Source of the DNA: Exophiala sp. HKRS030
Taxonomy: Eukaryota > Ascomycota > Eurotiomycetes > Chaetothyriales > Herpotrichiellaceae
Direction of reading: 5' to 3'
Assembly: GCA_023897205.1 (NCBI GenBank)
Contig: JAHWDD010000001.1
Span: 2,356,001 to 2,420,000, forward strand
DNA length: 64,000 bases
The notes under the pieces are model-generated. The model saw only the letters and a list, made by a program, of their open reading frames with translations, had not been told where the DNA came from and made no database searches. Of the stretch, positions 1 through 64,000 are shown piece by piece (positions within the stretch are counted from its first letter, which is position 1; each line of letters opens with the position of its first letter). The position numbers and the translations under genes were made by a program.

Positions 1-2168
1 TCAACAGGACTCCTCGAGATCGTCATTTTTCGTTGGAAGTGGGAGGGTGGACGATTCCGTCCTCACGTGCGGTTTTACCTCGGCAACCTCGAATGACAAT
101 CCAGCAGCAGGTGCAAAGGAAGAAACGACTTGGAGGCTCATTCTTGCCAATTCTTTCCCTATGTACTAACATGGTACCTAAAATGCCTTGTTCCTGCCTC
201 TCTGAGTTTTTCATAAGTTCCTGGGTTCCTGCCGTAGCTGAGCTCCCTAACTCAAAAAGGAAGTCTGGACCTGGTGTGCCTGCGGTGCCTGCAGTGCCCG
301 CTGTCGGGTACATGCTAAGGATGCATCGTTTGGTGCTTTAAGCTCAAAGTTCCAGGTACCCAAGTACTTACCGCCGTACCCCCGTTCAGGGTTATTGACC
401 CGTCCATGGTCGTCACAACTTGGCGGTGGGAGAAGGTGCCTTGTGAACCTAGGACACCCTCGTCCGGTCTGTGGTTTGCCTAACATTCCCTTAGTCCCTG
501 ATACCCTGAAATGCCCGGGCAGGTGATGGTTGGGACGCCCGAGGACCACGACTAGTTAATTATGAACAATCTCAACCACCTAGATATCTAAGTGAGGGGT
601 ACTGTGTCTGTACGTGAATATCGCCAGGTATGGCAGGCACGGGCAGGTACCCAAGGTACCTTACGCGGCATTCCCCCTTGCAACCCTGGGATAGGAAGGA
701 GCTACGGACTCTGGCTTACGGACTGCAGGAGCCATTGGTCACTCACTGTAGCTACGGAACTGGGAAGGTACGAAGTACATGTAGTTACTAGGCACAATAC
801 GGAAGCTTCCACATTTCCCCCTCCAGAGGAAAAAAATTCTTGAAAGGCAAATTCTTTCTCGCGTCAAAGGCGTCAATTCTGTTAAAGCACGCCGACCCTA
901 GGTGGCTAGGTACGTACAAAACCCCTCAAGGATATTCTCGCGTCTGGTCTCGTCTTACACCTTACTCCACAGAATGTCTTGAGTCTATCCTGCCTCCCTT
1001 GTACCATCCCCACGATAGGGGTTAGGTATGACATTTACCTGCGCCCTACCGAAACCCATCACGACTTCAGTCCTCGCACGCCGAGCAACCTTGAGTGGAA
1101 TTCTGCCACCGCAGAGAAAACCTGTCAGCAAAATTTCCCGAGTCTCGCCTACATATGCAAGTGTAGGCAGGGCACTGTTTCACAAGGCGAAGAGTTCCGA
1201 CGGATCCCTGTCTCTCCGGCCTGACAGTCGCAAGGCGCCAGCCCTACTAGTCACATCTACCGGCATGAAAGTACCTCCACTGTAGCCCTCTGCCTACGGA
1301 GTACAGGCTCACCAGAACCGTACCGAATGACAATCGCTCTCCTTTTCCACTAAATGCTGGCAACTGACTAGTAATCGGCTCTCGAATTTGGGAGTATTCA
1401 GGCCAATATATCGTCATTGCCATCCCTAGGGCGAGCAACATCTTGGGTAGCGGCAGTGCTTCCTGTTCTTGTCAACTTTGATTTCGTCACTTGTCTAGAG
1501 CCATCTGCTTATTGAGGTTGATGCGAGGCATTCTCTAGCAAAGCCCTCGCTCTATTTCGGTAAGGATTTTCCACCTGTGAAAAGCCTGGCATGTCTACTA
1601 AGAAGCCCCCTTGAACATGGCCGCTAAGCCAGCATTTCCGATCACGGCTGTCAAAAACGGAGACTTGGGTACGCAGAGACTTACGGACCCTGATCCGCTT
1701 TTGAAAAGACGGATTCGTCTTCCCAATATCGGTAGATGAAAGTGGAAGCTGTCCATGGCCCATTCTACAAAGTTTTCTTCGCGACGCGTTAGGTGCGTGG
1801 CACTGGTATCTTCAAAGACCGCTCTATGATCACCATCATAATCATGAAAATCTCGCCGTTGAGTTTTGAGACAGGATAAACCTGGAAGACGACATCGCCC
1901 CGTCTCTTGTTTCACACGCGTCGCCAGCCCGTGCGCGAAAGCCCACATTCATATCCTGGTGAATATGGATCCGACATATATTTGGAAGTCTCCATCTGAC
2001 ATTTCCTCTCCTTATGAACCTTGTCTGTTGAGCTTTAACCTTTCGAAGAATGACATCGGGAGCTCAACCCATTCCGATACTCCTGCACAAAGATGAAAGC
2101 TTCCCTCAATTCTGACATGACACTATATGTCGAAAGAGTTGAGCGACGATCATGGGACTGCAATTGAA
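1..2168. other. Gene-free stretch at window start
   Basis: No open frame here shows a recognisable domain or an exon pattern. The longest frame (minus, 1598-1948) matches nothing I know. The sequence is sprinkled with GGTACC/GGTAC words, which also recur in other empty stretches of the window. It could hold decayed repeats, but I see no terminal repeats or transposase motifs. Confidence 0.5.
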
Positions 2169-3633
2169 TCATCCGAATAGCATTCGGTTACCCTCTTCGA
2201 TGACTTTGTGCTCGCCCTGGCTCATGTCCTCTCGAACTTCCCAAGTCAGGTTTCCCATACCCATTGCCCTTTGCCCCTGCTGATTGACTTGATTCCAATC
2301 AACTGCACCCTTGAATCCAAGTTCTCCCTCACTGCCCGCTCCCGGGAAATCTGGTGGAGGGCTATAACTCATTGCACTCTTGCGTTGCCTTTGCAAAAAT
2401 TCGAGATTCGACCTAGTCAAAGCACAAGCCGGAATGTACAGTACGCTGCTGTCCTCTTTGCCGCCATGTTCCTTATCAACCGCATGGATGGCGTCGCAGT
2501 GCCATGCAACGTAGTCACCTGGTTCGACTTGTGGCATACTAACCATGGTTGATTCGAGGCCCAGGTCTGGATGCGTTGCACTGTTGTACTCTTGACAAGC
2601 ACCGGGCACCGAGTTGGGAAACTCGGCATTGAAGGTCGGCTCTCCTGAGGTGTAGTCGAAGAATGGCCGCAGCAACAGATAGGAAGTAGCATGTCGAAGA
2701 AGAGGGCATACTTTCAAAGTTCCTTCACCAGGTCCGGTAGTGGACATAGCCAACCAGCCTTGAAAAAGACGGAACATGCTACAGGCACCGGGCCCATTGT
2801 ACATGTCCATCTTGGCGGCGATGCGGTATCTTGCATCAAACGGGTCATACTGATCCCATTTTCCCTGAAGGATAGCCTGGTACACCCGAGAGTACTCAGG
2901 ATCTTCCCACCGTTCTATGCTTCCACCATCGGTGTGGGGTCCCAGAGCAAATTTTGCATCGCCGGGTCTTCGTATGCGAAAACGATCAGCATAGGATAAC
3001 GGATAGGATGTTGAAATCTCAGATGTAGGATCTGACGAATGCCAGAATGAAGCCAGGAACAACTGAGTCTTGAGCATGTTCGGGTGGGCCCTCGCTCTGA
3101 CCTGTGACGGCGTCCAATACAGCTCGTAGACTGCTGGGTCATCTGCTGGAAATGCCTTGACTTTGGGTCGATTAGCCGCAATATACTCTTGGGCTTGGTG
3201 CTTCAATTCCAAAGCCAGTTGCTTTGGAAGTACATTGCGGACGACTGCAGTTCCACGGTGACGAATGGCGTCCAACTTGGATTGTGGTACCTGACCTGAA
3301 GCCACGTCTTGAAAATCGACCACGGGGATAACCTAATATAGTACATCGATCAGACCAAGCATTCGACTGAACAGGGGGGAAATATAATACTTCGCTGCCC
3401 ATCGATTTGATCTCCTGGACTTCAGTCTTTAGGCTTTCCAGGAGCCTCTGCCATGATGCCTTGACAGCATCTTCGTTGCCTTTGATTAATGCCTTCTTCA
3501 GTTCACTGAATCGTGGTGGCAATGGGTCCGCTTTCTTGCCCGACAGTGAGGGGAAGACGGAACTGATATCACCAGCTTCCTTTGTCAGGGTCGAGGCGGC
3601 ACGACGCCACAGTGGTAAAATGTTTTGCTTCAT
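2169..3633 (-). CDS. DUF1479 family protein, putative Fe(II)/2-oxoglutarate oxygenase
   Basis: Two exons, 3373-3633 and 2169-3332, joined over a 40-bp intron (3333-3372, GT...TTAG) in phase 0, give about 474 residues. This is a normal length for the DUF1479 (YbiU-like) family. The N-terminal exon holds the helical segment LPPRFSELKKALIKGNEDAV seen before the oxygenase fold. Exon 2 opens with VIPVVDFQDV and continues into the jelly-roll. A PHTDGG motif supplies the HxD iron ligands and WHCDAIHAVDKEH a likely distal histidine. Substrate is unknown. It is divergent from the SDR gene at 4070 with about 435 bp between the two start codons, so co-regulation is possible. The intron is at the short end for fungi, but the join restores the conserved reading exactly. 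Family assignment is firm; biochemical role is inference. Confidence 0.85.
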
Positions 3634-4069
3634 CGCTGTTCAATCTTCTGATTTGGGCTCGAGAGTCTTCGCATGACATACAACTTGAAAATCCAGCATT
3701 TTCTTCAACATTGCGCATCCTTCTTTTATGCCTCTTGCACTTCCGACAGAGCATTCGGATAATCTGCTATATGCGGACTAGCGTTTCCCAGAGGACGGAT
3801 CAGAGGTGGCGACGAATCAGATCTGTTGTGGTTTGTAGCATAAACCTAACCTCGGGTAAACAGCGAGCGAATGGTGATATAGTTGGGGTATTGATTGACA
3901 GTGGGTACCTCTGAATCCCCAGAGAGAATGAAAGCATTGTCGGGGTTATCGGGATTCGGCCTGAATCAGAATCCTCGAGTCTTGTCAACCCTTTAAAACG
4001 TCGATGCCATCTTGGTCCAACTTTCTCAGTACCATTCTACTTCGCTGATCGCAAAAGACAGATTACAAT
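3634..4069. promoter_or_regulatory. Divergent promoter between DUF1479 and SDR genes
   Basis: This 436-bp stretch separates two start codons that point away from each other. Near 3941-3967 it carries three CGG-containing words, and an inverted repeat with GATTC/GAATC arms around a 5-bp centre (3953-3967). Inverted or direct CGG words are typical Zn2Cys6 targets. The assignment as an operator is inference. Confidence 0.4.
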
Positions 4070-5090
4070 ATGGCACAAGATCCTCGAGGCAAGACAGCGA
4101 TTGTCACTGGCGCAGGCTCAGGTACCCTCCATGCAATAGCTTGATACAATGGTCATGGCTGATACGATGTCTTGCACAGGTATCAATCTAGAATTTGCAC
4201 GCTTACTGCTCGAGAATGGAGCCAATGTCGTATTAGCAGATCTCGCTTTGCGACCGGAGGCTGAAGAGCTGGCGAAGAAGTACCAGCAAAAACCGAAAGC
4301 CGTCTTCCAAAAGACTGACGTAAGCTCCTGGGCTGAACTCAACGCCATGTTTCAGGCGGCCATTGATAATTTCGGAGCCGTCGACATTGTTTGCCCCGGA
4401 GCAGGTGTATTTGAACCACACTGGAGTAACTTCTGGTATCCTCCAGGATCGGCCAAGTCGATCGACGACCCATTGGGTGACAGGTACAAGCATTTAGACA
4501 TCAATCTCACTCACCCCATTCGGACCACACAGTTGGCCATTTCCCATTTCTTGAACGCGGAGACTCCTTCAAGCAAGGCCAACCCAAAATCAATCGTTCA
4601 CATCTCGAGCATCGCAGGAGAGACAGCATCTCTTCCTTTCCCCATCTACCACGCTGCGAAGCATGGCGTGCAAGCTCTAGTAAGATGTCTTGCACCTCTA
4701 CAACAGCTCAATGGGATTCGAGTCACAGGGGTGATGCCAGGAATCGTGAAGACGCCTCTGTTTACAGAGCACCCAGAGAAGTTGAAAGTGGTGGACGAGA
4801 CCAAGGACGAATGGGTTACGCCTGAAGACGTGGCCAAGGTGATGCTCGCGCTCGTCAAAGACGACGCAACCAGCACTGTCCTGGGTAAGGGAGTTGGGGT
4901 TGAAGGCGAGAAGATCAATATACAGGGTGGTACCATCCTGGAGGTGCTCTCGCGGTCTGTCCGAGATGTGCCAATGTTTGGCAATGTTGGGCCTTATGCA
5001 GGACAGGCTCCCGGAGGTACGGCCAGCCATTCCGAAACCATCGTCGACGAAGTGGTGGGTCTGTTGAAACCTGGTTGGGGAAAGCTGTGA
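4070..5090 (+). CDS. Short-chain dehydrogenase/reductase (SDR)
   Basis: Exon 1 is 4070-4121 and exon 2 is 4180-5090; the 58-bp intron 4122-4179 has GT...CAG ends. The splice rebuilds the Rossmann motif TGAGSGIN from halves on each exon, which fixes the upstream ATG at 4070. Length is about 320 residues. Seen: the TGxxxGx cofactor loop at residues 14-21, VLADL after beta-2 (acidic residue, favouring NAD), the NNAG position replaced by CPGAG, the catalytic serine in HISSIAGE and YHAAK with the Tyr-Lys pair. It resembles the 15-hydroxyprostaglandin-dehydrogenase-like SDRs of fungi. Substrate cannot be read. It is divergently paired with the DUF1479 gene; two oxidative enzymes side by side hint at one small catabolic step series, which is inference. 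Confidence 0.88.
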
Positions 5091-5692
5091 TGACTTCCCT
5101 TTGAGAATTGTGAGATCTCACATGATATCTGTCGACCTCAGGGAAATGTTCTTATGATGGGCCTGTTGATAAATTTTGGCAAGCAGCCCCGGCAATGGTT
5201 CACATTATTATGAGCTCCAAAGGTCAGGCAGTATGAGAACTAGTACAACGGTCCTGTGATTTTCCCTGTAGCATTGACTGGTTGACTGATGGGATATTGG
5301 TATATAAGGACAGACGCGGCGTGACGCAGGAATATCAAGGAGTTGCTGCACGTGCCGCACGTGCTTATAACTCTTGGCGCTGTCACGAGTGTCATTTCAT
5401 CAGTCATTCTTCATTCATCTGATAGATCGATTGGGGATTCCTTCTCCGTTCAAAATCCCCACGCCCCAAAAACCCTCCTTGCCTGCGCCAATCTCATCAT
5501 TGTGACTTATTGCGACATTTGCTTCCACCTCCATCCTCTAAAAGTCCCATACCTCTTCATAACCATTGCTGACATATCTCAACGATTGCTACCCATGATA
5601 GTTCCCGGACGAAGTCATGTTCAAACAATAAGACGTGACATAAAGAACTCCCTGCCTTGAATCAATCTACCGCCCTTGGTCTGAGTTTCATC
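5091..5692. promoter_or_regulatory. Upstream region of the AVT transporter with paired E-boxes
   Basis: Two CACGTG palindromes sit at 5349-5354 and 5358-5363, nine bases apart, each flanked by GC. CACGTG is the core bound by fungal bHLH factors such as Cbf1, Pho4 and SREBP types. A TATATAAG word lies at 5301. The rest up to the ATG at 5693 shows no coding signal and is probably promoter plus a long 5' leader. Confidence 0.45.
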
Positions 5693-7370
5693 ATGGCCCC
5701 AGCTTCATCCTCCTCTAGCAGACCACAGTCGCGTGCCCGACGGTGAGTTACACAAACTGCAATCTCAATCCCGCATGTCCCCAGGTCGTCTAATTTCTGC
5801 CTCTAGGCGTCCTCACACACCTACTCGCAACAAGCGCGACCTCACGGGCACAGCAGGTCAGGCATCATGGGCCAGCAGTGTCATCAATCTTTTAAACACG
5901 ATCGTTGGCGCCGGTGTGCTCGCCATGCCTCTCGCCTTGTCACATATGGGAATCCTCCTCGGTACAATAGTTATACTCTTCGCTGGAGCGACTGCAGGTT
6001 TCGGTCTATACCTGCAGACTCGTTGCGCCGCTTATCTTGAACGAGGGTCCTCCAGCTTCTTCGCCTTGTCACAAATCACATATCCCAACGCCGCTGTCAT
6101 CTTCGACGCTGCCATATCGATCAAGTGCTTTGGAGTCGGAGTCAGCTACCTAATCATTATCGGAGACTTGATGCCGAAAGTGGTCGGAGGATTCGCCGAC
6201 GAAGACACCTTGGCTCCATTCATGTTTGATCGACACTTTTGGGTTACGGCATTTATGCTTATTGTCATTCCATTTTCCTTTCTACGTCGCTTGGATTCAC
6301 TGAAATATACATCCGTCATTGCTCTTATTTCAATTGGATATTTGGTCATTCTGGTTGTCTATCATTTCGCCGCTCACGACACGTTACCAGAAGAAGGCTA
6401 CAAAACACCCTTGCGAGTCTTCAAATGGGCCGGAGCTGTCCCAGCTCTGTCATCTTTTCCCGTCATTGTCTTCGCCTACACATGCCACCAAAACATGTTC
6501 AGCATCCTAAATGAAATCAAGGACAACTCTCACTTCCGCACCACCAGCGTTGTCACTTCCTCCATTGGATCAGCTGGCAGTATCTACATCCTCGTGGCTA
6601 TCACCGGCTATCTCTCATTCGGCAACGAGATCAGCGGTAACATTGTCGCAAACTACGTACCATCAGTATCTACCACCATCGGACAAGCCATGATTGTCGT
6701 TCTCGTCATGTTCTCCTACCCCCTGCAAGTCCACCCTTGTCGTGCGAGCGTCGACGCTGTTCTCAAATGGCGACCGAGCGATAAACTAAAGTCCAAATTC
6801 CGCTCCGCTTCTGGGACCCCATCTGTCGAATCGAGTCCACCTCGTAACGTTCCACTCCTTCAATCGGGCAGATCACGTTCGACCGAGCTGAGTGAGACTC
6901 GCTTCGCCGCCATCACCACTGCCATCATTATCCTCAGTTACATCGTTGCTATGACCGTTTCTAGCCTCGACCGTGTTCTAGCTTATGTTGGTTCTACCGG
7001 GAGTACCTCAATCTCGTTTATTCTCCCCGGACTTTTCTACTACAAAATCTCGTCACCTGACTCACCTCTTCACCAACGTCTTCTCAAAGAAGAAGATGAT
7101 TACGATGATGATGAGGAAGCCAGCAAATCAGATGACGATGCTGATGGAGATGATCAACATCTCAGTGGTGGCGAAGATAATCTCCGCGAAAGTCAAACCT
7201 TGCTCGCAAATTCTGGCATTCTGAGCATTGGGGGCGCAAGTATCCTGAGACGAACCCGAAATTTCAGACGCAGGTTGCTAAGAAAATTAAGTCTGGCTCT
7301 GGCGATTTACGGAATTATTGTTATGATCACCTGTTTGACGACGAATATCGTGTTCAATACATCACACTGA
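5693..7370 (+). CDS. Vacuolar-type amino-acid transporter (AVT family)
   Basis: Exon 1 is 5693-5742 and exon 2 is 5807-7370. The 64-bp intron (GTGAGT...CTCTAG) interrupts an arginine codon and yields a 537-residue protein starting MAPASSSSSRPQ. After a Ser/Arg/Thr-rich tail comes the family signature SVINLLNTIVGAGVLAMPLA, then about eleven hydrophobic segments, as in the amino acid/auxin permease superfamily (yeast Avt5/6/7, animal SLC38). Near residues 450-490, before the last membrane segment, there is a strongly acidic Asp/Glu-rich loop, a cytosolic or lumenal insertion typical of fungal members. The likely role is proton-coupled amino-acid movement across the vacuolar membrane; direction and substrates cannot be told. 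Starting at the ATG inside the intron would replace the N-terminus, so I chose the spliced start. Confidence 0.88.
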
Positions 7371-8776
7371 ACAATCAAGCAGTGCAAAACCTGTCGAAGA
7401 CAAATACTGCCATGGATTTATTTTCAGGACAGAATGCAAATGAGGTGGAAGGCTCATGAGGGCCAAGCCAGGAAAGACAATCATAGAGTCACCGGTTGCG
7501 CAAAGCTTTCGAAATCGACAAGGACGCCAACATCATGGAGACCCAGGGTTAGAGAGCCAGACCGGCCCCTCTCCTCCACACTCCACATGATCATGATCGA
7601 CTGGCGATCGGGTTACCAACACATTTTGAGACATCCCTTCTCGAAAAGAGTCTCTCGTTGTTTCCGATGAATAAATCTGACGAGAACACAAGTTAAAAAT
7701 CAAGCATAGCATGGCACGGAGTAATTCGGTACCATCCAAGGACGAGATAGCATAGAATAGTACATTATAAGGTTGTTGAGGATAGCGTGAGACAGCATAG
7801 CATAGCATAGGAGTCTTTTTTTCACCCTCTCCTCATCCTGATCCTAAACCTGATCCTCATCCTCATCCTCATCCTCATGCAAGTCCCCGTCCCTCTCCTT
7901 GACTCAAGATTAGCGCATATTACAAGGTGTGTGCAATCACTTCTGCCGACGGACGAGGCCGAAAGGGCAAACCCCCCAGATCACCACGAAACGAAGAATC
8001 GAAGACCTCTAGTTCTTCGCAAGCACCATGCAAGAATGCCCTACGCAAGAAACATCACGGACAAATGCAACAGGCGCCTATCGTCTATGAGCCATGACCC
8101 ATATCCCATGGCCCATGGCCCATGGCCCATCGACATTGATCTCGACCTCGACATCACAATGCTGACTATCAATCAGTCTTTCAGAACGCATTTCTAGTGT
8201 AAGGAGATGGGTTGAGGGATTATTGGTGCTGGATTATCTAGGAATGAATTGGCGAGACAAGATCAATGGAGGAAAAGACGCGGATGAGAATGTTTAGATA
8301 TTGGACTTGGTGGGTTGTAATTTGGTTTCTTGCTGGAATGATTTTTTGCTACTCTAGAAAAGGAAAGAAGAGTCCGACTGTGCGCCCTTTAAACATACAT
8401 CGAACGGACACGGGTGGGTAGAATGTATCAAATCAATCAATAGCCCTTGTCCCTTGTCGCCTTCGTGTCCCAGTTCCAATTGCAGATATTACACAAATAG
8501 TCAAGTTTTCCAGTTGGTCGGAGTGTTTTCTCGCCATTTCGAGGTACCCATTTGCCATGCTTTGTTACGCCGTTGTACAGAATTGATTGTTATCAGAAGA
8601 AATGATTCCCACAAACATGGAACAAGAAGCCTGGCCACCACTGGCGTAGACTCAAAATTTAGCCAAAGCCTATTGAATAGTTTCAGCTGGGGTTCCAGAC
8701 CACTCGATCTCCAGCCCAGGGTTTGAACCATAATATCGGCTCTTTAGTCATGTCACGACTTCCCTCGTTCACCGCC
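7371..8776. other. Intergenic stretch with short tandem repeats
   Basis: The 1.4 kb between two convergent genes holds no recognisable coding region. It carries repeats of CATAG around 7790-7810, a CCTCAT/CCTGAT hexamer array at 7831-7878 and CCCATGG words at 8100-8130. It is most likely 3' flank of both genes. Confidence 0.5.
7831..7878. repeat. CCTCAT hexanucleotide microsatellite
   Basis: About eight units of CCTCAT with interspersed GATCCT and AAACCT variants, in a non-coding stretch downstream of the AVT transporter gene. The last four units are perfect, suggesting recent slippage at that end. Confidence 0.8.
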
Positions 8777-9671
8777 TTAGTTGTTGTTCTGGCTGTTCAA
8801 GATTCGGAGAATAGCAAGGAACAAGTTGAGGATGTCGAGATAAAGGCTGATGCTTGCGGCGATTTCTTCTTCCACGTGATAATGTCTCATGACCAATTGA
8901 GTGTCCACCAGGATGTAGCCACTGAAGATCAAAGCGGCGACTACACCGTAGACCAACTCAATGGTTTTCCCACCTGGGAAGAAAGCGGCCATGAAACCAA
9001 AAATGATTAGGACCCACAAAGCTCCAAATAAATATGGCATCCAGCTGGTAAAGTCATATTTGGTCTGGCATGCGAATAAGGTGAGGCCAATGAAGATACC
9101 AAGGGTGAGGATCAAGGCTTGGATGACGATTCGGCTTTCGTAGAAGGAAGTGATGACCGAGATACTGTACGCTTCGAGGCCTGTGAATCCTGCTAGGAAG
9201 AGCATGTTTGTGGGGTAGGATTTGCGCTTCCAGAAGGTGAGGAGCATGAAGCCAATGGCGCCGAACAGGGACACCCACATCATCCATGCATTGGATTGGA
9301 TCCAATTGCGGTAACCCGTTGAGAAGAATGATAGAGATGACAAGCCCGCGGTGAGAAGGAGTTGCACCGTCAGGATACTGTAGACCTTGCGGATGAAGGA
9401 CATGCGGATGTCGATCGTCGCTTCGGCGACTGAGCCTCCAAACTGCGCTGGACGTTAGTGGTGTTGTATTGGAGAGGCTATAGGTTTGTACGACTGCTCT
9501 TACCTTGAAATCATCTGGGAGATTATCATCCTCAGATCGAGGAGTTCCGTAGCCTCCTTCGTTGATGCTGGGGCCTGCAGTTTGATAGCTGGGTGGTGCC
9601 TGAGTGTAGCTTTGAGGCTCGTCGAGGGAATCGCGCTGTGGTGCAGGCTGGTACTTAGCGGTGGAAGCCAT
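8777..9671 (-). CDS. BXI1: Bax inhibitor-1 family protein
   Basis: Exon 1 is 9504-9671 and exon 2 is 8777-9442, separated by a 61-bp phase-0 intron (GTAAGA...CGCAG), giving 277 residues. The first ~65 residues are a Pro/Gln/Ser/Tyr-rich cytosolic tail. From FGGSVAEATIDIRMSFIRKV onward the protein has seven closely spaced hydrophobic segments, with the family's conserved C-terminal helix DILNLFLAILRIL. This is the TMBIM/LFG group. In yeast Bxi1/Ybh3 acts at the ER, vacuole and mitochondria in calcium balance, the unfolded-protein response and cell death; that role is carried over from the family. Two CACGTG boxes sit upstream (9844 and 9872). The gene looks complete and intact. Confidence 0.9.
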
Positions 9672-10071
9672 GGTGGACGACCAGGGAGGTGTGATGGAGA
9701 TAAAATCGCAGGAGTTGAGTCGACAAGTGGGAAGCGAACAGGCAAAGACAGAAAGAATGAAAGGTCAAGTGGCGTTAGTTATATGATACGCATGTTGAAG
9801 GATAGAATCATGCAGAATGACATCCGGGCACCAGTGATCATGCCACGTGATGGGACGAAACGCATCAAGGTCACGTGGTTGTCATCGAATCTCATCCGCC
9901 CCGCATACTCGAGCAGCATCCTCGGCAGGTGCAGAATTCCTCCGTTCTTATTAGTACTTGCCTAAGGCGGTTGTAAGTACGGAGTAGAGGGGTAAATCAT
10001 CATGACACAATGTGAGCCTCCCACAGGCCGAAAGCCTCCAGCAATCCAGACCCAAAAAAATAACAAAAAGC
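9672..10071. promoter_or_regulatory. Upstream region of BXI1 with two CACGTG boxes
   Basis: CACGTG occurs at 9844-9849 and 9872-9877, about 175-205 bp before the ATG at 9671 on the minus strand. The second lies in TCACGTGG. No coding signal is seen here. Function as a bHLH target is inference. Confidence 0.4.
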
Positions 10072-10076
10072 AAAAA
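10072..10076 (-). terminator. Pol III terminator for tRNA-Gly
   Basis: On the minus strand this is a run of five T, starting 11 bases after the discriminator base of the tRNA-Gly gene. Further T runs follow at 10065-10069 and 10054-10060. A T run this close after the mature end is the normal RNA polymerase III stop and supports the tRNA being a transcribed gene. Confidence 0.7.
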
Positions 10077-10086
10077 TGAAGTGAGA

Positions 10087-10213
10087 TGCACGAACCGCGA
10101 CTACAAGTCGATGTTAGAAACGAATGCATCATCTCCAGCATTTCAACCACACTAACCTCGAACGCGGGCCCTCAGTATGGGAAACTGAGATTCTACCCTT
10201 GAACTATTCGTGC
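10087..10213 (-). tRNA. tRNA-Gly(CCC) interrupted in the T-loop
   Basis: Reading the minus strand from 10213: acceptor GCACGAA, D-arm GTTC/GAAT with the GG-containing loop AAGGGTA, anticodon stem TCAGT/ACTGA around loop TTCCCAT (anticodon CCC at 10179-10181, decoding GGG), variable GGGC, then T-stem CCGCG and TTCGAG. A 56-bp element (10101-10156) follows, then T, the T-stem return CGCGG, the acceptor return TTCGTGC and discriminator A (10087). All four stems pair, with only one G-T pair in the D-stem, once the insert is removed, giving a 71-nt tRNA with T-loop TTCGAGT. The A box fits consensus; the B box is cut after GTTCGAG. A T5 terminator follows 11 bases on. It could be a disabled copy or a gene needing an unusual splice; the intact stems favour function. 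Confidence 0.85.
10101..10156 (-). other. 56-bp intron-like insert in tRNA-Gly T-loop
   Basis: The insert begins GTTAGT and ends TTGTAG, with CTAAC about 12 bases before the terminal AG on the minus strand. These are the three signals of a fungal spliceosomal intron, and the length is typical. It lies after the sixth T-loop base, not at 37/38 where eukaryotic tRNA introns sit. Its GTTAG start can pair with its CTAAC, so a local hairpin is also possible. Confidence 0.75.
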
Positions 10214-10757
10214 CTGGACTCTCGGAGAAGTTTCCGGGTCGATTTAATCCTGACCAAAATCATAAGAATATTATATACATAACACTTTTGTGGCCGTCGA
10301 TATAACGGAACATGAGTGCCAGTTGTCGCAATCCACATTACTAGCGCATCGAATTGGATCGTGCATGTAGTCCAGACGTGTTATTCTCTACAATCAAAGT
10401 GATATGCAACCTACAGACGTAGCATGTACATGCCAGCAGCGGCTCAATGTCTTGGAACCAATTGAGATCAATACATTACTCAATGTCGTTGATTGGACAC
10501 CATCTGCTATCTGGGGCTGGTCCATCCACATCCAAGTATCAATCCCGCTGTATAGAGATATCAACCTCGAAGCACTAATGATACAATGCTGCAAGAATTC
10601 TTCCTTGGTCTTGCTAATCCATCCGCTTGATAGTTCAAGCTTATTGTAACCCAAAACAAACGCCTTGCTGGTATCATTTCATGAGTCATTTCCTTCTGCC
10701 TCCTGTTTTCGTCCGGATATACATTTCCTTCAGCGTAATCTCATCCACGTCGTTATT
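10214..10757. other. Intergenic stretch
   Basis: No recognisable gene between the tRNA-Gly 5' flank and the end of the Ulp1 gene. Short frames are present on both strands (for example 10394-10654) but show no domain or codon pattern I can support. Confidence 0.5.
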
Positions 10758-13439
10758 TCATAGGCTCTGTATGAGTCCTTCGTTGATTAGCTCCGCAACG
10801 ATCCTTCTCCTCTGAAGTGGAATCTCGTCTGCGCCGTAGCTCATCGGTGTCAACCCCAGCATTATCTGGCGAGCACTTGTAATGGTAAACACTCCACAAT
10901 CATCCATGTTTGCTTGTTGAGGTGATTCTCCACTCTTATCCACGGTCCATTCTTCCTTTTTGAAGGACGATCCCAGCTCCTGTTCGACCCATCTAAAAAC
11001 CTTGTCCGCATAGGGTCCACCACTTCCCAAGCTGTTGTAATGTGTGACGGTCTTTCTCTTGCCAGACACAACACAAAGTGTCCAATGAGCTCCAAGGTTA
11101 ATCGGGATGAACACATATTCTGTTTCCAATAGAGCCTTGCCAGCAATCTTCTTCCGACTACTCCATCGTCTCACACCTTCGTAGCCTTTACTGTTCAAGT
11201 TGCTGTAAAAGAATGAGTTGAATGTGACGAACGAAGGAATCTTCTGCGTTGGTCGGTCATTCTGATTGCCGTGTTTGACAATGAGGTCGAGATATCCATT
11301 GATAACCTCATCATTCAACCACAACGAGGTACCGCCAACTTTGCACAATGGCACTACGCGGACAAGATCTTTAGCCTGGTAACCCTTGATGCCGTTGCGA
11401 AGAGCTCTGTCGATCTTTCCATCCCATTCCTCTGTAAGAGGTCCGATGGCATATGTGTCGGCCTGTTTGAGTGCTTCTAACCTTTTCGTCTCGGCTCTGG
11501 TCAAGCGCTGACTCTTCTGTGCGGAGTGGATGTTGGCTTTTGGCGTTCCCGATTCACCATCAAAGTCCTTTTCCAAACTAAGCTCCTGGAATGCCTGAAT
11601 TGGCAACCGGACAGGAGTGATAGGCTCAACCTCACCGTCTATCTGATTAGGCACGCTCTCTGTTGCTGAGAATTGAGGCGAACTCTTCAAAGAGTCTGCC
11701 TGACTGATGGGGCCATTTGACTTTGTGGGTGTTCTTGGTTGCTCAGCGATGCCATGCTCGGCATGTCCACTTGTAGCTTTGTCCTGCTCGTCAATATGGG
11801 ATGAACTTTGTGCTTCATCTGGCGGGATGGATGCTGCTCGCTCTTCCACAGCGATGTTGATCGATGAAATGATGGTCTGGCTTGTGTAATCTGCTGAGTT
11901 GACTACTCTGGCATCTGGAGTGGGCGATCCACCTCCCGTCAAAATGGTAAGCAACGAGGGCGAGTCCTCGGCGACGTTCGGGGATATGTCATGGCCAGAT
12001 GATGAGGCAACGGTGCCACACGACGAATTTGCAGCTTTAATTGGTAACATGTCTCGCGGGGAGACCTCCCAGGTAGAGGAAATATCAGATTCTGGTGTCT
12101 TGGTATGTGCTACAGGGATAAGGTTCGACGAGTTGGGAGAAGTTACAAGGCGACCTCTAATTCGGGGGGGTGACAATAAAGATTCGTCAAGGGCTTCATC
12201 CTGATTGAGTGCTCTGAGGGATGTCGGACGACGTACGACAACAGAAGTTTTTGGTGTTTTGACAACGCTGACGCTTGGACTAGCTGCAACATCCGTCGAG
12301 GTCTGTGCGCTGCAAATCTCCGATGGATAGGTGAGAGTGATAGGTGCTAGACCTTCACGAATCGAGGGTCTCTCGGCGACCAACAAATACTCCTCGTCTG
12401 AGTCACTGTCTGTGTCGAAGCCATCTCTCTCAACTAAATCTGTCTCTGACGGAGGAGATATAGGGCGAGCGATGAGGGATGGAGGCGGTAGGATGGGATA
12501 TGGACTTTTGAGAGAGGTGGTGAATTGGTCAGGCTCTGCTGGATTTGGCAGAGTTGCTCCGTTCTGTTGCGGCGCATCGTCTGGAGGAGGTGTAAAACGG
12601 GCACTCTCCTGGGCTGATCCGGACTGGTGAACTCGAGAGACATGGGGTGATTGCGCCCCTTCTGTGCGAGAGGTCATTGAGGTTTGGATGCCCTGTGAGG
12701 TGGCTGCGAGGCAAGGGAGTGATGACCGAGAGAAGTCGAACGATGGTCCGGAAGAAGGCTCTCGTTGATCTGTGGTCTTCTTTTTACGCGACATGACATT
12801 AACAGTGCTTTGCGGGTCTCGTCTTCTTTTTGTGCCTCTTGTTGGATGAGTGGTCTGCGACAAGAAATCTTCTAATTTGGGGAGGGGGTAGTAGCGTTTA
12901 CTGGCTTTGGGTAATCGAGTCTGAATGGGAGTAGTGTTGTAAGTAGGAAAGGTGTTGTGATGAGATGGTTGATGAGTTGCGGGCGAGTTATTCTGCGTGA
13001 CTTGGGATGCACTTGCTGCAGAAGATCGATGCGTGGATGTGTCTAAAGCTTGGTTGATGGTGGGTTGCGTGGAGAGGCTTTCTGGTGATGGTTCAGGCGC
13101 AGGTGAGGAGGGGATGCTGTGCTGGTGTTTCTTCTGTGTAGACACTTTGACGGGGAGAGTAATTCGCACTCTTAGCTGTTGCCGACGAACCTGACGAACA
13201 ATGCAATAGAGGGGGGTTGCCACAAAGTTGGTGAACAGTCTAGTGGTGCTCATCAGACCCGAACAGACTCGTTTAGCCTTTGGCAGGAAACTAGTCTGGG
13301 CTTCTCGCGCGAACAAGCCTGTTTGAGCTTTGGGAGGTGTCTCTATCCATCCGCCGGGGATGTAATCTTGGTAGTATGGGTTGTAGATCGGAGGAGGAGT
13401 AGCTGGAGTCCAGTCCATGAGAGACGAAAAGTCAGCCAT
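10758..13439 (-). CDS. ULP1: Ulp1-type SUMO protease (C48 family)
   Basis: A single 893-residue frame. Residues 1 to about 640 are Ser/Pro/Thr-rich and look disordered, with basic patches, as in nuclear-pore-tethered Ulp1 proteins. The C-terminal ~240 residues form the C48 cysteine-protease domain: WLNDEVINGYLDLI for substrate entry, then the catalytic His at about 785 in GAHWTLCVV, YNSLGSG at about 801-807, the oxyanion Gln at about 842 in PQQAN and the catalytic Cys at about 848 in MDDCGVF. Ulp1 matures SUMO and removes it from targets. The position that is Asp in yeast Ulp1 (VDSL) and human SENP1 (YDSM) is Asn here (YNSL). Family assignment is firm; Ulp1 rather than Ulp2 is chosen because the domain is at the C-terminus and lacks the Ulp2 insert. 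Confidence 0.88.
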   Translation of the reverse strand: MADFSSLMDWTPATPPPIYNPYYQDYIPGGWIETPPKAQTGLFAREAQTSFLPKAKRVCSGLMSTTRLFTNFVATPLYCIVRQVRRQQLRVRITLPVKVSTQKKHQHSIPSSPAPEPSPESLSTQPTINQALDTSTHRSSAASASQVTQNNSPATHQPSHHNTFPTYNTTPIQTRLPKASKRYYPLPKLEDFLSQTTHPTRGTKRRRDPQSTVNVMSRKKKTTDQREPSSGPSFDFSRSSLPCLAATSQGIQTSMTSRTEGAQSPHVSRVHQSGSAQESARFTPPPDDAPQQNGATLPNPAEPDQFTTSLKSPYPILPPPSLIARPISPPSETDLVERDGFDTDSDSDEEYLLVAERPSIREGLAPITLTYPSEICSAQTSTDVAASPSVSVVKTPKTSVVVRRPTSLRALNQDEALDESLLSPPRIRGRLVTSPNSSNLIPVAHTKTPESDISSTWEVSPRDMLPIKAANSSCGTVASSSGHDISPNVAEDSPSLLTILTGGGSPTPDARVVNSADYTSQTIISSINIAVEERAASIPPDEAQSSSHIDEQDKATSGHAEHGIAEQPRTPTKSNGPISQADSLKSSPQFSATESVPNQIDGEVEPITPVRLPIQAFQELSLEKDFDGESGTPKANIHSAQKSQRLTRAETKRLEALKQADTYAIGPLTEEWDGKIDRALRNGIKGYQAKDLVRVVPLCKVGGTSLWLNDEVINGYLDLIVKHGNQNDRPTQKIPSFVTFNSFFYSNLNSKGYEGVRRWSSRKKIAGKALLETEYVFIPINLGAHWTLCVVSGKRKTVTHYNSLGSGGPYADKVFRWVEQELGSSFKKEEWTVDKSGESPQQANMDDCGVFTITSARQIMLGLTPMSYGADEIPLQRRRIVAELINEGLIQSL

Positions 13440-14305
13440 GGCTGCTGGGTGGAAAACTGAGAGGGGGCTTTGAGATAGCCAGGATGATGGAAGGGCGAGG
13501 ACAAGACGCGAATTGAGAAAGAAGCGGGGAAGGTTATTGTGATGCTGAGTGAGAATAGCGACTCGCGCAGCGTTGTGAAAGGTCTGAGGTTGTGGCGGAG
13601 CTGATTAAGGTCCGATCAGAGATTGATGAGTTTTGATTCAGAATGGTGTGAATGAGGTTAGAATCGAAGCTGGATGGGTGATGAATTGCAATTCAGACTG
13701 TGAATCGAGATGGAACTTGATGTTGGAGAAAATCGTGACAAACGGAAGGAGCCTTGGAGATCAAACACGCACGCGGAAGGAATTCTCCGAACTCGTCGTC
13801 AGACGCAGTCAATGGAGGACAAATCCGGTTAGCGGCTTTTAGTGAGGTTTTAGTGCCTACTAAGTCCCACTAGTCTTGTGCTACAAACCGAGCATCTTTT
13901 AGCATAGTTTCTGTATATACTCGACCATCGAATGTTGAATTATATAAATGACTCTGGTCAAGTTGTCCTTCTTTTGATTCACCTGTCCTCGGTCGAACGG
14001 GGTTGTTGTACTCACTGCTCCGAAGGCTCGATCCAAAGACCGCACTCACGTTTTGCCGTATATCGAAGAATTCTTACTCCCCTTTAATATCACTCACATG
14101 ATGTCCATCGTCTTCTACCAGCAAGGCACTTGAGGATCAGAAGCAAACTAAAGTTGACAATGATTGATACATAGCCCTCTTTGTCAAGCCTTGTTTATCA
14201 ACGCTCTCGGTGGCAATCGTCCTGTGGATGAAATCCGAATGCAATCTATCTGCTCGACGGCTACCATCACGACAAGATCTGTCCCCAACAGATGGCTAGG
14301 ATTTC
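13440..14305. other. Intergenic stretch between Ulp1 and MFS genes
   Basis: About 870 bp. The first ~400 bp is probably the Ulp1 promoter and leader; the rest is the 3' flank of the MFS transporter. No coding signal or RNA gene recognised. Confidence 0.5.
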
Positions 14306-16104
14306 CTAGTAAGTGTAATACCAGTCGGCAAGTCCTTCATTCTGCCACTTTCCTGCTTTTGCCGCTCTGTTCACCTTCATGAAATAAAAGTCCATGATGG
14401 TGATCATCGACACGCTGGCAAGTGATATACCAAGTGTGGTAAAGACACCGGTCTGTAGTTGAACGTGCGGTCAGCCAAAAAAAATCAGAAACTCGTGGGA
14501 GGTCAATCATCATACCGTATATTTCGGACTCTCTGATGACTTGAAAGCTACACCAGCGATAATACCACCAACGCCGCCACCCATCATGCATGTAGCTGTG
14601 GCAACAGCACGCTTGGATCGACGGGTGATGTTGTTCGCCTGATATGTCAATACGCCGGGGACGCAGTACTGCAGGAAACCGATGCCTTTGCCACGAATTA
14701 GAAAATCTGCAGTGCCTAGCACATATAGAGGTGGCTTTCCGGTCACTTACCCAGAAACGCTCCAAAGTATCGAACACTGTTGATTCTCCCGAAGACAGTG
14801 ATGAGCATCCCAGCAGCTGTCAAAAGCTGATGAGCTGCGATGATGGGACCTCGAATATGGTACTTATCACCAAGCCAGCCTGATGTGTAGGCCACAATCG
14901 CTGCAAGGACATATGGTGGCGCGCTCAACAGCTGGCTTTCGGTTACGCTGTAGCCCATCCCCTTTCTTAGGATAATGGGCAAAAAGTACGAGTAAGCATA
15001 TCCAGGAAGTGTGCTTGCCATGAGGTTGAACGCCCAGAAATACAATTTCCAGTCTTTGAGATGATGCAAAATGATTGCTAATGTCACAGGATCTTCCTCA
15101 GCGTCACCTCGGTCGGCGTTGATCCTTTCGATGACGAATTCTTTCTCTTCGGGTTTCAAGAACTTATCCGCCTTGGTGGGAAAATCGATGATGAGGAACC
15201 ACCCGATGGCACAAACTACAACCGTGATCAACCCTTCGATGATGAAGATCCCTAATCATGATCCGTTAGCAACGTCGAAAGCAGCAGGCGGGGGATATGA
15301 CGTACATGACCATCCGTTCAGACCTGCTGTTCCCTTAAGCAAGGTCAAGACATATGCAAAGATTGATGCGAAACCGGTGGTCAGACAAGAAAGGATCCAG
15401 AAGGCTGAAAGTCGCTTTCCCACCTCATAACGTCGATACCAGCAAGTGATGAGATATGTGCAGCCTTGCATGATGTCAGCTGAGGCATTCTTCATAAGAA
15501 GTCATCAAACAATCCTTACCTGGCAAGAACCCTGCTTCAGTGACTCCAAGCAGTGCTCTACACAAAGCCAGCATTCCCCAGTCCTTTGTGAACCCCATAC
15601 CAATAAGAATTGAGCCGAATGAAATGCCCAGGAATGTGAGCCAATTCGCAGGTCCGACCTTTGGCATGACCAGGTTCTGTGTGAGGATTGTCAACAGCAC
15701 ATTCTCTTGAGCAGAAGTTCGAACCCACACTTGGAATCTCGAAGATGATATATGCTACGAAGAAGATCATCACGAGAATCGTATAGCGGTTGCCAATCGA
15801 AAGTCCCAGATCTTCGTTCATTCCTGCAACCAGAGCCAAACCTAGATTCGTTCTGTCTACCAACGAGATCGAATACATGATGCCCAGGATTGGCAAAAGT
15901 CGGAAATCTATGCGACGTCTGTAGATGGTCAGCCCATTGCCGGGACAAGGTCAAGTCGTGGCATGACAATTCATACATGATCTTCCTTTCTCTCTCAGCA
16001 CCCAAACCACTCTCATAGTTGCCAGCCCTGTCAAGATGCTTGACTTGAGCATTGAATTTCTCATCATGAACTTCAACCTCGTGTGGATCGGAGTGGTCTG
16101 CCAT
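14306..16104 (-). CDS. MFS transporter, anion:cation symporter (allantoate permease-like) family
   Basis: A multi-exon gene of at least seven exons. The start MADHSDPHEVEVHDEK lies at 16104 (an ATG three codons upstream at 16113 is also in frame). Splicing rebuilds ERKIIRRIDFRLLPILG, then SLVDRTNLGLAL after TM1, FEIPSNLVMPKVGP at the end of TM2 and LGVTEAGFLPG in TM4. The second half contains YQANNI, and the end is LADWYYTY with stop at 14306-14308. These are hallmarks of the Dal5/Tna1 group, which imports small organic anions such as allantoate, nicotinate, vitamins or aromatic acids with protons. Twelve membrane segments are expected. The gene is divergent from the Zn2Cys6 regulator at 16891, a frequent arrangement for a pathway transporter and its regulator. 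The actual substrate cannot be read. Confidence 0.85.
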
Positions 16105-16890
16105 AGTTCTCAAATGCTTGCAAGAGCGCGGCGGAAGTAACCAGGTGGGAAGAGTGAAGATTTAGAACAATGTATGCTCTACCTCGTCTTGCCTCTTATA
16201 CCCTCCACCTCTCCCCAATATCTCCACGTCTTCCATGTACCTAACAGAGCCGAGCGCGGGGCTGGCATGAGTATCTGGGGACTATTCCGACCTAACACAA
16301 GCGATAGCATGTCTTGCCAAGAGAGAAAGCCGATGCAACCGACATATACCGAACTAGTGCGTGGCGAGGCTTGTTGGAGAAGCGTATCTGACTCGAGTAT
16401 GAGTATGTGCGGCTCCAGCCAAGGACTTCGGTTACACAGAACTTGAATCATGGAATCAGACAACCTTTCCAAAAGCGGACTTAATCAATGCTTCCCCATG
16501 TCGAACACGCCGTACTTACTCCGCACTACCGTGCCTCTGGGTTCTCATGGGCACGCCGCTGATCAATCCTACCGCGCTTGTGAACAAGATAAATCACAAG
16601 CAATGCCGTTGAGGCCCGGCATGCCAAGTGAATATGATGTTGTTGAAGCCTGTGGTCCTTCTCACCTGATGGAAGGTTTTCTACCTCGTCTCTAGTTGCA
16701 TCCCGAGTCAAGTACCGTTTGTTCCACCTTTCTGGCAGCCGAATTCATTGCAAGCACGGGCCCTATCACACAACTTTTCCAATTGTACAGATTGTGGTAT
16801 TCGGACTATTCAAGATCAACCTTACACATAGGCGCCCGATGTTGTTCTTGTTGGGATGAGCCGATCATAACAGACTATGCGGCATCCATC
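16105..16890. promoter_or_regulatory. Divergent region between MFS transporter and Zn2Cys6 regulator
   Basis: 786 bp between opposed start codons, without recognisable coding content. It probably holds both promoters. Scattered CGG words occur, but no clean spaced pair that I would call an operator. Confidence 0.45.
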
Positions 16891-19727
16891 ATGGCATCTA
16901 CATTACCTGAGTTGTTCGATTCCACAAATTACTTGGATTTCAGTCTTGCCCCTACACATCCAGATACAATTTCCGCAGGATATCCAAACTATACTCCAAT
17001 TGCTAGGCGTCGGGCTCCGCGCGCGTGTTTGTCCTGTCGAGTCCGCAAGGTTCGCTGCGATGTATTCCACCGGGGTTCACCATGCACAAATTGTGCTATG
17101 GACCATACTACATGTGTAGTCAAGAAAAGGAGACGGATGATGTAAGCCAACGAAGGAATGCCATAGTTCTGAATACTCGAATTCTCTAATATCTGATGTC
17201 CAGTGCACCTGATGTCGACGCTGAGGTCCACAAAGCTCCAGAAGAGCTGATGCTATCAGAACCCACGACTATATCACCTGATCCTCAATGCATCAGTGAA
17301 GCCATCGAGAAGCCAAACTTCATGTTCGAACCTCGGGGTCTCTTGCCTCACGTACAAAATAATGGTGAACCGCAGACCAACAAAGATGTTGGGCGGCAGT
17401 CACAACCTCAAAGATCAAGCAAGATAGCGTCGAAAACACCGGCTGATGTAACGAGAGTAGTGGAGAGACTCCTTGGTAAGTCAAGTGATTCCTTACAGTC
17501 TCACGCCTTCCTGATCAATACGTAGAGATGAGGTCTCATTATACGCAAAAAGATAACCCAACAAGCTGGCGATCTACAACCGCTTCACAGCCCAAGGAGA
17601 GTACAGGCTTTGTCATCCATTCATATTATCCGTTCTTGGAGACGACGTCATTATCATTGCTATCCACAGAAGAGGTGCAATCCTTGGAACATTATGGCTG
17701 TTTTCTTATTCCGAAGCGACAGCTTCTTGACGAAATCGTTCGAGCCTACTTCCTCTACGTCCACTCTCACCTGCCCGTTCTCAATGAAAGCGAGTTCTGC
17801 AGGGCCTACCTCAATGCAGACGTTCATGGTAGAAGGAAGCGAGGAATATCTCTTTTCGTGTTCCAGGCAATCATGTTTGCAGCATGTAGTGTTCGTCAAG
17901 TTCATCCAACGTTTTACATGCTCTGCTGATCGATTTATCTCAGTTTGTATCTTTGTCAACTATCGAGCAGTTGGGATTCCGCAACGCTAGACTTGCCCGA
18001 GCTTCATTCTACCGCCGTGCAAAGGTTCGTCCTGCTTCCTTCAGCTTCCTGGCGCTGTGACATTGATAATGACAGGCGCTTTTTGACACTGGTGTAGAGC
18101 GGCAGCAACTCAGGATCGCTCAAGGGTGTCTGCTTCTGACTTATCACGTCAGCTTGGACAATGCTCACATCAATAGCTATTGGCTTAACACTTCAATCCA
18201 CTTCGCTCGTGCAGCTCATGCACATCGGTACTCTACAGCTGCAGGTCTGACGCACAATCAGAGAATTGAATTGAAACGTCTGTGGTGGTGCTGTATCTTG
18301 CGTGACAGAATTTTACCCCTTGGTCTTCGGAGACACCTTCAGATCAGCTCGGCCGAAGTAGACTCGACGGCCACACCCCTCGATCAGCAAGACTTCGAGG
18401 AGGAAATTCAGCACTCTTTATTCCACGACCCAGGCACTAAAAGGATGCTCGTCGACTCAATCACCTGTCTTTGTCAACTAGCCATTGTTCTGACTCAGGT
18501 ACTCGAATTGCTATATCCCTTGAATGGGAGCCCCAACACCTCGAAAGCACGACTGTTGAAGTGTCAATCTGAACTGGACGGATGGTTCGCGGAAGCGAAG
18601 AATCTTCGCTCAGAACTATCCACATCGCTGCCGGACCTGGTCGTCCTCCTGAACAATATGACTTGTATATACTATCAGTGGGTGCCAAGAATTATGCCAT
18701 CGAATTGCCAGCTAATGCGCCTTGTAGCTCAGCCACGGCTGCCGTCCTTAATCAAACGATCCTGTCATCGCTGAACGATGGCAACGAAACGCCAAGTCTT
18801 CAGCCTGAGCGATCGCAAATCCGTTTCCGGCTTGCAGCAGCCATGCAAGGCATTACTCGACGTATGACCGAGGTTGCGCAGATGGGACTGATCCAATACT
18901 TGCCAATAAGCACGTAAGTATTACCTCACTTGAATATTCTCACGAGGAGAGCGCTAATTGAAAGATAAAGCGCCGCATTCGCCGCTTTGCCCTTAGTCTG
19001 GCACTTACTGGATCGTGAATCTCCCGCTTCTATACAGTATGGACACCATACAGATCGGTCAAACGTCCTCAGCGTATATACTAACGCCATGGAACACCTT
19101 CAAGCCCGGTATGAGGGAGTTGATCACGTACTTGGCTATATTGGAAAGCTCATCAACCTTTCAAGACGACAGGAGAGCAGTTCTACCAGAATGCCAACCG
19201 CTGGGAGGGATGTAGATGGATCCGTCACGCTCACCAGCGCACCCTCTGTCCAAGTATCCATGATGGGATCACGGGAAGGCTTGAGCTTGTCGGACGCCAT
19301 CGTCGTTCGACCCCGACAATATCTGCGCGTGAATATGATGGTCGACCTAGCTCTTTGCCGTGGCAATTTCCCACAAGACTTCGAGCTCCCATCCATACTT
19401 TTATCAGTGCAACCGAGACCGCACAGCCAGTCTCCCGTCACGCCCAATGCTCCTTTCATGGATGGCTTGCAACTGGTGTCTCAGCCCAGCCATCCTGACT
19501 ACGGAGCCATCTCAGGAGATTTCGATGTACTGCTGAACGGGGAGGATAATATCCCTCCCGACGAAGTATCGAGTGAAGGTGACGCGACTTCTCGCCAGTT
19601 CAGACTTGAGGACGAGTTCCTGGATTTTGAGTCTCCTAAGAGTCCGCCAGTCCAGACAGAATGGGCGTCAGACCTGCTTACTTTGGAAAGGTGGTTGGAG
19701 GCCCATGAACAGCAACGTTGTCCCTAG
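16891..19727 (+). CDS. Zn(II)2Cys6 transcription factor with fungal-specific domain; one apparent frameshift
   Basis: The N-terminal zinc cluster is ACLSCRVRKVRCDVFHRGSP followed by CTNCAMDHTTC, at about residues 47-75. Exon 1 ends at 17141 and exon 2 starts at 17204. Further introns follow RLL(E), AACS, RRAK and LPIST, each restoring conserved text. The middle region (VRAYFLYVHSHLPVLNESEF; FRNARLARASFYRRAK; GCLLLTYHVSLDNAHINSYW; LWWCCILRDRILPLGLRR) is the fungal-specific TF domain. The frame breaks once near 18679-18686: NNMTCIYYQW is in one frame and AKNYAIELPANAP in another, and one extra G would join them as QWVAKNY. Everything after runs clean to the stop. It probably regulates the divergent MFS gene; inference. 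Either a sequencing deletion or a recent inactivation. Confidence 0.8.
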
Positions 19728-19961
19728 ATTTCAATCTATTCCAATGTGCGACCGGCAAACCGACATGAATCGTCCAGTGAGCGGTAATGATTCGTTGTTG
19801 CGGTTGAACATAGCATCTGGAGTATATGGTACTCTTTTTGGATATGTACTTTCTGCTCATTTCTTCCGAGGATATGTAAACCATGATTTCTCTGATACTT
19901 GCTCGTTTTTTGACTAAGTGTTCGAGGCATTTCAATCTCTTCCACAATCCATCCCCCATGT

Positions 19962-20600
19962 CTACACACAAGAGAAACAGGCAACAGAATTCACGTCCCC
20001 GATGCCATCATATTTGAGGACTCTGGGATAACGACAGAGATTGCGATCGACACTCACACCCGGAGGCAAGGTTATATTTGCATACAGCGCCTCTAAAGGC
20101 TTGTCATACTCGCCCCTGTCCACCAATGCCTGTATCGGATCTAACGAAAACGGACCCAAGCCACCAGAGCAATGAGCAACGCCAGGCGTGAAAAAGACAC
20201 TACAGAAGTCGTTAAGGTCTTCCTCACTGGCCGATATCGTCTCGGCCAACGCATTGCGGCAAGCTTGTATTCTCATAAATGATGATCTGGTCAGCTGGAC
20301 CGTGCCATGTTAACAATCTGCGGCCAAGGGTCTGAAAATGCGCCCAGATTGGAGTGTGTGGAACCAAAAAGCCCCGAGTGGATTTCCATAGAGGTAATCC
20401 ACACGCGAATTCAAAATCTTCAACGCTCACAGAGCCGTCATAGTCGTGTACTTGCAAGCAAAGCGAGGGATTTCCAAATATCAAGGCACCGACAACAAGT
20501 CCAGCTATGGTCTGGTCCGACGGGAGCTGCCCGTCGCAGGCTCCTGCATAGAATCGAAAGTGGCTGCCCGCCGGCTATACGATAGTGTCCACGGCCGGCG
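19962..20600 (-). pseudogene. Decayed tannase/feruloyl esterase
   Basis: Minus-strand fragments match the C-terminal half of the tannase/feruloyl-esterase family. WAHFQTLGRRLLTWHGPADQ (about 20300-20365) contains the catalytic Asp region TWHGxAD; after a one-base frame change come RNALAETI, FFTPGVAHCSGGLGP with the catalytic His, and the C-terminal CRYPRVLKYDG...ACFSC. An in-frame stop and further frame changes break the upstream part (20500-20600), and the N-terminal half with the catalytic Ser is not found. The family hydrolyses esters of gallic or hydroxycinnamic acids outside the cell. Next to an organic-anion MFS transporter and a Zn2Cys6 regulator, it looks like the broken enzyme of a small aromatic-ester use cluster; inference. 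Confidence 0.7.
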
Positions 20601-20845
20601 ATATTGTGATCATTGCCTGGGACCAGATTATGTCCTTGATTGGATCTAGCTACGGTATGACCGGAGCAGGGTTTGAGATGCAGCCGATCGGCAGACGACG
20701 GATTATTGCGGTTCCTGCTGATAGAGGCTGCAAGTCTAGCACCAGCGTGAAGATCGTTGATTTTCTCCCCTTCATTTCAATATGCGCTGACGTATCAGGC
20801 TGACTTAAGTATTTGTCATGGGTGAATATGGCGGTTATACAACCC

Positions 20846-22544
20846 TCAATCGATACCTAGGCCGAGAAACTTGAACAAGAGTGGATTTCCCTCCACTGAC
20901 CACCATGCAATCCCAGTGTAAACAATAAGTTTCGTCACAACTTCAACATCGTATCTCACACGCGGTCGGTGAATACTCGAGAATAGCTGGCTCTCCTGCA
21001 ATTCGTCTGCGCCTGATCGATTGATCCCATCCTGACTTAGCGGTGAATGCATCGGTTGAGGGGAAAGGCCATCCATTCCGGTGCCCATTTGAGCACGAAA
21101 CATCTCTAGACTACTAGATCTTTTCCTCCCGTGGCTCTTGCCAGTATCGGTGCCTGGAACATCACTGGGAAAATATCCGCGTTCCGGTGAGCTGCCTTTG
21201 GTCGGTATCTGAGACCCATTGATAGTGAGACTGTCACGGCGTCTCTTCTCTCGATACGCAAGCGTTTCATAAGCATCTGCCTCGGACTGAGGACCAACAG
21301 ACACGGCTCTTCTCCGACGCAAGGAGGACAATAGACTTGGAATATCCTTGGCATAAGGTATCACATTGTCATCGTGCTCTTGGCGGGGTACCGTTTTGTA
21401 CTGTGATGCAGGCTTGAAGAATCGACGCGGAAGACTCAATCCAAGTTGCTCAATGACCCTAAAGAGCGGCGGCAATGCTTTGAGTAAGAGAGGCTTCATT
21501 ATAGCTCTCCAGGTGAAGACGACCACGACACCGAGGATTATGCGTGCGACAGCAACGATCCAACCCATCTTGGCTAAATCAAACGGGACCGTGCCCTGAG
21601 AAGGGTATGACCATGAATGAGGAGATTGTGCAAAGTGCCAGGTACCAAATTCAACGCCAATGACTACCGCCGAAAAAGCGACGCTGTCGTCAAAGCATGG
21701 ACAATCGTCTGCAGGCTCAGGATGAATTCGCACCAGAACCAGGATGGACAGGACAACAAGGGAAACTCGCTTAATATCACCTGTAAACAGCCAGTCGTCA
21801 AAGACAGGTCCATAAACGTATTGCCAAAGCCCCAGGAATGCTCCTAGAATGCTACCAATGATGACATCAAAGAAGCCATGCATCCCGCAATAAACTCTCC
21901 CCAAGACTATTGAGAACGCGTAAAAGCAAGCCAAAAGCTGAAGACCTAAGCTGACGTTTGGGTTTGTCTGGTCGCCAGTCTGCCGTACGAGCAATATCGT
22001 GTACACCGCAACTGACACAGCATTTGTTGAATGCGTTGAAGGAAAGCCATACTCGAGTGCGACGGATCCTGACATTGTGATGCGCTGTAAAGGCGGAGAT
22101 AACGGTCGTGGTAGACATAGTAAGTCCTTGACAATACCGCTGAACACAACGCCAGCAGCAAGGATATGGGTCATACTGAGAAATGTCAGTATCGCGAAGG
22201 TGTGAGCAGATCAAATGCGCTTACCCTCGGCCAAGGTCTGTATAACCACACCAGAACCATATGGGTAGCATGATATTGAAGAAGGTATGTGTGCCCAGAT
22301 TTGCAGACATGGCGAAGTAGGTGTCCAATGCTGGAGATCTGAGAGTACTCTGTAGCCAAGCGACATAAGGTGTTTCCCAGCGTACTATTGGTATGAGATG
22401 TTCTCTAAGTCTATACCTCCAACCCGGTAGCATAATCTTGTCTGACAACCACAGTGAGGTTTTGTGCCATCAGAGGAACGAGCTGGACTTACAATGATCA
22501 AGACTTCGCAGTCCTGCATCAGGCTTATCCTTCTCCTGTTCCAT
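20846..22544 (-). CDS. LCB3: Long-chain-base (sphingosine) 1-phosphate phosphatase, PAP2 family
   Basis: Three exons: 22493-22544, 22225-22441 and 20846-22175, with GTAAGT and GTAAGC donors and introns of 51 and 49 bp. The start is MEQEKDKPDAGL. Phosphatase motifs are all present: KDLLCLPRP (motif 1), EYGFPSTHSTNA (motif 2, PSTH in place of PSGH) and GRVYCGMHGFFDV (motif 3 with catalytic His and Asp). About eight hydrophobic segments surround them, and a Ser/Arg-rich cytosolic loop interrupts the C-terminal part before the final membrane helix. This matches yeast Lcb3/Ysr3, which remove phosphate from dihydrosphingosine and phytosphingosine 1-phosphates in the ER. About 530 residues, normal for the family. 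The gene is intact. Confidence 0.88.
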
Positions 22545-23383
22545 TTTGAGGCGACCTAGTCAAGGATGAGCCCATTCAGATCAAGATACTATTCCGAAAG
22601 TGTTTTGAGAGATTCGTGGCCACTATGGTGCATGTCATGTATCCTCAACAAGCTCGCCTTATGCGTATGGGGTTTTTCGAAGAGAGATACGGTTGCGCAG
22701 GTTGCCGGTCGTAGTTAGAGGATAGGAGACGCTTCGTTCGTAAGTGAATGTGGGGTTGGGAGACGTTTGGGTATCAGGGTTACGTTGCTCGGTAGGTCGG
22801 TGAACGAGTCCTGCGTTAAAGAGAAACGCTCGGGTGTCAAGAACTCAAGGAGATGTGGCGAGCAGCTGGCGGGGGCTCTCAGACTTCTACCACCGCATGA
22901 ATCCTTGGTGTGAATGGAACATCGTCCCATATCACAGAGTGTATCTTGCAGTCCGAGGTGATATGGGTGCACGGAGGAGACAACTTGGTGGGAAGGTTGG
23001 TGCCGATGCCAATCTGGGAATGGCGTCAGCATTGGAGACAGGTGCCGCAGGTGCGGGCAGGTGCAGGCCTCGAAACTTCACATGCAGAAAATGTGGGAAG
23101 GTGCGACCCCGATAACGCCTGGTTGCTGTGCAACGACACGACGTCAACATACGACTGGGAACTTTGTTTCGTGACGCTCCAACGCTCCACCTAAAGGTCG
23201 AATTGTTCAAAGGGTTCAGCTGTTGATCGGCAATTGCATGTTTCTAAAGTTGCAGATGTTAGCTTCATATAACACGTCCTCCTGTATTATCTTCAATCCT
23301 CTCCATCAACAAGACTACCTCTCTCACCTCACCGCAACCAACCTGCTGAACCACCCCGAGAATCCACATTTTTCTGAGCAACA
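22545..23383. promoter_or_regulatory. Divergent region between LCB3 and RHO4
   Basis: 839 bp between two opposed genes without coding signal. Three copies of CAGGTGC lie within about 30 bp at 23039-23066. No TATA box of note. Confidence 0.4.
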
Positions 23384-24335
23384 ATGGCTGCCGATGGCGA
23401 AACAATGGATCATTACCCGTCAAGATACTCAACAGTCATGTCAGAAAAACATCTCTCAGCCTCATACATCACCACTCCATCTTCGCCTAGACGAAAGCCC
23501 ACACGAGCACAAAGCACACGAACGAGTAATGGGACAGTGAGCACAAACCTGAGCTACGGGAGCAGTGGAAGGATGTCAGAAGCGACAAATATCACTCAAC
23601 CGCCTTCCTACTCGAAAAAATTTGTAGTTGTTGGTGACGGTGGCTGTGGCAAAACTTGTCTTTTGATCAGCTATTCTCAAGGATATTTCCCGGAGGTACG
23701 CAGATGAAGAAGCCGTCCTCCAGGGTGCGAGCGTAAGACTAACACAAACTAGAAATACGTACCCACCGTTTTCGAAAACTACATCACCCAAACTACACAC
23801 AAACAGACTGGCAAGACGGTCGAGTTAGCACTATGGGATACTGCCGGTCAAGAGGAATACGATCGCCTTCGACCACTTTCATATCCAGAGACAGATCTTC
23901 TCTTCGTCTGCTTTGCTATTGATTGTCCCAACTCATTGGAAAATGTCATGGACAAGGTTTGTGACTACTGATATAACACGTCAGTCCACAGGCTAATCCT
24001 CGCAGTGGTATCCTGAAGTTTTGCACTTTTGTCCAACAACCCCCCTCGTCCTTGTTGGATTAAAATCTGACCTTCGCAACAAAAGAACCTGCATCGAACT
24101 ACTACGCACCCAAGGTCTCACCCCAGTCACACCTGAGCAGGGACAGGCAGTAGCCAGACAGATGGGCGCATCTTACATCGAGTGCAGTGCAAAGGAATCT
24201 AGGGGCATCCAAGAAGTCTTCGACCTTGCCATTAATACTGCCATTCAAGCCGAGGAGGAGAGTTATGAAGTCAAACCAAATAACAAGGGTGTCAAGGTAA
24301 AAAAGGTCAAGAAGAGGAAGTGTGGCATCCTTTGA
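23384..24335 (+). CDS. RHO4: Rho4 small GTPase
   Basis: Exons 23384-23695, 23753-23956 and 24006-24335 (introns of 57 and 49 bp, both phase 0) give 281 residues. An ~80-residue Ser/Thr/Arg-rich N-terminal extension precedes the G domain, as in fungal Rho4 and unlike Rho1 or Cdc42. Motifs: GDGGCGKT (P-loop), YVPTVFENY (switch I with effector Thr), [13 protein letters not shown] (switch II), [11 protein letters not shown] (base recognition) and CSAKE. The tail is polybasic, [11 protein letters not shown], with a CAAX box ending in Leu, which predicts geranylgeranylation. Rho4 acts in septum formation, cell-wall integrity and actin-ring assembly in filamentous fungi (RhoD in Aspergillus). Complete and intact. 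Confidence 0.95.
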
Positions 24336-24797
24336 TCCTATCAATCCTATCTGTGAATTGCCTGGAGCATTGAAGGGCTTTCCTTATCAACACACGACTC
24401 TGATGATGACACATTGACTGGGTTTTCGCACCGATGTGTTAGTGATGTTTGAGTCTATTCTCGTCAGATCATACAAGATCTGGACATTTGTACACGCATA
24501 TGAAGTGGCGTTGCTGCATGAGTGCATGACTGGCGTTAGACCGGAGGAATTGTCTTTGAGTTGGCAAACCAGCCTTCGATAGCTACCAGCAGATCAAGAC
24601 GTCTGCACAATGGTACAACCCAATACTTAGAAAAGTTATGACCTTGACTTGACTGCCATGACAAACGTAAGTTTTGGTCAGGTCAGGCCTGTATCAGCGC
24701 CCGCAAGCACCACAACGCCTGTCTCATGTTTCGCATGATTGCGGGAAGTTTGTTGCTTGTGGCATAATCCATCCTCAGCAATCCCCTCGATCATCGA
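24336..24797. other. Intergenic between RHO4 and DAD1
   Basis: Convergent 3' flanks of two genes, about 460 bp; no gene or RNA recognised. Confidence 0.5.
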
Positions 24798-25475
24798 TCA
24801 TCGTTGAGGACCGTAGCCGTTATTCCCACCAGTTTCTGTGCCTTGACCTGGAGTTCCCACGTCGGCAGCGGCAGCACCATCGTCGGCATTTACGCCCTGT
24901 CCCATGACCGTCTCGAATTGACTCCAGAGTGCTTCCACCGACGAGAACTCGTTCCCAATCTGTAAATGCATACATAGATCAGACCTTTATCCCATGATCA
25001 TCCCCCAAAATACGCCGCGGAGCAGCCAGAAGAAAGAGGGCCAAGCTCCAAGACATGAGGCACAAGACTGTAAGGAAAGAACTGACTCACTTCAATGATA
25101 CCTTCAAGACTCCGATTTAGCGCATTGATCTGTGCTAGGACTTGTTCTAACGACTATAACCCCGCGGGCCGACATGCAGCGTCAGTGATCGATCACTCTT
25201 GCAACCAGATGCTGGTGTAGCAACGACCAAAGCATGGTGTCTGCCGTAGGCAGTTTATCCCAATCCATGCAGCCTCCTGGCAGAGAATCCCTCTTCGGGA
25301 GGGGTTCTTTCTCCTTCAAGTCGCGCTGGGCCGGTGGACAAATCCCGCTGGGATTGGATTGGATTGCCATGGAATGGAATGGGAACGAAAGACTCACCTC
25401 GCCGATCTGCCCTACGATCTCCGCCCGCCGTATCTCGAACTCGGTTGGCTGGCGCGTCGGCGCGTCCATCGCCAT
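24798..25475 (-). CDS. DAD1: DASH complex subunit Dad1
   Basis: Found by joining three small exons on the minus strand: 25398-25475 (26 codons), 25091-25153 (21 codons) and 24798-24959 (53 codons plus stop). Introns are 244 and 131 bp, both GT...AG and phase 0. The 100-residue product reads MAMDAPTRQPTEFEIRRAEI ... GQIGESLEQVLAQINALNRS, then LEGIIEIGNEFSSVEALWSQ, then FETVMG and a Gly/Ala/Asp-rich tail. The stretch from the exon 2 start to WSQFE is the Dad1 signature. Dad1 is a coiled-coil subunit of the ten-protein DASH/Dam1 ring that couples kinetochores to microtubules. No exon exceeds 165 bp, so simple ORF searches miss it. A longer N-terminus (ATG at 25553) is in frame, but the family starts near the chosen ATG. 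Confidence 0.9.
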
Positions 25476-25998
25476 GAGAAACGCTTGGGTTGCGCGACAC
25501 GGTTGTGTTGTGAAGCAATTGAAGTCGTGACTTTCGACAATAGGAACCCTCAATGGTTAGCGAATTGGGGATCTGGGCTCGAGGCAAAGACCAGACCAGT
25601 ATCGTGTTTCTGATTTTCGTACTGACAATAGCGATTGACTGGGATCAATTAGATGTGTCTATTTTTGGCCGGTGCAGACAATTACTCATATGGCTGGCTT
25701 CTTAAACATGGGAATGATGCAACATTTCGACGGGCACGCGCTACGACACGTGTTTGGAGGGCGTCCCATGTGGCATGTGGATAGACTGCAGAGTCCAGAG
25801 TACACCGCACGTCTCTCATCCCTCCCCCGTCACCTAAGCAGGGCAGCAGCCCACTGCAGGGGTCGCCCGAGGCACCTGGCGCTGCCGCCTATCGTTGCCG
25901 AAAGCAAACCCAGACCGAGCACCGATAGGCCACTATTATAGGCGCTAAATTCATAGTGATATAAAGCAAACTACCTAAAAATAACGATAAAATCTCAT
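25476..25998. other. Intergenic between DAD1 and tRNA-Leu
   Basis: About 520 bp. No coding signal; probably the DAD1 promoter and the 5' flank of the tRNA gene. Confidence 0.5.
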
Positions 25999-26101
25999 GG
26001 GAGGATGGCCGAGCGGTTAAGGCGCTGTGTTTAGGTCTAATCTTTTAACCTGAATCTATCCCGCAGTGGGAAACCTCGTGGGTTCGAATCCCACTCCTCT
26101 C
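25999..26101 (+). tRNA. tRNA-Leu(UAG) with a 25-nt canonical intron
   Basis: Acceptor GGGAGGA pairs with TCCTCTC (one G-T). The D-arm is GCC/GGC and the anticodon stem CTGTG/CGCAG. The loop has T-T-TAG-G, so the anticodon is TAG (26032-26034), decoding CUA. An intron of 25 bp (26036-26060) lies between positions 37 and 38, the standard site. A long variable arm (TGGGAAACCTC) marks a class II tRNA. The T-arm GTGGG-TTCGAAT-CCCAC is perfect. Discriminator A is at 26102. It is a normal comparison for the abnormal tRNA-Gly in this window. Confidence 0.95.
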
Positions 26102-26126
26102 AACTTGGTCAATAGCGACGACTTCC

Positions 26127-26131
26127 TTTTT
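26127..26131 (+). terminator. Pol III terminator for tRNA-Leu
   Basis: TTTTT about 25 bases after the tRNA-Leu discriminator, followed by a seven-T run at about 26136; the standard RNA polymerase III stop. Confidence 0.7.
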
Positions 26132-27324
26132 GTTCTTTTTTTGTGGAATTGTTGTTTAAGGGTGAATGCATGTAGTATCCCATCTGCGTAAAACGTCCAT
26201 TCCTTTGGAAACTGACTCGACGCCTACTAGGTAGATCCAACCAGCTAGCTTCTATGTGGCCAAGGGTTGAGTGAAGATTTTTTTCTCCTTGGAACCGAGG
26301 GCTTGACTGAGTGAGGGGTAACGTTCGCAGGCCACCAGCGACTCGCTTGCATACGAGGAGGAACCATTGGCCCCTAATCGAGTAAGATAGAATACGGGAA
26401 GAGGGCATGGACGCAGAACGTCTTCAGGGGCAAGACTCTCTTGTTCTCGACCATCGAGCGTAAGAGTACGAAAGATCAGGGGCTTTTAGATTTTGAGGAG
26501 AGCATTCTGTGAACTAAAATGTCTAAATATACAAGCTGCAGAGCTTGAAATGGTTTCCGAGTTTCAAATGGCCCGAGTAAAGTTTTCTTCCAACCACACA
26601 GTCGGGTCGGATGCGAAGTTAGGGGTTGTGGTAGGACAACGACATTAAATGCCATGCTCCTGGCACTAACAACGAAACGCTCTCCAGCTGTCATGAGAGA
26701 CATTCGAGGCAGTCATCGAAACGCTGCCGCAGGTTGAAGTTGGCTGCAGGAAGGTTGGGTGAAATACCAAGGGATCACAGAGACTCGGTTCGGGGCCAGG
26801 AGTGGGAATTGTGCCTTCGAACAGTGCCCCAGTGTTGTGGGCACAACTTGGTCCGCTAAGCTCGGTAGACCCCAGGACCCTGAATCCACAACCACCACCC
26901 CGGATCGAATAGCGGGATTGGACCAAGGGAAAATTGGACCAGAATTGTTTTTGCCTGTCAGGTGCCCACCCACCCGAAATCTGCTGATCCTTCTGTCTTG
27001 GGTTTGATAGTTGCACAACGTGAATTCTAGACTGGTCGTTCTTGTGGAACGAGCGATGAGAATAATGATGATCTGCGTTGAATATTTCCAAATGGCTGCA
27101 TGTTGACAATTTTGCGACTTCGAAATAGAGCTTTCGCCTGTATAAGGAAAAATTGTCTCTCGTGGTGGAATGTGCAATGAACGACTTTTGTAGAGCTGCA
27201 GATTTCACCCGTCAGATGCTACCGCAAGCAGTCCCGTAATTCGTGTGAGATAAAGAAAGAGAATGGTTCATCGTTTCTTGGTTGAAAAGTTGGTGTTCGA
27301 GTGTTTTGTCCCAGTGGTTTTGCC
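26132..27324. other. Gene-free stretch
   Basis: Nearly 1.2 kb. Overlapping frames of 150-180 codons exist on the minus strand (26666-27208), but their translations show no domain and no sign of conserved exon edges. I see nothing further. Confidence 0.45.
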
Positions 27325-27543
27325 TCATCTTTTGCCCGTCAATAATTTGGAAAGCCTCCTCCTTCCCCTTTCTTCGCCTCGGTCAGAATTTGAGGAACTG
27401 GTGCTGCGGGAACTGGCTTCGGATGAGGTTCGATCGCGTTTGGGCATGTCTATTGCTCCAATAATATCCTCGAGTCTCACATCAGATTTGGGTGATGTGC
27501 TTTGGAAGTCGGGGTCCAGGATTTCGGTGAACTTGGAAGACAT
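27325..27543 (-). CDS. Small hypothetical protein, 72 residues
   Basis: The frame from the ATG at 27543 reads MSSKFTEILDPDF, then a segment VRLEDIIGAIDMPKRD, then a Ser/Arg-rich stretch (SSEASSRSTSSSNSDRGEE) and a basic end RRRLSKLLTGKR. The layout (short hydrophobic motif, phospho-site-like serines, basic tail) looks like a real small fungal protein, and codon use is reasonable. An ATG at 27675 would add 44 residues of poor quality. I do not recognise a family. Confidence 0.4.
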   Translation of the reverse strand: MSSKFTEILDPDFQSTSPKSDVRLEDIIGAIDMPKRDRTSSEASSRSTSSSNSDRGEERGRRRLSKLLTGKR

Positions 27544-29580
27544 GGTGACGGTTACGCAGGTTGTGCTGTAGTTGATAGTGCAAAGGAGTGGTCGCAGGAT
27601 GCAAGTAGCACGTATATTTCTATATGCGAATAGAATACTAGGGACAAGTGAAAGCGAGAGGTGGTGAAGGGACAATTATCGAGGAGGAGAGGCCATGCAT
27701 TGCGGTGGTGAATCCGCTTCTTTATTGTACGCTGTAACCACTTTCGTCCGGCACACGACCAGTTCCGAGAAATGCGAGGCATTGGGGCAACCTCTTTTCG
27801 CTTCCAGTTTGCCCCTGTTAGGTGCCTATCATTTGTTCTCGACCCAATGGACAGTTTTCTACGCGCGCCGCCTCGTCATTCCCCTCGTTTGACCTTCCCG
27901 GGCGGGTGATACGGTCGGTAGGCCAGACTTGGACACAGGCAGGGGTTGGGGTGGAGCGACACCCACCGCCACTAAATAGAGTCAAAAACCCATGGACTCT
28001 GGGCCTTCTGTGAGCCGAGTCACAGTCTTGTAATGTGGCGGTAGGCACGGACCTTGGGGATGGTCAACAGGGAAGAACAACGTGGTGCGGCACGACTTTC
28101 TCATTGTGTGGAAAGGACACGCGGATGACTGGTGAGAAGAGGCGTTAGCCACGTAAACTGGATGGCTCGAGGAGTTAATGATCGACATGTTCCCTCTGCC
28201 TGAACCAACCTTCCAATGGTGAGAAGATGCCAAATGTCAAGACTGCACCACATGAAACACAATGATTGACAGCAGTCACGAGCAGTGTGGTTGGAGTGAC
28301 TTGTGTATGGTCCCGACGGTGCAGTGGAAGGATGTCAATCCAAGAATAAAGATCATGGGACTCGTCGTAGCGCCCCTCTGGAACTCGCGAGGGCTTTGCT
28401 GTCAAGGTCGACGAGGAGGGTTGTAAAGTGTCGGGGAAGATAAAGCCTACCTAACTACGCAGCTGGGTACCTACCTATTACCTCTTACAAGGCAGTAGCT
28501 ACCCACGTACCTACCTGCCTTGGGTGCTCACCCCAAGGGTGCCTGCCACATCTGCTTTGCGAGGTGCTTTGCAATGTTCAAACTGCCACGAGAGCGAGTA
28601 TATTCGCTCTCTTGCGTCGAATAAGTGTCAACATCTGTATTGCCACATCTTCCAACTCGGCTCCGGCACAGTTTAGGCATCGGTGCCACCCTAGGTAAAT
28701 AGTAGTCACTCGCTCAACCCCTGCGGTGCCCTGCCTCCTACCCTTCCAAGCTTTCCGGTGTGCCGCGATAGCTTCGAAGATCAACGTCACAAACCAACCC
28801 AAGTTGGCTGAGGGTGGCCACGAACTGGGGCCACGAACACAGCCACAGCTACATGATTGCATCTGGCGAGCGAATAGTTCACATAAAACCAACTTTGATT
28901 ATTACTACTGATTGCTTGTTCTCCCCCAATGTGGTTGATTATCTCGTATATTGACAGACTGTTCGCTGCTTGTTCTCTGTATTCTTGCAAACGTAGCGTA
29001 GACAACTCTCGTGTCGGGTGCAAAGCCATCTGACGCACACCACACCATATCTGGTCAGGAGCTACTGCTCCGAGCTTGTTGACTGTGCTGTCCTTGAAAC
29101 GGGCCATGGTCTTGAAGATCATATTTTCACGCGTACGTATTCCTGGCTTTGGGCTTGGAAGCCACATGTCTTGCGAGCGTTCCCCCACTGATGACCAGGG
29201 CATTTTTTCCTTGTGGCTTTCAAACTGCATGCTCTGTCCTGCTGCTGATGTTAGGCTGCATTTTCATGACGAACCTGGCAGCCTGCTCATAGACAGCCCA
29301 CCTGCGTCACCCGTCCCGCGCGTTCATGCTCACGCCTATCTGTCGTGCCCAACGGCTCATCAGACGACTATGTTGCACATAGTAACATAGTCTACAGCAG
29401 GTAGCCGAGGAATTAATGCCAGATCATTGGTCAGTCCAATGTTGACACCTTGGATTTGAGCGTTCAAAAGTAGTCGCCTGCATCTCGGCTGAATGGGTGG
29501 CGGCGGAGGAGGAGGAGGAGGAGGAGGAGGAGGAGGAGGAGGAAGCTCAAAGTATCGTAGGCTGCATTCACGGTCCCTAG
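27544..29580. other. Gene-free stretch of about 2 kb
   Basis: No supported gene. Around 28440-28540 there is a cluster of TACCTACC words. A (GGA)n microsatellite closes the stretch next to the SmF stop codon. Frames up to 147 codons (28787-29230) show nothing recognisable. Confidence 0.45.
29497..29543. repeat. (GGA)n trinucleotide microsatellite
   Basis: GGTGGCGGCGGA followed by about 13 GGA units, ending in AAGCTC. It starts about 40 bp after the SmF stop codon on the minus strand, so it would appear as (UCC)n in the SmF 3' untranslated region. Confidence 0.85.
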
Positions 29581-30099
29581 CTAACCCTCCATTTTTGCAT
29601 CGACACCCTCGCCATTCATTTCAACCCCTTTCGCGGCGGAGATCCATAGAACATTATTGCATCTATCAGAACCATGAGTTAGCGTCTGTGTCGTGGAAAG
29701 CGAGGATGAAAGTCAGGCCTTGTCCCCTTACCTGATCAATACCTGACCTAATGTGCCGGTGTGTTTCCTGTCAATGTATTCTTCCGTGTTTGACAATTGA
29801 ATGTTCATGTAGGAATCGACACTGATCAAGCGTCCCTTGTACTCAGTTTGCCCCACTTCAGACGGACAATAACGTCCTCATTAATCCTACAAACGCCACG
29901 ATATTAGCCTTGTCTATTCCTTTGATGCGCGGGTTCTGTAATATTTGGATTGTGGGTTTATGTTGGAGCTTCAGTTAGAAGCACGAAAACTTAGGGCACC
30001 GTACAAATTCTGTAGTAGGGGTCGAGGGTTAAGAGGTGTGAACTGCGACGAAGTAAGTACAATGGATGTGCAAGCATTTTGATGAAAACATACATTCAT
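29581..30099 (-). CDS. smf1: Small nuclear ribonucleoprotein SmF; one apparent base missing
   Basis: Four exons on the minus strand: 30094-30099 (only ATG AAT), 30005-30042, 29732-29886 and 29581-29662. All introns are GT...AG. The product begins [19 protein letters not shown], then VIVRLKWG, then [20 protein letters not shown], then [19 protein letters not shown], then VLWISAAKG and a short acidic tail, about 90 residues. Sm1 (VIVRLKWG...VDSYMN) and Sm2 ([11 protein letters not shown]) are clear. SmF is one of seven proteins forming the Sm ring on spliceosomal snRNAs. Between KWG and QTEY the frame slips: one more C in the CCCC run at 29851-29854 is needed. Since SmF is essential in yeasts, a consensus error is likelier than a real break. 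Confidence 0.88.
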
Positions 30100-30435
30100 C
30101 GTTGCGCTGGTTCCAACGACCAAGAAGTAGACTGTAAGGATGAGAGCGCCGTGAATTGATCGTCAGTGGTCCGAACTATCGCTATAAAAGCATTACTTCA
30201 GTTGCGATTGTCGATATGTTACAAAGGCGCGACTTTAGATTCATCTCTTGGAGCATTTGGAAAATTGTCCAAATCCGGGGTTCTTGGCAGGCCATGCGGT
30301 CACGTGCACAGCCTTGTGGTCCAGCATCACATCGCGACCAAAATCCAGAGTGACCAGTGCAGTTGGTGCCTTAGGGCTCTTTCGTTCCAGCAGAACTCAT
30401 TGTTATATTCCTGTCAAACTTGGAGCATGATGCAT
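30100..30435. other. Intergenic between SmF and UPF0587 genes
   Basis: 336 bp between two minus-strand genes: SmF promoter and UPF0587 3' flank. A CACGTG lies at about 30301. Nothing else seen. Confidence 0.5.
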
Positions 30436-31237
30436 CTATGCACGTCGAATTTGCCATTTGAGATCTTTAATGCTGACTTCTTCTCCCGCTTTCTCATCAT
30501 AGTCGAACCACTCCCCTTCTGAGAGATCGATACCCGTGAACTTTGTGCCTGACTCTATTCCTTTTGCTTCCCATTCCCCTTGCTAGCCGTTAGCCTGCGA
30601 CTACTTCTCAGTGGGTTACTCACATCTGCTTTGAAATCTGTAAATTCGAGCCCGCGACAGTCGATCTCAATAATGTTCTTAGCTTTCGCAGGAGAGGCCT
30701 GCTCATACGAGGCCGGGGCCGCTTTGATGTTGGCACTAGACTCGCGCTGTTTTATCGAAGCTCGAATATCAGCTTTATGCATGCAGAGGTAGATGGATCT
30801 CCACACCTTGCAATTCTTGCACTTCCATACAAAGTTCGCCTCGCCACGGCTCCCAGATTGGTCATTCAGTTCCTACCCAGAGTGGTCAGACAATACATCT
30901 TGAAGGGCAGAATAACTCGGTATAGCTGTCTAAATTCATGTCATATATATATCCACGAGCATTACACTACCCGGCTCAACTATTCGCAACGGATATGCAA
31001 TAGTGCCTGAGCAAGTGATGCTCAAGGATCTGTGAACTTACATGACGACTGACACCAACCCAATTCGCGTGTGTCTCTCGACACGATGTGCACTGCACTT
31101 TGAAGGTGTAATAGTACGGAGCATCGGCTGTATCCGATGGGATGAGGTCTGTCACACTGCATGGAAATTAGTACATGAAACACCTACAAGATATAGTCAT
31201 ACCCTTCCAATTCCGCGGTCAATGCTAGTGCCAGCAT
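30436..31237 (-). CDS. UPF0587 (DUF866, C1orf123-like) zinc-binding protein
   Basis: Five exons on the minus strand from the ATG at 31237 (MLALALTAELEG) to the stop at 30436-30438. Joined text reads VTDLIPSDTADAPYYYTFKV, QCTSCRETHANWVGVSRH, ELNDQSGSRGEANFVWKCKNCK, RESSANIKAAPASYEQ, NIIEIDCRGLEFTDFKAD, GEWEAKGIESGTKFTGIDLS and EGEWFDYDEKAGEEVSIKDL with a KWQIRRA end; about 160 residues. The CTSC and CKNC pairs are the zinc knuckles that define the family (CXXC motif containing zinc-binding protein in animals). It is widely conserved in eukaryotes; precise function remains open. The last intron uses acceptor ...GGCTAG so that KAD-QGEW stays in frame. Complete. Confidence 0.9.
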
Positions 31238-31839
31238 AATCAGCGAACTTTCTGCTGAAGGAGACTATTCTTGGTAGTAATGTTAGAGGGTTGGAAGTGT
31301 GCACATGGTGTAGATTGAAGGTAGGCACATATGATGAGGGTTGGATATAGGAGCGGATACAAGATCTAGTCTTGGCACTTGTGTCAAAGAGGAATTTACC
31401 AGCTCAACCTTTTCCAACGAGAACCAACAACAAGATCAAATAATTCTCAAGCTCAGCTTATCAATCCCTTTCCACGTCATCTCTCATCTCTTTTCTAACA
31501 TTCGCGATAAGCCTCCAGCGTCAGCTCACCATATATACCTAACTAAAGCCGATCTACTCGCTGTAGCAAAAAGCCTTCCGTACTCTATGCGATTCGAGGA
31601 AGGCCGTTTCCGGCCCACATAATTTAACTGAAATCTGCATCAAGATTTCCGATCTGAAAATGGACAATGATGCCGAGTATGTCTTGACTGAAGGGTCTCA
31701 AGGGCATAGGGTGAGAAGGCGAACGTTGAGAATCACCGTCACGTGACTAAGCCAAACTCCAGCCTGGCCTTGGAATTCAAGATCACTTGTGCGGCTCCCA
31801 CTCACCTTCCTTCGATCATAGGCTCTCCATAGCCAGTCG
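31238..31839. other. Intergenic stretch
   Basis: Promoter side of the UPF0587 gene. TCACGTGA (core 31740-31745) is the only notable word. No gene seen. Confidence 0.45.
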
Positions 31840-34513
31840 GGAGTAGGCGCTGTTGATTTTATATCATGACTTTGGATACAAGGTAAACCCTCATATCTAC
31901 GTTACGGTCTCGCTTCATGAAAATGACCACACATCTGAAATTCGGGTCCAAGCTAGCGATGAGTCCGACGGCAAGCGAAATTATGAGAAACCATTCAAGG
32001 AATATGAGGCAGTGCGTTCTGCTCTTATCAGATGAGGTCCAGTAACGCAGTACCCAGGCGCTCTGCAACCGCTATGCACATTTTCCGTCAAGATGAGCGA
32101 CGTGCCCAAGCTGTCAACGGAAACTTCATCAAGACTTCGAATGTGCGCATGCATATTGATGGGGGAGCACTTCTGTCGCAGGGGTAAACGAGCTTTGCCC
32201 CCGTCGAATGGAACAACTTCCCGGTTCAGTTCAGGACTTTCTGCAAAGGATATCTCCTGAGATAAAGACACAGATCGAGCGAATAGTCGACTCTGGTGAT
32301 GCTCCTGTCCTTTAGGATAGTCTCATCGATCTTTCTCGAGTTGCTTCTGAGAGCCTTTTCCTAGGGCAGCCTCAGTTTGTGGAGTCTTGGGCTGCTAGCA
32401 TAAAGCAAGAAGGGCGCATCCTTGATATTCTGGACGGCAACCAAACGACTTGTCAGACTTTCGATAAATTTGGGCATTTTCTCGAGACGCTCAGAGCCTT
32501 CACCAATTAGCATAATGGCAGACCCACTGCTCTACGCCTATCTTCTTCTGAGAGGAGTCCCTTAGGATATATCCTGCATCTTTGCTACCTCTCGGTGGAT
32601 TTCGGCAAGAGTTCAAGCATGTGCGCCATTCTTTCGAGGAAGCTGGCATCATCGCCGCTATGGCATATTTGGTCATGATCAGATGTGGAGGGATTACAGG
32701 TTCCAGAAGATTGAGAAGTGTACGATCAACATGAAGCTTATGGAGATCCCAGGTACTTCCAGCGGTCATCTTTTCGCATTTGCGAAGCGGCAAAGGATGA
32801 CGATTCTCCACTGTCGACCGGCACGGCCTTCAAGATGCACTTAGAGGCTATCCACACTGAGAGGAATGACCATCCTGCCCACAGTGGGGAAGCCAGTCTT
32901 CCAGTCTGTCGTCTTTCCCCATCGGCTCCCTGTACGAATAGTCGGCTCCAGCCGCTCCAGACTTCAAGAAATGCCTGCGGACCCGTTGATGCTGGTGCTC
33001 AGGATGATGATTTCGACACTGAGCCGTGGGTCATCCAGCTGAGGCCTCAGCTCCGATATGTGCCAGATCATTATATCTGCTCCAAATTTCCCAAGAAGTG
33101 GCATTCACTTCGAGCTAAATATGACGAATACGACACCTACCCTCCAGCCTCGTCCCGGCTCGTCGCCACCAGGAACACGACATCACAGGACTGATTGAGA
33201 CTGCCACAGGCAATGTGTGAACGTTCGATCACATTTCTAAAAGCCACGCCTAGTGCGAACTTCGGGAGGCACTCGGTAGCTTGAGATGTGAGGAAGCTTG
33301 CAAGAAATCACCTTTCACCGAGTTCAACAAGGCCGCGAAAGTTCTAGGCACTGCCAATCAGCTATACATTTTGGAAAGACGTGGTATCTTCGAGTCATTC
33401 AAAGGCGACGTTGATGAAGACGTTGAAGATTTATGCTCCTGAATGGGTCACAGAAGAAAATCATGCCGTTCTCGCGCGACGCTCTTGGAGGTGTCTTCCT
33501 TGTCCAGTGTTGTCCAGGCGCTGGCAAAACTCACATGATCTGCCAGATTTCTGTTCCATTTTGAAGTCAGAGACCAACCGCGTTCTGTAAGTCATCTCGC
33601 CGACCAATGATAATGCTGATGACCTCGCCAGCAAATTGGGCTCAACTGTCATAAAGACCGGCGCCGACCACAAGTATGTCATTAGGCTTCAATCAAAAGA
33701 CACCGAAGCGACAATTGCCAATCGTACATGCTATGATTTCATGCGAGCACTTGAACTCAATCGTCGACCTGATGTGGAAGAAATGGAGTAGTCTCGTATG
33801 AGCGGATAAATTCGCCATATGGTCGCAGCTTGTATTACGACAAGTTCTTCTCGGACGCCCTGCTTTAAGGCAATTCAACCTCTTTCTTCATTCGTTCTTC
33901 CCCGGGTCAAAGTCCAAAAGCAGTGTGATTGTCTTTGGACCATCGTAAAGGACAATTCAACAAGACTGAGGTCTGGTCAACTGGCTCCAAGTACAACAAC
34001 TCCTACACAATTACCGCCAGTCGGGTCATTCAGGAACTACTGAAGATTACGATGCCTTCAGACAAACCTACTATGGGAGTTATCTGCCCATATGCAAAGC
34101 ATAGGAATGATCTGCTCGCCCTGAAGTCATCCATGAAACGTGATGGCTTACCGGCTGGGCGTCTTCATGTAGCCACTATCGACGCGGTCTTGGGCAAAGA
34201 ATACACCTACATTATTCTCCTTCTTGCTGTGCGTTGGAGTCCTGGTCTCTTGGCAGACTCATGTCGCATGAACGTTGACCTGTCTCACGCCCGTGACGGC
34301 CTGGTCATCATTACATCTCTTGATGAACTGATGAGCATCCGTATTCGCGCTCGAAATCTAAGGACATTCATTGAAATTGTCAAATCACACCACTACAGAA
34401 TAGAACCTGGTGGCAAGCAGACCATCACTTCCGGCCCAAATGCCACGAGACCATCTACGAACAAGTACTGTTGTCTTTCGTTAGCTCTAAGTGTTACTCT
34501 CAAACTGGTCTAG
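31840..34513 (+). pseudogene. Wreck of an SF1 (UPF1/NFX1-like) RNA helicase
   Basis: Fragments in different plus-strand frames fall in helicase order. Walker A is GGVFLVQCCPGAGKTHMICQ (core 33514-33534), motif Ia is SPTNDNADDLASKLG (about 33597-33645), and the C-terminal RecA half is in 33929-34513: VICPYAKHRNDL, VATIDAVLGKEYTYIILLLA, then LADSCRMNVDLSHARDGLVI (motifs IV to VI). Between them lie in-frame stops (TGA after ISVPF, TAA after RVL, TAG after VEEME) and frame changes; motif II is lost. Upstream frames (31853-32035, 32718-33194) probably belong to its N-terminal part. Related helicases are multi-copy in many filamentous fungi. No RNA-level function is expected. Confidence 0.65.
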
Positions 34514-35242
34514 AATATCCGGCACACAAATCATTGTTACGAATGAGAAGAACGCCATAGTCATTGGGGAAGGGGTGGTTCAAGCGACTTCATTTTGACA
34601 AGTGAGGTATCGTGAGGATGAGAGATCCAGGGAAAGGGGGAAAGAGGAAAAAGGGGAGAGGTCTTGCAAACAGATTCTCTACACTAGTCACGATGACGAT
34701 CGTACAGTATAACAAGCCATGCGCTCAGAACATAGAACCAACAATACATGTACCCGTGAGACATCCTGATTCGGGCAGATTTGCGCTTCGCAACAACATT
34801 TCCACACTCGAGCTCTGAGCACCACATCACGCGGCCAACGAGCTCAATCAATAGGAGTTCGGCGTCTGATGGATGGTGCACATAGATGGAAACGACCAAG
34901 CTCATAGATAGCCCTATGTATTTACATAATGCAAGATGAGTGTACAGCGGCCTACCCAGGCGTGCCAGGCTGAAACGCTTTGATCTTAGCAACCAGGCGT
35001 CGGTGGGTAAGAAAGTGAGCCAATGACACGAGGCGCATCCTTTCCTCTCCTCTCCCTACTCCGTACGCCGTACATCTCCAACTCCAATTCAGACATTCCG
35101 CGACTCACCAATGCATCATCCATCACCGCGTCGCTGAAGTCCAACATGCAATTACAAAGATACCGCTGGACGGACGATCTCTCTTTACCATGCACATGAG
35201 ACATGCCACTCACGTTGACTTCTTCCCGCGCATGACTTGACA
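34514..35242. other. Intergenic region upstream of SEC8
   Basis: About 730 bp with no supported coding content; the last few hundred bases are probably the SEC8 promoter and leader. Confidence 0.5.
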
Positions 35243-38200
35243 ATGAGTTCGAACAACCCTTATGCCGTCAACGGCTACGGCGGCTCGAGACCGAATAATG
35301 CCAACCCATATGCCACCTCGAACGCTTCCAATACCTCAGCCTCGATCAATCCCTATGCTGCTACCAATACACCCAACACCGTCTCGAGTGGTCGCTATGT
35401 CGACCCATACATGTCCTCACAAGCAAATGCTTCCTCCGCATCCGTAAACAGTTCCGGCTCCCAAGATCGTAGGGGCAAGTCAACCCCTTTCGAACAGCGT
35501 GACAGAGACTCACCCGGACCGCTGTCATCAGGACGCGCTGGCTCCGGAGGTGGAAGTGCAAGTGGAGGCTATGGAGGATTATCTCGGCCTCGCTATGCCG
35601 ACAATCCTGCTTCACAGAGGAACGAATATGATTATGGAGGACGTAGGGATTCGCAAGAATCTGAGCGCCGACAGCCACGACCTCCGACTCGAGAAAGAGA
35701 GAGAGCATATAATGAACAACAGTCGCGCGATCCAAGAGACCAGAGATCTGCCATGCCTCCACCTCCTACGATACCCTCTAAGCCTTCTACATCCGGTCTA
35801 AGCCAACAGTCCTCTTCGAATGGGCTCAACTCTCAAAAATATCCTCCTCCACCAGACAATATTAATCGACAGTACTCTCCGCGTCGCCCTCCCAAGACTA
35901 TGGAACAGATTTTGCGGCATATTCAGACGGACTGGAAGGATATGGAGGGAGATGATTGTGTACCCGTCAAGATCGCCCTCAAACTTATGGATCCCAGTTC
36001 GTTAGGGTTGGCGGATAGGGAAGGTGATTTTGCAGATACCCATGTCGACCTGCAAAAGAGCCTCAAGACCGTGGTCAATGAACATTACACCGACTTCAAC
36101 AGCGCTGTGGGCACCTACCACAAAATTCAAAATGCCATTCGAGAAAGTCAAAGTCGAGTCAGACAATTGAAGACGGGCATGATGAACATAAAAGGTGGTA
36201 TGTTGACTACACGACCAGAACTAAGAACACTGGCTGAGCAGAGTGGCGAGCTGGACGACATGATTGTCTTGTTATCAAACATCGAAGCAGTGAAAATCAT
36301 TCCGGCAAAGCTGGAAGAGAAAATCAGCGAAAAGAAATTCCTCGGGGCTGTGGAATTACTGATTGAAAGTCTCAAAGCAGTGACCAAGAGTGAACTCGAT
36401 GGAATTGGAGCAATCACAGATCTAAGAAGCTATTTTACCAACCAGGAAGGGACTCTACTGGATATTCTCGTTGAGGAATTGCATGATCACTTATATTTGA
36501 GGAGCCCTTATTGCAAAGACCGATGGAAAGGAAAGAAATCCAATGGCGAAGAACGAGATCCTAAAGACAATCTCATGGGCGTTGGAATCAATGCCTGGGA
36601 TCGTCCATTCAACCACTACCTTAACAATGCCGACCTTTTCACACCCATGGTTGAGGATGCATCAAAAAATCCAGAGGCGGATACATTCTATTACATCCAT
36701 ATGATTTTGGAAGCTCTGAACAAGCTAGGTCAACTCAGCGAAGCAATTTCGAGAATTGAACAACGAATGCCAATGGAATTATACAAAGTTGTCGAAAAAA
36801 CCAATCAAGACATTGACGCCAAATATCCATCGCACTTACGAGGTCATGTCAATAAAGGCAGCAAGCAAGTTATTTCGCTTCAGGCTGACCCAGCCAGGGA
36901 CCAAGTACTCTCCGATTTTCTATGGACGATTTATTCCAAGTTTGAGGCCATGGCAGAGAGTCATCGTGTTCTGCACGAAGTCATCGGTGGTATCGTCACC
37001 AGAGAGAAGTTATCCAAGCCTGAGAAATATACAGCCGGGTTCAAGGAATTGTGGAAGCTGTACCAGATGGAAATGCGATCATTATTACACGATTATCTCG
37101 CCACAAATGGGGACTTGACGCTACGTACTACCATGACCACAACAAGCAGTACTGATATCTTCTCCCGTTCACAACGAGACAAAAGTAAGAAGATGTTTAG
37201 GATCGCCGAGATGGATCAAAAGTCTGAAGCTATGAAGATAGAAGAGGACGAATTGAACGAGATATTAAAGAGTTCAGTGCCTGGACTGGTCAGCAAATCT
37301 CGAGCTAGAAATGGTACCGACCTCTCCTCAGATCGTCATGGTCAAGACAGTACTGCAGCGGGACACAAACTACTGGTCGAACCTGGTGTTTTCAACATTA
37401 CTGTCTTATTGACTCCATCATTGACATTCCTACAACGACTTAAAGATGTCGTACCTCCAACCTCCAACATTCCGATGAGCACTTTGACATCCTTCCTTGA
37501 TGATTTCCTCATCAATGTATTTCATCCCCAGTTAGAAGAAGCAGTCACGGAGTTATGCGCACAGTGTATGATTGATCTCGAGGCATTTTCTCAAGACATC
37601 CAATGGTCAAAGCACTCGCCCCATCCGGTTTTCAAAGGGACAACCGCTTTCTTGAACCTGATAAGAGGCTTTTCGACCCTATTGACCACTATTCCGCAAG
37701 ATTCAATCTTCACCCAGTTGATCATCAATCAGATTGTCACCTACTATGATAAATGTTTCGGCTACTACAAGTCTTTGGTTAGCCGCGTGGCTCCTGCCAA
37801 TGGAAACCCAAATCTGAACACCTTATCCCTGAAGGCGGCCGCCTCATGGGCAGCATCGGGAGACATTCGTGACGCCGCTGTGGAAATCTACAATCAGTTA
37901 TTTAAGGACGAGGTAGTGGACCCTGATCTCATCGCCAAGGAGGTTCAAGCCTTGCTATCTGCTTCGAAACAAAGTCCCTTGTCATCTTATGATATCATCT
38001 CCGACCCAAAGTCTGTGCATCAACTTTCACTTCTGCACAACAGCATGCAGTGGCTTTCTTCTGCCTTGATGCAGCTCCGACACGTCGACGCAACCTCAAC
38101 TTCTGGACATGCTCGCACTGGCTCGCAGAGCAGAAATCCGCGCAGATGGACATTGGTCACAAGTCTTCGCGCACCAACCAAATCACCATCTCATCCCGGA

Positions 38201-39081
38201 GCCACCACTCCTGTCTACCTTCCTCTAACATCCGAAACCGCCATTCCCTACGATAATGCAGTCACGGCGATCCGAACGCTTGCTCAGACGACCCTTCTGA
38301 CACTGCACATCGACATCCGCTGTGGAATTATGCATCAATTGTCCCGGACATTACGTGGGCCTGAACTCACAAGTCCAACATCGCCATCGGGCGATAATCG
38401 CGACTCTGCCGCCCTACCTGCAATCGACTCGGGTGTATATCCATATGTACTTCCATCTCCGCCGAGTTCAGCGTCGCCACTAGTCCTGGAACTAAACACA
38501 GACCTCATCTCGTTCGACTCCAACATCGCCATGTATCTCGGCGTCAAGGAGCAAAATTTCATTCTCTTCGGTCTGGCCAAACTAGTCGACCGATACCTCG
38601 TCGTTGGAGCAGACATGATCGGCGTGATGAACACCAACGGCGCCGAACGAGTCAGGATTGACGCAATGGTCATCCAACAAAACCTACGCGCGATCCTGGC
38701 GAGCACAAAGTCCAAAACTCACTCTTTGACCAATGGCAGAACCACATCAGATTCAACCGCACCCGGTTCAACCGGCCTAGGTATAGTGACAGACACAAAC
38801 GCGCCACGAGTGACCCCGACGACCCCGAATCCAGCATCCTCACCTCTTCATCACGCTACTTCGATCTCTTCCTCGGCGGCGCCGACGCAATCCTACAATA
38901 TGTCCAGGAGGCCAAGGCCCAGGGTCGAGACGTCGGCTACACGTACGACGAACTGCGCACGCTTGTCGAGTTGTGGTTCAGCGCCAAGCTGCGTGGTGAG
39001 GACCGCGAGGAGGGTCTCAAGGCAAGGAAGAGACAGCAGGAGGTTTTACTTGAATTGGGCGAGAGGATGTGGGATTCGTGA
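35243..39081 (+). CDS. SEC8: Exocyst complex subunit Sec8
   Basis: A long frame starts at the ATG at 35243 (MSSNNPYAVNGYGG). Residues 1 to about 215 are Asn/Ser/Pro/Arg-rich and likely disordered. The Sec8 N-terminal domain follows: TMEQILRHIQTDWKDMEGDD, then HVDLQKSLKTVVNEHYTDFN, then a coiled-coil-prone AIRESQSRVRQLKTGM and LVEELHDHLYLRSPYC. Sec8 is part of the octameric exocyst that tethers secretory vesicles at growth sites. At the 3' end the true C-terminus (SSRYFDLFLGGADAILQYVQ ... YTYDELRTLVELWFSAKLRG ... ERMWDS, stop 39079-39081) is in another frame from the body. The switch lies between about 38700 and 38800. A 41-, 71- or 83-bp intron with donor GTCCAA would restore it, as would one added base; I cannot choose. 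Confidence 0.92.
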
Positions 39082-42000
39082 TATCTGACATATAGTAGTT
39101 GAAGTCTGAAGGTAGAGCGTTAGACTGAGTTAAAGTCAATGAGAGAAAGATGAACAAGGGACGAAGGAGGAGAATCTTAAGAGGAGTATAGGATGAATGG
39201 GGCAGTTTGGCGCCCGAACGAGCAATGCAATCACAACCACACAGCGAGCAGGTTTTGTCCCGAATACGAATCCCCCAGCCTGCGCCGTTTAGGAAAAAAG
39301 GCTTTCTTGGTTTTCCCATTGTGTTTCGTAGCCTGAGATTAGACAACCGATGCGCGCATGATCCACGCGACCCACACACGATCCGCGGACGATCGATTTG
39401 ATACCTCGTATTTGTTAGTCTCTGTGGTGTGACAAAATCACACTTCGACTCAATGCCTTTAGGCCCTGGCCAAGGTAGTGAGTGACTGAGTGATTGCCCA
39501 CTATTGGTAGACGGGAGAACTCAGGATTGCCTTTGTGGCCCGCCCAAAACCGCCAGCCAACGCAGGAAGGCCAGGTATTTGTTCTTGTTTAATCGCAAGA
39601 CTTTACAAGCACATTCATGTATTGCCAAACCAAACCGAATGACAATATCGAGATTTCCCATTGGTCATAACAGAAGGAACCCTGCCCAGGTCCGGAGGAC
39701 ACAAACACAGGTGTGTATCTGCCGAACACACTCATGCTCGGGTGAGATTTCCAGGGAGGAATAGAATACATCTCAACCACAAGCTCAAAACACACAGATA
39801 CACACGCGTGCGCACGAAACCTTGCCGGTTTTCGCCTCTTCTTGCCCCTGCCTTCCTTGAGAAATGCTGGCAAATCTGTGGATCTTCCTAGCTCCTCGGT
39901 ATCCACCTCGGTCGGATGTCCTGGACGTGTTGCTTGCTCTGGAGTTGCACTTCAAGTGATGCTGATTCGCGCCACGCTGTTCAACTCCCTCGAGCGACAT
40001 CCACGTCTGACGAAGCTCCCTCTGATGGTACACTCTTTTCCGGGGTATCATATCGACTCCTCACCACACTTTCTAAATACTGGGATGGAGGGGATTTCGG
40101 GGCGATATTGCGGTCGAAGCATCTTGAAGATATTGACGCCACTCGCGATTCCCATCGTCGATTCCAAAGAAAAGATCAAGAAGCTAATCGAGTCATCAAG
40201 TCCTCAGGAGGGTTTGAATTGCTTGAGTCATGATCGACCCCTTGTTATTACTCCATTCTTTTTCGCCTGCCTATTTCGCCTGATTGTCGGATGTAGTGCA
40301 GTTGTATTCCTCTTTCTCTTTTTGATTGTGCTCTAGCCTCGAAAATGTCGGTATATACATCTTTGGTTTATGCTTCCTGGGTTCTCGCCCACTTCAACAA
40401 GGAACATGTCACATTAAATGATATGATTGGGTAAATGGCGCAAGCTGTGGCGATGAATCTTGTCCGCATAAGTGGGCTCTTCAGGTGGGCTCTTTCTGAA
40501 AGAATTTGAATCGTAGATTGCGATCATGTTCAAGGATTCGAAGCGCTTGAAAAGTTAGTTTGACAACTCGTGCTAGTCGATATGGTCATGATGTGAAAAG
40601 ACAGACTGTTGTCCAAACAACGTAATTGCAGATCTGCTCTTCCGGTATTATGGGTATCTGCGCATCTGTCAGAGAGATCGTGTAAGCTCATCGCACGATT
40701 GGCGTGGGAAAGGACGCCCCACTACTAAGGATTTCGAAAATTGGGAGCATGGTAAGGCAGGGCTTCGACTCTTGCACGCCAAACTTGGTGAAACATCAGT
40801 TCAAAGTGGAAAACCAGTGGAAGGATACTAGTGACTGTCATTGGCAAGGAGTGATGGCGTACCGAATCGCAGATGGTGCCGCTGGTCGAATGTCAGGAGG
40901 GAAGTTAAGTTCCCTCGTTAAGGTCGTAGTAAAGATGGGCCTCGTCAGTCGCTCCCGGAAGTTTGCTCCGGTATTGAATTTGAGCTTCGCCCCGTTTTGC
41001 GTGCGCATTGTTCCTGTAAGTTTGACCTCCCAGGGTTAGGAGACTCCAGGTTGTACCCTCGCCTTAGGGACTTGTGCAAAGCATTTGGACAGGCTGAGCA
41101 GGGAAGAGGAAACGCTTTCGTAACAGTTGCCGAGTTGAGATTGAACCTTCTTGATGAGGCTGTTCTCAAAGCATGACAGCGTCTAAATGGACCGTTCACA
41201 ACAAGGTCAAAGTACCCATCTCACAATTGTTTTCTCATGGACGGCATGTGTTTCTCCAGCTCATCTCCTTTGCGATACCAAAAAGCCGATTTGACTGACG
41301 ATATAGCCTGCCACAATGCTCGGCCTCCTCCCAAGCGAGTTGCCCAATCAAAAGGCCGGAATTTACGACGGAAATGTAGCTCCTGTCCAATCCTCCAACC
41401 ATACTAGGCAATCCTCTTCTGATTGAGCCGGAAAGTCCTTCCTCATGCAATCAGAACAAAGCAATCCAATCTCGAGGTTCATTTGGCATTGCTGACAGAC
41501 ATTACCGTTCAAGTTTTTGGACCTAATACTTTGACCTTCTTTGTGCTGAAGAAGATAAAATCCACCCCGAGCTTGTACACGTCGTGTATTTGAAACGCCA
41601 ACGTACATGCAGATACCGAATTTCTGAAAGTTCCCCCTCATAGATTTGACGTTTGAGTAGATCTTTCAACCCAAAACAGTTGTCCCGAAGATACAGTTGC
41701 AGGTCCGAAGACAACTTTTGGCAGCCGCTGAACTTAGGCAGAAAACCAGACCCCGAGATTGCGCATCGCCACGTTATTGTGACCAAACAGAACAAGACCA
41801 GATGGTCAATTCATCTACATGTAAATGACATGGTAGACTAGCGCCAAGAAACATTTGTAAATCTCATTCAAGCCACCAAAGCCGAACAGTCCACACTTCT
41901 CACCCTCTGCACTTCGACTGTGCCGTTTCGCCCACCACAGACATGATCTCTCATTCGAATCGATATCTTGTGATTCTTGCATGCTTGGCCATTCGAGTTT

Positions 42001-42263
42001 TACCAGCACTCTGTCATATGTCCGACGCCTCCGATTAGAACACGGTACGATTGGAGACCGTTTGGGGAAATGCCAGATGTGAGAGTTGTGCAGCGAGCTT
42101 TGCCTCCGCAAATTTTGAGTTCGAATAATCGGCATCTTGCTCGCAAACGTGATCGCGGTTGTATAGAGTTACGCTACCTCACCTCAACAAATATCGAGAT
42201 CCAAAAGGCAACTGATTTCTGAGAACCCTCATATTATAGAATTCTCTCTGTTGATTCCATTGG
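39082..42263. other. Stretch of about 3.2 kb with one possible small gene
   Basis: Apart from the 105-codon frame at 39916-40233, nothing here has coding character that I can support. No repeats with clear borders. Confidence 0.4.
39916..40233 (+). CDS. Hypothetical protein frame, 105 codons
   Basis: The frame has a well-behaved second half (GDFGAILRSKHLEDIDATRD, then HRRFQRKDQEANRVIKSSGG and FELLES), rich in charged residues, with mixed third-position bases. The first ~20 residues are Cys/Ser/Trp-rich and unconvincing as a start, so this may be the last exon of a gene whose upstream exon I could not find. No family recognised. Confidence 0.3.
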   Translation: MSWTCCLLWSCTSSDADSRHAVQLPRATSTSDEAPSDGTLFSGVSYRLLTTLSKYWDGGDFGAILRSKHLEDIDATRDSHRRFQRKDQEANRVIKSSGGFELLES

Positions 42264-43495
42264 ATGATGCCGACTCCGAGTGGAAAAAGGCAGGGGAAGT
42301 CGCCTTTGAAAGCAGAACCGGTCGAACAAGGGAAATCCAGGATCCGGATAGGACGTGCATGCGATCGTTGCAAGATCAAAAAATCAAAGGTGGGTCACCC
42401 TTTGGTCAAGAAGGCTCGTAACGGAGGTTGGCATCATTAGCTGACTCGCCACAGTGTGACGGTAATAACCCATGTTCAGGTTGTGAAGCAAGCGAGAGTA
42501 TTTGCGAATATAGCGCTCGAAGGAGAAGAGAAGCGCGAGAATGGTAGGTCAATCACACCTCGCGTCTTCTCGCGCACCTGTTCGTGCTATCCCCAACTTG
42601 AAAAGAATCTTCTGACGACTGAATTTCTGCAACCAGGTATTGGAACACACATGAAGCTATGGATCAGGCCTTGCAAACGTTGTATTGGGCATGTAGGCAG
42701 AACCTCGGGTTTCCAGGCGTCATCCCTGATGAGAGCAGTGGGCATGTATCGACAGATGCGATTCTGCGGGGCTTAGGTCTGTCACCGCCCTCGGCAGATC
42801 TGAGCGGAATGCCTGGAGGAAGATCTGAATCACAAACGGATGGGGTAAACTCCGTCGGAGAAGGGCCGTACAAATCCCCCGAAATGCATAGAAGCATGGA
42901 TCATATGACCGATGGTTCGACAGATGCAACGAGCATAGCTTTGGTGAGCGGAGCTCATGGAAACATGCCCTTCGCCAGTATCCCAGTTTCATACGGCCCA
43001 CGTACGAACCAGTCCGAATCAATGGTGCCTATGAGATTTGTTCAGAGATACAGCCAGGGAATTGATGGACAAACAGAAGTAGCCTTACTTCCAGGCGAAC
43101 AGGATGGTATGTTGGAATTCAATACAGCAGCCTACTCTTCGTCGAGTAGTTATCAGTTCCAGAAGGCCTCGCAATTGGCAGGCCTGGATCATGGCGCCAT
43201 GTTAGATGGTCACGATGATACACACATAGATGGACACACCGACCCAAGGACCGACGTTCATGATGGGCCTTTGATGGCCAGACATGACAATTCAATGATG
43301 GATGGACATGATGGCGTGATGCTTGATGGTCACAACGACCGAGCACCTGACGAACATGGTACGGATTGGGCAGGTACACCAGGGCGAAGAGTGCCGGGAA
43401 CTCTTCCGTGGCCTGGGACCTTGGCTGCCGTGCAGACAGATGTTGGCACCGTCAAGGGTCGTCTGAACCCATCTCGGAGGCAACCGAAATCATGA
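42264..43495 (+). CDS. Zn(II)2Cys6 transcription factor with His/Asp-rich repeats
   Basis: Exon 1 starts at ATG 42264 or 42267 and reads MPTPSGKRQGKSPLK...RACDRCKIKKSK. After an intron (GTGGGT...CACAG), exon 2 gives CDGNNPCSGCEASESICEY and RRRREARE. A second intron (GTAGGT...CCAG) leads to YWNTHEAMDQALQTLYWACR, then QNLGFPGVIPDES and a long low-complexity tail to the stop at 43495. The cluster spacing is C-X2-C-X6-C-X5-C-X2-C-X6-C. The helix after the cluster (QALQTLYWACRQNLGFPG) recurs in a class of fungal regulators. Residues encoded at about 43190-43370 form repeats around DGHD/DGHN/DGHT with many Met, His and Asp. No fungal-specific middle domain is seen. Target genes unknown. Intact. Confidence 0.82.
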
Positions 43496-46400
43496 GCGTT
43501 ATCAGGTTGAGGGACATATCTGGGATTGCTCGTTGACGCTTCTGAGTGAGAAGTAAATCTAGACTTGCTGCTCTATTGGTGGTCATCATAATGAGCGAGG
43601 TTGCCATGATTATCATGATGATGTGGACATGACTCTCGTCGTTAATAAACTTGCTGGGTAACTAGAGCTCCTCTGAGCAAGGAAGAAACTCGTCCTCCCC
43701 AGGTCGAGGCTGTGGATGGAACCATTGTCGTGGTGCGAGACGGTCCAAGGCCCGCCTTGTGTCACAGAGGCTTGAGAGCAACAATATACAATGTTTCCAT
43801 GCTCTGATGAGGATGAAAAGAAAGAAGAACCAGAGTGAGAACAAATGGAAAGGGTGAGTGCGTCGTTTGAACTTGGACGGGACGCGGCGGAAACATTTTC
43901 CGCTCGACAGCAAAAAGACTGGAGATCCCAAAGGCGACGTCGGGTCGAGAATGGCTTAGTCGCCAGCAGTCCACATCACAATCCCTACTTCGGCCCAGGA
44001 GAGGTAGAGCTTGGAACGGGCAATCCTGTTCGGGTCATTCCCTACCTCTTGATCTTTTGTATATTGTGGGGATGATGTGACACCATGTCCGGTGGTATTG
44101 GTCGAGGGACAAACGGTTAGGTTGATGAGCACAGGCTTCACCTTGGGCACTTTTGGCTATGTGGCAATTTCATGTCAATCGCAAGAAATCAATGAAACTT
44201 TGCAGGAACTTTGAAGTCACTGCTGCAATCGACTGTCTGCACTGCCAGCCTTTCAACCAAGCTAGGAAACGTTTAGCTCGACTCGATCGCAAACATCGGG
44301 ATAAACCTCATCATCATCAAATTGATCCTCGGTTAGAGGACGTCTGGGGGACAGGAGAGTTTGGGTCTGGATTCGGGGTGATTGATGTGGCTTCAAGTCA
44401 CGATACATGACACGGCGTCGAATATTGCAAGATCCCCAGCTTGAAGATTCAGCCAACTAAGTATCTCAGAATAGCAACATGTTTGGCCATAACAATTCAC
44501 GGTGTCGACGGGTTCATTCGGTTTTTGTGGTCTCGCAGGTCTTTGGACCTCTTGAGCAACAAGCTGCAGTGGTGAGATCATGCAAGACTCCTAAGACATC
44601 CACGGACGTCCCTTGTCTGCGCCGAGCATTGACGGATCGTGCTTTCTATTTGACACAACGTCGATCTACTACTATAGCCCACCATGGGCATTGCTGATAA
44701 TACGCGATGCACATTAATCACGTATTGACGAGGTATCTGATACCGCAGACTGTCGACCATGACTGGATCTAGCAGCTACTGAGCCAGGACAATAGACTTT
44801 GACGTAGCGAACTTCACGTGGCAAAGGTCTAGACCCAAGAATTGATAGGATTGAAACAGATCTGGTTAAAGTAGCAATCCTTGGCCGTACACATGATCTA
44901 CAAGCAATGGTCCATCGCGGTATTTCCATTCCAACGCCCTTTTTGTTGTTCGCTTTCGATGCAAATATTGCCATCGGTCTTTCGAAAAAAAAAATGTAAG
45001 CATTGAAGGAGCAATCCAAAGGAAGAAGCCGACAAATTGGATTTCCCTCTGTGGCAGAATGGTGCGATAATTAGTTCCGGGATTTTTGTTCTAAAATCTG
45101 CATTGATGGTATGGCCTAGCTTTGAATTCAACAGTCATCTCATGCCACGAGCGGACTGCGATGTTAGGACAGATATGGTTGATCGTTGATAATTGCCAAT
45201 TCGTTCGGAGTTTTACACGGGATGACTCAGTATTAGTCGGTCATATGGTCCTTTTGATATCATTTCCTGGGGAGGAGTCTCATCATGGTCCGGAATCACA
45301 TTTGTCAACCGACGTAGATGCGTCGGATCATGATGAGTGCATCAGCTTAGACCTCTAAACAAGGGTGAAGAGTGCCCACAAACTCCACCAGAGCAGGCAT
45401 CCGTGAGGTAAAGATTCTCAGCTAGGAGATCGGCAACGTTGGGCCAAGTCGGGCATGATCGACAAAGGCCTACCTCCTGGTGCCTGCCACGCGCCCGCTA
45501 TGAAATAACAGAGTTTTGTGGAAAACATCTGACTCAGAGGCAGAGGACGCGGATCATCGGGGAAGCTTCTGCCAGAGATTGAGTACCAAAAGTCGTGGTG
45601 AAATGTCCAACTCACCTGGGCGGTCAGGCCCTGCGGGTGGATGGAGTACTGGTGGATCGAGATCGAGGCAATTACAAGGGTAGGATTACCTAGCACCTGA
45701 TCATCTGGGAGGCAAGGTTGAAGCCACATACAGGAGAAGTCTATAGAGACAGATACTTGAAAGGCGAGGAGGTGTTGGTGGAAAGCAGAGAATCCCCTGC
45801 CCCTGTCGTGCAACATGGGAAAATTAATATCTCGTGCCACAGATGCGGAATGAAATTCGAGATTCAAGTCTCTCTGATCAGGCTCTCGCAACAAATCGGT
45901 TGACATGGATCGCGATATCAAATATTCCAAACGAGTCGAAAGTACGACATGCTTGTCCATGGCCCCTGGTGTCATAGGAAGACATGGAGGAAGAAAGACG
46001 CATGGGTCTAGTTAGATCAAGTCATCGACTGTCATGTCATCAATGTATAAGGGAGGGGTGACCCTTACACAGGGGGCCCACGGGGCGACAGGAGGTGCAA
46101 GTTTCCGAGGCAGGCTTTGCAGTCTGGCAGAATAGCGGAAGGCGTATTGGGAGGAGGGGCAGCCAACGAGTTAGTTTGTCGAAGTGATAGCGAAATGATA
46201 GCCTATCATCAGGGTCAATAAGGGATAAGAAGGCTACATTCTCAGAGATCCTGCTAGGTACCTGGGTAACCTACAAGTGCCCCGTAGATCAGTGGAGAAC
46301 CATCCCAATCAGTGTCCTGCTTGGTGGAATCCGAAGAACTTACAAAATCCACGGTCGCGACTCGCATTTTCCGACTTGCCAAAAGGCTACCCCTTTTCTC

Positions 46401-49400
46401 CGTCCATATATTTACAGACTCGCCAGATTCCAAGAGCAACACCAAATTCGCAGGGTCCAACAACCGGCTCTGTTTCAGATCCCAGGGTTCAGCTATAGTC
46501 CATCTGTAGGTCAATCGCAAGCATGAGGAACAAGTCAATGTACCCAACCTTGGCCCTGTATCCCTTTGGTAGCACTTTAGGCCCTGGAGGCTTGGCCATA
46601 AATGATCGACGCGCCCGTGCACGCCCCCATCGGCCTCGCTGATAACCAGTCGTGCCAGTGTACCCGTTGTGCCAGTGTGGCAGACTTGAAGGACTTACTT
46701 TTGGCATTCGAGCAAATTGTTCGCATGATACTGGCACGGTTACAGCCTACTCTCATTCTTGCGTGGCACTTAGTGATCGCCACACCACGATATTCCTGTC
46801 GTCCATGCAGTCAAACGCACAGATACTTACCCTGCGACTTGGTACTGAGAAACTCGTTCAAGGTGCTCGTTTAATCGCTGCGTGGTGCAAATTATGGGCT
46901 AGCACGCCCATGACACCTTCACAGGAGCCACAATGTCAAACCTCGGGGTCGGTTCAACAAGACAAACTTGGGACAAACCTCCATCAAAATCTCGCGAATC
47001 GATTTCTATACCTTGGGCGGGGCCTGAGGGGTTTCGACTTGCGAGATTGGTTGACTCGGCGTTCAGGAGTCGGAGTAATAATAGAATGCCATAGACCCAA
47101 CGTTGGGAATTCTCGAAAATCGCACTAGTTGGATTAGTTATCGTGACCACACCATTCCATTCCAAGTTCGACGAACCGACGAAAGGAATCCCCAATAATC
47201 GTATTCGTCTCCTCAGAATAGCTGCACATAGGCCATCAATACGGTCTGGCCTCGCTAAAGAAGACTTAATCTTTTGGGCCAGAAAGATTTACTCTGCCAA
47301 TGTTCCAAGGTCGTCATTCAGCTCAAGATTACAATGGCAATGGACCGCAAGCCAATCGGTCTGGTTCATCGGCTGGTAGCAACTGGGCGATATGACTCCT
47401 GGGAGTTCGTGGACTTTGCACCGAGGACAACAAAGGAGAGGCGGGCCGAGGCCCTCTTGAGACCCACGCCAATGGAGGTGGTGCGTCAGGCCTCCAAGGG
47501 GCCAACTATCCTGCAAAGGACTAGGATGATACTGTTGCACAAGTCCGTCGGAGGATAGACTCCGTACCGCCGCATGGGGATCTCGTCGCTTCTCAACCTT
47601 CGGATCCTAATGTTCCCAATCAACCCCACGTGGAAAAATGCCACATGGATGACCGTGAATCACACACAAAGGTCAAGCACAGTCAGGACTAAGGAGTCAG
47701 GACAACCCTGGTGTGCCTGGCAAGGCCCACGGTCAGGAGGGGTATGTGCGTAATTTGAGTGTATCCCCGGCTAGGCAGAACTGGCGTGATCCTCGTGACT
47801 ATAGCAGAATACATTGACCTTCGAATCCACCCATTGACAATTTGCTCAATACACAAGGTAAACGAAGGCACTACAGGCCAGCCAAGCCTTGAGGATATTC
47901 CGGACATAAATGGAGAAAGCGGACATGTCACTATCAAGGACCAATGATCCCGATCGACTATTCGTGACTGGGAATTTTCATATGGGTCGTAGCTCACTAG
48001 TTAAGGAAAAATCCCAGACTGCTAGCGTTAGACAGCCACGAGCCTTTGGAAAGCGAGAATCTCCTGATCCACTGTGCAAGCAAAACAACTCGTATTGAGG
48101 CGTGGGTCGACTGTGCACATGTGTTAGCTTCCATATTGATACTGTGGTTAGTGATGACCAAGTCCGTAATCTCGTCAGGTACTAGGGCTGTCATACATTT
48201 GTGGTCTCTCGAAACCTTGTCGGGCCCTGTCCAGCGCAATGTGCTCCCACGACTCCGTATATCCGTAGAAACTCAGATCTGGTTCAATCTTTCCCGAACG
48301 AGTATCATTCTCAGTCTGGGTGGCCTGTGTGGCCAGTGTGGCACCTGGCGTGCCATGAGACCTCATAGAGACCGGCCACATCGCGTACCTCCCCCTACAC
48401 TCGGTGTCAAGCCTCATCGATTTTGGCAATGATCATCTTCATGTGGGGGACCTGGCCGATTTATGACCCTAGATTCTAAACAGATCCTGATCACCACGCC
48501 ACTTCGCGCACCCCGAGGGCCCAAAGTCTGCGTGGTCTGGACAATGTCGCGCCGCACAAGGGTTATGATTAGAGACACCGGTTTTCTTGGACTGGAGAGT
48601 CGGTTTACACCTGAAATTCCCCGCAAGCATAGGCTGTGGCCCGGCTGTTGCCCTAAATCTCTAGTTGGTTAGGTGTCCATACACCATCCGTGGCCGGTTC
48701 TCTTTCTGATTAAGACTCTGATTTCCACAGCTGCCCATGTTCGGCAGAAAGGTTGGCTTGCAAGAGAGTCAGTCAATCATGATGCGTGCATTAAGCGCTC
48801 TTCCAAAACCAAGCCCGAAAGCCTGGTACCCTCCCAGTGTCGGTGTTGAGACAATGTGACCCTGCATTCCTCCCAGTCCAGATTAGGGGCCTCTCTTCTG
48901 TTCGGGTCACCTGAGAACGCTAGTTAGCATCTTAGGCAAATTGTCGAGTTGCTGCCGTGCTGGGCGCGTAGCAAGTTCCGGTCGGTCAAAAAACGCTGCT
49001 AAGTTTAGACACAGTTCCAGTCAAGCTAGGAGCAAGTTCAGCGCGCAGTATCGATTTGAACGGGTGATTCTCGTTAGCACTATAGTCTGGTGTCTGGTAG
49101 TACTTTCGAATAGAAAACCACCATGAGCCCCACTGGCAACATTGTAACTGGTGCGCTTCTTGCGTTCTTCTCGGATGCACTGCAATCAGGTTTCTAGCAT
49201 GCAAGTCCACAAAAAGCCAGTATCCCCACCTAAAAGAAGACTTTTGAGAGCCGCTTGGAGACCCCAAGCCCAGCAAAGGGCCCGCTGAGTTGTCCAAAAG
49301 GTTCATTTCGTGGCGCTGGCGTTGGCGCTAGGATGACTCTCAATGTTTGAGTCTCCAGTTTGCCCACACCATACAAAAGTGGTCTTTTCTGGACGGCATT

Positions 49401-51322
49401 GATCGACGCTTCTACCACGTACAAGTTGAGCATGATTTCACGTCGATTGTTTCCAACTGCAGGAAAGAATTGCACCAAACCGTATCAAATCCAAGGCGGT
49501 AAGGATCGGCATGATGATTAAGGGTGAAGCCAAGTCAGTAGGAAAGAGCATTCGTAAGCCCGACCACCATCGATTCTTTACCGACCATTGTTGTGCAGAA
49601 TGAAGTGGCCAGGTGATCGGCAACTTCCATGATGAAGGTATTGTTGAGAAACCCCGCGGCCTTGGTCGTTGCTGAACCTTCTTCGCCATGCTGAGATTCT
49701 ATGGGAAATCGAGCATCCTGGTTTCACATCTCGTAGAGCTGGGAAGCGTGTAACTAGATCAGACTTGGTTTGTAGATCTCGCCTAAGGTTGGTCCGCCAC
49801 CAGTCAGCCTCTGGACTGTGGTTCCGATTTGACCTCCTTCCCCGAGTTGAAGGTTCTCTCTTAAAGCTCCACGAAAGAACCTTTGAAGATAGCCTGATGG
49901 ATATCGTTCGTGTTCAGGGATGTCGACTACAGCCCTATTGGCTTCATTTGACAGGCGACAACCGAGCGCTGACCATGTTGCTGGCTACGTACTTCTCCAT
50001 CGTTCTGGATGCTTCGGGCTTGCGATCCAGATGTGGCTCTCCGACTTGGGATGAAAGAAGCCACTTTCCCTGGCGAATCACAGAAACCCACCTGAGATTT
50101 AGACTCACCTCGAATATGTGGGTGTCGGTGGTGTCCTCTCGCGCGAGAACCATTGTGATGGCTTGGCCTAGCCTGGACCGGCCCCTGTTATGGTATTAAT
50201 CTTCATCGCTCCTACATGGAGTACCGGCTGTCGGCAGGCGAGAGGCTATTGTGTAAGGTGCTCTCGACTGCCCGACCCATCCATACCTCAACATCCAAAC
50301 ACTAATTTGGGCCTCAAGGTCCTCCCCACTTTTGCTAGGCCCGCGTTCTTAGGTTTCGTGGTGTAAACGGGCGTCGATGAGGGAGGGCTGATGAAGTAGG
50401 TATGCAAGATTCGCTCCTAGCTGGCTCTTCCCTAGGTAGTCCTTTACTCCACAGTCCTCTAATTCCGTCCATGCATCTTTCCATGACTAAAGCTCCTTGT
50501 TTCCTGCTTCGATGCGCCCCCAAAACCTAGCCGATTCTCTGGTTCGCCCCGGTGAAATCAATTGTATCAGTAAGAAAGCCTTCCGGATCAAGACGAATAC
50601 GCTTTGTGAAAACTTTCCAAGATGTCCTTGATCTGATTCAGCTTCCAAAACACTGGCGGTCAATTGACTCTTCAATGCTGTTCGCGCTGTTTGACCGTCG
50701 AAAGCTGGCTTCCTCACCTTCACTCGTCACTTCGTCGTTGTAGTGTGGGTTCCGATCAAGCAACGTCTTCAAGACTTTCGGTCTCCTCAGCAAATCCGAT
50801 CACTCCTTCAATCTTTGGTTTCGCCATCTTGTTGATCGCGCGGTGTCGAATGCTGGTCGACCTACGCTCAAGGCCCACATCAATCTTTCTCTAGTCGTTT
50901 GTTATCTTTGAAGAACAACGAGGCATATTCTGCGGATGCCCTCCTGGGTTTCTCTTCTGCGACAAAAGACTTGGAGTTCAGAGAAGATTGCGTGCTGTGG
51001 AAGCGATTGCCTGGGGAAAAAACAAGCGCGACAACTCGAGAGGAACACTGCCATTTCACATTAATCATCGACTTGAGCAAATGGCGCCGAGTCTAAACAC
51101 AAACACTTTGACCATAGACGTCTAAGTTGCGCCAGAAACCACCGACATACATCATAGTCGCCACCGATTCTCAAAGGCGTACTGGTAGTCGCCTAGGAAG
51201 CGCACTAGATCTGTGTGGGAGCGTTTTTAAAAACACAGGGAATGCAAGAGGTTGCAAACAAATTTAATAGGCCTCCAGAAAGTAGACCTTCTGTACAGCA
51301 AAGGGAGCACGAGGCTCTGAAT
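43496..51322. other. Gene-poor region of about 7.8 kb
   Basis: No frame in this stretch shows a recognisable domain. The longer ones (45418-45975 minus; 46652-47128 plus; 49669-50199 plus) have odd composition and no exon logic. Frames near 50550-51100 look slightly more protein-like (FVKTFQDVLDLIQLPKHWRS; ATKDLEFREDCVLWKRL), with stops between, so a decayed gene may lie there. No terminal repeats, transposase or reverse-transcriptase motifs were found. Confidence 0.45.
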
Positions 51323-52568
51323 ATGCCCGGGCTGGTCGAGCGAGGAAGCTTATCACCAACTTCCTTCACAATGGCCACAGAAGGGCCACCTTTATCTCCG
51401 ACCGACAAGAAGCGAAACAAGCTGGGATACCATCGCACGGCTGTAGCCTGTGGTAAGGGATCTGTCCGAGCTCTGTGAATGACACTGACGGTCAACAGGT
51501 CATTGTCGGCGGCGTAAAATCCGCTGTATACCAGCTTTCGAGGATCCAACCGGCCGATGTCAAAACTGTATTCGGCTCAAAAAAGAATGTCAATTTTTCC
51601 CGGTTGATCAACAGACCCCTCCTCCTGGTACCAAACGACTTCGAAAGCCTGCTGATGGGTTCATGAATGAAAGCGAGACATCTGTCTCGTCTTCGCCTGC
51701 TGGAGGCATCCTCAGAAGTAGTTCTTTTGAGCACATGGAACATCTAGAAGACCCTTTAGACACTCCTCCCTACCGAAAGGCAGCCCTGGATTTCAGTACC
51801 AGCAAGGCCCAAGATCTTTCTCAGCTCATGGTATGAATACCAAAATTTCCCAAGTCGCACCCAAAGCTAACCATCGACAGGTCTTGATTACACACACCAG
51901 TACGATCTCAATGCTCAACAGCAAGCTTCCCAACCAGATTATTTGAGTGCGCCATACTCCAGCCAGTCGATACGTAATTTTAGTGCAGAACAGACAAATC
52001 CGCAATTTTACAATCAATATCCACCTCCACAACAGCCTCAGTACGCCCTACCTTCTCGCCAGCCTCTCTTCCCTCCGGTGGCACAACTCTTTCTCGAGAA
52101 GATTCTTATTCATATCCCTCGGCAACTCCGAACGGGTATGTTTGGGGCCAGACACAACAGCATCCTTCCCGGCCGACACGTTCCCTATCCAGCGGGGACC
52201 CTAGTGATTCAAGTCAAGGCTTTGGCCAAGCCTTCAGAACTCACACATATCCATCCTTTGACAGACAAGCCACGGGAGATGTGCAACAGCACTCGTCTGC
52301 TGTTTCTATGTATCATCCTGTCGCCACAGAAGGACAAATCGGGCCAGTTGCGGCACAGTATCGGGAGCCCAGTTCGTATCAACCTATGCAGACTTGGTCG
52401 AGTCTCGGGGCTAATGAACCAGGGCATATGGGGAGGTCTGGTCTTTCAGCTTATCCATCACAGTGGTATTCGCACCATGGTTTGGGGGATGTTAGAGAAG
52501 AGGAAGATCCCTCGGCTATATTACACTCTCAAGGAAGACTGCCACATAGCCAACACAGGCCAGGTTGA
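51323..52568 (+). CDS. Zn(II)2Cys6 transcription factor, Gln/Ser/Pro-rich; one apparent frame slip
   Basis: Exon 1 (from ATG 51323, with an in-frame ATG at 51215) ends ...KKRNKLGYHRTAVAC. A 46-bp intron (51453-51498) joins it to GHCRRRKIRCIPAFEDPTGR and CQNCIRLKKECQFFPVDQQT, giving C-X2-C-X6-C-X10-C-X2-C-X6-C. The following PPPGTKRLRKP segment is typical of this conserved fungal family. A second intron from TTTCA|GTACCA to ...CGACAG|GTCTTG fits LDYTHQYDLNAQQQ, then a Gln/Pro/Tyr-rich stretch. Near 52045-52070 one more base is needed to pass from NQYPPPQQPQ to SLPSGGTTLSREDSYSYPSA, which runs to HSQHRPG and a stop at 52566-52568. Target genes unknown. The DNA-binding part is certain; the exact end is less so. 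Confidence 0.7.
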
Positions 52569-54304
52569 CCTCGACAAGGGTTGTAAATTCTTTTCCACAA
52601 GCATGTTTCCTGGATTTCCATGCATGATCATCCTGGAATCATCTCTTTTTCGAGGTGTAGAATTTTGCTCCTCCTCTTACTGATTTCGGATCTGTCGTGC
52701 GCGAAAACTGTGTTTAGGGAGGCGACCACCCTTTACTGAGCATCCTCGCTTGCAGGACGGTCGACCCTTGACTCTGGGGATTTTCTTGGACCGCACGCAG
52801 GGATTCAGTAACAGATTCATGGCTCTCGACGCCCGAAAAATCAATATCGATCGAAATGCGCCAAATAGTCGTTGCCACCTCTCCGGATCGATCATTTGGA
52901 GGATGAGACCAATCATTTCGCAATTCTCGGGCCCTGACGCTCAGATGTTGACTCTGGCAATTTCCTGCGCATTCCCTGATGACATAATCGAATTCGGCTT
53001 GGAAGGGTGTTTTGGGGGGGTTTCACAGCTGCTCACGGATAGTCGGGAAAATGCCCCTACGCATGCAGTTAACTCTGGTTATGGTGGAATAGATCGACCG
53101 CACCGGTGTCGACCTCTCAGCAGTCAGAATTTCGGAGATTTCCTCGAGCCGGGAATGCAGCTAAATATGCGCCTACCTGGTTTACCCCAGTATCACGACT
53201 TTCAGCCCGTACCAATGAATATGCACTGCGACCTTGTCCCAATTCCAATGAGGCTTTGGTCTTAGGAAATCAAAACGATATCTGACCCCACCGACTGGCG
53301 CACAACAAAGAGAGCCTTTTCGAAGCCTTGTGCCGTGTCTATTTTTTCCCTACGGAAGACGAGACGAACAAAACAACGCACCAGTTGGTGTGCGGTGTTG
53401 TCACATGACACATTAATGAGTACTTAAACTAGCACTATACTACTACGACTCCATTGAATTTATGATTTCTGCAAAACTATCGCTGTGGATATGCAAGAGC
53501 CTGCCTTCGAGGCACGCATTCCCGGTTCAGAAATTGCCTAACTCAGCGAATTCCCAGTAGTAAAGATCATGGGCAAACAGATCGAGTTGGACGCCTCGCC
53601 CGTGTCACTCGAGTCGCTCGAGTCCGTCCAGGGCATGGGATCGGCGTCTTGTGCTTGAATCATCTTACGGCCCTGGATGACGTCTTAAAAAAACATCTTT
53701 TCACCTGGGGAATAACCTCTGTTACAAAGGCATCGTGTGGACTTGTTAAAGATACACATATCTTCAAAGGTCTTCTGGTCTCCCTTCCCAGAAGCTAATC
53801 ATAGCGCAGCTGTGCCTCGAGTTGAATTGCCCTTCAGGATAAGAAACTCCTAGCTTGGTCAAACAGTGAACTCCGGATTCGGGCCTGAAGGTGTACAAGG
53901 AGAAGTGGGAAAGACCTGGGCGCAGGCTGGTTATTAATGCAGGTCTCAAGGTCTGCGCTGAAATGTCGGAGTACCACTTTATTTCGAAGATGAGTCTTCG
54001 GAAAACTATAGACACAGACAACTGCCAATCTCACCGTCATGTACCTGGTGGGTGATATACAAACCATTGCTCAGCGGCCGAGACTCGCTTTACAAGAAAT
54101 AAAAACTGAAAAATTGGCCCAGAACACCAAGCCAAGCCGTTCGCGCCACATACCCTCAACAGATTTCCCCTTGGAACCCAACATGAATGCCCGAAATTAC
54201 CGTCCGTCCGTTCAAATTCCACACAAGCACCAGTTTCGTAGACCTAAGAATATTGATGTGATGGACCCGTGATGATTGCATGACCGTCAACTCCACACAT
54301 ATCC
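52569..54304. other. Downstream stretch with an unassigned 171-codon frame
   Basis: The plus frame at 52750-53265 is open for 171 codons, with a Pro/Met-rich end (LPGLPQYHDFQPVPM). It could be a further exon of the regulator upstream or chance. Nothing else is supported. Confidence 0.35.
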
Positions 54305-55327
54305 TCAAGGCCTAGACACCTCACAAGCCCGACAAAGCTGTGTACCGGCTGCACCGTCGGCCAATCTTTCAGTATGATCAACTCCCCAGCAACGAAGACA
54401 GCGAGTAGCCCTAGTACTCTTGACAAGCTGTCGATTTTCGTGAACCGAGGTTCCCGAGCCCGATGTTACGCCTGGATACTGCGTATGCTTCTGGCCGACC
54501 GACTGCGTCGCCATCGAGCTCGTTTCCAGACAAGTAGCAGAGCAGACGCCCATTGCTCGATAGGTGGGGGTGCCCTTCTGAATAGAGCGACAACCCTTGC
54601 AGAAAACATAGGATTTCATGATGAGTTTGATGACAACGCCCGGCTGGTACGTGCAGCGCTTGACACCGCAGCCCATGCAGAACCTCAGTCTGGCGTTCTT
54701 GTGGCCAAGGCTTCTGCTGCCGGTGATTTGGTTGTCGCCGAAACAGGCGCGGGGCAGGCTGATCAGGCACGAGTAGCAATTCAAACGCTCTGCTCGTGTA
54801 ATGTAGTTCTTATGTAGGTTGCTAATGGTATCGCTCGAGTAATGGGTACGATACTCATTAGGGTTCGGGCGTGCCCATCGCGAGTAATTGGCATATTTGC
54901 GCACGCGCAACTCGTAGTCGGCAATCTCCTCGGCCAACAGCGCCGCCTTGAGTTTCGAATGAGCTCGCTTGATGTCCTGGTTGACATCCACGAGTTCTGT
55001 CATGGCTTTGCATGTCAAACGCAGGGATTTGAGGTCGGCGAGACTCAAATTATCATAAATGAGGCGCAACACCTCTCTAGGCAAGGGTCGGAGGATGGAG
55101 GGGCGAATCGCGCTCATCAACTGCAATACCCCGCCCAGGGGATTACTGTTTCGAACAGCAACTACCAGCGAAGTTTCTGATGACATGTTGGGCAGTTCTC
55201 GAGGCACGAGAATAGCCTTGTTGTTCCGGGACAACTGTCGATGCTGTCTGTACTGGTCAGTCAAGGGCCAAATTGATCGAGAGAAAGATACGCACGGTCC
55301 TAATGATGACGAGCTAGCCAGTGGCAT
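54305..55327 (-). CDS. F-box protein with Cys-rich C-terminal region
   Basis: A 340-residue frame. ILRPLPREVLRLIYDNLSLA, then DLKSLRLTCKAMTELV at about residues 80-115, is a clear F-box, which docks on Skp1 of SCF ubiquitin ligases. After a basic helical stretch, the C-terminal half has regularly spaced cysteine pairs: CYSCL, CMGCGVKRC, CKGC, CLRCW and CRAC, probably binding zinc. This layout (N-terminal F-box, C-terminal CxxC array) is common in large fungal F-box families whose substrates are unknown. The first 47 residues may be an artefact: the ATG at 55186 (MSSETS) is an alternative start, and a GTGCGT...TACAG intron is possible before it. Confidence 0.75.
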   Translation of the reverse strand: MPLASSSSLGPCVSFSRSIWPLTDQYRQHRQLSRNNKAILVPRELPNMSSETSLVVAVRNSNPLGGVLQLMSAIRPSILRPLPREVLRLIYDNLSLADLKSLRLTCKAMTELVDVNQDIKRAHSKLKAALLAEEIADYELRVRKYANYSRWARPNPNEYRTHYSSDTISNLHKNYITRAERLNCYSCLISLPRACFGDNQITGSRSLGHKNARLRFCMGCGVKRCTYQPGVVIKLIMKSYVFCKGCRSIQKGTPTYRAMGVCSATCLETSSMATQSVGQKHTQYPGVTSGSGTSVHENRQLVKSTRATRCLRCWGVDHTERLADGAAGTQLCRACEVSRP

Positions 55328-56010
55328 GTGATGACAACCTCAAAGCGAACGAATGAGTGCGGGTCGAAGGATAAATGAGACTCATCGAGATACGACAGCA
55401 TTCCTACCAAGTTATATAGCTACAGAAACTCCACCAAAAGAGGAAATGTCCCCAGTCAGAGGGCAACTGAGTCAAATGTTCACCAATTCACCTTCTATCA
55501 GTTACACTGGGGGTCGGGGCGGCTCTTATGAAACCACTTTCTGAGGACCTGAGACCTTCGGTCATAATTTAAGGGAAGGAATGCGACGTTGGTCTTCACG
55601 GACGAGCCAGATTAACAGCATTGTTCTAGCCAGGTGAATTGCATTCTTGTTCTGCTAAAGTACCGGGACTTTGCGCTGCATGTGGTGGGTGGTTGACGGG
55701 GGACGGTTTCAAGGCCAGCACCACGTCCAAAAGTACATTCGGCCCGTAGCGATGGCGTGTTGATCCTGTCGTCGTTCAAGCATCAGTATCTTGATTCATG
55801 GCCATCTAGAACGTGAACAGGTGGATCTCGTGTGTCAAAATAGCCCAGGTAGCTCGTCTAATCCTACAGAGTCATCGCCTCAAGGGGAAAATATCTGGAT
55901 TTACCCCTCGCGTAGTTATTCGAGTCATGGGCACTGGAAAACGAGCTTTTCAGGTCATCTAGAATGTGAACGAATAGATTTTCTGTTTCGAAACGATTCA
56001 AGGGATGTGA
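55328..56010. other. Intergenic stretch with an internally repeated short frame
   Basis: Mostly without coding signal. The plus frame 55791-56033 (80 codons) contains two related segments, GHLEREQVDLVCQNS and GHLECERIDFLFRNDS, exactly 51 codons apart. It runs into the methyltransferase 3' end on the other strand and is probably a remnant. Confidence 0.35.
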
Positions 56011-56762
56011 TCAAGGCTTTCTGGCGGCGATGAGCAGGAAATAAGGTCTATGTGCCTCACCCTTCTGATCTGGCTTTGTTTCGAGATCGAGTCCATCCCA
56101 GGCCTCTTTGAACGCCGTCAAGACAAAGCCAGCGTCAATCAACAAGCTCAGATAAGTGTCCACGGTGCGATGATACTTCCTGATACCTGGGGCCAACCAG
56201 TTGGTCACCCTTAGCCCTTCTGTCCAGTACTCGTTCAACGGCCAGTACACTCGGCCATCATCCCCCACCGCCACTGCGCATCGGAGGGAGCAGTCAATAC
56301 AGGATGCTCGATGGAAAACACCAAGTTCCCACCTCGTACCAAGGCCTTGTAGATCTCTCCGAGCAAGCGCTCCAACTTCTCCGTTGGCAGATAATGGAAG
56401 GCCAGGGAACTATACACTAGATCATATTCTCCCTCGGTCATGGTTAAGCTCTCCAAATCACCAGTCTGGTACGTGATCCTCCCTTCTTCTATCCTCGAAG
56501 CCTGTGTGAGTTCTCGAGCTCGGCTGAGCATGTTCTCTGAAATGTCAATTCCAAGTACGGAGCGGGCATGGCCCTCTAGAATTGCCCATCGAGCAACCCA
56601 TCCAAATCCAGTCGCCAGATCCAGCACCTTCTTGTCCGTGATATCGCCGATCAATTTGCGCAGAGTCGACCACTCTGGCGCTCCATCCAGCCCATGAACA
56701 GATCGTGGAAGCTTCGAATACTCGTTGAAGAAATTCGCCTCGTCATACACATTTTGAGCCAT
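56011..56762 (-). CDS. SAM-dependent methyltransferase (class I); one apparent base missing
   Basis: Starts MAQNVYDEANFFNEYSKLPR. Motif I is VLDLATGFGWVARWA, with GIDISENML after beta-2, TYQTGDLESL after beta-3 and YDLVYSSLAFHYL after beta-4; then LVRGGNLVFSIEHPVLTAPS. This is the Methyltransf_11 layout for small-molecule methyl transfer. After APSDAQWRWG the frame breaks at the CCCCC run 56262-56266: with a sixth C the text continues DDGRVYWPLNEYW and reaches the stop at 56011, giving about 251 residues. Without it the protein stops early at 56235. The downstream half is fully conserved in character (WLAPGIRKYHRTVDTYLSLL, DAGFVLTAFKEAW), so the gene is probably whole and the deletion technical. 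Substrate unknown. Confidence 0.82.
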
Positions 56763-57776
56763 AGCTAAAAAACTACCTCGCCCAAGCCCTACGGGGTGCG
56801 GGCAAAGCTCTGATATCTATCAAAGGATCAGGGACGAGGAGAAGAACAAGGGAGGAGGAGGAACAAGAGCAAGGGGAGAAACACAGAGGCTATGAGATAG
56901 ATGGATTCAGAGGATATTCTGGTCCAAGTACAAGACGGAGCGAGGACTGGTCCTACTCAGTTTTATAAGGCTGTTCAACCAGCGTCATGCGTATTGTGCG
57001 GACGTGGCTTCTACATCAGGCACGAAGACGGAGCAATCAAAGCCCAGGAACTTGGACCTGATGTCTCCAAAGCTGTGTTACTACAGGACCAAAGGATATT
57101 CGATGACTGGCCTTGGACGCCTCCAATCGTCTGTGAGTCATGGTTGATGCTCGATTGGAAAGCCGGAAACATCTTGCACCGGCGCCAAGTCTGCCCAAGC
57201 TATCACGCAATGCGCTTCATATAAGCGAAAACCTAGATTTCAACATCGGCAGCAACCTATGTGTTGCCAGCGACCTGGGTGGACTTCAACTTACGATTTT
57301 CCGCACTGTCAGCGCGAAATGTCTATGAATGTCTAGGTGTGATTGACCACGGGATTCATATTTCTGAATGAATCCTTATTCTTGCTCTAATGATCCACAA
57401 TTGAACAAGAATATTAATATGTTCAATGCGTTTTGCCTGTCCAAAGCCCGACTTGTGCTGTCCAAGCTCAATTTCGGCGCGTAGTTCGTCCATTACCATT
57501 CATTACCAGATGAGTCAGTTGCGTCCCATCATTGCCATAACCTATCGAAATCAGTCGTCAAGTGTCGTTGGAGTGCGCCGATCGGGCTGCAGTCAGATGC
57601 GAGGACAGAGCCCTCCCCATGGAAGTCAAAATGTGCCAGCGAGTCCATCCACGTCTATCTTCGCTGCGCCGCAGCGGCCAATCTCTGCTATGAGCAGGAT
57701 GAGAGATATCTATGTTGATGACCGTGTATATCATGCATGCCGAAAGGCCAGCCCGCGAGAAATCAAATCCCTAGGC
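56763..57776. other. Intergenic stretch
   Basis: About 1 kb between the methyltransferase start and the GMC gene end. A frame at 56901-57224 (107 codons, plus) is open but unrecognised. No RNA gene seen. Confidence 0.4.
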
Positions 57777-59727
57777 CTATTGTGCAGCCTTGATCATGTC
57801 AGCAGCTTTTTCAGCTACGCCGAAAGCAACGGCTTGCAAATGTGCACCAGGCACCATAGGATAAATGCCAGTATCAACAACCCGCAGATTCGATGTGCCG
57901 TACACCAATAAATCGGTATCAACAACACCGCCCAATTCAAGGGGTAACATTGCTGTCGTGCCAGAGTAGTGATATTCTGTGCCAATGCCTGCGCGGAGGA
58001 TAGCCGCCAGAGTCTCAGTGTCGGCATTATTCGGGACTTGGTCGTACGAAGGCTGAAGCTGCTGGATAGCATCAGTATTAAGAATTCTCTGGTTGAGCTG
58101 CATAGCAAGAATCATCACGTCGAAATCGAAGTCGTGGGCCAGCCAGCGAGGGTCAACACTTGGGGGTGTGAACGGGTCTGTCGATGTGATATGCGATGTG
58201 CCTCTTGAAAGAGGTCTCATGAGTGCCAAATCAAGCCCTCCTGCATTGTTATTGAGGTTTTCGAAAGCTGGGATGTTCTCGGAGGCCAACTCTGCGAGAA
58301 CGCTGTCAATTTGTTGTTCGTAACCTCGCTGAAGTGTTGGTTCATCGACATAGGTGCTGGGGAGATTGTAGCTTGCATCACGCGCGGCAGACAACATGCC
58401 TGCAGGGTCTGAAGCCGACTGTTCGAGAGATGGAAAGGCAACAGCGCAGCTGGGCTTTGCGGTCCAAGGTCCAGTCCTGCTGCTATAATACTCGGCCGCA
58501 GATTCTTCATTGAATGAAGCATTGGTTGCGAAATCATTGACGTCAAGAACATTAGCGTTCGTATACGCATAATCCAGATGGATCATGGCGTGATCTTGAA
58601 GATTGTTGCCCACGCCAGGCAGGTTTTCCAGTACATGAACTCCCACAGCTTCCAAGACAGACGCCTGGCCAATCCCTGATAGCTCTAGAATCTGGGCACT
58701 GTGAATCGCACCAGCCGAGAGAATGACCTCACGGCTTGCATAGGCAGTTTGCCGTGGTGATGAAGGACCTGTTGCAAACTCAACGCCTGTGGCCGTCAAC
58801 GACTCGCCTTGATCGAACAGTATTCTCGTTACCTGCGAATTCGGTTGAACGTTGAAATTGCCACGTGCAATGTTGGGGTCATAGTACGCTATCCGTGCAT
58901 CAGACCGAGTTTGACTGACAGGATCAATATTGAGAGGAAGATAGTATCCTCCAGCAGAAAGACCCTCGTTTGGTTCAGCGGATGTTGGAATGCCAAGTGA
59001 CTGTAAAGCGTCGAACCAATTGTCTGCCTGTGGCCAGTAGTAATTGGGATATGAAACCTGGACTGGGCCATCACGACCATGTACAGCAGAGTTCTGAAGG
59101 ACTGGTTGGACAACTGCACCTTCATAGCTCTTGGGGGTATACGTTTCGGACTGTGGGTGGAACGGTTACTACAGGGCATATATCGATCAAAGTCATTGAC
59201 GCATACCTTCTCAAAATATGGGAGAAGAGCATCCCAACCCCAATTGGAGTTCCCAATATCATTCCAGGCGTTGAAGCTTTGCTGGTTGCCACGATTCCAC
59301 ACCATGCCATTGATAAGGGACCCACCACCAATGCCCTTGCCCATAGGAATATGACGACTGACACCATCAAGGTGAGTTTGAGGCACAGTATAAAGACCCC
59401 ATTCGTAAAAACCATAAGGCTGAAGTCCGATGTAATAGGGGACTGAAATTTCGTCTTCCCCTTGATCTCTGCCTATTATCAGCATGTATCATAACCTAAC
59501 GGTGCTTGTAGTTCATACAATGCTCCAGCTTCAAGACACAAGACCGTTATGTCCTCGTTTTCACTCAAGCGTGATGCCACTACCAATCCAGACACACCAC
59601 ATCCAACGACAATATAATCAAATGTTTGACCGGCCGCATCATTTATCAAGCCCCGACCATTTAGAGGAAGTGCAAATACATCAGAACAAGATAGAAGATG
59701 ACAGAAAACTCCCGAGTACTTCATCAT
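57777..59727 (-). CDS. Secreted GMC oxidoreductase (FAD)
   Basis: Three exons. Exon 1 starts at ATG 59727, with a hydrophobic leader ending near VFALPLNG, then [19 protein letters not shown] (the FAD GxGxxG motif) and LCLEAG. An intron (GTATGA...GGCAG) joins LEAGAL to [14 protein letters not shown]. Exon 2 holds the GMC signature around [19 protein letters not shown] second intron follows YFEKV. Exon 3 carries the second signature ([20 protein letters not shown]) and the active-site end: [12 protein letters not shown] with the first catalytic His and [20 protein letters not shown] with the second. About 590 residues, normal for the glucose/aryl-alcohol/choline oxidase superfamily. Substrate cannot be read. 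It probably oxidises an alcohol or sugar outside the cell and may supply peroxide for wood or plant-material attack. Intact. Confidence 0.88.
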
Positions 59728-61400
59728 GTCGGTAAATCGGCGAATCAGACTTTGTGATATGTAGAAATTCCAACCAACTCCATACAAATGTCAGGGAAGA
59801 TCCTGGAAATTCGAGCCTGAAGGAAGACTCTATTGGCGTAAACGTAAGGTTTCAAACACAGAAAGGTAGGAATATACTCTCGTATCCGAAAAGAATGAAC
59901 GCAATTACAACGAAAGAACTCTCACCCACAATAAGCGGTCGTGAACGAAATAAAAAATTGGGACGTAGAAAGAAGAAAAAAGGCTGTGAGCGCACAAACC
60001 AGACAGTAGGCTGCTAAGTACCCTGAAAGGTATACGACAGACTATCCGAGGATCTAGATCGATTGGACATATGACCACAGATGCTGGGAGTCAAGAACCA
60101 TGGTGGTGGACCGCATCATGTGTCAAGGCGAAGCAGTGGAGGTAAAGACTTCCGTGCGATAAGCCAAACTTAGCACTGTGATGGATGAGGTAGATCTAAG
60201 TGGTCGCCGGGCGAGATGGATCCGAGTCGAGGGAAGGGAGGACACAAAAACCACTGTAGAGATGCTTGAAGACTCTTTGACATCAAGCGCAATGCAGGAA
60301 CATGGATCCACATGTTTCAGAAGAAGGATAGGCAAATGGTAATGGACGAGGTTGCAATTCCGAACGATCCGATGCTGGAATGCTGGAATGCTTCACAGAG
60401 ACTTTCGAATTCGACACAAGGAGTGGAGACTGACAAGAGATACAACCCGTTTCTTACGTATTCAACTGGGGATCGAATACTTTGAATTTTGCAAAAGGTC
60501 CATTGACAAGCAAAGTCAAAGTTGTGTGGAATATTACTCGAATCCTCGCACGTTTGACATATTTCGACATGTGAATATCGAAGAACGCTGTAGCTGTACG
60601 TAGAGGCCGACCCTTGACACATGGGCCTGGCGTCTCGCTTGTGCAGAGCGACACGACTCGATCGCGAATACGGGTCGAGTGCTGAGAGTGCTTGCATGAA
60701 CTGATGGCCCTAGTTGAAGAAGGGTTGCGAAAAAGGTCAACGAACGATTGGACGTTGACCTGGCCAAGGTGTAAAAGTTTGCCCTTCTGATAACATAACA
60801 TTGGTCGGCGACGTTCAGAAGTGGAACGAGAGCAAGACTTGTGCTCCGGTTTAATAAGGCGATTCGTGTACCTTGGCACACAGTCGATCACCAGGGACCC
60901 TCCTTGCGTCCCGTTGTTGCTTTATGTATACCCAGTATTTAGGCGAACGGGGAAAACTATTATGGGAACGTTGCTTTGGTTATACCAAGTATTCCAACGA
61001 ACATGGAAAACTATTGTGGGCACGTTACACTGCATTGACATTGTTCTCCACGATCTGCCATCCCTTGAGAAAAGAATTTGCTAACATGACCGTACTGGTT
61101 CGCCATCAATATGCTTGTGGCCCTGACCAAATAAGACACAAGAAAGCGAGAATTTGTGATAATATTCATGTTCTCGTTGTGATCTCATGTCATGCGAACC
61201 CGGAAAGATATACCCACAACCATCCCTCCTCCAACTCAGAGACCTCTCAAACCAATGCTCCCGTTCTTCCAACGAAGTAGTCCTTCCACCAGTTCCATGG
61301 AGGATACGGCTTGCCTCTTTGGTGACTTTGAGCTCAAATCATAGGGCTCCGCAAGGGCCAAAGAGTTTTGCTTTGCCGAGACTTGATCTACCGTGTTTCA
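59728..61400. other. Gene-free stretch with a duplicated 46-bp segment
   Basis: No recognisable gene in 1.7 kb. An imperfect direct repeat, period 54 bp, lies at 60927-61026. Frames up to 145 codons (60454-60891 minus) show no domain. Confidence 0.45.
60927..61026. repeat. Imperfect tandem duplication, 54-bp period
   Basis: Copies at 60927-60972 and 60981-61026 share CGAAC, GGAAAACTATT and ACGTT blocks with about ten differences. The unit has no similarity I recognise and lies outside any supported gene. Confidence 0.75.
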
Positions 61401-63242
61401 TCACTCATCGCCATCTGTCTCACGCTCTTCGAAACGCAGAAACTGTTCGGGATCTGTATCTGAACCCATGATAGATGTCCAAACCTCTTTTACCGAGGAA
61501 AGTACATCGTCAGGAAATGACAGATCATGGGCCCTGGTACCAAAGCAGAAGAGGTTAGACACTGGTTGCCGAACACCCGAGTCGTTCTGGGACCCATCTA
61601 GGGTTGGCGTCAAGGCCCGATATGTCATTGTCCAGAGAATTTTATTGTCAGCGCTAGAAGTTTCGAGAAATGATTCGACCGCAAGCTTCAAGTGTTTCTC
61701 AGCATCTTTCGCATTTGATGCAAGAGATCCATAGATGATACCTAATCAGTCGATGTTAGCAAGTGTTCGACAGCAGTGACTTCGACATGACATTGAGAGA
61801 TGACGGATTTCAGGTTGTCAGAGGATAGATATCAGCAAGGCACAAATGTGCTCAGGCAATGTAGATAAGTATTCAAAGTTGGATCATCATCTAGGCATTC
61901 AAGAGAGAGGGGAGTTGTCTTACATTGGCCAGCTGGGCATTCTCCTGTGTCCTCCGAATGAATTTGTAGGTATATCGGAGAATGGTCCGAGTTCTCGATA
62001 TCAGGTAAGTTCACCAACACGATTGCCACAGCAGGAGTTGGCCCATTGTCAGAAGTAGGAGGGAAGAGATCTCGCAGTGGATCGGCCACAACATTGATCG
62101 ATTTCCAGATGTTCGTAGCTTGAGCAGTCAGTGTCGAGTCCAGGACATCCAGGGGTACGTCGTCAACACTCCCCACGATAGCCTTAGACCTGATGAGTGT
62201 ATTGTCTGGCAAGGTGGAGTGGAACAAGATGCCGTCTTCGGTGCCTTCGGCTGAGATCCTCGGTGTGTCCGTCGCAGGCACATTCACGTTTCTCAGTTCT
62301 TGGCCCAAGAGATAGATCGCACCACCAACGGCTCCAGCACGGCAAGCGACTTGTGCGATTTCGGAGTTGCCACCATATTTGGCGACAACTGCTCCAAAGC
62401 CGGGGCCGAAATATCCTATAGAACGCATATGTCTTCGAATCCTTCTAAGCGCATCGACGAACGAGATAGAGGCGGCAGAGGACGTGGACAGCGCCAACGC
62501 AAGTATTGGGGCTTGAAGTGTGTCTCTTATCTTGAAGTCCCTTTTCAGAGCATCCTCAAGGGAAAGCGAAGGATCAGTCGCTACACTTTGTGTGTCCTCC
62601 TCTTCTTCCTGCAGCACGAATCGCAGAAACTTCATCAATCCACGTTTGTCCTTCATGGAAAGCGTCTCATCGTTGAAAACATCTTCACGAGTGCTAGGGA
62701 TCTTGTGTAGTGTTTTGTCACGGCATATCCACCATGAACCAACAGCGAGAAATTCTAGTTGGGTATGAATGCGAGAGGAGACAAGCGAGGGAAGGAAGGC
62801 GGATTGTGCGTAGATTATTTGAGGGTTCAGACTCAATGTGTATGCCCTCGAAGAAGCAAGCCGAGACTTTGGGCTGGGATCCGCAGACTGGTCATGCGTA
62901 GAAATCGAAGCCTCTTTGTAGACATGACTTGCACCTACCGATTGTGAGCAGAGCAGATTGAAACCATCAAGACATGCTGACTCTTGTTTACATTGTCCGT
63001 CCACTTCACTGCATCCTGCAGACTCAGGCCAGCATCCTCTCCACCATAGTAGTCATTACGATCGACATGCAGTATCTTCTTACCAGATCGTGAGAGTGCT
63101 CTGAGTGAGACGGCTTGGTCAGTCAGTTGGAGCCTAGGACCAAATGTGGATAGGGAAGTTTGGCTCACAATGCAAGAAGAGATTGGGGGATACTGGTTCC
63201 AGCAATCACGGCGTCCCAGACCTCCTCGGACAAACTGTCCAT
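61401..63242 (-). CDS. MRS6: Rab escort protein (Rab geranylgeranyltransferase component A)
   Basis: Five or more exon segments on the minus strand. The start at 63242 gives MDSLSEEVWDAVIAGTSIPQ and SLLAL; an intron follows, then ALSRSGKKILHVDRNDYYGG and LSLQDAVKWTDNVNK. Another intron (GTCAGC...GGTAG) leads to SASHVYKEAS, then SRAYTLSLNPQIIYAQSAFL and HTQLEFLAVGSWW. The body has YFGPGFGAVVAKYGGNSEIA and QVACRAGAVGGAIYLLGQEL, the GDI/REP sequence-conserved region. A strong donor GTAAGA at 61923 and acceptor at 61742 join CPAGQC to IIYGSLASNAKDAEKHLKLA, running to the stop at 61401. REP presents newly made Rab GTPases to the prenyl transferase, needed for all membrane traffic. Intact with this splice model, which removes an apparent early stop at 61832. 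Confidence 0.88.
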
Positions 63243-63704
63243 AATGACATTCGTGCAATGTCTGGCAGCTCAGAAGTAGAGACAAAAGTCGGAGAGAGAG
63301 GTGAAGGAAGCATGGAAACAGAAAAGCAACCACAATCAATTGCAAAAAGTTATTGCAATGACACTTTCAATTACAGGCAGGTTTGCCGAACTATGCGCCA
63401 TGTCAGCCACGTGACATGGGATCCTTCGTTAGGCTGAGGATCGGGCTTCAGCCGACTTCGTTTTGTTATGGTCAGGCTGTAGCTTGCTCTCCCCATCCAT
63501 CTACCAAGCCTTCCAGGCTTCTGGGGCGCTAAATCATGCATAGTGGAATAACATCGGGTGCCTTATTGATGCAATCTAGGCCCATCGAATGATCGACGGA
63601 CGATCTTTGACATCACTGTATCAACAACACTCCATGTCACTTGAATCTAAGTGAGTTTCAATCGTAGCCTCTTCTCCATTACAATACCAGCCATTTCTGG
63701 CACC
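63243..63704. promoter_or_regulatory. Divergent region between REP and SDR genes with palindrome
   Basis: 462 bp between opposed starts. It holds an inverted repeat with perfect 8-bp arms CCATGTCA / TGACATGG at 63398-63419, around a 6-bp centre; CACGTG (63408-63413) spans the centre and the right arm. No coding signal. Confidence 0.45.
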
Positions 63705-64000
63705 ATGAACACTCAATCTGGACGCCTGCAAGGTCGTATAGCCGTTGTGACAGGAAGTTCGTCTGGTCTCGGCGCAGCTATCTGTCTGGCGTTTGCCGCC
63801 GAGGGAGCCACAATCTTCTGCGTGGATTTGTATCCTGCTCCACGGAATGCTATCAACCCTAGCACCCTTCGTGCCGACGACTTCAACGTCCGTGTCACGG
63901 GCCAGCCAGGCACGCACGAACGTATCCGTCAGCTTGGTGGCGAAGCCGCATATCATAAAGCGGACGTCACGAAGCCGCGTGATATGGATCTGGCGATCAG
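63705..64000 (+). CDS. Short-chain dehydrogenase/reductase, cut by window end
   Basis: From ATG 63705 the frame is open to the window edge (98 codons). It reads MNTQSGRLQGRIAVVTGSSS, then GLGAAICLAFAAEGATIFCVD. The TGSSSGLG cofactor loop and an acidic residue at the end of beta-2 mark a classical SDR, probably NAD-using. A stretch follows (NPSTLRADDFNVRVTGQPGT) that is longer than usual before GGEAAYHKADVTKPRDMDLA, the helix leading to the NNAG motif. The catalytic Ser-Tyr-Lys part lies outside. It is divergent from the Rab escort gene. Substrate unknown. Confidence 0.85.
   Translation, partial: MNTQSGRLQGRIAVVTGSSSGLGAAICLAFAAEGATIFCVDLYPAPRNAINPSTLRADDFNVRVTGQPGTHERIRQLGGEAAYHKADVTKPRDMDLAI

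Follow-up and report, generated by a model that had tools for sequence, protein, structure and literature searches.

At least five tRNA genes of Exophiala sp. HKRS030, namely two for tRNA-Gly(CCC), one for tRNA-Gly(GCC) and two for tRNA-Arg(TCT), carry six introns of the mRNA type between them, located at positions 11/12, 20/21, 46/47 and 59/60 of the tRNA and in no case at 37/38. The sequence contains the exon structure of these genes, compensatory changes between gene copies, shared insert positions, splice signals and runs of T. The arrangement is real and, within the literature covered, unreported: a single fungus has introns of the mRNA type in several of its tRNA genes. As the best explanation, these are probably working tRNA genes transcribed by Pol III, from which the spliceosome takes out the mRNA-type introns. 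The genome (59.8 Mb, 50 contigs) was sampled rather than subjected to a census: 63 of 1707 first-look tRNA candidates were scored, and mRNA-type introns were found in 5 of the 46 tRNA genes that make up the sample (42 from the first scan, a tRNA-His gene and three Gly genes). The coordinates of the features are given in Table 1.

Table 1. Location of the interrupted genes, their signals and related features; positions without a contig prefix are those of the window.
Feature	Position	Strand	Remarks
tRNA-Gly(CCC), exon 1	10157..10213	-	positions 1-59, from the acceptor 5' strand to T-loop TTCGAG
mRNA-type intron, 56 nt	10101..10156	-	T-loop, 59/60; GTTAGT, CTAAC, TAG
GTTAGT, 5' splice-site-like	10151..10156	-	after exon GAG
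CTAAC, branch-site-like	10113..10117	-	intron end 12 bases on
TAG, 3' splice-site-like	10101..10103	-	
tRNA-Gly(CCC), exon 2	10087..10100	-	T60, 3' strands of T stem and acceptor, discriminator A73
TTTTT, Pol III terminator-like	10072..10076	-	after A73 and ten bases
CTCCGAGAG in the tRNA-Gly(CCC) leader	10219..10227	-	at -14
Second, diverged tRNA-Gly(CCC) (L011)	C1:588513-588639		
tRNA with anticodon CCC, alternative Gly(CCC) (L114)	C7:1624436-1624538	+ (locus 101-203)	ordinary 29-nt intron at 37/38
tRNA-Gly(GCC) (L224)	C2:6935232-6935409	-	
tRNA-Arg(TCT) (L005)	C3:3291191-3291316	- (locus 1501-1626)	variable-loop intron, 46/47
tRNA-Arg(TCT) (L120)	C3:1653175-1653312	- (locus 101-238)	variable-loop intron and 37/38 intron
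U6 snRNA gene with 53-nt mRNA-type intron (L049)	C5:2143871-2144024	- (locus 1501-1654)	

The window, that is, the whole stretch of 64,000 nucleotides that was analysed, contains a tRNA-Gly(CCC) gene which the original prediction described as fully paired once 56 nt are removed from its T-loop, and this description was confirmed by the stem pairs, by ARAGORN and by Infernal. In the joined form the acceptor stem (7/7 pairs), the D stem (4/4, one of them G-U), the anticodon stem (5/5, flanking TTCCCAT) and the T stem (5/5, flanking TTCGAGT) are complete, A73 is in place and ARAGORN identifies a tRNA-Gly(CCC). The unjoined gene gives no ARAGORN call, and its best Infernal fit reaches 28.3 bits against a cut-off of 29. 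The splice signals ascribed to the insert, including the CTAAC 12 bases before its end, are present, as are the downstream run of five T, ten bases past A73, and an anticodon-loop intron in the tRNA-Leu gene of the window (25999-26102). Since AG is repeated at both borders of the insert, the cut can be placed in three equivalent registers, all rendering an identical product. It had also been claimed that introns of neighbouring mRNA genes bear the same signals, and this holds for one gene, encoding a Rab escort protein (61.4-63.2 kb), both tested introns of which (68 and 182 nt) have GT at the start, G at +5, CTRAY 7-20 nt before the end and AG at the end, the signal definition used throughout. 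The Rab escort protein is 99% identical to one protein without a name and mostly 56-64% identical to named proteins of Exophiala, Cladophialophora and other Chaetothyriales, which probably makes the organism a filamentous ascomycete close to this order.

A search with an anticodon-arm pattern rendered a second, diverged tRNA-Gly(CCC) gene with an insert of 55 nt (GTAGGC, CTAAT, AAG) at the identical T-loop position; the case extends beyond one gene. When the two genes are aligned, all 21 stem pairs are standard in each, and six pairs have changed both of their bases in a compensatory way: two pairs of the acceptor stem (columns 3 and 4), a stem that spans the insert, and four of the anticodon stem. 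This covariation was reached by 7 of 500 column shuffles, and structures slid along the alignment gave no double changes, in a comparison of two sequences only. The two inserts share 26 matches, against a shuffle mean of 22.4, with 182 of 1000 shuffles as high (54 of 200 when the splice signals were kept fixed), so that their likeness is not above that of shuffles. Because the exons have compensatory changes and the introns are no more alike than shuffled ones, the joined structure is under selection, and the insert, apart from its signals, is not. Of the two readings that had been put forward for the window gene, a Pol III transcript losing a GT-AG intron gains support, at the sequence level, from this further Gly(CCC) gene and from the other three interrupted tRNA genes. 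The other, an intron that landed in a tRNA gene and disabled it, is left unsupported by the shared insert position, the compensatory changes and the further intron-bearing tRNA genes.

The two tRNA-Arg(TCT) genes are independent support, again from sequence comparison, for the presence of mRNA-type introns in tRNA genes. They were selected by the splice signals themselves, both having already scored as tRNAs with large inserts. Their inserts, of 54 nt (GTAAGC, CTAAC, TAG) and 58 nt (GTAAGA, CTAAT, TAG), follow AGG, and Infernal also places both of them in the variable loop. The joined exons, with 21/21 pairs in each gene, differ in the acceptor stem only, where, across the insert, five pairs differ in both bases and a sixth in one base. 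Double compensatory changes thus amount to eleven, six in the Gly(CCC) pair and five in the Arg(TCT) pair. One of the two genes, L120, has a further canonical intron, of 8 nt, after position 37, and its precursor would depend on the spliceosome as well as on the tRNA endonuclease, which would link the capacity for mRNA splicing to decoding. Two tRNA-Arg(CCT) relatives have the same GG/TT variable-loop stretch (the slash marking the insertion point) without an insert, which would make them a natural test of intron gain.

A tRNA-Gly(GCC) gene, found via an anticodon-arm plus T-stem pattern, contains two inserts in its D arm, one of 52 nt in the D stem (11/12; GTATGT, CTAAC, CAG) and another of 55 nt in the D-loop (20/21; GTAAGT, CTAAC, TAG), separated by an exon of 8 nt. 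Removal of both inserts leaves a 71-nt tRNA-Gly(GCC) with 21/21 pairs, a result based on the fold of a single copy, whereas no tRNA is left if the 8-nt middle exon is removed with them. With only the second insert removed, ARAGORN still calls a tRNA-Gly(GCC), in which the last bases of the first insert serve as an acceptor strand, and the acceptor stem then has 4/7 pairs, against 7/7 when both inserts are removed. Six places were fetched in this search; the other five (L225-L229) were dropped by eye, only L224 being a tRNA.

Two further explanations can be weighed against these comparisons. It is very unlikely that the insertions broke the genes and left tRNA pseudogenes, other genes supplying the tRNAs. 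The gene L114, with anticodon CCC and an ordinary intron, speaks for such a supply, and because this gene exists its codon need not depend on the spliceosome; of the two things that together would count against the original prediction, one, another tRNA-Gly(CCC) gene, does exist in L114, with an ordinary 37/38 intron. Against loss of function stand the eleven two-sided compensatory changes in two gene pairs, the 21/21 pairs in all five genes, and the outcome of pattern searches, not exhaustive ones, in which neither Gly(GCC) nor Gly(CCC) came up as a gene free of interruption. An artefact of assembly or sequencing, which the use of a single assembly would allow, is extremely improbable, given that Gly(CCC) and Arg(TCT) are each represented by two loci whose inserts, although unrelated or diverged in sequence, occupy identical positions, Gly(GCC) being the one represented by a single locus.

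All six tRNA introns start with GT, end with AG and have CTAAY (CTAAC or CTAAT) 10-12 nt before the end. Their length, 52-58 nt, compares with the 53 nt of an intron found in a U6 gene of this genome and with the 68 and 182 nt of the two protein-gene introns. When all 255,770 window stretches with a length of 55-56 nt are considered, 30 fit the signal definition given above in any of three registers, a figure that is a guide and not a p-value because the thresholds were set after the first two introns were known and the Arg genes were found with them. In a strict excision scan, every signal-bearing stretch of 45-75 nt was removed from 358,794 (overlapping) bases, which are no random sample because they were mostly chosen around tRNA-like patterns. 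The 762 excisions rendered a joined tRNA in five places, which are the five genes described here, Gly(GCC) appearing in its poorer one-insert form. Mock signals gave 1 of 821 (inside L120, one of the five) and 0 of 1110 for the borders, and 0 of 850 for the branch motif. A looser scan, with 27,584 excisions, rendered seven matches in the same five loci, while its mocks gave 4 matches in 4 loci (of 40,673) and 13 matches in 6 loci (of 31,824); of these 17 mock matches, 6 come from cuts close to the 3' end of tRNAs that are intact, 8 are inside the five genes and 3 lie elsewhere.

The regularity of these signals bears on the enzyme involved. Canonical introns at 37/38 need no splice-site signals. 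If the inserts were excised by the endonuclease and ligase of tRNA splicing or by another nuclease, a route proposed for the ectopic ones of red algae and archaea, with the GT-AG and branch signals being incidental, the occurrence of those signals in six of six introns at a spacing of 10-12 nt would be unexplained, and we consider this route improbable. It has in its favour that anticodon-loop introns are common in this genome, the endonuclease thus being presumably active, and that ectopic D- and T-arm tRNA introns are described in Cyanidioschyzon and, in many cases without a defined bulge-helix-bulge (BHB) motif, in a cryptomonad nucleomorph. The 4-bp central helix of a BHB is absent from the two Gly(CCC) genes, the mRNA-type cases to which the test was applied, in all three registers. 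This weighs little, as the test is uninformative: only 2 of 33 canonical introns (those resolved by script among 36 genes tried) pass it at the exact register. Self-splicing introns of group I or II were discarded, 52-58 nt being too short and the window gene having no such match in Rfam. A copying family similar to introners was also rejected. Comparing the U6 intron with the six in tRNA genes, and these with one another, gave 21 pairs, of which the Arg pair stands out: 2 of 200 shuffles score as high, which is in line with paralogy. The pairs ranking after it had 10, 16 and 20 of 200.

Textbooks treat tRNA splicing, by an endonuclease and a ligase, as separate from mRNA splicing by the spliceosome, the normal substrates of which are capped Pol II transcripts. 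It could be imagined that Pol II makes these precursors, mRNA-like or embedded in a UTR, and that they are spliced as such and then trimmed to tRNAs. The spliceosome normally works in connection with Pol II, the promoter boxes of the genes are partly split and the window Gly(CCC) gene is flanked by two genes on the same strand, all of which would suit a Pol II origin, but runs of T are found after all five genes, those of the Gly(CCC) pair included, and an intron in U6, both here and in fission yeast (as far as the sources consulted extend), is a precedent for the splicing of a Pol III transcript; we regard a Pol II origin as unlikely. As to the promoter, the Gly(CCC) genes have, by reading, an intact A box and an intact GTTCGA core, with the last bases of the B box displaced by the insert, as the original prediction had pointed out. 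In Gly(GCC), also by reading, it is the A box that is split. The strength of the Pol III promoter is uncertain as a consequence of these split boxes.

The U6 gene that carries an intron has GTTCGT, CTAAC and CAG as signals, within ACAGAGAAG/ATTAGC (the slash again marking the insertion point). A second U6 gene (L048) is uninterrupted, and the scoring of 47 candidates out of 3456 gave no U6 gene besides these two. Two SRP RNA genes were also found, and they match their family model without a large insert, so that not every Pol III RNA in this genome is interrupted. In fission yeast and other fungi, mRNA-type introns occur in U6, a Pol III RNA (PMC10484740, PMC5832005, in the parts covered). Acceptance of Pol III tRNA precursors by the spliceosome of this fungus would be the simplest account. 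According to this account of spliceosomal removal, Pol III would transcribe a nuclear tRNA-Gly(CCC) gene the T-loop of which is interrupted by a short intron of the U2 type (GT-AG), the spliceosome would excise this intron as a lariat through CTAAC, thereby restoring the TTCGAGT loop, the ends would probably be trimmed after splicing, and the mature joined tRNAs would be charged and functional.

The fungal U6 introns, such as those of Schizosaccharomyces pombe, are similar to the tRNA introns described here in being short GT-AG introns with a branch site in a small structured Pol III RNA. They differ in that the host here is a tRNA, which has a splicing pathway of its own, in that several genes and positions are affected, and in that the insertions are not near a spliceosomal catalytic site. 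The introns of fungal U3 snoRNA, likewise removed by the pre-mRNA machinery from a small structured RNA, are not in a tRNA (PMC5832005), and that source, of 2017, in the portion covered, gave U3 and U6 as the only known cases of small structured RNAs in which introns are frequent. Canonical nuclear introns are at another position, 37/38; many of the tRNA genes here have one, and in L120 both kinds coexist. Introns outside 37/38, including some in the D and T arms, occur in tRNAs of Cyanidioschyzon merolae, archaea and the Guillardia nucleomorph, and in the covered parts of the corresponding papers those of a red alga and archaea are related to BHB motifs and to splicing endonucleases (PMC3978253, PMC4033280), many of the nucleomorph ones having no defined BHB (PMC3978253), and for the D- and T-arm introns of one red algal tRNA the order of removal is said to be all that is known of the processing (PMC9602550). 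The introns reported here differ from these ectopic ones in having GT, a branch site and AG, with a length of 52-58 nt. The sections of PMC11782384 and PMC8216456 that were covered make no mention of GT-AG introns in nuclear tRNA genes, and among the matches listed in a search of the open-access literature, subscription papers being outside it, there was no report of mRNA-type introns in tRNA genes.

Genes of this kind are easily overlooked, because ARAGORN misses or misreads all five in unjoined form: the two Gly(CCC) genes receive no call, Gly(GCC) is taken for a wrong tRNA, and both Arg(TCT) inserts are put in the anticodon loop, one of the genes being named Asn. It is likely that the nuclear tRNA genes of this fungal lineage gain and keep spliceosomal introns in the D arm, the variable loop and the T-loop, so that part of the supply of Gly and Arg tRNAs would be dependent on the spliceosome. 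If tRNA genes with GT-AG introns hold, tRNA output would depend on the spliceosome, and the survival of such introns through gene duplication would show the spliceosome serving structured Pol III transcripts beyond U6.

Pattern searches were directed at other Gly genes. None of the 70 sites with TCCCA...GTTCRANYC, all of which were fetched, appears to be an uninterrupted Gly(CCC) gene; one of them (L047) is the tRNA-His gene mentioned above, and the best of them (L087), with 9/10 stem pairs, 4/7 acceptor pairs and no ARAGORN call, was rejected. Among the 97 GTTCGAGGTNNGY sites fetched, the two Gly(CCC) genes reach 12/12 T-stem and acceptor pairs. The raw count is also 12 at L184 and L128, but these have inserts of 151 and 125 nt and stems rich in A-T or G-U, and were set aside by eye. 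L004, labelled Gly(CCC) by ARAGORN, has anticodon CCG in the stem scan, the reading followed here. Neither an uninterrupted Gly(GCC) gene nor a Gly(TCC) gene was identified with the patterns used, which, in the case of Gly(GCC), would miss genes with other T stems, other variable loops or 37/38 introns, and a pattern for another Gly T stem had no matches. The Gly(CCC) exon pattern had no matches in viral_contigs or genome_contigs, which is uninformative on related fungi because these collections comprise viruses, bacteria and archaea. Two tRNA-Arg(ACG) genes (L001 and L107) have the same exons and, by reading, an anticodon-loop intron apparently in only one of them.

The leader motif of the window Gly(CCC) gene, CTCCGAGAG, recurs in the leader of the second Gly(CCC) gene, at -16, and is absent from the 80 nt upstream of each of 43 other tRNA genes examined, the Arg gene L005 having a 7/9 match at -12. 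Both Gly(CCC) genes have a TATA-like motif, at -64 in one and -66 in the other, and so do 5 of 34 other tRNA genes in the same range. Finally, CTAACATCGACT, at 61748-61759 of the window, near the end of a Rab escort protein gene intron, recurs with all of its 12 bases in the intron of tRNA-Gly(CCC), possibly by chance.
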